Source: Rhodospirillales bacterium (GTDB lineage: Bacteria > Pseudomonadota > Alphaproteobacteria > UBA8366 > JADFVY01). Taken from it: a stretch of 47,767 nucleotides of DNA. Within the stretch, counting starts at the first letter, position 1, and every line of letters begins with the position of its first letter. The notes beneath the pieces are model-generated. The model saw nothing but the letters and a program-made list of their open reading frames with translations, made no database searches and was not told the origin of the DNA. Below are positions 1-47,767 of the stretch, piece after piece. The stretch covers positions 973,198 through 1,020,964 of the forward strand of contig CP070634.1 of assembly GCA_020356105.1 (NCBI GenBank), written 5' to 3'. The translations under genes were made by a program, and so were the position numbers.

Positions 1-122
1 TGCAGCCGGACAGCGAAATCGTGGCGATCAGGGACGGCAAGATCGTGGACGTTGACGTGATAGCGAGAGAAGCGCTGGCATTATACGAAAAACAGCGCGC
101 GAAATCCGACGGGGACCCGTAA
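1..122 (+). CDS. C-terminal end of an unrecognised protein (partial)
   Basis: An open frame enters from the left edge and ends at the TAA at 120-122. Its first complete codon is at position 3, giving 39 residues. The tail has a small hydrophobic and charged stretch (VAIRDGKIVDVDVIAREAL) and a basic, acidic end. That is too little to assign a family. The codon pattern is GC-rich in third positions and looks coding. No terminator was recognised in the 190 bases that follow. Confidence 0.5.
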   Translation, partial: QPDSEIVAIRDGKIVDVDVIAREALALYEKQRAKSDGDP

Positions 123-315
123 CGATATGGGGCGGGCAGCCGGCGCGATCCGGCGGCCTTATCATGTCCGCCGGTATCGCAGGTCGGGCCGTCGCCTGGC
201 CATTGAATGTCCGCATTCTGCCTGTAAGCCGAAGACTGTTCACGGCGTCAGGATGGTCTCGGAATAGCCAATAGTTGCCGTCACTATTGACTGCTTTGAG
301 GGCAATCGACCCCCG

Positions 316-672
316 TCAGGGCTTGCGCAAGGCCTTGACCAAAGCCGCGACATCTTCTTCGCCGTAACCTGCATGCATCGCGCGACTGATGATGTTTGCA
401 ACGAAGTCAGGAAACTCACTGCTAATTCCTGCATCCCGCGCTTGTTCATTGAACCGGCGGGAAACAACATCCCAAACCCCCACTGTCGCGTCTGGATCGA
501 GGTAGTCCTCATTCCTAATCCGATTTGCCAGGATACGCACTCGGTCGCCCTCGGGGAGCATCGATTCGAAGGCGTCGAGACCCACGTTTTCCGCTTCACA
601 TAGGCAAATGCTGTGGAAACCACCGATCATCTGGCCTATGCGCTGAGATAACCACGCAAGATCAAGGGTGAG
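316..672 (-). pseudogene. 5'-truncated NAD(P)-dependent oxidoreductase (imine reductase / 6PGDH-like C-terminal domain)
   Basis: The minus-strand frame ending at 316-318 encodes about 118 residues from 672. The first in-frame ATG is at 630, and an in-frame stop lies upstream at 697-699. The end, with EFPDFVANIISRAMHAGYGE and a final ALVKALRKP, resembles the helical C-terminal domain of imine reductases and related beta-hydroxyacid dehydrogenase-like proteins. In intact members this domain follows an N-terminal Rossmann fold of about 160-180 residues with a GxGxxG loop. No such fold is present, because the divergent GNAT gene starts at 710. I read this as the 3' remnant of a gene whose 5' part was deleted or replaced. 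It could be translated from the ATG at 630 as a 104-residue protein, but it could not bind NADPH in the usual way. The family assignment is by motif memory only. Confidence 0.5.
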
Positions 673-709
673 GTGAAATTCACACGCGGAGATGTGCTAC
701 ATACACGAC

Positions 710-1225
710 ATGAACACTGGATACCGAATACGCCGCGGGCAGGTGGAAGATGTTATCTCTCTCGCCAAACTGGCAGCCGAGACTTTCGAGGCCACCTATC
801 CAGACCTAACCAAGAAGGAGGTGAAGGAATACGTGCAGCAGGTATTCTCCGTTACCGAGATACGAGCCGAGCTTGCGCATGCCGGGATATTCCTACTGGT
901 TGACAGTTCTGACAACTTGGCCGGCTATTCCCACCTGAAAGCCTCTGATGCGCCTTCTGAAGTCCGCGCACTTCGCCCGATTGAACTGGTGCGCTTATTC
1001 TTGGTCGATAGCGCAAAAGGCCGTGGACTGGGTCACATGCTCTTAAGCAAGGGTTTGCGCTGGTCCTCAAGACGCGGGTACGACTCATGCTGGCTCAAAG
1101 TCTGGGATCAAAACCCTGGGGCCATAGGGTTTTATGAGAAACAAGGGTTTCACATCGCCGGTGAATCTCAATATACGACCGGCGGTATGAATGACCGGGT
1201 CTTGCTGATGGTCAAATCAATTTGA
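710..1225 (+). CDS. GNAT family N-acetyltransferase
   Basis: This 171-residue protein has the GNAT fold order. An N-terminal strand is followed by the acyl-CoA pyrophosphate loop at about residues 95-112 (LFLVDSAKGRGLG, the R/Q-x-x-G-x-G/A motif), then a motif B region (N135, then FYEKQGF at 141-147), as is typical of RimI-like and general GNATs. It transfers an acyl group from CoA to an amine, but the substrate cannot be inferred. The ATG at 710 is preferred because homologues usually begin a few residues before the IRRGQVEDV-like strand. An ATG at 692 would add six residues. The gene is divergent from the truncated oxidoreductase and is followed by a long gene-free stretch, so it looks like a single-gene unit. 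Confidence 0.85.
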   Translation: MNTGYRIRRGQVEDVISLAKLAAETFEATYPDLTKKEVKEYVQQVFSVTEIRAELAHAGIFLLVDSSDNLAGYSHLKASDAPSEVRALRPIELVRLFLVDSAKGRGLGHMLLSKGLRWSSRRGYDSCWLKVWDQNPGAIGFYEKQGFHIAGESQYTTGGMNDRVLLMVKSI

Positions 1226-1653
1226 CCGTCTTAGGAACCGTGAGTCGCAGCCTCAGTGATTCAGAACAATGGTGCCTTTGGGTGTCCGAGATGGGTCAGG
1301 AATACGCATAGGGTAGACCTATCGTCCGGTCGCAGAGCAACCTGTCCGTTTCGTTTCACACTGGGACTACCGTAACAGCGCAAAGTGGAAACTAAAACCA
1401 AGCCGGATTGCCATATGTCCGCCTTGGGTCAGGAGCAGCTGTGCCGAAGGCCTTTCGCCGGAGTCTGCCATAGCGCGGAAAGCAAACATGACCTGCCAAG
1501 TAGCGGACGTTCCGGGTGTCGCGCCCGCCCCCCTTGCATCGCAACGCATCTGCGTATATAAGGCCGCGCGGCGTGGGGACTGCCCCGCGCCCCGATAGCG
1601 CGTCCGGGCCCGATGGGTATGCCCGGCCGCTACGCAAGATGAAAGGACATGAA
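1226..1653. other. Intergenic region before the rpmI operon
   Basis: No gene is supported in these 428 bases. Short frames here lack family features and a ribosome binding site. The right half carries the likely rpmI operon promoter (1534-1562). The leader from there to the rpmI start is about 85 bases. I looked for an infC gene or an L20-type autoregulatory leader and saw neither. Confidence 0.6.
1534..1562 (+). promoter_or_regulatory. Sigma-70-type promoter of the rpmI-rplT-pheST operon
   Basis: A -35 element TTGCAT at 1534-1539 is separated by exactly 17 bases from a -10 element TATAAG at 1557-1562. These match the housekeeping consensus at 4-5 of 6 positions each, in otherwise very GC-rich DNA. 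Transcription would start near 1569, giving an 85-base leader before rpmI. No other good promoter was seen before pheT. Confidence 0.6.
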
Positions 1654-1854
1654 ATGCCCAAGATGAAGACGAAAAGCAGCGCGAAGAAGCGCTTCCGCCT
1701 GACCGCCAAGGGCAAGGTGCGGTTCAACAGCGCGGGCCTCAGCCACATGCTGCGCCGGCGCTCCCAGAAGATGAAGCGGACCAACCGCGGAACGCAGATC
1801 ATGGCCGCGTGCGACGCCAAGGTCGTCAAACGCAACTATCTGCCCAACGCCTGA
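1654..1854 (+). CDS. rpmI: 50S ribosomal protein L35
   Basis: This 66-residue, strongly basic protein begins [15 protein letters not shown] and contains the L35 signature in which an [13 protein letters not shown]-like patch follows a lysine-rich start. Length and sequence are typical of bacterial L35, a small protein of the large ribosomal subunit. The start at 1654 has an AAAGGA Shine-Dalgarno sequence at the usual distance. A longer in-frame extension to 1516 would run through the promoter and is rejected. It heads an operon with rplT, 26 bases downstream, then pheS and pheT. infC, often the first gene of this cluster in other bacteria, is absent here. Confidence 0.97.
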
Positions 1855-1880
1855 GCCCTCATCGTTAAGGAGACCGAATC

Positions 1881-2249
1881 ATGGCACGCGTCAAGCGGGG
1901 CGTTACCACGCACGCCCGTCACAAGAAAGTCATCAAGCTGGCCAAGGGCGCGCGCGGCCGCGCCAAGAACACCTTCCGCGCCGCGATCCAGCGGGTCGAG
2001 AAGAACCTGCAATACGCCTATCGCGACCGGCGCACGCGCAAGCGCGATTTCCGCGGCTTGTGGATCCAGCGCATCAATGCCGGCGCGCGGCAGCACGGCA
2101 TGACCTATTCGCAGTTTATGAACGGCCTGAAGAAGGCGGAGATCGATCTCGACCGCAAGATCCTGGCGGAGCTCGCGGTCAGCGAGCCGGCCGCGTTCGA
2201 GGCCCTGGTCGGCCAGGCGCGCGACGCGCTGGCCGCCGCCGCGAAGTAA
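1881..2249 (+). CDS. rplT: 50S ribosomal protein L20
   Basis: This 122-residue protein has the L20 start [17 protein letters not shown] and the conserved [14 protein letters not shown] segment near residue 58. L20 binds 23S rRNA and is essential for early assembly of the 50S subunit. Its basic N-terminal half contacts rRNA and its globular C-terminal half is helical, as seen here. The start has a TAAGGAGA Shine-Dalgarno sequence. It lies 26 bases after rpmI and 45 bases before pheS, so the four genes are probably co-transcribed. Confidence 0.97.
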
Positions 2250-2294
2250 GGGGCAGAGGGCGGAGCGCCGCCGGGCACCGGCGGCGAGGATCCG

Positions 2295-3392
2295 ATGAGC
2301 GATCTTGAGGCACTCCGGGGGAGAATCGTCGAGGCGACGGCCGCCGCGACCTCTCCCGACATGCTCGAAATCGTCCGGGTCGAGGCGCTCGGCAAGAAGG
2401 GGACGGTCACCGGCCTGTTGAAGGAGCTCGGCCGGATCCCGGCCGAAGAGCGTCGCGAACGCGGTCAGGCCATCAACGCCCTCAAGGAAGAGGTCAGCGC
2501 GGCGATCGATGCCCGCAAGGCGGAGCTGGAGGCGGCCGCGCTGGACGCGCGGCTTGCCGCGGAATCGGTCGACGTGACCCTGCCGGCGCGACCGCAGCCG
2601 GATGGCCGGCTGCACCCGATCAGCCAGACAATGGACGAGATCGTCGCGATCTTCGGCGAGATGGGCTTCGCCATCGCAGAAGGGCCCGACATCGAGGATG
2701 ATTTTCACAACTTCACGGCGCTGAACATCCCGCCGGAGCATCCCGCGCGGCAGATGCATGACACCTTCTACCTGCGCGCCAAGGACGTCGGCAACCGCAT
2801 GGTGCTGCGCACCCACACCTCGCCGGTGCAGATCCGCGCCATGCAGGCGCTGATCAAGGGCGACGGCCCGGACGGCCTGCCGCTGCGTATCATCGCCCCG
2901 GGCCGCACCTATCGCTGCGACAGCGACATGACGCATACGCCGATGTTCCACCAGGTCGAGGGACTGATCGTCGACCGGACGACTCATATGGGGCATCTCA
3001 AGGGCTGTCTGATCGACTTCTGCCGCGCCTATTTCGAGGTGCCAGACGTGCCGGTACGGTTCCGGCCCAGCCATTTCCCGTTCACCGAGCCCTCGGCCGA
3101 GGTCGATATCGGCTGCAGTCGCGAGGGCGGCGAGCTGAGGATCGGCGACGGCGACGACTGGCTCGAGATCCTCGGCTGCGGCATGGTGCACCCGAACGTG
3201 CTGGCAGCCTGCGGAATCGATCGCGATATCTACCAGGGCTTCGCCTTCGGCATGGGGATCGAGCGCATCGCCATGTTGAAATACGGCATTCCCGACCTGC
3301 GGACCTTCTTCGACGCCGATCTGCGCTGGCTGAAGCATTACGGTTTCGTGCCGCTCGAGGTGCCGACGCTGATTCGGGGGCTGACGCCGTGA
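2295..3392 (+). CDS. pheS: Phenylalanine-tRNA ligase alpha subunit
   Basis: This 365-residue protein has the usual length for bacterial PheS. It catalyses phenylalanine activation and transfer to tRNA(Phe) as part of the (alpha-beta)2 enzyme. The N-terminal coiled-coil arm covers about residues 1-90. Class II synthetase motif 2 is visible near residues 202-222 ([20 protein letters not shown]) and motif 3 near 315-331 ([16 protein letters not shown]). The start codon is ATG at 2295. Its last codons overlap the GTG start of pheT by four bases (GTGA), indicating translational coupling of the two subunits. Confidence 0.97.
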
Positions 3393-5797
3393 AGTTCACC
3401 CTGTCCTGGCTCAAGGACCACCTCGAGACCGACGCGTCGCTCGGCGAGATCACCGATGCCCTAACCGCCCTCGGCCTCGAGGTCGAGGGGGTGCATGACC
3501 CGGCGAAGGACCTTGCGGCCTTCACTGTCGGCTATGTCGTCGAGGCCAAGAAGCACCCGAACGCCGACAAGTTGAGCCTGTGCATTGTCGACACCGGCAC
3601 CGAGAAGGTCCAGGTGGTCTGCGGCGCGCCGAACGCACGGACCGGTATGAAAGGCGTGTTCGCGCCGGCCGGCACCTATATTCCGGGCACCGGGCTGGAC
3701 CTCAAGAAAGGGGTCATCCGCGGCGAGGAGTCGAACGGCATGCTCTGCTCCGAGCGCGAGATGGGCCTGTCGGACGAGCATCAGGGCATCATCGAGCTGC
3801 CGGAGGACGCGCCGGTCGGTGCGCCCTTCGCGAAAATCATGGGGCTCGACGATCCGGTCATCGAGATCGGCATCACCCCGAATCGTGGCGATTGTCTCGG
3901 CGTGCGCGGCATCGCCCGGGATCTGGCCGCAGCCGGGATTGGTACTCTGAAGGACTTCGCCACGGCCGAGCCGGTGCCGCCCGCCTTCGAGAGCCCGATC
4001 CAGTGGCGGCGGGAGTTTCCGAAGGGCCAGGACGATGCCTGCCCGATGGTCGTCGGCCGCTATTTCCGGAATCTTACAAACGGACCCAGCCCCGCCTGGA
4101 TGCAGCACCGTCTTCTGGCGATCGGCCTCAGGCCGATCTCTGCGCTGGTCGACATCACCAACTACGTCACCTTCGATCTCGGCCGGCCGTTGCATGTGTT
4201 CGATGCGGCGAAGCTCGAGGGCGGCACGCTGACCATGCGTTTTGCCAAGACCGGCGAGACGATTCTTGCCCTTGACGGCAAGGAATATGAACTCGAGGAG
4301 GGCATGACCTGCATCGCCGACGCACGGGGCGTGCATGGCATCGCCGGGGTGATGGGCGGCGAAGTCACCGGCTGCACGGCCGAGACCACTGAGATGTTTC
4401 TGGAGGTGGCGCTGTTCGATCCGATTCGCACCGCCGCGACGGGGCGCAGGCTCGGCATCGAGTCGGATGCGCGCTACCGCTTCGAGCGCACAGTCGACCC
4501 GGAATCGGCGCTGTGGGGCGCTGAGGTCGCGGCGCACCTCGTGCTCGATATCTGTGGCGGCGAGGCGAGCGACCTTTCAATCGCCGGCGAGATGCCGGAC
4601 ACCGCCCGCGAGGTGACGCTGCGGGCCGATCGCGTGAAGACGCTGGGCGGCGTGGACCTGCCGGTCAAAGCGCAACGGCAGATCCTCGAGGCGCTCGGCT
4701 TCGCGACGAAGGAGAGCAAGGGTGCGATCGTCGCCACCACGCCGTCCTGGCGCCCCGACATCACGATCGAGCCCTGCCTCGTCGAGGAGGTGCTGCGGGT
4801 CAAGGGCTTCGATGCGATCCCGGCGGTGCCGCTGGAACGCGAGAGCGACCTGCCGGAGCAGATCCTCACCCTGGGCCAGCGGCGCGAGAGCTTCGCCCGC
4901 AGGGTGCTGGCTGGCCGCGGCCTGCTGGAAGCGGTGACCTGGTCGTTCATGGCCGAGGACCAGGCGGCGCTGTTCGGCGGTGTGCCCGCGCAACTTCACC
5001 TCGAGAATCCAATCAGTGCCGATCTTGCGGTGATGCGCCCCTCAATTCTCGCCAATCTCGTTGCCGCTGCGGCGCGCAACACCGACCGCGGTTACCCCGA
5101 TCTCGGCCTGTTCGAGGTCGGCCCGGCCTGGCGAGACGACACGCCGGAGGGCGAGGACATCGTTGCTGCCGGCCTGCGCGCCGGCAATTCCGGACCGCGC
5201 CACTGGGCGGCGGCGTCGCGCGCCGTGGACGCCTTCGACGCCAAGGCGGATGCGCTCGCGGTGCTGGCGGCGTGCGGCGCACCGGTCGACAATCTCCAAG
5301 TCACGCGTGATGCGCCAGACTGGTATCATCCCGGGCGGTCCGGAACGTTGCGGCTCGGTCCCAACGTGCTGGCCCGGTTCGGCGAGATCCACCCGCGCGT
5401 CTTAAGAGCGATGGGCATGAAGGGTCCGGCGGCCGGATTCGAGATCTTCCTGCACCACATCCCGCAGCCGCGCGCGAAGGGCGGCAAGACGCGGGCCCTG
5501 TTGCGGCCTTCGCCGTTCCAGCCGGTGGGCCGGGATTTCGCCTTCGTGGTCGACGCCGAGGTGCCGGCGGAGGCACTGATCCGCGCCGCTAGGGGCGCCG
5601 ACAAGACGCTGATCAGCGAGGTCAGCCTGTTCGATGTTTACGAGGGCGAGGGGGTGGCCGAGGGCAAGAAATCGGTTGCCGTAGCCATCACCCTGCAGCC
5701 GCGGGAGAAGACGCTGACCGACGAGGAGATCGAGCGCGTCTCGGCCGCGGTGATCGCCGCGGTCGAAAAGCAGACCGGCGGCGTATTGCGCGCCTGA
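3389..5797 (+). CDS. pheT: Phenylalanine-tRNA ligase beta subunit
   Basis: This 802-residue protein has the full bacterial PheT length. It contains an N-terminal tRNA-binding OB-fold at about residues 40-150 ([16 protein letters not shown]), then the B3/B4 editing domain, the B5 domain, the catalytic-core-like domain, and a C-terminal ferredoxin-fold anticodon-binding domain from about residue 705 ([17 protein letters not shown]). It edits mischarged Tyr-tRNA(Phe) and positions tRNA for PheS. Translation begins at a GTG that overlaps the pheS stop codon. It is the last gene of the operon, and a gene-poor stretch with a repeat follows. Confidence 0.97.
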
Positions 5798-6141
5798 CGC
5801 CGGCGCGGTCACTATCGGATATTCCTGCTGCTGCCGGGCCTATTGCCGAAGCCGCGGCCTCATGCTTCGGGACGCCCCCTCCGGGGCTCCTCAGCATGAG
5901 GACGCTCCGCCGTTCGAACGTCTTGGTCCCTAATATCCCGCACGATCGTTGCTGCGGTGCGAGCGTTGGCACGGCACGCTGCGGCATGTCGCGCAGCAGA
6001 AAACTGAAATCGTAGTTGACGGATATGCCCGTGCCGCGGAAAGTCTATGGTGAGGCCACGCGCAAGGTGATGCTGGTACGCTCGCGCCGCTGTCGCCCGT
6101 GGCTGGAAGAGTAGCTGGACCAACCGAATGATTGGGACGAC
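5798..6141. other. Intergenic region with one interspersed repeat
   Basis: No convincing gene lies in these 344 bases between pheT and the J-domain gene. The main structure is the palindrome at 5858-5901. A 29-codon frame at 6025-6114 (MPVPRKVYGEATRKVML...) looks mildly protein-like but is too short to support. A clear intrinsic terminator for pheT was not seen. Confidence 0.5.
5858..5901. repeat. Interspersed palindromic repeat (alphaproteobacterial CCTCATGCT...AGCATGAGG type)
   Basis: Perfect 9-base inverted arms, CCTCATGCT at 5858-5866 and AGCATGAGG at 5893-5901, enclose a GC-rich centre that also contains a CCCC/GGGG pairing. I recognise this as the kind of palindromic element scattered between genes in many alphaproteobacterial genomes. 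It would fold into a strong hairpin in RNA from either strand. It may limit read-through after pheT. Only one copy of this type was noticed in the window. Confidence 0.7.
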
Positions 6142-6804
6142 ATGCCCCGCGCGCCGCGGCACGCCGCCGAAAATCTCTCGAGCAAGTCCTATGTGGTGCC
6201 GTGCTCCAGCACCTTCCGCGATTCCGTGTTGGACCTGGCCGCGCGTCGCAAGGTCAATCCCGGCGAGCTCGCGCGGGCGGTGCTGCTGCTGCTACCGGCG
6301 AAGGCCGCGGCCTTTCCGGATCCGGGCGAGCCGGAGCCGGGCGACCGGGAGACCGTGATCCTGAAAACGGGTGCGAATGCGGGCAAGCACTGGCGCCGCA
6401 AGCCGCGGCTGCAGGTGCGCACGCTGGCTGGCCGCAGCGCGGCGCAGATCCGCGCCGCTCTTGCCCTGGCGCTGGCCATGGAAGGTGGCGAGGTGACGCT
6501 GACGATGGAGGATGGCGGCGCCCCAACTGCAGCCGAGAAATTGACGCGCGCGCAAGCCGAGATTGCCCACCTGCGGCGTCAGGTGCAGGCGCTTTCATTC
6601 GAACCGCTCGCCAACGGCGTGCGCAGCCGCGCGCAGGCGCTCCACATTCTCGGGCTGGCCCCGGGGGCCGTTCCCGATGCGGCCGAGATTCGCCATCGTT
6701 ACCGCAAGCTCGCCGCGATTCACCATCCCGACGGCGGCAACGGCGATCACAAGCGCATGAGCCAGCTCAACGAGGCGGTGCGGATCTTGCGCGGCAAGGG
6801 CTGA
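6142..6804 (+). CDS. J-domain (DnaJ-like) protein with unrecognised N-terminal region
   Basis: This 220-residue protein ends in a J domain. At about residues 170-218, ALHILGLAPGAVPDAAEIRH precedes the HPD tripeptide (about 193-196, IHHPDGG) that stimulates Hsp70 ATPase activity. The J domain is C-terminal, unlike DnaJ, and lacks the G/F-rich and zinc-finger regions. The N-terminal 120 residues show a segment like an ordered helix-turn (LDLAARRKVNPGELARAVL) and no membrane segment, so it is probably a cytosolic co-chaperone with its own client-binding part. The start at 6142 is chosen as the first ATG in this frame with family-like sequence. It is convergent with tspO. Confidence 0.8.
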   Translation: MPRAPRHAAENLSSKSYVVPCSSTFRDSVLDLAARRKVNPGELARAVLLLLPAKAAAFPDPGEPEPGDRETVILKTGANAGKHWRRKPRLQVRTLAGRSAAQIRAALALALAMEGGEVTLTMEDGGAPTAAEKLTRAQAEIAHLRRQVQALSFEPLANGVRSRAQALHILGLAPGAVPDAAEIRHRYRKLAAIHHPDGGNGDHKRMSQLNEAVRILRGKG

Positions 6805-6844
6805 GGACGATCCCGCCGGATGCGACATCGCGTTCGCGTCTACC

Positions 6845-7360
6845 TCAGTTTATCAGGAAAAGCGCGGCGTTCAGCGCTGTCGCGTAACACACCCAGAGAA
6901 AATAGGGGGCCATCAGCGCCCCGGCCCAGCGGTCGATCCGCCAGAACAGCCTGGCGCTGACTGCGATGGCGAGTAGCAGGACGACGATCTCAGCCAGAGC
7001 CAGTTCGATCCGTTGCAGGCCGAAAAATAGGAACGACCATGCGAGGTTGAGGGTGAGTTGAACCGCGAAGGCCGAAAGTGCCGGCCAGGTCGTGCGGATC
7101 GGCGCACGACGCCAGACCCGCCAGGCGGCGATCGCCATCATGACGTAGAGCGCTGTCCAGACGATCGGGAAAACCCAGTCCGGCGGGTTGAACGCGGGTT
7201 TGTCGAGCGCGCGGTACCAGGTGTCGATACTACCCCTGGTCACCGCGCCGCCGATGATCGAAACCGCGGCGCAGGCCGCCGCGAACGCCAGCAGGCCGAG
7301 GATATCGCGGCCCCGCGAACGCGGCCCCGGCGGTGGCGCTGTCATGCCGGGCTCACTCAT
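6845..7360 (-). CDS. tspO: TspO/MBR family tryptophan-rich sensory protein
   Basis: This 171-residue protein has five predicted membrane helices and the TspO signature WYRALDKPAFNPPDWVFPIV at about residues 48-67, followed by W-rich helices (LNLAWSFLFFGLQ). TspO proteins bind porphyrins and cholesterol-like ligands. In Rhodobacter, TspO tunes tetrapyrrole and photosynthesis gene expression in response to oxygen. The start ATG at 7360 lies eight bases inside the end of the histidine phosphatase gene, so the two are coupled. It is the last gene of a minus-strand run that also holds a haem-binding SOUL protein and glutathione peroxidase, a context that suits tetrapyrrole or oxidative-stress handling. 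Confidence 0.93.
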   Translation of the reverse strand: MSEPGMTAPPPGPRSRGRDILGLLAFAAACAAVSIIGGAVTRGSIDTWYRALDKPAFNPPDWVFPIVWTALYVMMAIAAWRVWRRAPIRTTWPALSAFAVQLTLNLAWSFLFFGLQRIELALAEIVVLLLAIAVSARLFWRIDRWAGALMAPYFLWVCYATALNAALFLIN

Positions 7361-7925
7361 CGGCGATCGTCCCGACGACCGTGAGCTCGCCGGTTTCGCT
7401 CCGGCGGACGACGACCAGCTCTCCCGAAGCTGGGTATATTCCGGTCAGTGCCGTGATGTTCACTTGGTGGGTCACCAGCACCAGCGGGGTATCGAGCGTC
7501 TGGTCGGACAGCCACTGCCGCAGGGCGCGGGTCTGCGGCTCGCGCTGGCCCGATCTCTGAAAGAACGAGTTGAGCGACCGCAATTCCGTCGCCGGGCCGA
7601 GATCCAGCAGCTGCGCCGTCTCCCGGCATCGGCACCACTGGCTGGTATAGACCCGCGCCGCCGCGATGCCGTTGGCCTTGAAGCCGGCGCCGATTTGCGC
7701 CGCCTGTTCACGCCCGGCATCGGAGAGATTCCGCTGCGTGCGACAATCGCTGAGCTTGAAGTTCGACGGGTCGCCCGTCCCCGGCGCGATCGCGTGTCGC
7801 AACAGCGCGACATGCCCGTCCGTGCGAAGGGCGGACCATAGGGCCGCTTCGTCGGCCGCCGCCCGCGCAGCGGTGAGACCGAGCAGAACAAGGATCGCAC
7901 AGCCGACGCGCAACCTTCCTGTCAC
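7353..7925 (-). CDS. Secreted histidine phosphatase family protein
   Basis: From the GTG at 7925 the protein has 190 residues. A signal peptide (GCAILVLLGLTAARAAA) is followed by a histidine phosphatase core with the RH motif (VALLRHAIAPG) and the second catalytic histidine in LVLVTHQVNIT. It likely removes phosphate from a periplasmic substrate, but the specificity is unknown. An alternative ATG at 8081 overlaps the DUF3429 stop as ATGA and would add 52 arginine-rich residues before the signal peptide. I prefer 7925 because that extension is unlike secreted proteins, although the overlap argues for translational coupling. Its 3' end overlaps tspO by eight bases. Confidence 0.8.
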   Translation of the reverse strand: MTGRLRVGCAILVLLGLTAARAAADEAALWSALRTDGHVALLRHAIAPGTGDPSNFKLSDCRTQRNLSDAGREQAAQIGAGFKANGIAAARVYTSQWCRCRETAQLLDLGPATELRSLNSFFQRSGQREPQTRALRQWLSDQTLDTPLVLVTHQVNITALTGIYPASGELVVVRRSETGELTVVGTIADE

Positions 7926-8077
7926 GCGTTCCAGTCGCGACGGTCTCGGATGGCCGCCAACCGGCTCCCGGCGCGGTCGCAGTTCGACTCGCCCGGGTCG
8001 GGACGGCATGGCCAAGGATTCGCATTTGCCGACGCTGTCCTGCCGCCTGCGGTCTGCGGTCCCTTCTTCCCGGCCGG

Positions 8078-8605
8078 TCATCCGGCCGCACCGACCACAA
8101 GCGCGGCGACAACGACGCCCGTCAGGGGGAGCCGCAATCTGCGATACCAGAGCGGAGCCTCGCCGATTCGGCTGGCACGGCCATCGAACAACAGCATACC
8201 GGTGAAAGCCGCTGCCAGGATCAACAGGCCCAGCGGCCGGGCCACGAACAGCGCGCCCCAGCCGACGAGCGACGGTATAACGCTGTAGGCGAGGCGGCGG
8301 GCAGTGCGACAGACGCCGCTATCCGGGCCGAGTCCGGCCATCGCAAGACCCCAGTGGACGCCGCCGAGGAACGAGAGGATGACGGCGCCATATGCGGCGA
8401 GTGCCAGGCGGGCGAACTCCCCGAGCGCCGGCTCGGCCGCCAGGCCGGCCGCGGCAAGACCCACGAATGGCAGCGCGCCGAGGCCGCCGAGCCATTTCGC
8501 GGTCGGCGGCACGGCCGGCGGCCCAGCGTTGGTGCCGCCGTGCCCGTGTGGCGCGCTAGCCTCGCCGCGCGATGCCTCGCGCATCGTGTCGTCCAGAACG
8601 GTCAT
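8078..8605 (-). CDS. DUF3429 family membrane protein
   Basis: This 175-residue protein has a hydrophilic N-terminus of about 40 residues and then four to five hydrophobic helices. The segment YGAVILSFLGGVHWGLAMAG is the hallmark of the DUF3429 family, whose function is unknown. The ATG at 8605 overlaps the ubiG stop as ATGA, so the protein is translationally coupled to UbiG. A much longer frame that reaches 9136 runs antisense-style through ubiG in another frame and is not real. Its place between a ubiquinone methyltransferase and a phosphatase suggests an inner-membrane role, but nothing more specific. Confidence 0.85.
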   Translation of the reverse strand: MTVLDDTMREASRGEASAPHGHGGTNAGPPAVPPTAKWLGGLGALPFVGLAAAGLAAEPALGEFARLALAAYGAVILSFLGGVHWGLAMAGLGPDSGVCRTARRLAYSVIPSLVGWGALFVARPLGLLILAAAFTGMLLFDGRASRIGEAPLWYRRLRLPLTGVVVAALVVGAAG

Positions 8606-9375
8606 TTCGCCTCCTTCGCCGCGAGCAGCATGAAGTTCACGCCGGTGTCCCGGGACAGCCGCCAACGATCGGCGATCGGGCTGTAGGATACGCCGACAAT
8701 TTCGGTCGTCCGCAGCCCCGATCGCCGTAACATGCCGCGAATTTCGTCCGGGCGCAGGAAGCGGTGCCATTCGTGCGTTCCCTTCGGCAGCCAGCGCAGC
8801 ACATATTCCGCGCCGACGATCGCAAGGAGAAAAGCGCGAGCCGTCCGGTTCAGCGTTGCGACAAGCAGGAGGCCGCCGGGTTTCACCAGATCGCCGCAGT
8901 CCTTCATGAGTTGTTGCGGGTCGGCCACGTGTTCGACCACCTCGGCATTGACGACCACATCGAAGCGCTCGCCCGTCGCCACGACGTGTTCGGCGAGACC
9001 GTGCCGGTATTCGATCGACAGCCCTTCCTGCGCCGCATGCCAGCGGGCGATCTCGATGTTGCGGGCAGTGGGATCGATCCCCACGACCTCGGCGCCGCGC
9101 TTGGCCAGCGGTTCGCAAAACAGCCCCGCGCCGCATCCGACATCAAGGATCCTCACGCCGGACAACGTGTCCTCGTTGCCGGGGTTGCGCCCGAAATGCC
9201 GGGCGATTCGGCTGACGAGATAATCGCGTCGTACGGCGTTGAACTTGTGGGCGACGCGGAACTTGCCCTCCGGCTTCCACCATTCCTCGGCCAGTTTCTC
9301 GAAGCGTTCGATCTGCTTGGGGTCGACGGTCCCTGACTCCGGCCAAGGTGAGTCGATTTGATCCTTTTTCAGCAT
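8602..9375 (-). CDS. ubiG: Ubiquinone biosynthesis O-methyltransferase UbiG
   Basis: This 257-residue protein matches UbiG in length and sequence. It performs both O-methylations of the ubiquinone ring (2-polyprenyl-6-hydroxyphenol and demethylubiquinol) with S-adenosylmethionine. The start WWKPEGKFRVAHKFNAVR at about residues 32-49 is diagnostic. SAM motif I is at 76-86 (ILDVGCGAGLF), with an acidic residue following in VVGIDPT. It overlaps the DUF3429 gene by four bases and lies 54 bases after gpx. In many alphaproteobacteria ubiG neighbours lysC, but here it does not. Confidence 0.95.
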   Translation of the reverse strand: MLKKDQIDSPWPESGTVDPKQIERFEKLAEEWWKPEGKFRVAHKFNAVRRDYLVSRIARHFGRNPGNEDTLSGVRILDVGCGAGLFCEPLAKRGAEVVGIDPTARNIEIARWHAAQEGLSIEYRHGLAEHVVATGERFDVVVNAEVVEHVADPQQLMKDCGDLVKPGGLLLVATLNRTARAFLLAIVGAEYVLRWLPKGTHEWHRFLRPDEIRGMLRRSGLRTTEIVGVSYSPIADRWRLSRDTGVNFMLLAAKEAK

Positions 9376-9429
9376 CTGCCGTGTTGCCGTTGTATTGAAG
9401 ATTGAATGTCTGTTTCGTGCGCCGCCCGA

Positions 9430-10002
9430 TTATCCGCCGGCCCGTTCGATGCGCGCCAGCTGCGCCTCGATGGCGACCGCCACCTCGCGCGAAGTCGGCT
9501 CGGTCCGCGTCGAGAACCAGGCCACGAGTTCGCCTTCGGGCCCGATCAGGTATTTGTGGAAGTTCCAGCGTGGTGTGCCGGCATCACCGACCTCGCCCGC
9601 GGCCCACATGTAGAAGGGATGCGCGTCCGCGCCCTTGACCGGGACCTTGCTCGTCATCGGGAAATCGATGTTGAAATTGACCTCGCAGAACCGCTTGATC
9701 TCGTCTTCCGTGCCCGGCTCCTGGTTGCCGAAATCGTTCGACGGCACGCCGAGCACGATGAGGCCGCGGTCGCGGTAGCGCTCCCAGACCGCCTGCAGCC
9801 CGTCATACTGGCGGGTAAAACCGCAGAATGACGCCGTGTTGACGACCATCACCACCTTGCCGCGGAAGTCCGACAACGGCAGCGGGCCGCCCTCGATCGC
9901 GGTGAAGGTAAAGTCATGCGCCGATTTCCCGGCACCTTCGGCGCTCGCGGGCGCGGCGGCCGCCACCAGCCCCAGCAAAATCATGATTGCACGCATGCGC
10001 AT
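9430..10002 (-). CDS. Periplasmic glutathione peroxidase (Cys type)
   Basis: The protein has 190 residues from the chosen start and a cleavable signal peptide (MILLGLVAAAAPASA). The glutathione peroxidase core shows the active-site NTASFCGFT motif with cysteine in place of selenocysteine, and the distal WNFHKYLI tryptophan-asparagine motif. A glutamine is expected about 35 residues after the cysteine, and the GVPSNDFGNQEPG segment supplies it. It should reduce hydroperoxides, probably with thioredoxin-like reductants. The ATG at 10002 has an AGGGG Shine-Dalgarno sequence seven bases upstream, so it is preferred over the ATG at 10017. In Rhodobacter, a gpx belongs to the singlet-oxygen sigma-factor regulon, relevant to the rpoE and rpoH genes in this window. 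Confidence 0.92.
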   Translation of the reverse strand: MRMRAIMILLGLVAAAAPASAEGAGKSAHDFTFTAIEGGPLPLSDFRGKVVMVVNTASFCGFTRQYDGLQAVWERYRDRGLIVLGVPSNDFGNQEPGTEDEIKRFCEVNFNIDFPMTSKVPVKGADAHPFYMWAAGEVGDAGTPRWNFHKYLIGPEGELVAWFSTRTEPTSREVAVAIEAQLARIERAGG

Positions 10003-10133
10003 CTTCGAACCCCTCATTGGTCACATACCAATACATACGGTCTCCGACAGTATCTGGACCAATTGATCCGGAACGGCAACCCAGTGCGTATGCGGTGTCA
10101 GCCGTGCTGCGGTCGATTGAGGGCGATGACGCG

Positions 10134-10769
10134 CTACCGCTCGACCGCGACTACGACCTCGTTGCGCCGCAGGAAGGGCAGCGTCCAGGGCGGGTCGTAG
10201 AAATAGGCGACCGGTTCGGCCGTCGGACGCCAGGGCGTTTCCGCGAGCGCGCGCAGCAACTGCGTCGTCTTCTCGGCCACCGCGTCCCTCCCCCGCGAAC
10301 CGCTGAACCGGAGTGCTGCGACCGTCTGCCCGGGGAGCGCGACGATGCGCACGCGCGGATCGAGGGGCGCCGGCGTCGATTCCAGGTCGAGGCCCGTCGG
10401 CAGGAAGAATCGCATGCGCAGTGTCGCTTCGCCCGTTCGCGCGCTTTCTACCGGCACGGTCATGGCGATCTTTTCCGACGCCGCCGCGGTCTCGACCGGG
10501 GTCGTCATGGCGATCTGCCGGTTTGACCGGTTGGCGCCGGAAATATAGTCGAACAGCAACCGGAAAGCGGCGTTGCGGGCCGGCTTCTCGTCGGCGGCCT
10601 CGACAAGCGCCTCCGCGGCGACACGCGGCGGGTAGCGCCGCACCTCGATGGTCTCGACCAGCTGCGCGACGATCTCGTAGGTCGGCTGTTCTGTGCCGGA
10701 GCGGATGCCGAACACGGAGCAGCCGGAGATTAGAAGGGACATGGCGATGATGTGTGCGGTGCGTTGCAT
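10134..10769 (-). CDS. SOUL family haem-binding lipoprotein
   Basis: This 211-residue protein begins with a lipoprotein signal peptide, with lipobox LISGC and Cys17 as the likely lipidated residue. The body is a SOUL/HBP domain: YEIVAQLVETIEVRRYPPR, a core IAMTTPVE repeated as IAMTVPVE, and AALRFSGSRG. SOUL proteins bind haem or other tetrapyrroles. The ATG at 10769 is chosen because the signal peptide starts there. A frame open to 10919 adds an arginine-rich segment that would block export. It may be the first gene of the minus-strand run leading to tspO, separated from gpx by about 130 bases. Confidence 0.88.
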   Translation of the reverse strand: MQRTAHIIAMSLLISGCSVFGIRSGTEQPTYEIVAQLVETIEVRRYPPRVAAEALVEAADEKPARNAAFRLLFDYISGANRSNRQIAMTTPVETAAASEKIAMTVPVESARTGEATLRMRFFLPTGLDLESTPAPLDPRVRIVALPGQTVAALRFSGSRGRDAVAEKTTQLLRALAETPWRPTAEPVAYFYDPPWTLPFLRRNEVVVAVER

Positions 10770-10921
10770 TTCTCTGGGGATACGTGCGCGGCGCGGCGCC
10801 GGATTACTGCGCACGCGGCAAAGTATTGCGGCCCCGGCCGGTGCGCGCCGTGCTGTGCGCCGTGAGGCCGCGCTGAACGGAGCGGAAAACGCCCGTGCAT
10901 GGTGTCGGACACGCGCCATCG

Positions 10922-10948
10922 CCCCACCCGGCCATCGCCCGGGTGGGG
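10922..10948. repeat. Perfect 10-base inverted repeat in the SOUL-TerB divergent region
   Basis: CCCCACCCGG at 10922-10931 and CCGGGTGGGG at 10939-10948 are perfect complements with a 7-base loop. The hairpin lies between the divergent starts of the SOUL gene (10769) and the TerB-like gene (11056), so it is not a terminator of either. No U-run follows. It could be a regulatory hairpin in a leader, a protein-binding site, or another interspersed element. The rest of 10770-11055 shows no gene. Confidence 0.5.
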
Positions 10949-11055
10949 ATGCCCCTCGTCCGACGCGGGTTGCGGCGACGCGCGGCCCGTGCTAGGCGGT
11001 GTCGCGCTTTATCGTGTCCGCTGCGGCACGAGGAACCTGCAACAAGACAACGGCG

Positions 11056-11556
11056 ATGGTCGATTTCCTGCGCGATTTCCTGTTTCGTCGCAAGGGCGCG
11101 GCGCCCGAGGGGGCGTCCGGCCACGGTGAGGCTGAGCTGCGTCTTGCCGCGGCGGCGCTGATGGTCGAGGCGGCCAAGCTGGATGGCGCCTTCGAGGATG
11201 CCGAGCGCGGTCGAATCGCCACAATCCTAGGCGATCGCTTCGCAATGAATGCGGATGATATCGCCACCCTGATCGCGGCGGCCGATGCGGAAACCGATCT
11301 TGCCGGCGGACTCTATGGCTTCACCCGCACGGTGCGCGACAATTTCGATCATGCCGAGCGCGTGGCGATGATCGAGATGCTGTGGGATGTCGCGTACGCG
11401 GACGGCGTCCTGCACGATTTCGAAGCAAACATGTTGCGCAGGGTGGCCGGACTTTTGTATGTGACGGACCAGGAAAGCGGCGCGGCGCGCAAACGGGTGC
11501 TGGACCGACTTTCCGGCGAGGCCGGCACGGCCGGTGGGCAAGGGACGAAGAGCTGA
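11056..11556 (+). CDS. TerB family tellurite-resistance-like protein
   Basis: This 166-residue protein shows a TerB-like all-helical domain at about residues 25-150. An [20 protein letters not shown] segment with the DG-F/E acidic turn is repeated in [20 protein letters not shown]. Family members bind metal ions through such acidic sites and are linked to tellurite or envelope stress, but most are uncharacterised. The start at 11056 ([10 protein letters not shown]) is favoured over the frame start at 10999. It ends 13 bases before fdxA, so the two are probably co-transcribed. Confidence 0.8.
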
Positions 11557-11569
11557 GGAGAGGGCCGGC

Positions 11570-11905
11570 ATGACCTATGTCGTCACCGAAAACTGCATCC
11601 GCTGCAAGTACATGGATTGCGTTGAAGTGTGTCCCGTCGACTGCTTTTACGAAGGCGAGAACATGCTGGTCATCCATCCAGATGAATGCATCGACTGCGG
11701 CGTCTGTGAGCCGGAATGCCCGGTCGAGGCAATCCTGCCGGACACCGACAGCGAGGGCGAGGACTGGGTGGAAATGAATCGAGAGTATTCAGAGAAATGG
11801 CCCAACATCACCCGCAAGAAGGATCCGCCGGACGACGCCGATGACTGGAAGGATGTGTCCGATAAATTCGAGAAGTATTTCAGTCCGGAGCCGCCGAAGT
11901 CCTGA
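11570..11905 (+). CDS. fdxA: Ferredoxin FdxA (7Fe type)
   Basis: This 111-residue protein begins [20 protein letters not shown]. Two cysteine clusters are visible: Cys9, 12, 17 and 21 with proline, then [12 protein letters not shown] near residues 40-51. These fit a [3Fe-4S]/[4Fe-4S] ferredoxin of the FdxA family, a soluble electron carrier of uncertain partners. The acidic C-terminal tail of about 45 residues is typical of the alphaproteobacterial form. A GAGGAG Shine-Dalgarno sequence supports the ATG at 11570. The downstream neighbour is CarD, a pairing commonly seen in alphaproteobacteria. Confidence 0.96.
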
Positions 11906-12251
11906 TCCGGCGTGCCGCCTTTGCTGTGAGGTGGCCCGGATTAGGCGACCACTGAACAACCCCCTGTAAATCGACGAAAAAACCTGTTATATTATTACCC
12001 CGTATAGCGAGCGAGGAAAGCGCTCGCCCGTTCCGCGGGGCGGTGGTCGGGCGGGATGATTCCTGCATAACATTGAGCGGACGGAATGGTCGCGGCCTGA
12101 GCCTTGGAATGGCCGGGTCGCGAGGGTCGGCGCAGAGCGCGCTGGCACGGGAGAGGTTGTGATTTCCGAACCGCTTGTATGGCGTGCAGGAATTGTTGTC
12201 CACCGCGCGGTAGCCGTGTTGACGATTGGTATCAAGGGGCTGAAGGACCAA
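11906..12251. other. fdxA-carD intergenic region
   Basis: No gene is supported in these 346 bases. The stretch around 11965-12005 is unusually AT-rich for this genome (a run of A followed by GTTATATTATTA), and a 7-base-pair hairpin with a 7-base loop sits at 12007-12027 (GCGAGCG/CGCTCGC). Together they could be the carD promoter and a structured leader of more than 200 bases. No -35 element of good quality is visible, so this is tentative. An in-frame ATG at 12159 would extend CarD but has no Shine-Dalgarno sequence and no family-like residues. Confidence 0.4.
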
Positions 12252-12758
12252 ATGAGTGGGACAATTGACGCGTTGAAGTTTCGCGGCGGTGAATGGGTGG
12301 TCTACCCCACCCACGGCGTCGGAAAGGTGGCCGGCATTGAAGAGGCGGAGATCGCCGGATGTCGTCTGGAGCTGATCGTGATCCACTTCGACAAGGATCG
12401 GATGACGCTGCGGATTCCAGTCGCCAAGGCGCGCAATTCAGGCCTGCGCCCGCTGTCGTCGCGCGACCAGATGAAGAGCGCCCTGAAGACGCTGAAGGGG
12501 CGCAGCCGCGTCAAGCGAACGATGTGGAGCCGCCGGGCCCAGGAATATGAGGCCAAGATCAATTCGGGCGATCCGGTGTCGATCGCCGAGGTGGTCCGCG
12601 ACCTGCACCGCAACGCCGACCAGCCGGACCAGTCCTACAGCGAACGGCAGATCTACCAGGCCGCCCTCGATCGCCTGGTGCGGGAATTCGCAGCGGTCGA
12701 GAACCTCGACGAGAGCGCGGCGACGGAGAAACTCGAGGCGATGCTCAAGGCTGCTTGA
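12252..12758 (+). CDS. carD: CarD/CdnL family RNA polymerase-binding regulator
   Basis: The protein has 168 residues. An N-terminal Tudor-like RNA-polymerase-interaction domain (FRGGEWVVYPTHGVGKVAGI at about residues 10-29) binds the beta subunit. A helical C-terminal half (MWSRRAQEYEAKINSGDP, near residue 93) contacts promoter DNA. CarD/CdnL stabilises open complexes, especially at ribosomal promoters. The ATG at 12252 has an AAGGA Shine-Dalgarno sequence and starts just before the conserved domain. A phosphatase-like gene follows after 63 bases. Confidence 0.95.
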   Translation: MSGTIDALKFRGGEWVVYPTHGVGKVAGIEEAEIAGCRLELIVIHFDKDRMTLRIPVAKARNSGLRPLSSRDQMKSALKTLKGRSRVKRTMWSRRAQEYEAKINSGDPVSIAEVVRDLHRNADQPDQSYSERQIYQAALDRLVREFAAVENLDESAATEKLEAMLKAA

Positions 12759-12821
12759 GGGCGGCCTCCCACGCCCCCCGACAGGCGCACAGCCGGCGCT
12801 TGCCATTCAGGGCCTGACCGC

Positions 12822-13628
12822 ATGCGCGATTTGACATCCATTGCCGAAATCCGTGGTGCCCCGCGGATCTGGGCAGTGGGCGCGGTGCACGGCGAGGCGA
12901 GCCGGCTTAAGACTCTTCACGATCGGCTCGAGCCTCGTCTCGGTGCGCGCGACGCGCTGGTCTACCTCGGCAATTATCTGGGGCACGGGCCGGATGTCGT
13001 CGGGACGGTCGAGGAGTTGCTGGCCTTCCGACGTCGGGTTCTCGCGCATCCGCCGCTGCGGGTGGCGGCCGACGTTATCTACCTACGGGGCAGCCAGGAG
13101 GAAATGTGGCAGAAATTATTGCAGCTGCAGTTCGCCAGTGATCCACGGGCGATCCTAGCTTGGGTGCTGTCGCGCGGTGTGGAGGCTACGTTGCGGGCCT
13201 ATGGCGGCGATCCGGACGCCGGGGCACGGGCGGCGGCGGGAGGCACCATACTGCTCAACGAATGGACCCGGACATTGCGCGATTCGGTGCGCAGGTATCC
13301 GGGGCACGATGCCTTCTTCGCAGGCTTGAAGCGGGCCGCGGTCAGCAATGGAGAGGGCCGACTGCTCTTCGTCAATTGCGGCATCGATACGCAGCGGCCG
13401 CTGGCCGCACAGAGCGATGCCTTCTGGTGGGCCGGACGAAGCTTTTCGGAGATCACCGAACCGTATGAGGATTACCGTCGTGTCGTGCGAGGCTACGATC
13501 CGGATCATAACGGTTTTGCTGAAACAGCCTGCACGGCCACGGTCGATGGCGGGTGTGGATTTGGCGGCCCGTTGACGGCGGCCTGTTTCGATCCGGCCGG
13601 CGCGGTCGTCGACCGTATCGATATCTAG
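12822..13628 (+). CDS. Metallophosphatase-fold protein lacking its metal ligands (predicted pseudophosphatase)
   Basis: This 268-residue protein follows the layout of PrpE/PP2A-like calcineurin phosphoesterases, but the metal-binding residues are replaced. The GDxHG motif reads VGAVHGE (Asp to Ala). The GDxxDRG motif reads LGNYLGHGPD (Asp to Asn and the DRG lost). The GNHE motif reads LRGSQEEM. The late histidine motif reads LFVNCGID where His is expected. The spacing and surrounding strands (ALVYLGNYLGHG, DVIYLRGS) are intact and the frame is uninterrupted, so this is a maintained protein rather than a decaying gene. It cannot bind the two-metal centre as the family normally does. It may act as a scaffold or binding protein. 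It sits between carD and rpoH. Confidence 0.75.
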   Translation: MRDLTSIAEIRGAPRIWAVGAVHGEASRLKTLHDRLEPRLGARDALVYLGNYLGHGPDVVGTVEELLAFRRRVLAHPPLRVAADVIYLRGSQEEMWQKLLQLQFASDPRAILAWVLSRGVEATLRAYGGDPDAGARAAAGGTILLNEWTRTLRDSVRRYPGHDAFFAGLKRAAVSNGEGRLLFVNCGIDTQRPLAAQSDAFWWAGRSFSEITEPYEDYRRVVRGYDPDHNGFAETACTATVDGGCGFGGPLTAACFDPAGAVVDRIDI

Positions 13629-13716
13629 CGCTTTTACCCGCGGCCACGCGCCGGGCTCGCTGATCCGATTGCGCCGGACGCGATGTGTCGGGATGCGTGA
13701 ACTGTGTCAAAAAAAG

Positions 13717-13747
13717 TTGACTGGCGCACTGAGCTTTTTGCTATCAT
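13717..13747 (+). promoter_or_regulatory. Candidate promoter of rpoH
   Basis: TTGACT at 13717-13722 is followed after 19 bases by TATCAT at 13742-13747, both 5 of 6 to the housekeeping consensus. The spacing is longer than ideal, and a GCTATC at 17 bases is an alternative -10. The local DNA is markedly AT-rich for this genome. The start of rpoH is about 70 bases downstream. Confidence 0.45.
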
Positions 13748-13815
13748 TATCGTATAAGGGTTTGCAACCAGACTCAACATGGAGAGCGCCCAACGGCTGC
13801 TTCTTAGCTTGAACC

Positions 13816-14700
13816 ATGGCTCATATCGACGATCCCAAAACCCAGCGGGCAAATCTGAATTATATCAAGACTTCGATGAAGGAGCCGCTCCTTACGCGCG
13901 AGCGCGAGTTCGAACTCGCGCGGCGCTGGCGCGAGGACGGGGACGAGGCGGCACTGCACGAGCTGGTGCGCAGTTACTTGCGGTTAGTTGTCAGCACCGC
14001 GTCCCGGTTCCGCAATTACGGCCTGCCGATGGGCGATCTCGTTCAGGAGGGCAATGTCGGGCTGATGCAGGCGGCCGCCCGCTTTGAGCCGCAGCGCGAG
14101 GTGCGGTTCTCGACCTATGCCACCTGGTGGATTCGCTCTGCCATGCAAGATTACGTGCTGCGGAACTGGTCGATCGTCCGGACCGGTACGACGGCGGCGC
14201 AGAAGTCGCTGTTCTTCAACCTGCGTCGGTTGCGTGCCCGGATCGACGACGCATCGGGCACGCGTCTTAGCGACGAAGGTCGCCAAATCATTGCTGAGCA
14301 ATTGAACGTCGATGTTGGTGAGGTCGAATCGATGGAGGTCCGGCTGGGTGGTTTCGACCAGTCGCTCAACGCCCCCCTCTCGGATTCTTCGGACGACGAC
14401 TGGATGGATTTTCTGCCGGACACGGGCCCGAGCCCGGAATCCGTCGCCATCGGCATGCGCGATGCCGAAACCCGGTCGCGCTGGCTGGCTGAGGCGCTGC
14501 GCGAGCTCAGCCCCCGCGAACAGACGATCATCCGCCAGCGACGCTTGACCGATGAGGGTGCAACGCTGGAGGAACTGGGGCGCGAACTCGGCGTCAGCAA
14601 GGAGCGCGTGCGTCAGCTGGAGAGCCGGGCTCTCGGGAAGCTGAAGGATTCGATGCTGCGGCGCATCGAGCTGCCGGGCGATATCCTTCTGGAAACGTGA
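13816..14700 (+). CDS. rpoH: RNA polymerase sigma-32 family factor (RpoHII type)
   Basis: This 294-residue sigma-70 family protein contains region 2 (RLVVSTASRFRNYGLPMGDL, FSTYATWWIRSAMQDYVLRN), an RpoH-box-like segment (AAQKSLFFNLRRLRARI) and region 4 (LEELGRELGVSKERVRQLES). The RpoH box places it in the heat-shock sigma family. The wording MQDYVLRNWSIVRTGTT and LNAPLSD is closer to what I remember of RpoHII than RpoHI. RpoHII acts in the singlet-oxygen response of Rhodobacter downstream of RpoE. This fits the rpoE-chrR pair 5 kb away. It ends in front of a bidirectional terminator. Confidence 0.9.
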   Translation: MAHIDDPKTQRANLNYIKTSMKEPLLTREREFELARRWREDGDEAALHELVRSYLRLVVSTASRFRNYGLPMGDLVQEGNVGLMQAAARFEPQREVRFSTYATWWIRSAMQDYVLRNWSIVRTGTTAAQKSLFFNLRRLRARIDDASGTRLSDEGRQIIAEQLNVDVGEVESMEVRLGGFDQSLNAPLSDSSDDDWMDFLPDTGPSPESVAIGMRDAETRSRWLAEALRELSPREQTIIRQRRLTDEGATLEELGRELGVSKERVRQLESRALGKLKDSMLRRIELPGDILLET

Positions 14701-14706
14701 CGATGC

Positions 14707-14728
14707 CCGGCCGCTGACCGGCCGGTTT
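14707..14728. terminator. Hairpin between convergent rpoH and M48 protease genes
   Basis: CCGGCCG at 14707-14713 pairs with CGGCCGG at 14719-14725 across a CTGAC loop and is followed by TTT at 14726-14728. The position between two convergent genes suits a transcription terminator for rpoH. The U-run is short, so efficiency is uncertain. Confidence 0.55.
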
Positions 14729-16197
14729 CAATATCGGACCAGTTTGACCGGCTGACCGGGCTCGAGGGCGGCGGCCGGTCCAAGCCCATTGAGAATGCTG
14801 AACCGCTCTCTGGCGTGGTCGGCGAACTTATTCAGCGGCACGATCGATTCGAGCGTATCGCCTTGTGCGGCCGTAATGATGCGCACGCGGCGGGGACGTA
14901 GCGACGCAGCCTCATCCTCGTCGAGCGTCCGGAAGCTATAGGTCGCCTTGCGAAGGTCTTCGCTCGCATGCGCGCTGCTCTGTGCTGGCACGAGGAACAG
15001 GAATCGATAGATCGTTCCGGTTCCGGCGCGAACCGCAACGAGACGGTAGTCCATCGGGTGCTGCTGGTCCTCGCTCCGCAGCCATCCGGTGGCGGCATCC
15101 AGGCCATTGATTTGGAACCCGCGGACATCGGCCAAGGGGAGCCCTTCGGCCCAGATATTGGTCAGATATTCGGTCACCGAACCGGTGATCAGCCGGCGCG
15201 ATGGTTCGAACAGGATCGCTGCCCCGTCGGGCCCGAGCGCGGTGACGCGGTGGCTGTCGGCGTACATTGCATAACCCGGCGGCACCGTGAAGGTGACCCG
15301 GCGAATTGGATGCGCATAGGTGCGGCCGATCACGAAACCGTATTCCTGCCGGTTGCCGTACAGCAGGCCGTCAATGGCATTGAGATAGACTGTAACGCCG
15401 AGCATCCCGCCTGATCGGCCGGCACCTTCGATCAGGCCCGCCACCTGTTCGATCCGCGCCCCGGTCAGCGGATGGGTCGAGGCGTAGCCGTGCGAATCCT
15501 TCCGCGGCGCGCCGAGGCCGGCGACCCGTGCATCGAGATCCCTCTGCGCCTCAAGCTTTCGCAGGAAATCCGTCATGCCCCGCGAATCGTAACCAGCCGC
15601 CGTGAGATACCGCAGACCGAGCTCGTCGGCTTCGAGCTCCTGGTCCTGGCTGAAGCCGCCGAACGCCAGCCGGATCCCGACGGCGGCCGTGTCGCCGAGG
15701 ACCGGCACCTCGAAATCGCAGCCGAAGGCGGCGCAGAGTCTGTCTTCCGCCTTCATTCCGCTCAGTCGCTGCGCGCCGTGTCGTGCGTTGATATGCGCCA
15801 GCTCGTGGCTCAACACCCCGGCCAGTTCGGCCTCGCTGCTCAGCAGCGCGAGCAGCCCGCGGGTGACATAGACGTACCCCCCCGACACCGCAAAGGCGTT
15901 GACCGTCGGCGAGTCGAGAACCGTGAAGCGATATTCGAAATCCTGCAGCTCGGTGATCGCGACGATCCTGTTGCCGACCTGTTCGACATAGGTCGCCAGC
16001 GCCGGGTCATAGTAGACGCCGCCGAATTCGGCCAGCACCTGCGGGTGGGTCTTGCGGCCGATTTCCGCTTCCTCCTCGGTCGATACCAGCATGAAATCGA
16101 CGGTGCCGGTGGCGGGATTGATCGCGCAACCGCCGATCAACATCTGCAGCGCTGCGGCAAACACCGCGCTGACCCGGCCGCGGCAAGATCGAATCAT
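14728..16197 (-). CDS. M48 family metalloprotease, lipoprotein, with LysM-like C-terminus
   Basis: This 489-residue protein has a lipoprotein signal peptide (lipobox LIGGC, Cys24) and an M48 (BepA/YfgC-like) zinc protease domain. The HExxH motif is HELAH at 131-135 and the third zinc ligand lies in the QELEADELGLRYL helix. The C-terminal 50 residues (RIITAAQGDTLESIV, then RFSILNGLG and GQPVKLVRY) look like a divergent LysM or LysM-like segment that could bind peptidoglycan. It probably acts at the outer membrane or periplasm in protein quality control. The ATG at 16197 overlaps the stop of the paralogue upstream (ATGA). One protein is about 40% similar to the other by eye. Confidence 0.88.
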   Translation of the reverse strand: MIRSCRGRVSAVFAAALQMLIGGCAINPATGTVDFMLVSTEEEAEIGRKTHPQVLAEFGGVYYDPALATYVEQVGNRIVAITELQDFEYRFTVLDSPTVNAFAVSGGYVYVTRGLLALLSSEAELAGVLSHELAHINARHGAQRLSGMKAEDRLCAAFGCDFEVPVLGDTAAVGIRLAFGGFSQDQELEADELGLRYLTAAGYDSRGMTDFLRKLEAQRDLDARVAGLGAPRKDSHGYASTHPLTGARIEQVAGLIEGAGRSGGMLGVTVYLNAIDGLLYGNRQEYGFVIGRTYAHPIRRVTFTVPPGYAMYADSHRVTALGPDGAAILFEPSRRLITGSVTEYLTNIWAEGLPLADVRGFQINGLDAATGWLRSEDQQHPMDYRLVAVRAGTGTIYRFLFLVPAQSSAHASEDLRKATYSFRTLDEDEAASLRPRRVRIITAAQGDTLESIVPLNKFADHARERFSILNGLGPAAALEPGQPVKLVRY

Positions 16198-17663
16198 CGT
16201 TCGACCACGAGTTTGACTCTTGCGCCGGCGCGCAACGGTTCGCTCGCGCCGAGGCCGTTCATCACCCGGAACCGCTCCTGCTGCAGCGACTCGAACGGCG
16301 AACGCCGGGCCAGGCCGTACACGGTATCGCCGCTGCGCACTTCAACGACATTGAGCTGCCATGGGCGCACGGCCGAGACCTCCGCCCGGCTGATCGGACG
16401 GAAACTGAACACCGTTTCACGCAGCGCCGCCATCAGGGTGGACGCCGAGTCGCGAGGCGCCGCGCCGAGGAAGCGGTAGATCCGCCCCGCGTCGAACCGG
16501 ATCGCAACCAGCCCGAACTGCACCGTCCCGGATCGGACGGCGACGGTCGCCTCGGCGGTCGCGGCAGCCAAGCCGTTCACCGTGACCGGTCTCAGTCCTT
16601 CGAGCGTCAACTCGCGGGCCCAATCCTGCGCGATGTAGCTGGTCATCGGCCCGTCATACGGCTTTTCGGCCGCATCCAGCTGGATCAGCATCCTGGCGGG
16701 GCTGACCGCGATTGCGGCGTCCGGCAGGTTCTTGAGCTGGAAACCGCCGGGCACCTCGAAACGGTATCGTTCGATCGGATGTACGAACACCTGTCCCCGC
16801 ACCAGGCCATGGCGCGGTGAATCGCCGAAAATCATCGAGTCGATGCGGGCAAGATAAGTATCCGATCCCAACTTGCCGCGACCGGCCGCGGCCCCGGCAA
16901 GTTGCATGGCCCGATTGACCCGCTCGACCGTGCGCGGGTGGGTCGACATGATGTCACGCGCGTCCACCTCGTCGGGATCGCGCCCGGCGATCTTGGCCTC
17001 GAGGCGGCTGTTCTCACGCATTTTCGCAAGAAAGCTGGTCATCGCGCCGGCGTCGTACCCCGCGCGGGTGATGTAGCGCACGCCGAGTCGGTCCGCTTCC
17101 AGCTCCTGCTCGCGGGAAAACGGCTGCAGGAACGCGAGGCTGCCGACTCCGGCGACGATACTGCCCACGGTCTCGCTCCCGGTGACCGCGCCGAGCAGCC
17201 CGGCAACGCCGCCGACGATCATGCCCCGGCTGTACCGCTGCGCCGAATGGCGGGCCACCACATGGCCCAGCTCGTGCCCCAGCACCCCCGCGAGTTCGGC
17301 TTCGTCACTGGCCAGCGCCATCAGCCCGCGGGTGATGTAGACATACCCGCCCGGCAGGGCGAAGGCGTTGACGACCGGGCTGTCGAGTACCGTGAAGGTA
17401 TAGTTCTGATCGGGCAGTTCGGTGGTCTTGGCGAGCACACCGCCAATGGTGGCGACATATTGCGCGACCCGCGCATCGTCATAGACGCCGCCGAATTCCT
17501 TGATCACCTCGGGATGCATCTCGGCGCCCAGCTGACGTTCGTCCTGCAGCGACATCAGCATGAAATCCCGCTGCCCGGTTGCGGGGTTGACCGCGCAACC
17601 CGTCGCCCCTAGCGCAAGTGCCGAGCAGGACAAGCCGCAGAAATGTCGTCGCGTGAGTTCCAT
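16194..17663 (-). CDS. M48 family metalloprotease, Tat-type lipoprotein, paralogue of the next gene
   Basis: This 489-residue protein starts MELTRRHFCGLSCSALALGA, a twin-arginine-like signal followed by a lipobox at GATGC (Cys23). The M48 core has HELGH at 130-134 and the ELEADRLGVRYI helix. The C-terminus again carries a LysM-like segment (VEVRSGDTVYGLARRSPFES). The two paralogues have equal lengths and the same domain order, so they arose by tandem duplication. This copy has a Tat-like signal and the other a Sec-like one. An upstream frame start at 17714 is rejected because the twin-arginine signal begins at 17663. Confidence 0.87.
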   Translation of the reverse strand: MELTRRHFCGLSCSALALGATGCAVNPATGQRDFMLMSLQDERQLGAEMHPEVIKEFGGVYDDARVAQYVATIGGVLAKTTELPDQNYTFTVLDSPVVNAFALPGGYVYITRGLMALASDEAELAGVLGHELGHVVARHSAQRYSRGMIVGGVAGLLGAVTGSETVGSIVAGVGSLAFLQPFSREQELEADRLGVRYITRAGYDAGAMTSFLAKMRENSRLEAKIAGRDPDEVDARDIMSTHPRTVERVNRAMQLAGAAAGRGKLGSDTYLARIDSMIFGDSPRHGLVRGQVFVHPIERYRFEVPGGFQLKNLPDAAIAVSPARMLIQLDAAEKPYDGPMTSYIAQDWARELTLEGLRPVTVNGLAAATAEATVAVRSGTVQFGLVAIRFDAGRIYRFLGAAPRDSASTLMAALRETVFSFRPISRAEVSAVRPWQLNVVEVRSGDTVYGLARRSPFESLQQERFRVMNGLGASEPLRAGARVKLVVER

Positions 17664-17862
17664 CACCGTCCTTGGGGCGGCCTTGGCGACACCGCCTTCG
17701 CCATCCATTGCCATGCCGGCAAGACATCGCCGTCCCGTCGAAAAGATTCAAGGCGGAAAATACCGAAGGGAACGTTAATTTTCCGTCTTCCGCACGCAGT
17801 CTTGCGTTTCCGGGCCGCTGCGATACGCTCGCAGCAGTGCGAAAACATGCGAGAAGGCGCGG

Positions 17863-18672
17863 ATGGCGGCAATGCGCGTGATCCTCTTCGGAATTGCCGT
17901 GGCGGTACTGTTGATCCCGGTGGGTCGGCCGGCGTCGGCCGACCCCGATGCGGCGGTGCGCGGGCTCGCCGCGGGCGGGCAGGCGACGGTTTCCGAGGTC
18001 ATCGACGGCGATACCGTCTTGCTCGTCGATGGCCGCGAGGTGCGACTGGTCGGCATTCAAGCGCCCAAGCTGCCACTTGGCCGCACGACCTTCCGCAAGT
18101 GGCCACTCGCCGACCGGGCCCGGGCCGCCCTCGACCTGCTGACCCGCGATCGCAAGGTGTCGCTCTATTATGGAGGGCGGCGCACGGACCGGCATGGACG
18201 GCAGCTGGCCCACCTCGTGCTTGGGGACGGGCGCTGGATCCAGCGCGTCCTGCTGGAGGAAGGGCTTGCGCGCGTCTACAGCTTCGCCGACAACCGGGCG
18301 CTGATCGCGGAGATGCTTGCCGCGGAACGTGCCGCGCGGCAGGCGCAGGCCGGAATCTGGGCCGACAACTTCTATGCCATCCGGTCACCTCTGGCGTTGA
18401 CCTCTGATCTCGGCACGTTCCAGCTGGTCGAGGGTCGCATCGTCGATGCTGCCAGGGTGCGGGGCACGACCTACCTGAATTTCGGCGCCGATTGGCGGAC
18501 CGATTTTACGATCGTCGTGCGTTCCCGCAACCGCGCCGCCTTCGATGAGGACGGCGTGGACCTGCTGGCTCTGGAGGGCAGAACGGTGCGGGTGCGGGGT
18601 TGGATCGACAACCGCAACGGCCCGATGATCGACGTAACCCATCCCGAGCAGATCGAGGTTCTCGGCGACTAG
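17863..18672 (+). CDS. Secreted thermonuclease-like (SNase domain) protein
   Basis: This 269-residue protein has a signal peptide (ILFGIAVAVLLIPVGRPASA) and an SNase-like OB-fold at about residues 42-160 (VSEVIDGDTVLLVDG, VRLVGIQAPK, DRHGRQLAHLVLGDG, GLARVYSF). A C-terminal OB-like domain (about 185-268) follows. In staphylococcal nuclease the segment after the first arginine reads GxDAPE with a catalytic glutamate. Here it reads GIQAPKLPLG, so that glutamate is replaced by lysine. Hydrolysis may therefore be altered or lost, or another acidic residue may serve. The start at 17863 is the first ATG. An ATG three codons later is equally possible. Confidence 0.85.
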   Translation: MAAMRVILFGIAVAVLLIPVGRPASADPDAAVRGLAAGGQATVSEVIDGDTVLLVDGREVRLVGIQAPKLPLGRTTFRKWPLADRARAALDLLTRDRKVSLYYGGRRTDRHGRQLAHLVLGDGRWIQRVLLEEGLARVYSFADNRALIAEMLAAERAARQAQAGIWADNFYAIRSPLALTSDLGTFQLVEGRIVDAARVRGTTYLNFGADWRTDFTIVVRSRNRAAFDEDGVDLLALEGRTVRVRGWIDNRNGPMIDVTHPEQIEVLGD

Positions 18673-18760
18673 CCAGGCGATGCGGGAGCCGTTCGCGCGA
18701 CCCGCGCGGTCCAGCTTCGGGTTCAGGGGGCAGCGTAATGCGGCGAACGATGGCCGCGGC

Positions 18761-18789
18761 TGGAACGCCTGCCAACTTTGCGCTATACA
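18761..18789 (+). promoter_or_regulatory. Candidate promoter of tRNA-Arg
   Basis: TATACA at 18784-18789 lies ten bases before the tRNA 5' end, as expected for a tRNA promoter. The -35 position 17 bases upstream (TGGAAC at 18761-18766) matches the consensus only weakly. Confidence 0.4.
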
Positions 18790-18798
18790 GGCCGCGAC

Positions 18799-18875
18799 GC
18801 GCCCGTAGCTCAGCCGGATAGAGCACAGGATTCCTAATCCTGGGGTCGCAGGTTCGAATCCTGCCGGGCGCGCCA
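18799..18875 (+). tRNA. tRNA-Arg (anticodon CCU)
   Basis: The cloverleaf folds cleanly. The acceptor arms GCGCCCG (18799-18805) and CGGGCGC (18865-18871) pair fully, followed by discriminator G and an encoded CCA at 18873-18875. The D arm starts TAGCTCAGCCGGATAGAGCA. The anticodon stem CAGGA/TCCTG encloses loop TTCCTAA, giving anticodon CCT. The T arm GCAGG-TTCGAAT-CCTGC is standard. It decodes AGG codons. No integrase or attachment-site duplication was seen next to it. Minus-strand frames crossing it (CDPRIRNPVLYPAELRAR-like) are the well-known spurious translation of tRNA genes. Confidence 0.97.
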
Positions 18876-18942
18876 GTTCCGACACCGCCTCGTCGGCCGG
18901 GCCGCCCTGCGCGCCGGCCGCCACCGGCGCGGTACGACGATG

Positions 18943-19605
18943 CTAGATTCCGAGCAGCGGCTGCACGATCCGGGCGGTGACGCTGGAAAAACGCAACGGC
19001 GCGTCGGTCACGGCAAGGCAGATGCAATCCTCGCCCGGCGCCGCATGCGGCCGATGCTCGAGGCTGTCGTCCGCCTCCTGAAAATCGCCCCGCTTATACT
19101 CACCGGTGGCATCGGAGAACGCGCCGCGCAGCACCAGGGTCAATTCCAGCCCGCGGTGCGAGTGCTCCGGCACCGGCCGGCCCGCCGGAATCCGCAAGAG
19201 GCGCACCGATGTGCGGCGATCCTCCATCGCGACCGGAACCTGGAAGGCCCCGAGACCAAGCCGGCGCCACTCGAGATCGCCGGCATCGCCACCAAGATAT
19301 CCGCGCAGCGGCTGTGGCAGGACAGGCTCCGCCCCGCGCGGGATCTCCGCGACGGGCGCTGCGGCCGGCTCCTGCGGCTCGGCATCGAGCCGCGCCATGA
19401 CGATGTCCAGCGCATCGTCGCCGATCGGTGCGGGCGCCACCGACGTCAGGAAGCCGCCGCCCAGCGTTTCCATGCCCGCGACCGCGCGCCGACAGGCGGG
19501 GCACAGCGCCAGATGCGTTGCGATCGCGAGACTCCAGCCCTCGCCCAATGCGCCGGACGCATAGTCGAGCAGCAATTCGTCGCTCGGATGATGATGTATC
19601 TTCAT
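18943..19605 (-). CDS. chrR: ChrR family anti-sigma factor with cupin domain
   Basis: This 220-residue protein has an N-terminal zinc anti-sigma domain with His6, His31, Cys35 and Cys38 (HLALCPACRR), which binds and inactivates the sigma factor. The C-terminal cupin (about residues 110-205) carries a metal site of the form HxHxxxE at 148-154 (PEHSHRGLELTLVLRG) with a later histidine. This architecture is that of Rhodobacter ChrR, which releases RpoE on exposure to singlet oxygen through its cupin. The ATG at 19605 overlaps the rpoE stop as ATGA, so the two are made in a coupled way. Confidence 0.93.
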   Translation of the reverse strand: MKIHHHPSDELLLDYASGALGEGWSLAIATHLALCPACRRAVAGMETLGGGFLTSVAPAPIGDDALDIVMARLDAEPQEPAAAPVAEIPRGAEPVLPQPLRGYLGGDAGDLEWRRLGLGAFQVPVAMEDRRTSVRLLRIPAGRPVPEHSHRGLELTLVLRGAFSDATGEYKRGDFQEADDSLEHRPHAAPGEDCICLAVTDAPLRFSSVTARIVQPLLGI

Positions 19606-20174
19606 TCTCTTTCTCCAACCTCCGCCCGCACGCGCTTCAGCGCCAGTCTGATGCGGGACTTCACGGTACCAAGCGGGATGCCGAGCCGTTCGGCGGCCTC
19701 GGCATGCGTGATGTCCTCCATGAACACCAGGCGCAGGACCTCCTGCTGTTCCGCCGGCAGCTCCGCCACGGCCGCCCTCAGCCGCTCCGCCTCCTGCTCA
19801 TGCGAAATCCGTTCATGAGCCAGGGGTTCCGGATCCGACACCATCGCCGGATCGTTCATATCCGGCTCCGGACGCCGCGCCCTGCGCAGCATGTCAATCC
19901 GCATGTTCCGTGCGATCGTGAACACCCATGTCGAAGCCGAAGCCTTTGCCGCGTCGAATTGCGCCGCCTTGCGCCAAACGTTGACCATCGTCTCCTGCAC
20001 GACCTCTTCCGCTGTTCCCGCGTCGGCCTGCTGGCTCATGACGAAGGCCTTCAGCCGCGGCGCGAAATGTCCGAACAACGCCCGAAATGCCTGCCGATCA
20101 CGCTGTTCCGCGACCGCCAACAGTAGCTGGTTCAACTGCTCCGTCTCGGTGCGTCCCGGCTCGAAACTGCTCAT
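19602..20174 (-). CDS. rpoE: ECF sigma factor of the RpoE/ECF11 type
   Basis: This 190-residue protein has the sigma region 2 signature (STWVFTIARNMRIDMLRRAR) and region 4 (HAEAAERLGIPLGTVKSRIR), with the short linker of ECF factors. Its genetic pairing with a zinc/cupin ChrR anti-sigma factor marks it as the ECF11-type singlet-oxygen responder. The ATG at 20174 is chosen because the upstream extension to 20396 runs through the divergent promoter region and lacks family similarity. Downstream genes on the other strand are the likely direct targets. A good autoregulated promoter of the RpoE type was not found in front of rpoE itself (only an AGATCC with a poor -10). Confidence 0.93.
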   Translation of the reverse strand: MSSFEPGRTETEQLNQLLLAVAEQRDRQAFRALFGHFAPRLKAFVMSQQADAGTAEEVVQETMVNVWRKAAQFDAAKASASTWVFTIARNMRIDMLRRARRPEPDMNDPAMVSDPEPLAHERISHEQEAERLRAAVAELPAEQQEVLRLVFMEDITHAEAAERLGIPLGTVKSRIRLALKRVRAEVGERE

Positions 20175-20365
20175 CGTAGGCTCAACCTTGCCCGCTGACC
20201 GTTGAGGATCCAGCCCGCGCCGTCGCGCGATCGAAGTTGATTTTCGCACAGCCGGCAGCGGCGAAGCTCGAAACCGTCTGACGTGACCAACCTGCTCCAT
20301 GCTTCGAATACGCGGCGCGGTGCCTCTTGGATCTCCGGTGACGGAATTTTTTTTCAGCGCGCCTG

Positions 20366-20394
20366 TGATCCATCGCACCAACCGGGCCGTAAAC
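20366..20394 (+). promoter_or_regulatory. Candidate RpoE (ECF11) promoter of the fatty-acid operon
   Basis: TGATCC at 20366-20371 is an exact match to the published RpoE -35 element. After exactly 18 bases TAAAC at 20390-20394 matches the -10 element (TAAGA-like) in its first three bases and in base type at the fourth. The position, about 65 bases before the amine oxidase start and divergent from rpoE-chrR, is where this promoter is found in Rhodobacter. Confidence 0.65.
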
Positions 20395-20457
20395 ATTATT
20401 CAAACAGGGCGGCCGCTGGCCGGCACGCTTACTCGATCCTTACCGGAAAGTGCGCAA

Positions 20458-21810
20458 ATGGACCAGACCCACCTCTCTTCCGACCGTCGCCTGAGCATCG
20501 CGATCATTGGCACCGGCATCGCAGGCATGTCGGCGGCCTGGCTCCTCAATCAGCGCCATCGCATCACCGTTTACGAGAAAAATGCATGGATTGGTGGGCA
20601 CTCAAACACCGTCGACGCGCCGCTCGACTCGGGCGTCATCCCCGTCGATACCGGTTTCATCGTGTACAACGACGTCAACTACCCGAACTTGACCGCGCTG
20701 TTCGATTTTCTCGACGTGCCGACCAGGGACAGCAACATGTCCTTCGCGGCGTCGCTGGGCGGCGGTGCGCTGGAGTACGCCGGCACCGACCTGAACGGTC
20801 TCTTCGGCCAGCGCGCGAACGCGCTGAGGCCGCGGTTCTGGTTGATGGTGTCAGACCTGCTGCGGTTCTACCGCGAGGCGCCTGGCTTTCTAAGCGATCC
20901 CGAGGCGGACGAGGTAAGTCTCGGGGCCTTCCTGCGCACGCGAGGCTTCAGCCACACCTTCATCAATTCACACATCCTGCCGATGGGCGCGGCGATCTGG
21001 TCGACGACGCCACGCGAGATGCTGGATTATCCGGCGGCGGCCTTCATCCGTTTTTTCCAGCATCACGGGCTGCTGCGTCTGACCGACCGGCCACAATGGC
21101 GGACCGTCGTCGGCGGTAGCCGCGAGTATGTGCGGCGGCTCACAGCGAGCTATCGCGATGCCATCCGGTTCGGCGGCGTACGGTCGGTGCGGCGCATCGC
21201 CAACAAAGTCTTGGTCGAGGGTCAAGACGGCCAGTCCTGCGCATATGACCATGTCGTCATTGCCGCACACGCCGATGAGGCGTTCCGCCTGCTTTCGGAT
21301 CCCGATCCGATGGAAGCAAGCCTCATGGGACAGTGGCGTTACACGCGCAACCGGGCCGTTCTCCATAGCGATCCCGGGCTGATGCCGAGGCGGCGCCGTG
21401 TCTGGTCGAGCTGGAATTTCATCGGCGGCCGCGGCGAACGCGAGAATGAGAATCTTTGCGTTACTTACTGGATGAACCGTCTCCAGTCGCTTGACCCGCG
21501 CTATCCGCTGTTCGTGACTCTCAACCCCGTGCGTGAGCCGGCGCCGGGCACCGTGATCCGCGAGTTCGAGTACACGCATCCCTATTTCGACCGTGCCGCC
21601 CTGGCGGCACAGAACCAGCTGTGGTCGCTGCAGGGCCACCGCCGGACCTGGTACTGCGGCAGCTATTTCGGTTACGGCTTTCATGAGGATGCCCTGCAAG
21701 CGGGTCTGGCCGTCGCCGAGCAGCTCGGCGAGGTGCGGCGACCCTGGAACGTCAAGGGTGAAAGCGATAGGATCAATCTGTTGTCCCAAGCGCGGGCGCC
21801 GGCAGCATGA
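20458..21810 (+). CDS. FAD-dependent amine oxidase-like protein (UfaD / CFA-operon type)
   Basis: This 450-residue flavoprotein has an N-terminal dinucleotide-binding motif (IAIIGTGIAGMSAAWLL at about 14-30, then VYEKNAWIGGHSNTV) and a C-terminal FAD contact (WYCGSYFGYGFHEDAL). It belongs to the amine-oxidase-like family encoded beside cyclopropane-fatty-acid synthases. As I recall, the Rhodobacter homologue in the RpoE regulon (UfaD) desaturates methylated fatty acids on the way to furan fatty acids, which scavenge singlet oxygen. The ATG at 20458 follows a GGAAAG Shine-Dalgarno sequence. It overlaps the next gene as ATGA. A frame reaching 20299 runs through the promoter and is rejected. Confidence 0.85.
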   Translation: MDQTHLSSDRRLSIAIIGTGIAGMSAAWLLNQRHRITVYEKNAWIGGHSNTVDAPLDSGVIPVDTGFIVYNDVNYPNLTALFDFLDVPTRDSNMSFAASLGGGALEYAGTDLNGLFGQRANALRPRFWLMVSDLLRFYREAPGFLSDPEADEVSLGAFLRTRGFSHTFINSHILPMGAAIWSTTPREMLDYPAAAFIRFFQHHGLLRLTDRPQWRTVVGGSREYVRRLTASYRDAIRFGGVRSVRRIANKVLVEGQDGQSCAYDHVVIAAHADEAFRLLSDPDPMEASLMGQWRYTRNRAVLHSDPGLMPRRRRVWSSWNFIGGRGERENENLCVTYWMNRLQSLDPRYPLFVTLNPVREPAPGTVIREFEYTHPYFDRAALAAQNQLWSLQGHRRTWYCGSYFGYGFHEDALQAGLAVAEQLGEVRRPWNVKGESDRINLLSQARAPAA

Positions 21811-22598
21811 CGATTCGATCGGCCATCTATCGCGGAACGGTCGGCCACGAGCGAGTTCGCCCGCGGCACCACCGCCTGCGCTACGAGGTGTTCAGCCTGC
21901 TGCTGGACCTCGATGAACTCCCGAAGCTGGACCGGCGGCTGCGGCTGTTCGGATACAATCGGCGCGCGGTCATGTCGTTCAATGATCGAGACCACGGTCC
22001 GACTGACGGCCAGCCGCTTCGGCCATGGGTCGAGGCGCGCCTTCGGGATGCCGGCATCGCAGGCGACGGCGGCCCGATACGCCTGCTCTGCTATCCCCGG
22101 GTACTGGGCTACGTCTTCAACCCGCTCAGCGTCTATTTCTGCTATCGCCGCACCGGAGAACTCGCGGCGATTCTCTACGAAGTGTGCAACACCTACTCCG
22201 AGCGCCACACCTACGTCATTCCGGTATCAGACGGTGGCCGTGCCGTCGTGCGACAAAGCTGCGGGAAGTCGCTCTACGTCTCGCCGTTCATCGGTATGGA
22301 TGCCGAATACCATTTCCGGATCGTTCCGCCCGGCGACGCCGTCAACGTCGTGATCCGGCAAGAGGACGCCGAAGGGCTGCTTCTGGCCGCCTATTTCAAG
22401 GGGACGCGAGAGCCGCTGTCCGACGGGACGTTGGCTCGGGCCTTTTTGCGTTTTCCGTTCCTGACTGTGAAGATCATTGCCGCCATCCACTGGCAGGCGC
22501 TGTTGCTCTGGGCGAAGGGGTTTCGCGTGTTCTCGCACACGCCCGCCGCCGCACCGGTGCAGAGCAGCGTTGCAGAATCGCAATCGCATCGCGTCTGA
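21807..22598 (+). CDS. DUF1365 family protein
   Basis: This 263-residue protein has family features near its start (IYRGTVGHERVRP, then YEVFSLLLDLDELP) and the motif RVLGYVFNPLSVYFCYR in the middle. DUF1365 has no assigned activity but is consistently encoded between the FAD protein and the methyltransferase in fatty-acid modification operons, so a supporting role there is likely. It is translationally coupled to the FAD protein by the ATGA overlap at 21807-21810. The methyltransferase gene follows after 12 bases. Confidence 0.9.
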   Translation: MTIRSAIYRGTVGHERVRPRHHRLRYEVFSLLLDLDELPKLDRRLRLFGYNRRAVMSFNDRDHGPTDGQPLRPWVEARLRDAGIAGDGGPIRLLCYPRVLGYVFNPLSVYFCYRRTGELAAILYEVCNTYSERHTYVIPVSDGGRAVVRQSCGKSLYVSPFIGMDAEYHFRIVPPGDAVNVVIRQEDAEGLLLAAYFKGTREPLSDGTLARAFLRFPFLTVKIIAAIHWQALLLWAKGFRVFSHTPAAAPVQSSVAESQSHRV

Positions 22599-22610
22599 GA
22601 CAGGAAAAGC

Positions 22611-23843
22611 ATGAAGAACACTCTGATGACCTCGGTAGGTTCCGCCAGCACCGACGCCGTTGCCGCGCGCCCGGGGCTGCGCGAACAGCTGCTGCTGCGG
22701 TGGTTTCGCCGGATCCGGCACGGTCGGCTGACCGTCGAGTTTCCGTCCGGCCGGCGGATGACGTTCGGGGGCACCGAGCCGGGACCGCAGGCGATTCTTC
22801 AAATAAATGACAATCGCCTGGTTTCGCGCCTGATCCTGTCCGGCGACTTGGGGCTGGCGGACGGGTATTTGGAGGGCGAGTGGGAGACGCCGGATCTCAC
22901 TGCTCTCCTGAAGCTCGGAGGCCTGAACCTCGAGCCGCTCTCGCAGATGCTCCGCTCGTCGCGGCTGATCCGAATCGTGAATCGAATACGACATGCCCGT
23001 CGGGCCAACACGAAGCGGGGCAGTCGTCGCAACATCGCCGCGCATTACGATCTGGGCAACACCTTCTACGGTCACTGGCTGGACGAGACGATGTCCTATT
23101 CGTCCGCGCTGTTCGAGGATATGCAGGAATCCCATGCGCGGGCGCAGAAGCGGAAATACCGGCGGCTGGCCCGCGCCCTTGATCTGAGACCCGGTGATCA
23201 GGTCCTGGAGATCGGATGTGGCTGGGGCGGTTTCGCGGAGATCGCCGCGTCCGAATTCGGATGCGAGGTGGTCGGCATAACCCTGTCGGTCGAACAGGCC
23301 GAATTCGCCAGATCGAGAATGGCGCGGGCCGGCCTCGCCGACAGGGTCGAGATCCGGTTGCAGGATTATCGCGATGTGGCGGGGAAATTCGACAAGATCG
23401 CCTCGATCGAGATGTTCGAGGCGGTCGGCGAGGAAAACTGGGCCGCGTATTTCGCGGTGGTCAAGCGGTGCCTGAAACCGAGCGGCAAAGCGGCCCTTCA
23501 GGTCATAACGATCGCCGATGAGGCGTACGAGACGTACCGACAAAAACCTGACTTCATCCAGCTGTACGTCTTTCCGGGAGGCATGCTGCCCTGCCCTTCG
23601 GCCTTCGAGCGGGCCGTCGGCAACGCCGGCCTGAAGCTGACGGATCGTTTCTATTTCGGGCCGTCCTACGCGGAGTCCTTGCGCCGCTGGCACACGGCTT
23701 TCCGCGAGGCCTGGCCGCATATTCGGCGGCTTGGCTTCGACCAACGTTTCTTTCGTCTGTGGCGATACTATCTTTGCTATTGCGAGGTCGGCTTCGACCT
23801 CGGCCGGATCGACGTTGGCCAGTTCGTCGTCGAGCGTCCATGA
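22611..23843 (+). CDS. Cyclopropane-fatty-acyl-phospholipid synthase family methyltransferase
   Basis: This 410-residue protein has a CFA-synthase-like N-terminal domain and a SAM-binding core. Motifs visible are the YDLGNTFYGHWLDETMSYS segment (about residues 145-163), SAM motif I LEIGCGWGGF (about 200-209), FDKIASIEMFEAVG, IQLYVFPGGMLPC and YYLCYCEVGFDLG. Members methylate or cyclopropanate unsaturated acyl chains in phospholipids. In furan fatty-acid formation a relative (UfaM) adds the methyl group, so either product is possible here. An AGGAAAA Shine-Dalgarno sequence supports the ATG at 22611. It overlaps the transporter gene by four bases. Confidence 0.9.
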   Translation: MKNTLMTSVGSASTDAVAARPGLREQLLLRWFRRIRHGRLTVEFPSGRRMTFGGTEPGPQAILQINDNRLVSRLILSGDLGLADGYLEGEWETPDLTALLKLGGLNLEPLSQMLRSSRLIRIVNRIRHARRANTKRGSRRNIAAHYDLGNTFYGHWLDETMSYSSALFEDMQESHARAQKRKYRRLARALDLRPGDQVLEIGCGWGGFAEIAASEFGCEVVGITLSVEQAEFARSRMARAGLADRVEIRLQDYRDVAGKFDKIASIEMFEAVGEENWAAYFAVVKRCLKPSGKAALQVITIADEAYETYRQKPDFIQLYVFPGGMLPCPSAFERAVGNAGLKLTDRFYFGPSYAESLRRWHTAFREAWPHIRRLGFDQRFFRLWRYYLCYCEVGFDLGRIDVGQFVVERP

Positions 23844-25183
23844 GCGAACCAGCCCGCGTCAGGTTGCCCAAACCGACGCTTCTCAGTTACGCGCTGCCGG
23901 CGCTCGTGCTGGCGCTGCCGACCATCCCGGTCTACATCCATCTGCCGGCGCTCTACGGTGTCGAGCTTGGACTTGGCCTCGCGGCAACCGGCGTCGTCCT
24001 GCTGGTCGCGCGTATCTTCGATACCGTGACCGATCCGCTTATCGGAGTGTTGAGCGACCGCTTCGGCATCGGCGGCAACCGGCGCAAGCCGTGGATCGCT
24101 GCCGGCGCCGTGGTCGCCGGGCTCGGCCTGTTCAAGATCCTCAACCCACCGGAGGTCGTCGGCGGCGAATACCTGCTCGGCTGGTCGCTCGTACTCTATG
24201 CGGGCTGGACCATGGTGGCGGTTCCCTATCTTGCATGGGGCGCGGAGCTGAGCCCCGACTACAATGAACGCACCCGGATCACCGCCTGGCGCGAAGGCCT
24301 GATGGTTCTGGGAATCGTCGGGGCCGGTGTCGCCCACGCCGTCGTCGTGCAGCTCGACGGCAGCGAGCGGGACGCGGTCGGGAGCATGGCGTGGATCGCC
24401 ATCATCCTCGGGATACTGGTCATTCCGCTGCTGCTGTGGAAGGTCCCCGACGTCTCGCCGCCGCGCAAAGAGGCCGCGATGTCGCTCCGGAGGATGCGCG
24501 AGGGCGCGGCGCTGTTGCTGACCAACGGGCCGTTTCTGCGGCTCCTCTCGGCCTGGTTCCTGAACGGGCTGGCCAATGGCATACCGGCGGCCCTGTTCAT
24601 CATCTATCTCGAGCACGGGCTTGGCGCGGATGCCGCGCAGCGCTCGCTGTTCGTGCTGGTCTACTTTCTTTCCGCGATCCTGGCGATCTCGCTGTGGCTG
24701 CCGCTCAGCCGCCGGTTCGGCAAGCATCGGGTCTGGTGCTGGACGATGGCCGCGGCGTGCCTGGCGTTCGCCGCCGTGCCGCTGATTCCCCAGGGCGCGT
24801 TCGTTGCCTTCGGCATCGTATGCGTGATCACCGGCGTCGCGCTCGGCGCGGATCTGGTTCTGCCACCGGCGATCCAGGCCGATGTCATCGATTACGACCG
24901 ACTGCGCTCGGGCCGCAGCCGCGCGGGACTGCAGTTCGCGCTCTGGAGCATGAGCACGAAGCTGGCCCTCGCGGCCGCCGTCGGGCTCGCCCTGCCGGCC
25001 CTCGAGGCAACCGGATTCGATCCCGTCGCTCCCGATGCCGGGGGAATCCGCATGCTTGCTGTGATCTATGCGCTGGTTCCCGTCGTAATAAAGACAGCAG
25101 CGATCGCGGTCATATGGCGATTCCCGCTGACCGCCGAGAAGCATGCGGTGATCCGGCGCAGACTGGACCGATCGACTGCTTGA
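23840..25183 (+). CDS. MFS/GPH family transporter
   Basis: This 447-residue protein has about twelve membrane helices in two halves. A loop with DTVTDPLIGVLSDRF follows the second helix, as in the glycoside-pentoside-hexuronide:cation (GPH) branch. A second motif WYLAW-like segment (VPYLAWGAELSPDYNERTR) supports that branch. The substrate is not sugar by necessity, since members encoded beside cyclopropane synthases are conserved with lipid modification. It may move a lipid precursor. The ATG at 23840 overlaps the methyltransferase stop. A longer frame to 23759 is not needed. Confidence 0.85.
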   Translation: MSEPARVRLPKPTLLSYALPALVLALPTIPVYIHLPALYGVELGLGLAATGVVLLVARIFDTVTDPLIGVLSDRFGIGGNRRKPWIAAGAVVAGLGLFKILNPPEVVGGEYLLGWSLVLYAGWTMVAVPYLAWGAELSPDYNERTRITAWREGLMVLGIVGAGVAHAVVVQLDGSERDAVGSMAWIAIILGILVIPLLLWKVPDVSPPRKEAAMSLRRMREGAALLLTNGPFLRLLSAWFLNGLANGIPAALFIIYLEHGLGADAAQRSLFVLVYFLSAILAISLWLPLSRRFGKHRVWCWTMAAACLAFAAVPLIPQGAFVAFGIVCVITGVALGADLVLPPAIQADVIDYDRLRSGRSRAGLQFALWSMSTKLALAAAVGLALPALEATGFDPVAPDAGGIRMLAVIYALVPVVIKTAAIAVIWRFPLTAEKHAVIRRRLDRSTA

Positions 25184-25209
25184 AAGCACAACACGAAGGA
25201 GGCCGCCCG

Positions 25210-25815
25210 ATGACGGCACCCCGAGCTGCGGTCTTGACCTGTCTGATCTTGATAAGTGGTTGTACGAGCATGAAAACAGAAGATTTTGAGAATGCGACGC
25301 CAGCCCTGGTCCTAGAGGAGTATTTCGCGGGCGAGACTCGCGCCTGGGGGCTGTTCGAGGATCGGTTCGGGCGGTTGCGCCGCCAGTTCACGGTCGATAT
25401 CGAGGGGACGTGGGACGGCACTGTTCTGGTCCTGGACGAGCGGTTCGAGTTCGCCGACGGCCAATTGGACCGGCGCGTCTGGCGCATCACCAAGACCGGC
25501 CCGAACACCTATGAAGGACGCGCCGACGACGTCATTGGCGTCGCCCGCGGCGAGGCGCTCGGCAACGCACTCAACTGGCGTTACGATATGGATCTGAAGG
25601 TCGGCGACGGAACGCTGCGCGTGCACTTCAACGACTGGATGTTTCTGCAACCGTCGGGCGTGTTGCTCAATCGCGCGCGGGTCAGCAAATTCGGGATCTC
25701 GATCGGCGAAGTGACTCTGGCATTCATGAAGCCCGGCCTGGCGGCGCACATCGAACCGGAGACCGCAGTCGCGTCACCGTCCCTCCGCGTGGCTGCGACG
25801 GCGACCGGCCAGTAG
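25210..25815 (+). CDS. DUF3833 family lipoprotein
   Basis: This 201-residue protein has a lipoprotein signal peptide (AVLTCLILISGC, with the lipobox cysteine at 18) followed by a DUF3833 domain. Typical features are EYFAGETRAWGLFEDRFG, and LNWRYDMDLKVGDGT with FNDWMFLQ later on. The domain is beta-rich and its function is unknown. It is carried in RpoE-linked fatty-acid operons, suggesting an envelope role in lipid modification. The start has a strong GAAGGAGG Shine-Dalgarno sequence. It is the last gene of the operon. A small hairpin overlaps its stop (25805-25827) but lacks a U-run. Confidence 0.9.
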   Translation: MTAPRAAVLTCLILISGCTSMKTEDFENATPALVLEEYFAGETRAWGLFEDRFGRLRRQFTVDIEGTWDGTVLVLDERFEFADGQLDRRVWRITKTGPNTYEGRADDVIGVARGEALGNALNWRYDMDLKVGDGTLRVHFNDWMFLQPSGVLLNRARVSKFGISIGEVTLAFMKPGLAAHIEPETAVASPSLRVAATATGQ

Positions 25816-26166
25816 AGGGCGGGCCGGCAGCGAGACTTTCCTCTCGCCTGGCAGACAACCAGGTTCCGCCCTTCCGGAGACGCGTCCCACACCACGCGGG
25901 CCCGCTGCTACGTATGGGCTTACGCTGCTGCAATCGCGACACCCCCTTTTCACCGCCTCGCAAGCCGATGCGATAAGAGCGACGTGAACGTTCCTTACCT
26001 TATGTCTTGAAACCCACTCTCGTGATGCCCGGCAGGCAGGGATGCTGCCGCCCCCGCGCTTCTTCAGTCGCGCCGCCGTCCTTGCGACTGGTCACCTCTC
26101 ATTCCCGTGACATCGGTGGCGCGATGCAGCGCTGCACAACTCGCCCTTGTCCCAGGTTCGTCGCCG
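25816..26166. other. Intergenic region between convergent operons
   Basis: This 351-base stretch lies between the DUF3833 gene and the SDR gene, which end towards each other. Frames here are short and lack family features. Apart from the CCGGCC/GGCCGG pair at the left edge I see no terminator, repeat or gene. Confidence 0.5.
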
Positions 26167-26931
26167 TCAGCGACGCACCATCCGGCGGGTCACTGCGAAG
26201 AACAAGCGGTCGGGCAACAGGCGGAGCAGCTTCATCAAGATGGCGAACCGCCACGGGAACGTGACCTCGAACGCGGTGCGCCGCAGGCCTCGCATGATCT
26301 GCTCAACCGCTTCTTCGACCGGCATGAGAAACGGCATGGGGAAATCGTTCTTGTCGGTCAGCGGGGTTTCGACGAAGCCCGGGTTGATCAGCGTCAAGCG
26401 CACGCCGTGCAGTTCCAATTCCGGTTTCAGCGCTTCGCACATATTGATGACCCCCGCCTTGCTGGCACCGTAGGCGGCGGCCGTCGGCAGACCCCGGTAT
26501 CCGGCCAGCGATCCGACGACGGCAATATGCCCTTCGCCGTGCGCAAGAAATTTCGGCATGATGCAGGACAGGCTGGTGGCCGTACCCATTAGATTGGTTT
26601 CGACCAGGTGTCGGACCGTCTCGACTGAGAATCCGACGGCGTTGACGGGCGTGTGCGTGCCGGCGTTGAGAACCGCAAGGTCGATCCGCCCCATGTTCTC
26701 CTCGATCCGGCCAAGGACCGTTTCGGTCGCCGCCAGATCGGTGATGTCGAGCGGGTAGCTGCGCACCCGGCCGGGCGGACATTCCTCGACCAGGCTGCCC
26801 AAATCCTCCTCGGAGCGCGCGCTGGCGGCAACGTTCCAGCCGTCATGAGCAAGACGTCGCGCGAGCGCGCGGCCGATCCCCTTGCCCGCGCCCGTGATCC
26901 AGGCGACCTTTTCCTGCGAGGCCTCACCCAT
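26167..26931 (-). CDS. Short-chain dehydrogenase/reductase
   Basis: From the ATG at 26931 the protein has 254 residues. The Rossmann glycine motif TGAGKGIG lies near residue 14, the NAG motif mid-sequence, a catalytic serine in VVGSLAGYRG, and the YxxxK pair in YGASKAG. It should oxidise or reduce a hydroxyl or keto group with NAD(P)H. Its C-terminal extension (LMKLLRLLPDRLFFAVTRRM) is basic and hydrophobic, fitting a membrane-associated lipid substrate. The ATG at 26931 overlaps the upstream gene end by eight bases. ATGs at 26952 and 26994 are alternatives. The pair with DUF6134 may belong to the same stress regulon as the operon opposite. Confidence 0.88.
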   Translation of the reverse strand: MGEASQEKVAWITGAGKGIGRALARRLAHDGWNVAASARSEEDLGSLVEECPPGRVRSYPLDITDLAATETVLGRIEENMGRIDLAVLNAGTHTPVNAVGFSVETVRHLVETNLMGTATSLSCIMPKFLAHGEGHIAVVGSLAGYRGLPTAAAYGASKAGVINMCEALKPELELHGVRLTLINPGFVETPLTDKNDFPMPFLMPVEEAVEQIMRGLRRTAFEVTFPWRFAILMKLLRLLPDRLFFAVTRRMVRR

Positions 26932-27658
26932 TTGCCGCATGGGCGCCGACATGTCCTTGGCACCGACGACACGCATATTCGACAGTTGATCCATCCTGAC
27001 CGCGGAAGCGCAGCTTCACCCAGCGCCCCTGATCGTCATACCAGACCTCGGCATCGATTTCGCCTGTGTACGCGTACCGGGTCGCCATCACCGGGCCACG
27101 TTCGGTGGCAATTTCCTCGCGGCCCCGCCGTTCGATATTCACCGCGTTGACGCGACCGGTCAGCGTGTTCAGCACGCGGGTCTGATTCAGAACCGCAACG
27201 TTCCAGTGATTGGTGGGAAACAGAATGCTGTCAACGGCGGTGCGGTCCTCACCGGTCCGGATCGCCATGCCCGCGCCGTCGCGGGCGGCTTGGATCACCG
27301 ACTTCGTGCCGTTGTCGTTGACGGTCGCGGTGAGCTGCAACAGTCGGCCGTCGCGCCAGCGACTGTCGGAGTGGTAGCGGTATCGAAACGCGGTGAAGAA
27401 CAGGACTTCGATCTCAAGCTGGAATGTGTTCACCACGCGAAGACTGTCGCCCGCTTGCTCGAAACGAACCTCGTGAAATCCGACCTTATCGCCCTTACGA
27501 TAGACGTCGAACGCGATGTCTGGACCATAGAGCTCGAACGGATCGGGGTATTGCGGACGGCTATCCGGCCGCTCCGCGGCCGCCGACCAGACTGGCGACA
27601 CCGCGACGGCGAGCGTGATGGCTAGGCTGCGGACGAGCATTCTGCGACGTCGTGTCAT
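26924..27658 (-). CDS. Secreted DUF6134-type protein
   Basis: This 244-residue protein has a signal peptide (RSLAITLAVAVSPVWSAAA). The body is beta-rich (FDVYRKGDKVGFHEVRFEQ, FQLEIEVLFFTAFRYRYHS), consistent with my memory of DUF6134, a periplasmic family related in style to DUF3108. It may bind a lipid or carry it across the periplasm. It precedes the SDR gene with an eight-base overlap. A GAGGGAACC Shine-Dalgarno sequence lies before the ATG at 27658, and a candidate RpoE promoter lies 32 bases upstream. Confidence 0.75.
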   Translation of the reverse strand: MTRRRRMLVRSLAITLAVAVSPVWSAAAERPDSRPQYPDPFELYGPDIAFDVYRKGDKVGFHEVRFEQAGDSLRVVNTFQLEIEVLFFTAFRYRYHSDSRWRDGRLLQLTATVNDNGTKSVIQAARDGAGMAIRTGEDRTAVDSILFPTNHWNVAVLNQTRVLNTLTGRVNAVNIERRGREEIATERGPVMATRYAYTGEIDAEVWYDDQGRWVKLRFRGQDGSTVEYACRRCQGHVGAHAANG

Positions 27659-27689
27659 CCCGGTTCCCTCGATTTGGTCTCGATGAACG

Positions 27690-27718
27690 TGATACGACAG
27701 CGCCGGGCAAACGGATCA
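27690..27718 (-). promoter_or_regulatory. Weak candidate RpoE promoter of the DUF6134-SDR pair
   Basis: On the minus strand TGATCC (plus positions 27713-27718) is followed after 18 bases by TATCA (27690-27694). The -35 and the spacing are identical to those at 20366-20394. The -10 keeps only T, A and the final A of TAAGA. The expected transcription start would fall near 27683, 25 bases before the gene. Confidence 0.35.
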
Positions 27719-27888
27719 CCCGTTCTTTGCGCCCGACCCCACCCCTGTCCGGCGACCAGGATCAAGCGGCCGACGCCGTCTTCAGTGCGGCCTGACGGGT
27801 CTGCACGAAGCCCCGGACAGGCGCGTTTGGTGGTCTTTGCGTGCCGAGCCGTGATACCATGCCGGTCTGTCAACCGCCGGAGCCGCCG

Positions 27889-28125
27889 ATGACGCCAGAA
27901 ACCCTGTCGCTGATGCTTGATCTCGTTGAATGGGTTGCGGCTCGACCACGCCCCTACGCCGAGGTCATGGACGCCTGGCGGACGTCGTGCCCGCGTCTGA
28001 CGGTCTGGGAGGATGCCCTCGACGAGGGCCTCGTGACCCACGAGCAGCGGGACGGCAGCAGCCTGTATGTCACGGCGACGCCCGCGGGGCGGGCGTTCAT
28101 CGCGACTCATCGCGGGCCGTGCTAA
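27889..28125 (+). CDS. Small hypothetical protein, winged-helix-like
   Basis: This 78-residue protein (MTPETLSLMLDLVEWVAARP) has alternating helices and a C-terminal hairpin-like end (GSSLYVTATPAGRAFIATHR), an outline seen in winged-helix domains of MarR or PadR style. I do not recognise the family and assign no function. The start at 27889 is preferred to 27841 because sequence before it looks non-coding. Its end overlaps the 3' end of the disrupted gspK frame by four bases. Confidence 0.55.
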   Translation: MTPETLSLMLDLVEWVAARPRPYAEVMDAWRTSCPRLTVWEDALDEGLVTHEQRDGSSLYVTATPAGRAFIATHRGPC

Positions 28126-29042
28126 CCCGCTCCCTTCGGGGTGCCGACCGCCAGCGCCGGGCGCCAGCCATGGGTGACGAAGGGCGGGTCGGCGCCGGGC
28201 CGCAGCTCGATCACCGCCTCGCGCAGAAAGACTCCTCCCCCGGGTGTCTCGGCCTTTGCGGTGACGTAAACGACGCGGCCCCGGCCGCGGGCAAGCCAGC
28301 GCCTTGCCTCAGCCGGGATGAGGCCCAGCAGCCTACTGTCGCCGCCGTTCGACGTCGCTTCCGCGCGCGCCGCAATCAACGCGTCCGCCGCGTCTTATGA
28401 CATCCCCGGCAGCGCAAGCAAGGCGAGGCGCGGCGCGGCGACCGGATCGACTCCGCGCTGGCGCGACCAAACGGTGACGGCCCCTTCGATCGCGGTGTAG
28501 AGAATCATATCGATGCCGGGGATGCGAACGATTTCGCCGGGCGTGGCGAAGGGCCCGTTGCCGACCCGCACGCTCAGCCCGGCACGGTCGTAATCGGCCT
28601 GCTCGGCGCCACCCGGCGCCGCGTCCTCGTCGCGGTCACGCCAATCGGCGATCCGCGCGGCAAGGACTTCCGCCTGATCCTGATCGACGCCGACGGCCCT
28701 GAACAGGCCCGCGAGCAGATCCGGCGGCGCGGCGTTGAGATCGATGCGGCCCGTCGCATCATGGACGGCGATTTCAACGTGTCCCGCGTTCAGTTCGAGC
28801 CGATGCGTCGCGCCGTCGGCGGTCCAACGGGTCTCGGCATCCCGGTCCAGCAATCGCGGTATCGCGAAGAAGATGCCACCCTCGGCGAGGGCGTCGGCCT
28901 GGGCGGAGTCAACCAGGTTGCGGGTGAGCCGCAATTCGCTGCGAGTTGTCGTCAGCAAGCTGCCGGCGATCACCGCGAGCAGCAGCGCGAACCAGAGCAC
29001 CGCGATCAGCGCGACGCCGCGGTTGCGAGCAGGGCGCACCAC
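28122..29042 (-). pseudogene. gspK: Type II secretion minor pseudopilin GspK, interrupted by an in-frame TAA
   Basis: From a GTG at 29042, two bases past the gspD stop, the frame encodes the GspK start (RNRGVALIAVLWFALLLA, pseudopilin-like helix without Glu5) and the SAM-like and ferredoxin-like core (ATGRIDLNAAPPDLLAGLFR, NGPFATPGEIVRIPGID). It stops at a TAA at 28395-28397 after LALLALPGMS. The same frame continues without another stop to 28122 (DAADALIAARAEATSNGG, then RWLARGRGRVVYVTAKAE and HGWRPA), which is the expected end of GspK. The full frame has about 306 codons, close to the family length. The stop removes about 91 residues. GspK caps the pseudopilus tip with GspI and GspJ. An ATG at 29099 is a possible longer start inside gspD. 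A sequencing or assembly error is also possible. Confidence 0.85.
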
Positions 29043-29043
29043 C

Positions 29044-31281
29044 CTATTCCGCCGGCTCCTGCTCGGCCGGTTTGACTTCCTGGTAGACCTTGGCTTCAAG
29101 CCGCTCGATCTCCTCGATCCTGCGTCGCAGCTCGTCGGTAATCTCGCGTGCTTCCCGCATGTTGCTGACGACCCGAGGCGTCACCAGCACCAGCAATTCG
29201 TTGCGGATTATCGTGTCGGTCGTGGAGCGGAACAACGCGCCGACAAAGGGGATCTTCGACAGACCCGGCACACCCACCTTGGTGTTCGACTTGTTGTCCT
29301 GAATCAGCCCGCCCAGCGCGACGGTCTGGCCGCTCTGCACCGCGGCGGTGGTGTTGATGACGCGTTTCTCGATCGTCGGGGTGAGCGATCCGGCCGCCGT
29401 ATCCGGACTGACCTGGCTGACCTCCTGCTCGATCTCCATGATCACCAGCCCGCCTTCGTTGACGCGCGGGGTTACCGTGAGGATCACGCCGGTGTCCCTG
29501 AGCTCGACGTTGCTGATGAAATCCGTGGTGCCGGTATCCGGATCCTGGGTGCTCTGGGTAGACAACTGGGTGGCGACCGATACCTGGTCGCCGACCTGGA
29601 GTCGCGCTTCCTGGTTGTTCAGGACCATGACCTGCGGAGCCGAGATGACGTTGACGTCCGTGACGCTGGCCAGCATGTCGATCACGAAATTGGAGTTGGT
29701 CGAGGTGAAGACGTAGGACAGGCCCGGCACGGTGGCGCCGGGGGCCGTCGTCGCCGTGCCGCTGAACGTTATGCTGTTCCTGCCGTCACTGCTTTGCAGG
29801 AACCAACGGACACCGTATCTCAGAGAATCGGTCAACGTAACGTCGGCGATCGTCACCTCGATCAGCACCTCCAGCGGCCGCCGATCGATCTCGCGCAGCG
29901 CCCGCAGGATTGCGCGATATTCGGCGGGGCTCGCCGAGATCAGCAAGGCATTGCGGCTCTCGTCCGCGACGATCCGGACTTCCGATTCCGGGGCCAGGGC
30001 GATCGCCTCGGGCTCCAGCGCGGCAACGTTCCGGGAACCGGTTTGGCCGGTCCCTTGTGCGCGCTGTGCCTGGGGCTGGACCGTGACGGGCGTTGTCCCG
30101 GCCTGTTGCTGCGCGGGCGTCGAGGAGATCTCCACCGGCTCGAGGCCCGGCGCCACGATCGAGCCCCGCTCGACGCGTTGCGTTTCCGAGGTTTCGCCGA
30201 AGACCTGGTTTAAGACGTCGGCGATGTCCACGGCCTTGCCGTTCTGGACGAAGTAGATGTACAGCTGGTCGGCCGCCGTCTGGGTCCCGCGGTCCAGCCG
30301 CTGAACCCAGCGACGCACCTCGTCGAGATAGCGCGGCTGCTGCGAGACCGCCAGCACCGCGTTCATGCGTTCGACTGGCATCAGGCGGATGAGCCCGGAC
30401 AGCGCTCCGCCCTGTTCGGTATCGAGGATCAGGCCGAGCTCTTCCATGATGGTTTCCGGGTCGGAGAACTCCAGCGGGAACACTCCGAACGACATGCCCG
30501 CGAGCCAGTTGACGTCGAACACCCGTACCGTATCGAGAAGAGCCGCCAGTTCCGGTTGCGAGCCGGCCAGGATCAGAAGGTTCCGTGAACGGTCGACATG
30601 CAGCACCGCCTCGGGTCCGGCCAGCGGTGCCAGGGTCTCCCTCATGTCCTCTGCGGCAATATACCGCAGTTGGACGACCTGGACGCCGTAGCCGGCGCCG
30701 CTCTCTCCGGCTCGAAGCCGGATCGAACGCTGGCTGCGAGCCGCGCTCTGAAGGGTTTCCACCCGATAGATCGCGCCATCAAGCACCAGCGCGGCACCGT
30801 GTAGCCGCAGGATGCTCTCGAGCGCCGGCAGCAGCGCGTCACGGGACAGTGGGCGCTCGGTCTGCGCCGTCACGGTGCCCTGAACGTCGGGTGCGATAAC
30901 GTAGTTCAGCCCCAGAATTTCGCCGAGCGTCGCCTTTATGACCTGACGAATATCGGCGTCGGCAAAATCCAGGGTGATATCGCCATCGTCTCCGACCTGG
31001 ATCGTTACGGGCGCATCGGAATCGCCGCTGATGAAATTGCCGGTACCCCGGAATATCCTGTACTCCGGCTTGTCGGGCTGGGCCGCTTCATCGCCGGATC
31101 CGGCCGTATCGTCTCGCATGGCGTCGCCGCGACCGAGTTCGCTGAGTCCCGGTCGTTGCGGGGCCGGCTCGAACTCCGGCTCGATCCCCTCGGATTGGGA
31201 GAGGCGCTCGCAGCCCGGCAGCGACAGTACCAATATCGACAACAGGAGGCCAAATGAGCGTCCGCGGCTACGGCTCAACAT
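29044..31281 (-). CDS. gspD: Type II secretion system secretin GspD
   Basis: This 745-residue protein has a lipobox-like signal (ILVLSLPGC). An N0 domain (VTIQVGDDGDITLDFADADI) is followed by N1-N3 repeats (VVQLRYIAAEDMRETL, VFPLEFSDPETIMEELG) and the C-terminal secretin domain (VISAPQVMVLNNQEARLQVG, VALGGLIQDNKSNT). It forms the outer-membrane channel. The long proline-, glutamine- and threonine-rich linker between N2 and N3 (about residues 385-430) is a common feature. It is transcribed divergently from gspO-gspN and is followed by gspK two bases away. Confidence 0.95.
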   Translation of the reverse strand: MLSRSRGRSFGLLLSILVLSLPGCERLSQSEGIEPEFEPAPQRPGLSELGRGDAMRDDTAGSGDEAAQPDKPEYRIFRGTGNFISGDSDAPVTIQVGDDGDITLDFADADIRQVIKATLGEILGLNYVIAPDVQGTVTAQTERPLSRDALLPALESILRLHGAALVLDGAIYRVETLQSAARSQRSIRLRAGESGAGYGVQVVQLRYIAAEDMRETLAPLAGPEAVLHVDRSRNLLILAGSQPELAALLDTVRVFDVNWLAGMSFGVFPLEFSDPETIMEELGLILDTEQGGALSGLIRLMPVERMNAVLAVSQQPRYLDEVRRWVQRLDRGTQTAADQLYIYFVQNGKAVDIADVLNQVFGETSETQRVERGSIVAPGLEPVEISSTPAQQQAGTTPVTVQPQAQRAQGTGQTGSRNVAALEPEAIALAPESEVRIVADESRNALLISASPAEYRAILRALREIDRRPLEVLIEVTIADVTLTDSLRYGVRWFLQSSDGRNSITFSGTATTAPGATVPGLSYVFTSTNSNFVIDMLASVTDVNVISAPQVMVLNNQEARLQVGDQVSVATQLSTQSTQDPDTGTTDFISNVELRDTGVILTVTPRVNEGGLVIMEIEQEVSQVSPDTAAGSLTPTIEKRVINTTAAVQSGQTVALGGLIQDNKSNTKVGVPGLSKIPFVGALFRSTTDTIIRNELLVLVTPRVVSNMREAREITDELRRRIEEIERLEAKVYQEVKPAEQEPAE

Positions 31282-31427
31282 GCAGACATCCCTTCAAACC
31301 GTTTACCTTTCCATTCATTGCCCGTAAGACGGTCGATGGAATCGCGTTCCCAGTAAAGCAATCTTAAGTCCTACAGGATATATGAAGAATTGGTTAGCAT
31401 TCGGGCGCCAGCGACCCGATATTGCGT

Positions 31428-31433
31428 TATAAT
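31428..31433 (+). promoter_or_regulatory. Possible -10 element of the gspO operon
   Basis: A perfect TATAAT at 31428-31433 lies 39 bases before gspO in an AT-enriched divergent region. No recognisable -35 hexamer occurs 15-19 bases upstream. The site may need an activator or another sigma factor. Confidence 0.35.
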
Positions 31434-31472
31434 GCATTGAAACACCAGACCCGAAGGTAGATTCGCGACGCT

Positions 31473-32231
31473 ATGTCCCAATACCTGTCAGACCAATGGA
31501 TCTGGCCCGTCATCGCTGCGCCGTTCATCGGCAGCTTCATCGGCGTGCTGATTCTGCGGCTGCCCGCCGGGCAGCCGATCGGAATGGTGCGCTCTGCTTG
31601 CCCGCATTGCAGCGTAACACTCGGCGCCACCGATCTGGTCCCGTTCGCCAGCTGGCTGTTGCTGCGGGGCCGCTGCCGCCATTGCAGTGCCGCGCTGGGC
31701 GCGTTCTACCCAGGCATCGAGGCAGCTTCGCTGGTGGTCGCCGCGTGGGCAGTACTGGTATTGCCGGGGCCGTTGTCGTGGATCGGCTGCATCTTGGGCT
31801 GGACGCTACTCGCTGCGGCCATGATCGACTTGCGCCACCTCGTGCTCCCGGACGTGCTGGTCCTGCCGCTTATTCCTGCCGGCCTTGCCGTGCATGCGCT
31901 GATCGCGCCGGAGCGTCTGCCCGATCATGCCATCGGCGCCGTGATCGGCTATCTTGGATTCGTTGCGATACGGGGCCTTTATGGCGCGATCCGCCGACGC
32001 GAGGGGCTGGGTCTCGGCGATGCCAAGCTGTTGGCCGCTGCCGGCGCCTGGGTCGGCTGGCAGGGGCTGCCCAGCGTCGTATTCCTGGGCGCCATGCTGA
32101 CGCTCGCCGGCCTGCTGGCAGTGGCGGCCGCGGGCGGTAAGGTGGACGCCAAGGGTGAAATTCCTTTCGGGCCCGCGCTTGCCCTTGCGTTTTGGATCGT
32201 CTGGCTGCATGGCCCACTGGTGGCGGTATGA
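31473..32231 (+). CDS. gspO: Type II secretion prepilin peptidase GspO
   Basis: This 252-residue integral membrane protein has the cytoplasmic zinc-type cysteine pairs (CPHC and CRHC near residues 46 and 71) and two aspartates of the aspartic peptidase site, one in MIDLRHLVLPD and one in GLGDAKL. It cleaves the leader peptides of GspG-K and N-methylates the new N-terminus. The Shine-Dalgarno sequence is weak. It overlaps gspE as ATGA, so it opens a tightly packed operon. Confidence 0.95.
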   Translation: MSQYLSDQWIWPVIAAPFIGSFIGVLILRLPAGQPIGMVRSACPHCSVTLGATDLVPFASWLLLRGRCRHCSAALGAFYPGIEAASLVVAAWAVLVLPGPLSWIGCILGWTLLAAAMIDLRHLVLPDVLVLPLIPAGLAVHALIAPERLPDHAIGAVIGYLGFVAIRGLYGAIRRREGLGLGDAKLLAAAGAWVGWQGLPSVVFLGAMLTLAGLLAVAAAGGKVDAKGEIPFGPALALAFWIVWLHGPLVAV

Positions 32232-33976
32232 GTGCTGAATTCGAAACGACAGGACGGGTTGAACCGAGGATTGTCAGTCAGTCTGACGCGTTTCTCGACG
32301 CCTTGGCGGATGAGCTGATTTCGTCCGGCAAGCTGCAGGCGCCGGCCCTGGCGCGGGCGCGACGTGTGTCTGCCGAAACCGGTGAGCGATTGGACTCCGT
32401 TCTCACCAAGCTGGGTCTCCTCTCCGACAAGGATCTCGCCCAGGCGATGGCTGATTCGGCCGGCCTTGAGCTTGCCCGCGACAACGATTTTCCGCAGGAT
32501 CCCCTGTTCGAGACGGAGCTCAGCCCGCGTTTCCTGCGGCAAGCGCGACTGGTGCCGATGTTCGAAGATGGCGAGCGGGTCGTCGCAGCGGTGGCGGACC
32601 CGCTTGATACCTTCGCGGTCGATGCGTTGCGCCTTGCGACGGAACGACCGGTCGAACTCCGCATCGCAACGCCGGCTCAGATCGAAGCGGCCCTGGATCG
32701 ACTGTACGGGGACGCCAATGCCATCGAGGTGCTGGCGCGGGACGCGGGCGAAGATGCCGCCGGTCAGGCGGATGCCGATGTCGAGCGGCTGCGTGACCAG
32801 GCAAGCGAGGCGCCGGTCATCCGTCTCGTCAATCTGTTGATCGAACGCGCCGTGGAAGAGGGCGCCTCGGACGTTCATCTCGAACCCTTCGAGGGACGCC
32901 TGCGGGTGCGCTACCGCCTTGACGGCGTGCTGCGTGAGGTCGAGGCGCCGCCGGCTCGGTTGGCCCAGGCGGTCGTCTCGCGGGTCAAGATCATGGCCCG
33001 GCTCAATATCGCCGAGCGGCGGCTGCCCCAGGATGGCCGCATCCGCCTCGCCAGCCGTGGGCGCGAAATCGACCTGCGCGTCTCGACGGCGCCGGCCGTG
33101 CATGGCGAGAGTGTCGTTCTGCGTATCCTCGACCGCGAGGGTGTCTCGCTCGATTTCGGTAGCCTTGGTTTCGCCGATGACGCGGCGGATCGGTATCTCA
33201 GGCTGCTGGATATCCCGCATGGGGTGCTGCTCCTCACCGGGCCGACCGGCAGCGGCAAGACCACGACACTCTATGCATCCCTGCTGCGGCTCAACACCGA
33301 CGAGCGAAAGATCCTTACCGTCGAGGATCCGGTCGAATATCAGCTCGACGGGATCATTCAGGTGCAGGTCAAGCCGGATATCAGCCTGACCTTCGCCTCG
33401 GCGTTGCGCAGTTTCCTGCGGCAGGATCCGGACATCATGATGGTGGGTGAGATCCGCGATCTCGAGACCGCGCAGATCGCGGTGCAGGCGGCGCTGACCG
33501 GCCACCTGGTGTTGTCCACCCTGCATACCAACGAGGCGGCGGGCGCCGTGACCCGGCTGCTGGAAATGGGCGTGCCCGACTATCTGCTGAGCTCCACCCT
33601 GAATGGTGTTGCGGCGCAGCGCCTGGTGCGGCGCTTGTGCGCGGATTGTCGCGAGGCCTATGCCCCCGACGACGCCCTGATCGAGCGCCTCAAGATGGAC
33701 AAGCTGCTGCCTGGCGGTCCGCCCGAGACCCTATACCGGGCGGTTGGTTGCGACTCGTGCGGCGGCAGCGGATATCATGGTCGCCTGGGGGTCATCGAGG
33801 TGTTGGTGATGAGCGACGAGATTCGCCGACTCGTCCTGGCCGAATCGGACGCCCACACCATCGAACAGGCGGCCCGGGCCGAGGGCATGCGCACGCTGTA
33901 TGAGGACGCGTTGGCCAAGGCGGCTGCCGGTGCGACCAGCATCGAGGAAGTGCTGCGGACGACGCGGGGCGACTGA
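32228..33976 (+). CDS. gspE: Type II secretion ATPase GspE
   Basis: This 582-residue cytosolic ATPase has an N-terminal GspE/MshEN domain (LDSVLTKLGLLSDKDLAQAM, near residue 55) and the AAA-type core. Walker A GPTGSGKTTTLY is near residue 340, Walker B-like MMVGEIRDLETA near 400, and a four-cysteine zinc element (CADC and CDSC) near 475-515. It powers pseudopilus assembly. The ATG at 32228 overlaps gspO by four bases. A 5' extension to 32192 in this frame is not used. Confidence 0.96.
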   Translation: MSAEFETTGRVEPRIVSQSDAFLDALADELISSGKLQAPALARARRVSAETGERLDSVLTKLGLLSDKDLAQAMADSAGLELARDNDFPQDPLFETELSPRFLRQARLVPMFEDGERVVAAVADPLDTFAVDALRLATERPVELRIATPAQIEAALDRLYGDANAIEVLARDAGEDAAGQADADVERLRDQASEAPVIRLVNLLIERAVEEGASDVHLEPFEGRLRVRYRLDGVLREVEAPPARLAQAVVSRVKIMARLNIAERRLPQDGRIRLASRGREIDLRVSTAPAVHGESVVLRILDREGVSLDFGSLGFADDAADRYLRLLDIPHGVLLLTGPTGSGKTTTLYASLLRLNTDERKILTVEDPVEYQLDGIIQVQVKPDISLTFASALRSFLRQDPDIMMVGEIRDLETAQIAVQAALTGHLVLSTLHTNEAAGAVTRLLEMGVPDYLLSSTLNGVAAQRLVRRLCADCREAYAPDDALIERLKMDKLLPGGPPETLYRAVGCDSCGGSGYHGRLGVIEVLVMSDEIRRLVLAESDAHTIEQAARAEGMRTLYEDALAKAAAGATSIEEVLRTTRGD

Positions 33977-33978
33977 GG

Positions 33979-35211
33979 ATGACGAGCTTTCATTACAGGG
34001 CCGTCAGCGCCGCCGGCGAGATCGTCGAAGGCGATATGGACGCCAGCACGCCCGACGCCGTGGTCGAGAGCCTACGCAAGCAGGGGCATTTTCCGCTCAG
34101 CGTGGGCAATGGATCCGCCGCACCTGCGGCCCGCAGGGCGGCCGCGCTGCCGGCGCTTCGGCTGTCGGGACGCCGCCGCGCGCCCTCGCTCGGCGGGCTG
34201 GCGACGACAACGCGTGAGCTCGCGACGCTGGTTCGCGCCGGCATGCCGCTGGACCGCGGCCTGCGGTTCGCCACCGATATGGCGGGCGAGAAGGCCCTGC
34301 GGAAGGCGCTCGAACGGATCTATCAGCGCGTCCAGAGCGGTGCTGCGCTGTCCGAGGCGGTCAGCGAATATGGCCTGTTCCCGGGCTACTATTCGGGCAT
34401 GTTGCGGGCCGGCGAGGCGGGCGGCAACCTGCACCAGGTCATGGACCAGCTGGCCAGCTATCTCGACCGGGTCTATTCGCTGCGGGAGAGTCTTAGGAGC
34501 GCGCTGGTCTACCCCGTGATTCTGCTGCTTATGACGGTCGCCACGATCATCGTCATGTTCGCCTTCGTGCTGCCGCAGTTCCGGCCGCTGTTCGAGCAGT
34601 TGGGCGCCGATCTGCCGTTGTTGACGCGCGGCTTTCTGGCCGCTGGCGATTTCATCGAGGCGTATTGGTGGGCCGGCCTGCTGGCGGCTGTTCTCGCCGT
34701 CGCCGCCTTTCGGTTTCGCCTGCGCGACCCGGCGTTTCGCCGCAACTGGGACGGGACGAAGCTGCGCATGCCCTTGATCGGAAATATCATTACGCGCGTC
34801 GAGACCGCCCGCTTTGCGCGCACGTTGTCGATGCTGCTGACCGGCGGCCTGCCGCTCACGGAGGCGCTCCGGATCGTCCCCGACTCGCTGACCAGTACCG
34901 TTTTCCGCGACAGCACCGAAGCCGTCGGCAAGGGGCTGCGGGAAGGGGGAAGCCTGGCACGCGGCGTTGCCCGGGCCGGCGCCTTTCCACCGCTCGCGGT
35001 GCAGCTGATCCAGGTCGGCGAAGAGGCCGGCCGCCTCGACGGCGTGCTCGCAGAGCTTGCCACCGCGCTGGAAACCGAGTCGCAGCGGTCGATCCAACGT
35101 CTGCTGTCGCTAATGGTTCCGACGATCACGATCATACTCGGCGCGATCGTCGCCCTCGTCATTATCTCAGTCCTGGGAGCATTCTTGAGTGTCAATGACC
35201 TTGCTTACTGA
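33979..35211 (+). CDS. gspF: Type II secretion inner-membrane platform protein GspF
   Basis: This 410-residue protein has the two GspF domains and three membrane helices. Family signatures are LATTTRELATLVRAGMPLDR in the first domain and ARTLSMLLTGGLPLTEALRI in the second. It anchors GspE at the inner membrane. It starts two bases after gspE and its 3' end overlaps gspG by 23 bases. Confidence 0.95.
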   Translation: MTSFHYRAVSAAGEIVEGDMDASTPDAVVESLRKQGHFPLSVGNGSAAPAARRAAALPALRLSGRRRAPSLGGLATTTRELATLVRAGMPLDRGLRFATDMAGEKALRKALERIYQRVQSGAALSEAVSEYGLFPGYYSGMLRAGEAGGNLHQVMDQLASYLDRVYSLRESLRSALVYPVILLLMTVATIIVMFAFVLPQFRPLFEQLGADLPLLTRGFLAAGDFIEAYWWAGLLAAVLAVAAFRFRLRDPAFRRNWDGTKLRMPLIGNIITRVETARFARTLSMLLTGGLPLTEALRIVPDSLTSTVFRDSTEAVGKGLREGGSLARGVARAGAFPPLAVQLIQVGEEAGRLDGVLAELATALETESQRSIQRLLSLMVPTITIILGAIVALVIISVLGAFLSVNDLAY

Positions 35212-35638
35212 TCGCCGCCAGAAACGCCGCCGGCGTAGCCGGGGCGTTACGCTGATGGAGCTGCTCGTCGTGCTGGCGATCCTCGCGCTGATCGCCACGG
35301 TAGCAGTGCCGATGTACCTGAATTACCTGACGAAATCGCAGATACGCACGGCCGCGATCCAGATCGACCGGTTGGGCGCCATCCTGGACGCATATCTCCT
35401 GGATGTCGGTCGCTATCCGACGCAGGAGGAGGGCCTGGAGTCGCTCGTTTCCGCGCCGCCGGGGGTCGATCGCTGGGCCGGGCCGTATCTCAAGAACAAG
35501 GAGGCGCTGACAGACCCGTGGGGCAACCCCTACGTCTACCAGTCACCCGGCCGACACGGCAAATACGACCTCTATTCGCTCGGTGCCGACGGCGCTGACG
35601 GCGGTGACGAAGAAAACGCCGATATCACGAGTTGGTAG
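35189..35638 (+). CDS. gspG: Type II secretion major pseudopilin GspG
   Basis: This 149-residue protein has a prepilin leader and the class III signal RGVTLMELLVVLAILALI, cleaved after glycine with Glu at mature position 5. The C-terminal part has the GspG calcium-site style segment (DPWGNPYVYQSPG, then YDLYSLGADGADGG). It forms the bulk of the pseudopilus. GTG at 35189 has GGGAG nine bases upstream. The ATG at 35195 is the alternative start. Confidence 0.94.
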   Translation: MSMTLLTDRRQKRRRRSRGVTLMELLVVLAILALIATVAVPMYLNYLTKSQIRTAAIQIDRLGAILDAYLLDVGRYPTQEEGLESLVSAPPGVDRWAGPYLKNKEALTDPWGNPYVYQSPGRHGKYDLYSLGADGADGGDEENADITSW

Positions 35639-35647
35639 TCGGAGCTC

Positions 35648-36085
35648 ATGGTCGCAAGTCGCGGATACACGCTTCTGGAACTTCTCGTCGCCTTTGCCAT
35701 CGTAGGGTTGGTTCTGGCGTCGGTGCCGATGGTCGTCGCCACTGCCCGCCCTGGACCGGCGGCTCGGGTCGCGGCGGAGGAGCTGGCCGCGGCGTTGCGA
35801 TTGGCGCGCAGCGAGGCGATCGGCCGCTACGCGCCGGCCACCCTGCTGCTCGATGTGGAACGGCGCGTATACCGCGACGCCGATGGTGTGGAGCACGCCC
35901 TGGCCGAGGATCTCGACTTCAGTTTCGTGACCGCGCGTTCCGAGCTCACAGGCGACAAGGCCGGTCAGATCCGATTCTTCCCGGATGGCAGCGCGACCGG
36001 CGGGCGTGTCACGGTCACCGACGGCGGTCAGGCTTACATTGTCAACGTCGACTGGCTCACAGGAATCGTCGATGTCGAACGCTAG
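35648..36085 (+). CDS. gspH: Type II secretion minor pseudopilin GspH
   Basis: This 145-residue protein starts with a prepilin signal (RGYTLLELLVAFAIVGLVL). A helix typical of GspH follows (EELAAALRLARSEAIG), then beta strands (IRFFPDGSATGGRVTV, VDWLTGIVDV). It sits near the pseudopilus tip. It follows gspG after nine bases and overlaps gspI by 14 bases. Confidence 0.9.
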   Translation: MVASRGYTLLELLVAFAIVGLVLASVPMVVATARPGPAARVAAEELAAALRLARSEAIGRYAPATLLLDVERRVYRDADGVEHALAEDLDFSFVTARSELTGDKAGQIRFFPDGSATGGRVTVTDGGQAYIVNVDWLTGIVDVER

Positions 36086-36470
36086 TCCGGATATGGCGCC
36101 TTTCAGGCGAGACAGGGGGTTCACCCTGATCGAGGTCCTGGTGGCATTCACCATCCTCGCGTTTTCGCTGGCCGCGGCATACGGCGTTTTCTCCGATGCC
36201 TCGCGGGCGGTCGCTTCGGGCGAGCGATACGGGCGGGCGCTGGCACTGGCGGAGAGCCGGCTCGCGGCGGTCGAGGCGGCGCGACCCGACGCGGTCTGGG
36301 ACGACGCCGGCGAGTTCGACGAGACCTATCGTTGGCGCGTGGCGACCGAGACGCTGTCGGACAACCTGCCCGTGAACGTCCAGCTCGAACCCGTCGTCGT
36401 TTCGGTAACCGTGAATTGGGACGGGGGCGGCCCGCTGATCCTGGAGACAATTCGGCTGAGGCCGCGATGA
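36072..36470 (+). CDS. gspI: Type II secretion minor pseudopilin GspI
   Basis: This 132-residue protein has the leader MSNASPDMAPFRRDRG and signal helix FTLIEVLVAFTILAFSLAA with Glu5. LAESRLAAVEA and a short beta domain follow. It pairs with GspJ and GspK at the tip. The ATG at 36072 lies within the gspH end. The stop overlaps the gspJ start as ATGA. An upstream frame start at 35985 is inside gspH and is rejected. Confidence 0.9.
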   Translation: MSNASPDMAPFRRDRGFTLIEVLVAFTILAFSLAAAYGVFSDASRAVASGERYGRALALAESRLAAVEAARPDAVWDDAGEFDETYRWRVATETLSDNLPVNVQLEPVVVSVTVNWDGGGPLILETIRLRPR

Positions 36471-37123
36471 GCAGGCAGTCGTTTGAACGCCGCACGCGCG
36501 GCATGTCGCTTGTCGAAATCGTGATTGCTCTCGCGATTCTGGGGATCATGGCGACACTCTCGCTGGGCGGTCTGCGTCTCGGCGTGCGGACCTGGGAGAC
36601 GGTCGGCCAGCGCGTCGAGACCGAATCGCACGACCAGATCGTCCGGGCCTTCCTGCGCCGCACCCTGTCGCAGGCCACCCCCGTGCTCGAAGCCGGCGCC
36701 GACCGGCAGCCGCGTTCGCTGTTCGCGGGCGATGCGGAATCGCTGTCGTTGATCGCTCCGCTGGCCGAACATCTCGGGCTCGGCGGATTGCAGCGTCTGG
36801 ACTTCGAGGTCGAAGACAGCGGCGGCAGTTCCGGTTCCCGGTTGGTGCTGGTGCGGGTCCCCTATGTCCCGAGTGGCGGCGATCCCGGCGCGGCGAGCGA
36901 GCAGGAGCCGGAGCGGCACGTGCTGATCGAAGATGCGGCGCGGATCCGCTTCGACTACCTGCGTGAGCGCGAGAGCGGCGCGCGGGAATGGACCGGGAGC
37001 TGGACGGACGAGCCGACACTCCCGCTCGCGGTGCGGTTGATCGTCGAGCCCGGGGCGGGCCGCCTTGCGCCGCCGGAGCTCATCGTGCCTCTGCGCGTCA
37101 CCATGGTCACGGGGCGGCTATGA
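36467..37123 (+). CDS. gspJ: Type II secretion minor pseudopilin GspJ
   Basis: This 218-residue protein has the prepilin signal RGMSLVEIVIALAILGIM, then an LRLGVRTWETVGQRVE helix and beta-rich body ending in a RVTMVTGRL strand. GspJ with GspI and GspK forms the pseudopilus tip complex. It overlaps gspI and gspL by four bases each. Because gspK is interrupted, the GspJ partner may be truncated here. Confidence 0.9.
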   Translation: MSRQSFERRTRGMSLVEIVIALAILGIMATLSLGGLRLGVRTWETVGQRVETESHDQIVRAFLRRTLSQATPVLEAGADRQPRSLFAGDAESLSLIAPLAEHLGLGGLQRLDFEVEDSGGSSGSRLVLVRVPYVPSGGDPGAASEQEPERHVLIEDAARIRFDYLRERESGAREWTGSWTDEPTLPLAVRLIVEPGAGRLAPPELIVPLRVTMVTGRL

Positions 37124-38208
37124 GATCGGGTCTCGCTGTCGCCGCCGATACGTTCGCCGCCTTCTTTCGCTGGTGGCTCGGCGAGCTGTCCGGGCTGGTG
37201 CCGGGCTCCCTGCGCGCGGCATTTTCCGGCGAGCCCGCGCTGATCTCGGTCACGATCGGCGCAGACGCGGCAACGGTCGCACGGCTGTTGCGCGGTTCGC
37301 GCCAGGAGTTGGGCAGCATCGACCTTTCGCTTGGCGATGCGGAGCAGCGCGTCGCGATGGGCCGGTTGATCCGAGGCCGGATGCGAGGGGCCGTCGTCGT
37401 CCTGGCCCTGTCGGCCGAGCGGGTGTTGCGAAAGACACTCAACTTGCCATCGGCGGCCGAGGCCGAACTGGCCGATCTGCTGCACTTCGAACTCGATCGC
37501 CAGACCCCGTTTTCGCCAGAACAGGCCTGTTACGATTATCGTGTCGTCGACCGCGACAAGACGGCCGGCCGGATGAGGGTCGAGATTGCTGTGGCGCCGC
37601 GCGACGAGGTCGAACGGGCACAGGCTTTGGCGGCCGGCTGGGGCTTGACACCGGTCCTGGTCACCGCCGGCGGCGACGAAGAATCGGACCGGCCCTTCGA
37701 TCTTTCGGGCCGAACCGAGTCCAGCGGGCTCGGGGGGCGGGCGATCTTGATGGCGGTCTTGGCGGTGATTGCGGCTGCGCTTCTCGTTGTCGCAGTGGCC
37801 CTGCCGCTGCGCTGGCAGGCCACGGCTGCGGCGGAAGCCGACCGTACGCTGGCCGCCGCCCGAACGGCGGCGCGCGAGGCGACGGATTTGCGCGAGGCGT
37901 TGAGGCAGCGGCGACAGGACGCGCGATTCCTCATCGACCGGAAGCTGAACATGCCCTTGTCGGTGTCGGTTCTGGCGGATCTGACGCGGCTGCTGCCCGA
38001 CGACACCTATCTGTTCGAGTTGCGCTTCCAGGATGGACGGGTGCGGGTCCGCGGTTACGCGCCGGCCGCATCGCCGCTGCTCGAGCTGTTTGAGACTCAT
38101 CCTCGGTTCGCCGGTGCGCGGTTCGAATCGCCGGTGACCCGGGTGCCCAATATCGATAAGGAGCGATTCGACCTGTCCGTCGCTCTGGCAGCGGAGGGGT
38201 CGACATGA
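37120..38208 (+). CDS. gspL: Type II secretion protein GspL (PilM/PilN-like)
   Basis: This 362-residue protein has an N-terminal cytoplasmic actin-like part of about 210 residues (ALISVTIGADAATVARLLRG; LNLPSAAEAELADLLHFELD), one membrane helix (AILMAVLAVIAAALLVVAVA), a coiled coil and a periplasmic ferredoxin-like domain (RLLPDDTYLFELRFQDGRVR). It links GspE to the periplasmic platform. The start overlaps gspJ as ATGA and the end overlaps gspM as ATGA. Confidence 0.9.
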   Translation: MRSGLAVAADTFAAFFRWWLGELSGLVPGSLRAAFSGEPALISVTIGADAATVARLLRGSRQELGSIDLSLGDAEQRVAMGRLIRGRMRGAVVVLALSAERVLRKTLNLPSAAEAELADLLHFELDRQTPFSPEQACYDYRVVDRDKTAGRMRVEIAVAPRDEVERAQALAAGWGLTPVLVTAGGDEESDRPFDLSGRTESSGLGGRAILMAVLAVIAAALLVVAVALPLRWQATAAAEADRTLAAARTAAREATDLREALRQRRQDARFLIDRKLNMPLSVSVLADLTRLLPDDTYLFELRFQDGRVRVRGYAPAASPLLELFETHPRFAGARFESPVTRVPNIDKERFDLSVALAAEGST

Positions 38209-38798
38209 GCCCGACATTGCCGCCGATGGTCGGGCGGTTGGCCGCCGTGGCTTTGCTGATCACCCTGTTGGCCGGCATCTGGCTGGTTGGCCTGGCGCCG
38301 CTCGTGAAAAGCTATCGCGCCGACCGCGAATCCGTCGCCTTTGCCAGCGAGCAACTACCCCGGCTCCAGCGTCTGGCCGCCGCGGTGCCGTTGCTGCAGG
38401 CCGAGCTGGACCGGATCGCACGGGATCCGACCGGCCGCACCCGGCTGTTGAGCGGTGCGAGCGACGCCCTTGCGGGGGCTGACCTGCAAAACCGTGCCTC
38501 TCGCGAGGCAACGCGGCACGGACTGACTTTGCGCAGCGCGCAGGTCCTGCCGCCGGTGGCGGAAGAGGGCTTCCGGCGGATCGGCATTCGGATCGCGCTC
38601 GAGGGTGACCTTGCCGGCCTGCGTCGCTTGTTGTACAGCATCGAAACCGCGCCGACCTTTCTGTTCATCGACAATCTGGAGATCCGCAGCCGCGGCGGGG
38701 GGCGGATCCTGCAACGCCGGAATCAGCAGGTGCAGCCCGACGAGAGGTTGGCGATCCGCTTCGATGTTCACGCCTATCGTCGCGAGGTGGCGCCGTGA
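38205..38798 (+). CDS. gspM: Type II secretion protein GspM
   Basis: This 197-residue protein has one membrane helix near the N-terminus (GRLAAVALLITLLAGIWLVG), a coiled-coil region (SEQLPRLQRLAAAVPLLQAE) and a periplasmic ferredoxin-like domain (IGIRIALEGDLAGLRRLLYS). This is the GspM/PilO arrangement that pairs with GspL. It overlaps gspL by four bases and gspN by four bases. Confidence 0.88.
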   Translation: MSPTLPPMVGRLAAVALLITLLAGIWLVGLAPLVKSYRADRESVAFASEQLPRLQRLAAAVPLLQAELDRIARDPTGRTRLLSGASDALAGADLQNRASREATRHGLTLRSAQVLPPVAEEGFRRIGIRIALEGDLAGLRRLLYSIETAPTFLFIDNLEIRSRGGGRILQRRNQQVQPDERLAIRFDVHAYRREVAP

Positions 38799-39430
38799 GG
38801 ATGCCGCGCACACTGGCGCGACCGCTCGGTGCCCTCTTGCTGTTCTGCCTGCTCCTGGCCGGGGTGGTGGCGCTCGAGATGCGCCATCCGGATTCCCTCG
38901 TGTTGGTCGTCGAAACCGGCGGCGGCGCGCAGGGCGGGCCGGACTCGGTGGCTGATGGACAGGCCGAGGATGGAACTTACCGGCCCCCCGGCGAGTCCGT
39001 CTTCCAGGTGATCGAGGAGCGTCCACTGTTCTCGCCGGACCGGTTGCCGCGCGAGGATGCACCCGTCGCGGTTCCCGAGGGCCCGCCCCCGCCCAGCGGG
39101 CTGGACGGGCTGATGCTCACAGGCATCATTCACGCTGGCGACGCCTGGGTCGCGATCGTCGAGCCGACCGGCCCGCCGCGGCCCGGCAGCGAGGCGCTGT
39201 CGCTTCAGGTCGGCGAGACCCTGCGCGGCTGGACCGTGGAAGAGATCCTCGAGGACCGGATGGTGTTGGCACACAGTGACCGGCGATTCGAGATGGTGTT
39301 GACCGAGGATCCGACGCGCCGGCGCCAGCGGCCGCGCCAGCCCCCCACCCCGGCCGGCGGCGTGCGAACGCCCGGCTTTGTGGCGCCACAGCCGCAACAG
39401 CCTGCACCGCAATCGCAGACGAACCGCTGA
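38795..39430 (+). CDS. GspC/GspN-like HR-domain type II secretion protein without PDZ domain
   Basis: This 211-residue protein has an N-terminal membrane helix (LGALLLFCLLLAGVVALEM) and a periplasmic homology-region-like domain (FQVIEERPLFSPDR, LMLTGIIHAGDAWVAIVEP, LQVGETLRGWTVEEILEDRM). It ends in a proline- and glutamine-rich tail. The HR domain of GspC binds the secretin N0 domain, so this protein likely plays the connecting role. There is no PDZ domain, unlike classical GspC. The GTG start overlaps the gspM stop as GTGA. Confidence 0.8.
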   Translation: MRMPRTLARPLGALLLFCLLLAGVVALEMRHPDSLVLVVETGGGAQGGPDSVADGQAEDGTYRPPGESVFQVIEERPLFSPDRLPREDAPVAVPEGPPPPSGLDGLMLTGIIHAGDAWVAIVEPTGPPRPGSEALSLQVGETLRGWTVEEILEDRMVLAHSDRRFEMVLTEDPTRRRQRPRQPPTPAGGVRTPGFVAPQPQQPAPQSQTNR

Positions 39431-39610
39431 CCTTTGCAGCCCGGCTCTTTCGGCGACCGCGCATTCGACCGCGTGCCCCCGGGGGCGGCCAATCCAGAGA
39501 CACCGGCAACCGGCTAGGAGTCCGAGGTTCGCAGGATCTCGGCGGCAATCATGCGCCGTCGGCCCTGACGGCCGAGCACTTCTTCAACTAAGTGGAAACC
39601 TCCGCGTTGG

Positions 39611-40162
39611 CTAGTCGGCGGGCCAGATAATGCCCTGGAGCCCGGCCGGGCAGCAGTATTTCCGGCCGCTCCCGTAATCCTGGAAAATGTGGATGTTCAC
39701 GTAGCTCCAGCCCTTGGCCATGTGATCCACCAGCGATTTCATCGGCTGCTTGCGCAGCGGGCCGGACAGGTCTGCGGCCGTCAGCGTGCCCTCGGTGACG
39801 GTTCCGTTGCCCTTGATACCCTTCGGCGAGAAGTTCAGGAGGAAGGCAACGGTGCGGCCGTGATCCTCGCCCGGCGGCAGATGGTAGTGCTCGCCCTCCG
39901 GGGTAGTCGCGTCGGCGCCCAGATGGATGTGAATCTGGGAAACCGCCTCGATTCCGAAGACGTCGACCTTGTACTTGACGGTCTTGCCATCGCTGCTGAG
40001 CCGAAACGTCGCAACGCCGTTGGCCTTGACGTCTCCCGGCAGGATGGCCCGGTTCGGCTCCAGCTTCGCGACGAAAACCCTCTCGGCCGCCGTCGCCGGC
40101 AGCACGAGCGACAGCAACAGAATCCCCGAAACCGCGATGCCGCCCTTTATGCGTTTAATCAT
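39611..40162 (-). CDS. Secreted CHRD domain protein
   Basis: This 183-residue protein has a signal peptide (GILLLSLVLPATAAERV) and a CHRD domain (VFVAKLEPN; VDVFGIEAVSQIHIHLG; GTLTAADLSGPL; YVNIHIFQDYGSGRKYCC). CHRD domains are found in secreted and surface proteins of unknown function, sometimes with metal-binding histidine clusters, and one is visible here (HIHLG, EHYHLPPGEDHG). The ATG at 40162 is chosen for the signal peptide, while a longer frame to 40645 is in the opposite trpF-like gene. It is convergent with the type II secretion operon. A 12-base palindrome (39475-39486) in the gap has no U-run. Confidence 0.85.
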   Translation of the reverse strand: MIKRIKGGIAVSGILLLSLVLPATAAERVFVAKLEPNRAILPGDVKANGVATFRLSSDGKTVKYKVDVFGIEAVSQIHIHLGADATTPEGEHYHLPPGEDHGRTVAFLLNFSPKGIKGNGTVTEGTLTAADLSGPLRKQPMKSLVDHMAKGWSYVNIHIFQDYGSGRKYCCPAGLQGIIWPAD

Positions 40163-40406
40163 TGCCTCGTCCCCGATTTGATCCCGTCGAATGACAATGA
40201 TAACAGCGCAATCGCGTCTCCGTAAACAGCGACTGGCGCGGTTGGGGCAAACCGACATCGGCGATGCGGTCACATCTTCGCACCCCTCGGCGGGTTCCGC
40301 CGCTTTGCGCGGGCGTCGTGCGGGCTCCGTGCCGCGGGGCCGGATCGGGCTGGTTTGCATGCCGTGCCGATCTGACCTTAGAATTATGGCCGCGGGGAGG
40401 TGAGGA

Positions 40407-41069
40407 ATGGTCACAGTCAAGATATGTTGCATCGCCTCGATCGCCGAGGCGGAGCTCGCGGTCCGCCACGGCGCGGCCGCGCTGGGGCTTGTCGGGCGGA
40501 TGCCGAGCGGTCCCGGCCCGATCGCGGACGAGAGGATCGCCGAGATTGCCGCCTGGGCGCCACCGGCGGTGGCGACCTTCCTGTTGACCTGCGAAACCGA
40601 GCCTGACGCCATCATCCACCATGTGCGCCGCTGCGGCACCAGCACCGTGCAGCTCGTCGACGCGGTGACATCGCGGGCCTACGAGGCGCTGCGCAAGGCG
40701 GCGCCGCAAGTAAAGATCGTTCAGGTGATCCACGTGAGCGGCCCGGAATCGGTCGACGCCGCCCGGGCCTGCGCTCCGCATGTCGACGCCCTGCTGCTCG
40801 ACTCCGGCCGGCCGGCCGCCACGGTGAAGGAGTTGGGCGGCACCGGCCGCGTGCACGACTGGTCGGTGAGCCGCCGGATCGTCGACACGGTCGCGCGGCC
40901 GGTGTTCCTCGCCGGCGGCCTCAACGCCAGGAATGTCGCCGAGGCGTATCGACGGGTCCGGCCGTTCGGCCTCGATCTGTGCACCGGCGTTCGCACCGAC
41001 GGGCGACTCGACGCGGCCCGGCTGGCCGAATTCTTCGGGGCGCTGTCGGCTGGCGCCCCGGGCCCTTGA
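40407..41069 (+). CDS. Phosphoribosylanthranilate isomerase-like (TrpF family) protein, divergent
   Basis: This 220-residue (beta/alpha)8 barrel follows TrpF. The catalytic cysteine is in VKICCIAS, the catalytic aspartate in ALLLDSG, and the phosphate loops in GGTGRVHDW and LAGGLNARNV. Several substrate-loop residues differ from standard TrpF: the usual SPR segment reads MPSGPGP, QLHG reads QLVDA, and SSGVE reads CTGVR. It is not linked to trp genes. It could be a functional but divergent isomerase or an enzyme on another phosphoribosyl substrate. An AAGGTGAGGAAT region precedes the ATG at 40407. It stands alone and is divergent from the CHRD gene. Confidence 0.75.
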   Translation: MVTVKICCIASIAEAELAVRHGAAALGLVGRMPSGPGPIADERIAEIAAWAPPAVATFLLTCETEPDAIIHHVRRCGTSTVQLVDAVTSRAYEALRKAAPQVKIVQVIHVSGPESVDAARACAPHVDALLLDSGRPAATVKELGGTGRVHDWSVSRRIVDTVARPVFLAGGLNARNVAEAYRRVRPFGLDLCTGVRTDGRLDAARLAEFFGALSAGAPGP

Positions 41070-41096
41070 CCAGGTTTCTCCGCGAACGGCTATGCC

Positions 41097-41181
41097 GTCA
41101 TCGCGAGGCGGCGAAGCCGACGACGCAATCCGGTCTCTCCATCGTTCCGGAATGCCGCGGCGCCACCGGCCTCGCGATGAC
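41097..41181. repeat. Interspersed inverted repeat (GTCATCGCGAGGC...GCCTCGCGATGAC type)
   Basis: Perfect 13-base inverted ends, GTCATCGCGAGGC at 41097-41109 and GCCTCGCGATGAC at 41169-41181, enclose 59 bases including GGCGAAGCCGACGACGCAATCC. I recognise this as a common intergenic element of alphaproteobacterial genomes. It lies between the convergent TrpF-like and 5'-nucleotidase genes. Confidence 0.75.
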
Positions 41182-41208
41182 AGCTCTGTATCCCCGGTCC
41201 CAGGCGTC

Positions 41209-42726
41209 CTACTTCGCGGTGATCCGCCCTTCGGCCTTCGGCGCGACCGGGGCGTTGGCGGCGATGTAATCCATCACCGTCGTTGCCATCAGCGTGCCGC
41301 CCGAGGCGTCGATCAGCGCCTTTCCCTTCTCCAGTGCGGCGTACCCGTCGCCGCCGCCGGCCATGTAGTCGTTGGTCGCGACCCGATAGATCTTCGCCGG
41401 ATCGAGCGCCGCGCCGCCGACCTTGACCGAGACGACGCGGCTGCCCGCTGTCGCCGCCGGATCATAGACGAGGGACAGGCCCGAGACCTGCGGGAATCGC
41501 CCGGCCGTCTTCTCGACCTGCGAGACACCGTTTTCTAGAGCCGCCACCACGTCGGCGCCCGAAAGCTCGAGCAACACGGTCACATTGCCGAACGGCAGCT
41601 CGGTCAGAACATCCTTGCGGGTCAGTACGGTTCCCGCATCATACGTGCGGTCGCCCCGTATGCCGCCGCCATTGGTAATGGCGATATCGGCGCCCACGGC
41701 CTTGCGCATCGCATCGGCGATCAGATTGCCGATATTGGTCTCTCGGGTGCGCACCGACGCGCGCTGCGAGTCGAGCAACACCGCGACCTTGCCGACCGGC
41801 ACGTTGAGCGCCTCGTCAAGACGGGCGTTGTGCCCGTCGACGATGGCCTTGATGTCGGAATCCGGCGTGACGCCGGCGGTCGAGGTCAGGCGCCAGGCCG
41901 GCACGACCTGCAATCTCTTCCGGCCGCGGCTTTCGACCCATTCGACGGACAGGTCCAGCGCGCCCAGATGATGCGCGTCGTACCCGGCTTTGAGGATCGG
42001 CACGCTGCCGGCCCGCCAGACGATCGGATCGTGGTCGTGGCCGCCGAGGATGGCGTGGATGCCCTCGACCTCACGCGCCAGGGCGATGTCCGTGGCCATG
42101 TCGAGATGGGTCAGGGCGACGATCACGTCGGCGCCCATATCCTGCAGTTTCTTGACCGATGTGGTTGCCGTCGCGGTGATCGACGCGAAGCTGATCTCCC
42201 CGCCCGGCGAGGAGAGCGTATCGGTTTCGGGCGCCAGAAGCCCGAAGAATCCGACGGTGAAGTCGCCGGCCTTGACGGTATGCAGGTCGACCATGCCGGC
42301 GGCGGGTTTGCCGTCCCGGCCCAGGACATTGGTGCCAAGCCAGGGGAATTTCGACTCGCCGATGCGTTGTGCCGCGATTTCGGGGCCGAAGTCGAACTCA
42401 TGATTGCCGGGGACGGCGACGTCGACGCCGACCGCGTTCATCAGTTCGATCATCTGCGTGCCCTTGGTCAGGCCCGACATGACCGACGGCGAGATGAGGT
42501 CGCCGCCGAAGGTGGTGATGCTGTGTTGCGCTGCCGCGCGCTCCGCCTTGAGCAGGCTCATCAGCTCGGCGAACCCGCCCTGCCCGCGCTTCGGTGAGAT
42601 TTCGTAGACGTCGTTGACATGCAGGAAGGTGATCTTGGTCGGCTCGGCCGCCGCGGCCAGCGGCAGCGCCAGCAGCAGGACGGCAACGGCCGGCCAGGCT
42701 CCCGATTTCCGTAGGATCTGATGCAT
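41209..42726 (-). CDS. Periplasmic bifunctional UDP-sugar hydrolase / 5'-nucleotidase
   Basis: This 505-residue protein has a signal peptide (AVAVLLLALPLAAAA) and the two domains of 5'-nucleotidases. The metallophosphatase domain shows HVNDVYE, TFGGDLI, VPGNHEFDFG and GGHDHDP. The C-terminal substrate domain shows TNGGGIRGDRTYDAG and ATNDYMAGGGDGY. The first motif has Tyr where UshA has His, a variant I have seen elsewhere in the family. It should release nucleosides from nucleotides in the periplasm. The ATG at 42726 follows a GGGAGAGG Shine-Dalgarno sequence, while the frame start at 42744 does not. It is divergent from the SorC-type regulator gene. Confidence 0.92.
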   Translation of the reverse strand: MHQILRKSGAWPAVAVLLLALPLAAAAEPTKITFLHVNDVYEISPKRGQGGFAELMSLLKAERAAAQHSITTFGGDLISPSVMSGLTKGTQMIELMNAVGVDVAVPGNHEFDFGPEIAAQRIGESKFPWLGTNVLGRDGKPAAGMVDLHTVKAGDFTVGFFGLLAPETDTLSSPGGEISFASITATATTSVKKLQDMGADVIVALTHLDMATDIALAREVEGIHAILGGHDHDPIVWRAGSVPILKAGYDAHHLGALDLSVEWVESRGRKRLQVVPAWRLTSTAGVTPDSDIKAIVDGHNARLDEALNVPVGKVAVLLDSQRASVRTRETNIGNLIADAMRKAVGADIAITNGGGIRGDRTYDAGTVLTRKDVLTELPFGNVTVLLELSGADVVAALENGVSQVEKTAGRFPQVSGLSLVYDPAATAGSRVVSVKVGGAALDPAKIYRVATNDYMAGGGDGYAALEKGKALIDASGGTLMATTVMDYIAANAPVAPKAEGRITAK

Positions 42727-42838
42727 CTTGCCTCTCCCGTACAATGTTTTGACTCCGGCTTCCGGGGATCTCCGCGCATCCCGGGCTGGCCATGCTAGCA
42801 GAAACGAGAGGTTGCGCGACCAGCCCGCGATGCGGCGG

Positions 42839-42868
42839 TTGACTTCGTCGTTGGCACAGACATACGAT
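42839..42868 (+). promoter_or_regulatory. Candidate promoter of the sorC-deoC-ALDH operon
   Basis: TTGACT at 42839-42844 is followed after 18 bases by TACGAT at 42863-42868, in an AT-enriched patch of an otherwise GC-rich divergent region. The expected transcription start, near 42875, falls directly in the palindromic operator. Confidence 0.5.
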
Positions 42869-42872
42869 AAAA

Positions 42873-42903
42873 TTTCTCAGCGCGTGAGAAAAATCTCATC
42901 TCA
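42873..42903. promoter_or_regulatory. Palindromic operator for the SorC-type regulator
   Basis: TTTCTCA at 42873-42879 and TGAGAAA at 42885-42891 form a perfect 7-base inverted repeat around GCGCG. The right arm also pairs with TCTCA at 42894-42898 across AAAA, and another TCTCA follows at 42899-42903. The site overlaps the expected transcription start of the regulator's own operon. It fits autorepression by a SorC/DeoR tetramer binding repeated half-sites. Confidence 0.65.
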
Positions 42904-42914
42904 GGCCGGCGCCT

Positions 42915-43925
42915 TTGAAACACGGGAGCAAGACCGCCGAAGACGGCGACCTCGACCTGGCCACGCGGGCGGCCTGGCTGTCCTATATCGGCGGCTACAC
43001 CCAGGGTGATATCGCAACTCGGCTCGGCGTATCGCGCGCCAAGGCGCACCGGCTGATCGCGCAGGCCCAGGAGCAGGGCCTGGTCAAGGTGTTCATCGAG
43101 GGCGTCCCGTCCGAATGCATCGCCTGCGAAGAGAGGCTGGTGCGCAGCTTCGGCCTGCGCAATTGCATCGTCGCGCCGGCCATGGGCGATGCGCGGACGG
43201 GGGACGGGATGTTCGCATCGGTCGGCGCCGCCGCGGCGCGGTTCCTGCATCGAACACTGGTCGGACTTGCGCCCGGCGCGCTGGTCGGCGTCGGCAAGGG
43301 TCGTTCGCTGGCCGCGGCGATTTCCCGTATGCCCCTGCTCAGGCGGCCCGATCTGCGTTTCGTGTCGGTGTCCGGCAGCCTGACGCGCAAGCTCTCGGCC
43401 AACCCGTTCGACGTTGTCCAGCGGCTGGTCGAGCGGAGCGGCGGCGAGGGCTACTTCCTGCCGGTCCCCTATCTCGCCGCCAGCGGCGCTGAAAAGCAGG
43501 TTCTGCTGGCCCAGAAGAGCGTCCAGGACATGCTGGCGCTGGCCCGCCGGGCGGAGTTCTTCGTCATCGGTATCGGCACGCTGGGGCAGGACGCCCATAT
43601 CCGTCAGGTCGGCATGGTCAGCGAGGCGGAATGGGACGAATTGCGCGGCCTCGGCGCGGTCGGCGACATCATGGGCAGCTTCATCGACCTCGCCGGATCT
43701 CCTGTCGACAGCCCGGTCAACGACCATGCGCTGGGGCTTCGCATCGACGAACTCCGCGGCCGCCGCGTCATCGCCGTGGTCGGCGGCACCGACAAGGCGA
43801 AGGCGGTGCTCGGCGCGCTGCGCACCGGGATCATCACCGATCTCGTCGTCGCGGAGGCCGAGGCGCGATGGATCGCCGCTCGGCTCGGGGATGACAGGCT
43901 GCCGCTGCAGGAGGTCGGGACATGA
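42915..43925 (+). CDS. SorC/DeoR family sugar-binding transcriptional regulator
   Basis: This 336-residue protein has an N-terminal helix-turn-helix (GGYTQGDIATRLGVSRAKAH, near residues 26-45) and a SorC-type sugar-phosphate-binding domain with VGVGKGRSLAAAI and a later EFFVIGIGTLG motif. It is the likely repressor of the operon, with deoxyribose-5-phosphate or a related sugar phosphate as inducer. The start is a TTG at 42915. A few residues precede the HTH and no better start was seen. It overlaps deoC as ATGA. Confidence 0.88.
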   Translation: MKHGSKTAEDGDLDLATRAAWLSYIGGYTQGDIATRLGVSRAKAHRLIAQAQEQGLVKVFIEGVPSECIACEERLVRSFGLRNCIVAPAMGDARTGDGMFASVGAAAARFLHRTLVGLAPGALVGVGKGRSLAAAISRMPLLRRPDLRFVSVSGSLTRKLSANPFDVVQRLVERSGGEGYFLPVPYLAASGAEKQVLLAQKSVQDMLALARRAEFFVIGIGTLGQDAHIRQVGMVSEAEWDELRGLGAVGDIMGSFIDLAGSPVDSPVNDHALGLRIDELRGRRVIAVVGGTDKAKAVLGALRTGIITDLVVAEAEARWIAARLGDDRLPLQEVGT

Positions 43926-44905
43926 CCACCGTGACCGAATTGCACCGCGGCGCCGCCGCGGCGCGCAATCCCGGGCTGGCACTCGATCTCGATTGGGTGG
44001 AAGCGGTGCGGGTCAACCGCAGCGCGATCGAGCGGCGCACCGCATCACTCCCTGGCCGCCGCACGGTCAAGAACGACTGGCAGGCGGCGTGGCTTCTGAA
44101 GGCCATCACATGCATCGACCTGACGACGCTGTCTGGCGATGATACCCCGGGCCGGGTGCGTCGCCTCTGCGCCAAGGCGCGGCAGCCGGTGCGCGCGGAG
44201 ATTCTCGATCGGTTGGGTGCGGACGGCCTGCCGGTGCGGGTCGGCGCGGTCTGCGTCTATCACGAGATGATCGAGGCCGCCATCGACGCGCTTTCCGGCA
44301 GCGGCATCCCGGTGGCCGCCGTGTCGACCGGCTTTCCCGCCGGGCAGACACCGTTCGAACTCAAGCTGCGGGAGATCGAGCTTTCGGTCGCGGCCGGTGC
44401 GGCGGAGATCGATATCGTCATCTCGCGCCGCCATGCGCTGACCGGCGACTGGCGGGCGCTGTACGACGAAGTGCGGGCATTCCGAGAGGCCTGCGGTGCC
44501 GCCCACATGAAAACCATCCTGGCGACCGGCGAGCTGGGGACGCTGCGCAATGTGGGTCGCGCCGCGCTGGTCTGCATGATGGCCGGTGCCGATTTCGTTA
44601 AGACGTCGACCGGCAAGGAACCGGTGAACGCGACCTTGCCGGTCGGCCTGGTGATGCTGCGGATGATCCGCGAATATCACGGGCACACGGGTCATGCGGT
44701 CGGTTTCAAGCCCGCCGGCGGAATCTCGAAGGCGAAGGACGCGCTGACCTGGCTGGCGCTGATCAAGGAGGAGCTCGGCCGGCCGTGGCTCGAACCCTCG
44801 CTGTTCCGCTTCGGCGCCTCGAGTCTGCTCGGCGACATCGAACGCCAGCTCTCGCATTGCGCAACCGGCCGTTACGCCGCCGCCCACCACCAGCCGATGG
44901 GCTAG
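43922..44905 (+). CDS. deoC: Deoxyribose-phosphate aldolase
   Basis: This 327-residue protein is longer than E. coli DeoC but carries its active-site segments: GADFVKTSTGKEP with the Schiff-base lysine, VGFKPAGGI with the second lysine, and GAAEIDIVIS with the aspartate. It cleaves 2-deoxyribose-5-phosphate to glyceraldehyde-3-phosphate and acetaldehyde. It is translationally coupled to the SorC regulator, and the aldehyde dehydrogenase gene begins five bases after its stop. Confidence 0.94.
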   Translation: MTTVTELHRGAAAARNPGLALDLDWVEAVRVNRSAIERRTASLPGRRTVKNDWQAAWLLKAITCIDLTTLSGDDTPGRVRRLCAKARQPVRAEILDRLGADGLPVRVGAVCVYHEMIEAAIDALSGSGIPVAAVSTGFPAGQTPFELKLREIELSVAAGAAEIDIVISRRHALTGDWRALYDEVRAFREACGAAHMKTILATGELGTLRNVGRAALVCMMAGADFVKTSTGKEPVNATLPVGLVMLRMIREYHGHTGHAVGFKPAGGISKAKDALTWLALIKEELGRPWLEPSLFRFGASSLLGDIERQLSHCATGRYAAAHHQPMG

Positions 44906-44910
44906 CGAAG

Positions 44911-47283
44911 ATGAGTATCGCCGAGATCTTCGCGAGCATGGAGTACGGACCGGCGCCGGAGAGCGACGAGGCGGCCCGCGCCTGGCTGAAAACGCATGAC
45001 GGCGCGTTCGGGTTGTTCATCGATGGTGCTTGGGTCGAGCCCGCTGCCGGGGAGCGTTTCGAGACCGTGAATCCGGCAACCGGCGAGACGCTGGCCCGCA
45101 TCGCGCAGGCCGGCGCCGACGACATCGACGCCGCGGTCGCCGCCGCCCGCAAGGCGCAGCCGCGCTGGAACCGGCTCGGCGGTCATGGGCGCGCGCGCCA
45201 TCTCTATGCGTTGGCGCGGCTGGTCCAGAAGCATGCACGGCTGTTCGCGGTGCTGGAATCGATGGACAACGGCAAGCCGGTCCGCGAAAGCCGCGACATC
45301 GACCTGCCGCTCGTCGCGCGGCACTTCTACCATCATGCCGGCTGGGCACAGCTGATGGACAGCGAGCTCAAGGGCTACGGTCCGCTCGGCGTCGCCGGAC
45401 AGATCATCCCCTGGAATTTCCCGCTGCTGATGCTGGCCTGGAAGGTCGCGCCGGCGCTTGCCACAGGCAACGCCGTGGTCCTCAAGCCCGCCGAGTTCAC
45501 CAGCCTGACCGCGCTGCTGTTCGCGGATCTGTGCCGCGAGGCGGGCCTGCCGAAGGGGGTTGTCAACATCGTCACCGGCGACGGGCGGGCCGGCGAGCTG
45601 GTGGCGCGGCATGGCGGAATCGACAAGATCGCGTTCACCGGCTCCACGGAGGTCGGGCGACTGGTGCGCGAGGCGACGGCCGGCAGCGGCAAGTCGCTGA
45701 CGCTGGAGCTGGGTGGCAAGTCGCCCTTCATCGTCTTCGACGATGCCGATTTCGACAGCGCCGTCGAGGGGCTGGTCGATGCAATCTGGTTTAACCAGGG
45801 CGAGGTCTGCTGCGCCGGCTCGCGGCTGCTGGTCCAGGAAGGCGTCGCCGAGGCGTTCCTCGCCAGACTGCACGCCCGCATGCAGACCCTGCGCGTCGGC
45901 GATTCCCTCGACAAGTCGGTCGATATCGGGGCCATCGTCGCACCGGTCCAGAGGCAGCGAATCCTGACTCTGGTCGAGCGTGGCGTCGCCGAGGGGGCGG
46001 AGCTGTGGCAGCCCGACATCCCTGTGCCCGAGCAGGGCTGCTTCGTCACCCCGACGCTGCTGACCGGCGTCGCGCCGGCCTCGGTGGTGGCGCAGGAGGA
46101 GATCTTCGGTCCGGTCCTGGTCTCGATGACCTTTCGCACCCCCGCCGAGGCGGTGGCGCTGGCCAACAATACCCGCTACGGCCTTGCGGCCAGCGTCTGG
46201 TCGGACAACATCAGCCTTGCGCTCGACATCGCCGCGCAGCTGCGCTGCGGCGTGGTCTGGGTCAATGCGACCAACCTGTTCGATGCCGCGTCCGGGTTTG
46301 GCGGTTGTCGCGAGTCGGGCTTCGGCCGCGAGGGCGGCCTTGAGGGCGTGTTCGAGTATCTCAGGCCCGATCATGCCAAATCCTACAGAAGCTATGCGGC
46401 GCCCAGGCATCCGCGGGATTCCGGCAGCGTGTCGCCGGCGGTGGCACCGGTCGACCGCACGGCCAAGATGTATATCGGCGGCCGGCAGGTACGGCCGGAC
46501 GGCGGCAACAGCCTGCCGGTGCTCGATCCGAAAGGCCGGCTGATCGCCCATGTCGGGGACGGCAACCGCAAGGACATCCGCAACGCCGTCGAGGCGGCAC
46601 GGGCCGCCGGGTCCTGGGGCCGGACGAACGGACACCTGCGGGCCCAGATCCTGTTTTACGTGGCCGAGAATCTCGCGGCCCGCGAGGCGGAATTCGCGGC
46701 GCGCATCACCGCCATGACCGGCAGCGACGGCGCCGCGGAGGTGGCGGCGTCGATCCGGCGTTTGTTCTCGTATGCGGCGTGGGCCGACAAGTATGACGGC
46801 GCGGTGCACGGCGTGCCGTTGCGCGGCGTCGCGATGGCGATGCGCGAGCCGGTCGGGATTATCGGCGTCTGCTGCGGCGATCGCGTGCCGCTGCTGGGGC
46901 TGGTATCGCTCGTCGCGCCGGCGATCGCGATGGGCAACCGCGTCGTGGCGATCCCGTCGGAAATTCATCCGCTGGCGGCGACCGATCTGTATCAGGTGCT
47001 GGACACCTCCGACCTGCCCGCCGGCGTGCTCAACATCGTTACCGGCGCGCGCGACGCGCTGTCGCGGACGCTGGCCGAACATGACGAGGTCGACGCGGTG
47101 TGGTACGTCGGACCCGCGGCGGGGGGCGCCGCGGTCGAGCGGGCCGCGGCCGGGAATCTGAAGCGTGTATGGAACAACAACGGGCTGGAGCGCGACTGGT
47201 TCGATCCGGATCAGGGCGAGGGGGCGGAGTTCCTGCGCCACGCGACGCATATAAAGAATGTCTGGATACCCTATGGCGAATAG
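44911..47283 (+). CDS. Two-domain aldehyde dehydrogenase (ALDH16 type)
   Basis: This 790-residue protein fuses a full aldehyde dehydrogenase domain (residues about 35-500) with a second, shortened ALDH-like domain (about 520-790). The first domain has the NAD site (IIPWNFPLLM, GNAVVLKPAE, FTGSTEVGR), the catalytic glutamate in LELGGKSP and the catalytic cysteine in NQGEVCCAG (Cys300). The second domain keeps REPVGIIGV and NIVTGARDAL but has no catalytic cysteine motif and ends early. This layout is that of ALDH16. It should oxidise an aldehyde. DeoC makes acetaldehyde, so that is the natural substrate candidate. Start at 44911 follows a GCGAAG region. Confidence 0.88.
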   Translation: MSIAEIFASMEYGPAPESDEAARAWLKTHDGAFGLFIDGAWVEPAAGERFETVNPATGETLARIAQAGADDIDAAVAAARKAQPRWNRLGGHGRARHLYALARLVQKHARLFAVLESMDNGKPVRESRDIDLPLVARHFYHHAGWAQLMDSELKGYGPLGVAGQIIPWNFPLLMLAWKVAPALATGNAVVLKPAEFTSLTALLFADLCREAGLPKGVVNIVTGDGRAGELVARHGGIDKIAFTGSTEVGRLVREATAGSGKSLTLELGGKSPFIVFDDADFDSAVEGLVDAIWFNQGEVCCAGSRLLVQEGVAEAFLARLHARMQTLRVGDSLDKSVDIGAIVAPVQRQRILTLVERGVAEGAELWQPDIPVPEQGCFVTPTLLTGVAPASVVAQEEIFGPVLVSMTFRTPAEAVALANNTRYGLAASVWSDNISLALDIAAQLRCGVVWVNATNLFDAASGFGGCRESGFGREGGLEGVFEYLRPDHAKSYRSYAAPRHPRDSGSVSPAVAPVDRTAKMYIGGRQVRPDGGNSLPVLDPKGRLIAHVGDGNRKDIRNAVEAARAAGSWGRTNGHLRAQILFYVAENLAAREAEFAARITAMTGSDGAAEVAASIRRLFSYAAWADKYDGAVHGVPLRGVAMAMREPVGIIGVCCGDRVPLLGLVSLVAPAIAMGNRVVAIPSEIHPLAATDLYQVLDTSDLPAGVLNIVTGARDALSRTLAEHDEVDAVWYVGPAAGGAAVERAAAGNLKRVWNNNGLERDWFDPDQGEGAEFLRHATHIKNVWIPYGE

Positions 47284-47340
47284 CAATGCTGACGCGTCGG
47301 GGCCGGCGACAGGATACCGGCAGCGACGGCGCATCGGGGA

Positions 47341-47359
47341 CCCGCGGCCGGGCCGCGGG
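47341..47359. repeat. GC-rich perfect palindrome before the BMP gene
   Basis: CCCGCGGCC at 47341-47349 and GGCCGCGGG at 47351-47359 are perfect inverted arms around one G. As RNA it would form a strong hairpin in the gap between the ALDH gene and the BMP gene. It has no U-run. It may stabilise or separate the two transcripts, or attenuate read-through. Confidence 0.45.
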
Positions 47360-47389
47360 CGATAACACCAAACCAGGAATGGAGGCGAC

Positions 47390-47767
47390 ATGTTTCGCAC
47401 AGCTCTGACCATCTTCGCCGGCGTCGTGATTCTCGGCGTCACCGCGGCCGGTGCGCAAGACATCAAGCCCGCCGTCGTGTTCGACATGGGCGGCAAGTTC
47501 GACAAATCCTTCAATCAGGGGGTCAATGACGGCGTCGTCCGGTTCAACAAGGAAACCGGCATCAAATACCGCGAATTCGAGGTCACCAACGAGACCCAGC
47601 GCGAGCAGGCGATCCGCAAGATGGCGCAGCGCGGCGCCGATCCGGTGCTCGGCGTCGGCTTTGCCCAGGCCCCCGCGATCGAGAAGGTGGCCAAGGAGTT
47701 CCCGAACACGCGCTTCGCCATCATCGACGGCTATGTCGAGGCGCCGAACGTGCAGGCGATCCTGTTC
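47390..47767 (+). CDS. BMP family ABC transporter substrate-binding protein (partial, 5' part)
   Basis: The first 126 residues are present and the gene runs off the window. A signal peptide (MFRTALTIFAGVVILGVTAA, cleaved near AGA-QD) precedes the BMP/PnrA-like fold. VFDMGGKFDKSFNQGVNDG is the family's opening motif, and AIRKMAQRGADPVLGVGFAQ follows. BMP proteins bind nucleosides (PnrA binds purine nucleosides), which suits the 5'-nucleotidase and DeoC nearby. A GGAGG Shine-Dalgarno sequence precedes the ATG at 47390. No lipobox cysteine is seen. Confidence 0.92.
   Translation, partial: MFRTALTIFAGVVILGVTAAGAQDIKPAVVFDMGGKFDKSFNQGVNDGVVRFNKETGIKYREFEVTNETQREQAIRKMAQRGADPVLGVGFAQAPAIEKVAKEFPNTRFAIIDGYVEAPNVQAILF

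Follow-up and report, generated by a model that had tools for sequence, protein, structure and literature searches.

A gene lying directly behind carD in a Rhodospirillales bacterium is predicted to encode a pseudophosphatase of the PPP type, and its product belongs to what is apparently a widespread and undescribed family of such proteins. Since a phosphatase fold that has lost its catalytic residues has been kept beside carD in many alphaproteobacteria, the protein probably serves in regulation or as a binding partner, and hardly as an enzyme. Most likely it belongs functionally to the CarD transcription unit as a partner without catalysis, and it may bind a nucleotide, or CarD or RNA polymerase.

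The gene lies in a stretch of 47,767 nucleotides (hereafter the window). Table 1 lists it together with its neighbours.

Table 1. The putative pseudophosphatase gene and its neighbours in the window.
11534..11905, + strand: fdxA, encoding a 4Fe-4S ferredoxin, upstream of carD (NCBIfam FdxA_Protbact, 175.2 bits against a cut-off of 135)
12252..12758, + strand: carD, encoding a CdnL-type RNA polymerase-binding factor of 168 aa from the ATG at 12252, with the C-terminus ...LEAMLKAA
12822..13628, + strand: putative pseudophosphatase gene, 268 aa (open reading frame and translation)
13816..14700, + strand: gene for an rpoH-type sigma-32 factor of 294 aa (NCBIfam NF005693, sigma-32, 389.6 bits against a cut-off of 315)

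The preliminary description of this DNA had reported an intact frame between carD and rpoH, and both points hold: the 268-residue translation contains no internal stop, and the gene is separated by 63 bases from the end of carD, on the same strand, and by 187 bases from the start of the rpoH reading frame that follows it. The window CarD matches Pfam CarD_C (4.9e-25) and CarD_TRCF_RID (2.4e-12), both scored on the longer frame 12159-12758. TIGR02392 has two strong matches and a weaker third in the source genome, and the rpoH-type gene next to the pseudophosphatase gene is the second best of these, at 297.5 bits, below the cut-off of 323.1. A scan for consensus promoters and terminators around the pseudophosphatase gene returned nothing exceeding shuffled sequence, so that the case for its co-transcription with carD consists of the 63-base gap and the shared strand.

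Several further features were seen nearby. The gap ahead of rpoH (13629-13815, + strand) is AT-rich and contains TTGACT and TATCAT 19 bases apart; the scan made no call here, and the pair is perhaps rpoH's own promoter. On the minus strand, 14728-17714 holds two tandem genes (489 and 506 aa) with HELAH/HELGH motifs, which we take to be M48-like peptidases with LysM-like tails; relatives of each lie near members of the pseudophosphatase family in 44 of 89 loci. Also on the minus strand, the open reading frame at 10134-10919 resembles that of a SOUL-type haem-binding protein, and the adjoining frame at 9430-10017 is glutathione-peroxidase-like.

Fold and active-site residues of the window protein

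An AlphaFold model of the window protein, built on an alignment of 81 homologues, was predicted with high confidence (pLDDT 94.3, pTM 0.92) and was compared with the PDB using Foldseek and VIA-align 2. The best structural matches include RLPH2 (5vjv; Z 22.0 over 225 residues at 3.0 A), Pnkp phosphatase (4j6o; Z 20.9), a diadenosine tetraphosphatase (2qjc; Z 20.5), lambda phosphatase (1g5b; Z 19.6) and E. coli ApaH (9ojd; Z 18.0), together with the D37A mutant of the latter (9oly; Z 17.9). The metallophosphatase fold proposed in the preliminary description is thus borne out by the predicted model, which confirms that the protein belongs by descent and fold to the PPP/ApaH-like metallophosphatases.

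Searches of Pfam, NCBIfam and the PDB with the lone protein sequence gave matches below threshold only, and an alignment profile was necessary to reach the PDB relatives; with it, 2qjc was matched at E 2e-05. The Pfam scan of the window protein found no family at E <=1, Metallophos (PF00149) included, and among the 81 homologues this model was matched weakly by eight (best E 0.0036). Against NF001204 (ApaH, symmetrical Ap4A hydrolase), the single NCBIfam model that it touches, the window protein scored 15 bits, far below the curated cut-off of 176. The NCBIfam profile touched by most members is that for symmetrical bis(5'-nucleosyl)-tetraphosphatase, matched by 48 of 81 at E <=0.1 (best E 1.2e-05). 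No Pfam or NCBIfam model covers the family, and a search of plasmid records with the window protein gave no match and hence no annotated gene name. A name taken from the weak similarity to metallophosphatases would give a misleading idea of what the gene does.

Ap4A hydrolases are thus among the nearest solved folds, and an Ap4A-hydrolase profile is the one that members touch most often. Both points favour a sharpened version of a regulatory role, in which the dead site is a sensor that binds a dinucleotide polyphosphate or (p)ppGpp uncut and signals to CarD, for example as an adaptor that makes CarD a protease target in starvation. Protein phosphatases are, however, equally similar to the window protein in fold, and we consider an alarmone sensor of this kind unlikely.

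The residues of the site were read against a ligand-complete paralogue, L082, which is encoded elsewhere in the source genome (G000:C1:3739274-3739936) and shares 32% identity with the window protein. The assignment of metal-ligand positions follows general knowledge of the PPP family. Where L082 has the motifs GDIHG, GDYIDRG, GNHED, FVHAG and VHGHT, the window protein has GAVHG (20-24), LGNYLGHG (49-56), LRGSQEEM (88-95) and LFVNCGID (182-189). Five of the six canonical metal ligands are altered (D21A, D51N, N91S, H185N and H225Y) and the catalytic histidine is replaced (H92Q), while D54G and R55H accompany D51N in converting GDxxDRG to GNxxGxG. The histidine of GDxHG, H23, is intact and is the sole canonical ligand left; E93 (the glutamate of GNHE), H162 and D242 are also kept. 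The earlier claim that all recognisable metal ligands had been replaced therefore needs qualifying: the four motifs it quoted are present and five of the six ligands have changed, but H23 stands, and H185 survives in 69 of 145 relatives.

Signature motifs that carry the ligands also define the catalytic PPP family (PMC535813, in the part that treats them), and the window protein departs from each: GAVHG stands for GDXHG, GNYLGHG for GDXXDRG, GSQE for GNH(E/D), and VDGG, at 241-244, for the (I/L/V)D(S/T)G of bacterial-type PPPs. On these residues the protein very probably has no PPP-type phosphatase activity.

Distribution, conservation and common origin of the family

The family was delimited by a profile search of 387 genomes of the class, each at least 90% complete, in which 220 genomes gave matches at E <=0.001. 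Among the matches listed, scores fell into 145 places at 191-424 bits, the next lying at 71 bits and below, and the rows examined at or below 71 bits were catalytic paralogues. All 145 higher-scoring places were taken as the pseudophosphatase family, which is accordingly present in 145 of the 387 genomes. A second sample came from a contig search with patterns derived from the query (80 kept of 89 relatives, 81 with the window's own copy); since it is biased to the query's motifs, the main counts are those of the class sample. In a phylum sample of 299 genomes, nine places scored above 300 bits, all of them in the same class, and rows outside the class reached about 52 bits. Members occur in named records that include Kiloniella, Pelagibius, Azospirillum, Inquilinus, Magnetospirillum, Terasakiella and a Micavibrio MAG. 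Among the family matches listed in the class sample, every frame is intact bar one with an internal TAG (G323). A search of the open-licence literature, covering titles and the starts of abstracts, returned no description of this family or of widespread bacterial PPP pseudophosphatases.

Table 2. Residues at the former active site in the 145 family members and in 49 catalytic paralogues (53 sequences found; one fragment and identical copies dropped).
21: A 94, S 39, P 6, C 4, T 1, one gap, D 0; paralogues D 49
23: H 117, lost in 28 (one of them a gap)
51: N 138, G 7, D 0; paralogues D 49
54: G 144, S 1, D 0; paralogues D 49
91: A 81, Q 15, S 14, G 11 and others, N 5; paralogues N 49
92: Q 135, H 1; paralogues H 49
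93: E 145; paralogues E 47
94: E 141; paralogues E 13
162: H 144; paralogues H 45
185: H 69, N 37, S 25, A 10, P 4; paralogues H 49
223: R 131
225: Y 61, F 52, H 6; paralogues H 49
242: D 140; paralogues D 49
243: mostly G (79) or A (37); paralogues T 48

Table 2 covers the homologues whose collection the preliminary description had proposed, and shows that both metal-binding aspartates are missing throughout the family. Such a loss in all 145 members, with one gap at position 21, lies far beyond chance; the exceptions found in the query-biased contig sample are Asp51 in two and Asn91 in one of 81. The replacement motif (GN..G, RGxQEE) is nearly invariant across the 145. Set against the residue counts of the catalytic paralogues, these figures indicate that the ligand loss is ancestral and fixed and that the motif which replaced the ligands is conserved. 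One sub-clade (L229, L230 and L232) lacks both H23 and the DGG motif and still keeps RGxQEE, which marks this as the most constrained part of the site.

The residues that persist bear on two further readings. Retention of H23, E93 and H185 by 117, 145 and 69 members respectively leaves room for a single weakly bound metal ion or for other chemistry. A different enzyme might be built from H23, E93, H162 and D242 together with the gained R223, Q92 and E94, catalysing another reaction without metal or with one metal, and most of these positions are near-invariant (Table 2), as is often seen in catalytic sites. Yet E93, H162 and D242 are about as conserved in the catalytic paralogues and may be structural, H23 is missing from 28 members, and the neighbouring genes suggest no reaction, all of which makes such an enzyme improbable. 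Still less probable is a divergent metallophosphatase that stays active through substitute ligands. It can point to Vps29-type proteins, in which asparagine occupies the bridging position and another residue serves as ligand (PMC2674652, as described there for the site), and to the members that keep His185 or, in five cases, N91; it has to contend with the loss of D21, D51 and D54 throughout the family and of H92 in 144 of 145, and with the lack in the metal motifs of any new acidic residue unique to the family, E94 excepted, which also occurs in 13 of the 49 catalytic paralogues. Conservation in the alignment likewise makes no alternative acidic ligand evident, since E93 is the ordinary glutamate of GNHE and occurs in the catalytic paralogues too.

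Common origin was addressed with a quick maximum-likelihood tree in which 61 pseudophosphatases were set beside 49 catalytic relatives. The 61 were the window protein and 60 members from the class sample of 145, half of them those with the lowest scores and half drawn at random (30 each). Each group fell on its own side of a single branch, with SH-aLRT support of 100 in this quick tree. Selection on the family is purifying: in 13 of 14 pairs of members dN/dS was 0.006-0.191; the fourteenth pair (L023-L050, 50% identity) lies outside that range at 0.576, a value that is probably saturated. Mean column entropy is 1.88 bits over the whole protein but falls to 1.13 bits in the six former active-site loops, and 17 of 20000 random loop sets were as low, although the loops were picked from knowledge of PPP proteins, part of their conservation is glycine that the fold needs, and folding alone may account for it.

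These data also dispose of a decaying or relaxed phosphatase gene, for which one might cite the loss of catalytic residues and a dN/dS that exceeds the carD value in 11 of 14 pairs. The low dN/dS, the new invariant residues, the wide distribution, the fixed place and the near-universally intact frames among the matches listed all oppose it. Decay of one copy was rejected because the same losses are shared by a monophyletic family of 145 members with low dN/dS, and decay in general is refuted by the family-wide conservation, so that we give it next to no weight. The possibility raised at the outset, that this copy alone had lost its ligands under relaxed selection, is likewise excluded. The reading as a pseudophosphatase stands: the gene is under selection and holds a conserved place beside carD, and its non-catalytic character is predicted from the loss of residues. 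The further suggestion of the preliminary description, that the protein senses a nucleotide or a peptide, stays conjectural.

The carD neighbourhood across genomes

In the class sample, carD immediately preceded the gene, in the same orientation, at 120 of 145 loci. At 24 it was not directly upstream, six of these having carD further upstream, with a start at about 1.5-2.0 kb, and at the remaining locus there was too little upstream sequence for a call. In the query-biased contig sample the corresponding figure was 78 of 80, and beside the catalytic paralogues carD was found at none of six loci examined. Within flanks of 1.5-2.5 kb or less, fdxA lay upstream in 103 and rpoH downstream in 53 of the 145 loci.

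A CarD_C match is present in 144 of the 145 genomes that carry the family (the exception being G193), and in 351 of the 387 class genomes. CarD is thus found with or without the gene and is independent of the pseudophosphatase. Twenty carD loci of genomes that lack the family were also considered; they were the highest in the CarD_C ranking and not a random choice. Here 15 had fdxA upstream, in three rpoH came straight after carD, and the family profile matched none of the open reading frames downstream, one locus (L302) being unable to show absence because its contig ends just past carD. Arrays of fdxA and carD without a pseudophosphatase indicate that the gene is an optional element, which a wider fdxA-carD(-rpoH) array has either gained or lost.

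The C-terminus of CarD is of interest for the alarmone sensor considered above. Like Caulobacter CdnL (PMC11034885), a member of the same CarD family, the window CarD ends in Ala-Ala. The same ending was read in 106 of 126 CarD tails at loci of the pseudophosphatase family. According to the part of that study dealing with turnover, Caulobacter CdnL is cleared by ClpXP through this C-terminal Ala-Ala in a SpoT-linked manner, and a stress-linked, (p)ppGpp-sensitive adaptor is left as a possibility (PMC11034885). The tail is, however, no mark of the family, for CarD also ends in AA at 15 of the 20 loci without it. That study mentions no phosphatase-like partner, its main text being free of the word 'phosphatase', and the word is also absent from the text available for a second study of Caulobacter CdnL (PMC5324124).

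Proposed function and comparison with known systems

Taken as a whole, the best explanation is that the gene product is a non-catalytic PPP pseudophosphatase acting as a binding, CarD-linked regulator, a reading to which we give an even chance. The sequences show that the catalytic histidine and the metal-binding aspartates of an ancestral domain resembling ApaH, PrpE or lambda phosphatase disappeared a single time, ahead of the family's spread. Their place was taken by other conserved residues (A/S21, N51, G54, R89-G-x-Q92-E-E-M, R223 and Y/F225), and the fold was retained. The remodelled site and the helical cap (about residues 91-167) may then bind a ligand or protein without hydrolysis. 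Through this binding the protein could let metabolic or stress state modulate CarD, and with it how stable RNA polymerase open complexes are on growth genes. That the protein acts by binding is somewhat favoured; that it acts on CarD or RNA polymerase and not elsewhere is held more tentatively, at rather under an even chance. Adjacency to carD is not interaction, carD is missing from the position directly upstream in 24 of the 145 members, and there are fdxA-carD neighbourhoods that lack the gene.

The most specific form of the proposal, in which a dedicated CarD regulator reads a nucleotide alarmone in a dead Ap4A-hydrolase-like pocket and gates CarD action or proteolysis, is improbable. If it were true, nutrient or stress state would be linked to open-complex stability through an alarmone-reading pseudophosphatase and CarD. 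CarD/CdnL is described as a global activator of growth genes whose control in starvation is an open question in alphaproteobacteria (PMC11034885, in the passages on its regulation). For the non-catalytic partner favoured here, the fixed place behind carD makes the gene a concrete candidate for CarD/CdnL control.

The family resembles the bacterial PPPs (ApaH/PrpE, lambda Ser/Thr phosphatase and RLPH2) in a near full-length shared fold, with Z of 18-22, and in the order of its motifs, and it shares about 28-37% identity with its catalytic paralogues over most aligned segments. It differs from catalytic PPPs in departing from all four signature motifs, in forming a separate clade and in the position of its gene beside carD.

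Metallophosphatase-fold pseudoenzymes are known in eukaryotes, and in the DNA polymerase B subunits an inactivated calcineurin-like phosphoesterase domain is kept as a structural subunit. Those subunits share a dead phosphoesterase domain with the window family, although they belong to another branch and another process. Vps29 offers an analogy in the way it works: it has a phosphoesterase fold without catalysis, with asparagine in place of the bridging aspartate and phenylalanine at the position of the catalytic histidine (PMC2674652, in its account of the site), and functions as a scaffold (PMC9636581, where its role is outlined). Unlike the window family, Vps29 is eukaryotic, belongs to another branch of the superfamily and is described in that account with metal in its site. 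The role we envisage for the window protein would nevertheless be of the same kind, a protein-interaction subunit built on a phosphatase fold, like Vps29 within the retromer.

Follow-up and report, generated by a model that had tools for sequence, protein, structure and literature searches.

An in-frame TAA in gspK of a Rhodospirillales type II secretion locus is most likely an ordinary recent nonsense mutation or a sequencing error

The closest described system is the minor pseudopilin GspK/XcpX/PulK of the type II secretion system (T2SS). The alpha-domain of GspK is an insertion within the beta-sheet of the pilin fold (PMC8179133). An xcpX (gspK) mutant of Pseudomonas aeruginosa cleared milk and kept its growth on lipid agar, which was not so for xcpV and xcpW mutants (PMC6211770). 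The gene considered here lies in a 47,767-nucleotide stretch of a Rhodospirillales genome, which we call the window. It is like the described proteins in having a prepilin signal without a glutamate at +5, the PF21687 alpha-domain, a gspD neighbor within a T2SS locus, and matches to 5VTM chain X and 3CI0 chain K. The C-terminal strands are there too, in the continued frame. It is unlike them in being broken by an in-frame TAA past the alpha-domain.

The features are collected in Table 1. Translation of window 28122-29042 on the minus strand gives 215 residues, a TAA, 90 residues and a TAG. The start is a GTG at 29042 that comes immediately after the gspD stop (29046-29044). The front part contains a class III prepilin signal (..RNRG|VALIAVLWF..), the N-terminal helix, the first pilin strands and the alpha-domain. 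By eye, mature position 5 is Ala, not Glu. The upstream part matches T2SSK_1st (PF21687), which is the T2SSK alpha-domain, and profile matches were found to 5VTM_X (E=1.5e-7) and 3CI0_K (E=3.3e-6). PF03934 was also tried, but its search of the genome came back empty and PF21687 fits the region instead. Pfam models gave zero matches to the tail alone. When the read-through protein was searched against the whole genome, gspK proved to be single-copy with exactly one TAA. The preliminary description had named the gene gspK, and the PF21687 match and the in-frame alignment to intact GspK agree with this. It had also claimed that a single in-frame TAA cuts off the end of GspK without a frameshift, which the translation confirms, and that the sequence past it is GspK-like, which holds in alignments to two close relatives and 20 alphaproteobacterial proteins. 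It counted 91 codons past the TAA. The frame is open as claimed, but there are 90 codons and the 91st is the final stop. At window 28122-28125 gspK converges with a plus-strand ORF (27841-28125), and its TAG shares two bases with the TAA of that ORF.

Table 1. Parts of the interrupted gspK and its T2SS neighbors (window positions)
Feature	Position	Strand	Basis or remark
gspK front part	28398..29042	-	215 aa; translation, PF21687 E=2.9e-16, alignment to relatives
In-frame TAA in gspK	28395..28397	-	without counterpart in any aligned relative
gspK tail, frame unchanged	28125..28394	-	90 codons; last strands of the split pilin module
Natural gspK stop, TAG	28122..28124	-	overlaps the TAA (28123-28125) of a convergent ORF
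TTG, possible restart codon	28377..28379	-	would yield an 85-aa fragment; judged unlikely to matter
gspD secretin, intact	29044..31281	-	TIGR02517
Prepilin peptidase gspO, open	31473..32231	+	sequence and position; no NCBIfam match
gspE and gspF, intact	32192..35211	+	domain/NCBIfam matches
Pseudopilins gspG, gspH, gspI, gspJ, open	35189..37123	+	NCBIfam search
gspL-like, gspM, gspN/gspC-like, open	36988..39430	+	last assignment inferred from position

The gene sits in a full T2SS cluster. gspK and gspD are on the minus strand, and gspO, E, F, G, H, I, J, L, M and a gspN/C-like gene are on the plus strand, where all are open. NCBIfam cut-offs are exceeded by gspD, E, G and M, and weaker matches were obtained for F, H, I, J and L.

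Uninterrupted orthologues were found by whole-genome search in G001 (same genus, 75%), G002 (same family, 61%) and G006 (same family, 37%). Both G001 and G002 read through the column of the gspK stop without a stop. Of 386 genomes of the class searched with a profile, 53 contain GspK-like matches, and the window genome is one of them. From these matches 20 further alphaproteobacterial GspK loci were aligned, including four that had been flagged with a stop (G125, G042, G197 and G153), as if the stop recurred. All four of the flagged stops are natural C-terminal ends, and a premature stop is present in 0 of the 20 genes. Across the family, different residues occupy the column of the stop. Thus the frame is open in the orthologues and broken by an in-frame stop here, as in a nonsense pseudogene.

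The sequence past the TAA reads as genuine GspK rather than a chance open frame, because it aligns in frame to G001 and G002 and carries the conserved C-terminal pattern. This pattern consists of conserved Ala, Gly, Arg-x-Ala-Val and Trp-Arg positions. The window tail keeps them, and it keeps 12 of the 15 conserved tail columns. Identity to G001 is 76% before the stop and 65% after it, and identity to G002 is 60% before and 47% after. The intact pair G001-G002 falls likewise, from 65% to 50%. Since this pair shows the drop too, the tail is just a less conserved region of the protein.

There is no sign of relaxed selection behind the gspK stop in pN/pS or in lineage-specific changes, and a very recent event would show none. 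Between the window and G001, pN/pS is 0.445 in the tail and 0.343 in the front part. For the intact pair G001-G002 the values are 0.501 and 0.351. Lineage-specific changes in the tail are 8 vs 7 (Fisher P=0.33 against the front), though with just 15 informative changes this is a weak test. The tail is not faster-evolving than expected, which fits a very recent event. Because the lost part keeps the residues conserved in the family and gives no sign of relaxed selection, the stop is either recent or an error.

The gspK stop is not special to gspK, since two further in-frame stops and one frameshift turned up in the sample. This sample consists of the window plus six 20-kb stretches of the genome, and what aligned to G001 amounts to about 103 kb of coding-like DNA. 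Disruptions were called from flank identity, from bias at third positions and by inspection, and their numbers are small. In total the conserved coding DNA has three in-frame stops (gspK included) and one frameshift. A J-domain gene (6025-6804) has one of the two further stops close to its 5' end, a TAG at window 6112-6114 (+). G001 and G002 are open there, and in the window genome translation may begin at the in-frame ATG 6142. The other is a TGA at L068:8614-8616 (+; genome C1:2308614) within a CobQ/CbiP-type cobyric acid synthase gene. The halves of this gene match CbiA and GATase_3, and the flanks of the stop share about 90% identity with the G001 gene, which is uninterrupted. The frameshift lies near L067:13463-13491 (-) and affects a gene for an MFS transporter, which G001 has in a single frame. 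Other stop candidates from the G001 comparison were discarded on flank identity and position. They lie in antisense frames or upstream of the true start (window 2759, 39207, 39132 and 2467; L065 13824 and 13797; L007 12769). The reciprocal check of about 114 kb of G001 gave one frameshift and zero convincing internal stops. That frameshift breaks the G001 gspD (L005:4214-4235), which is intact in the window, and it is probably an assembly matter in the G001 metagenome-assembled genome. A modest load of pseudogenes would produce this pattern of disruptions, and so would imperfect bases in the consensus.

We argue that the gspK stop hardly points to a new mechanism. Its most likely origin is either an ordinary nonsense mutation of recent date or an error of sequencing. 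Both nonsense-disrupted genes and consensus errors look like what is seen here, a substitution-type stop within a conserved single-copy gene with similar stops elsewhere in the assembly, and nothing notable differs. We lean towards the view that the single-copy gspK of a normal T2SS locus was broken by one recent substitution creating the TAA. In favor of a mutation, the other disruptions in this genome are mostly substitutions, unlike the indels that are typical of raw long-read error. Real bacterial genomes usually carry a few percent interrupted genes, which also counts against an error. However, the undecayed tail fits a sequencing error equally well. There is a substantial chance, if short of even, that gspK is intact in the organism and GspK is normal, the TAA having entered the assembly through an error of sequencing or consensus, or as the base of a minor strain that became fixed there. 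The genome is a single contig of only 92.3% completeness, its three stops contrast with no convincing stop in the larger sample of G001, and one interrupted gene, of the CobQ type, is well conserved apart from its stop. All of this speaks for an error.

The preliminary description also listed read-through and reinitiation beside a recent point mutation and a sequencing error. The last two survive, but the others are unsupported. Functional read-through of the TAA would give low-level full-length GspK, which would fit a minor tip subunit, and the tail is indeed conserved and in frame. An open conserved frame past the stop is also what programmed read-through and stop reassignment look like. Against this, the stop is found in one genome only and in no aligned relative. 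RNA folding near the stop, the one recoding signal looked for, is no better than in shuffles (z=+0.48). TAA is an ordinary terminator in this genome. The two further in-frame stops are a TAG and a TGA, so that one suppressor could not deal with all three. We consider functional read-through very improbable, and the same goes for the more specific idea that an inefficiently read TAA keeps the tip subunit of the pseudopilus at a very low dose. Reassignment of TAA to a sense codon was raised by the fact that 0 of 25 window genes end in TAA. It is excluded because TAA ends 6 of 93 conserved genes in a larger sample with gspK left out. Least likely of all is a split protein, in which the tail, 85 residues made by reinitiation at the TTG (28379), would pair with the front half. 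This TTG is in frame and just 15 bases past the stop. However, its product would have only the last pilin strands, with no class III signal or membrane helix. It would be cytoplasmic, whereas the front half is membrane-inserted, and such an arrangement is absent from all aligned relatives.

If the stop arose by a recent substitution in the sequenced organism, what would the cell make? The alpha-domain is inserted in the pilin beta-sheet (PMC8179133), so it is the tail that completes the pilin module. With the cut behind the inserted domain, the split fold loses its last strands. These strands are in frame but behind the TAA, so they are absent from the translated product. At 215 residues, the shortened GspK would still have its prepilin signal, N-terminal helix and alpha-domain. 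Since the stop falls just after the inserted domain, the pilin sheet would be left incomplete. We expect this protein to misfold or be degraded and to be unable to cap the pseudopilus, and it is probably non-functional. A predicted fold of the intact G001 GspK from a two-sequence alignment was too poor (pLDDT 43.5) and was set aside.

The earlier expectation that the pseudopilus tip is affected is reasonable for GspK itself, but a secretion defect is not automatic. Total loss of secretion does not follow because the xcpX mutant secretes enough for lipid agar and milk (PMC6211770). By this analogy GspK loss need not stop secretion, and the remaining T2SS machine may still work, at a lower or changed level. 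A real stop would make this a natural gspK-truncated T2SS, in which one could ask how much secretion depends on the GspK pilin module. If the stop is instead an error, it warns against taking single stops of this assembly, with three in about 103 kb, for biology without reads. The significance outside the window genome is small either way.

A short interspersed palindromic repeat was also observed, of the CCTCATGCTTCGGGACG...CCTCAGCATGAGG type at 5861-5901. It occurs at about 5840-5903 and 41080-41182 in the window and at L007:10745-11103. There are dozens of copies in G001, and it looks like a family of REP-like intergenic elements.
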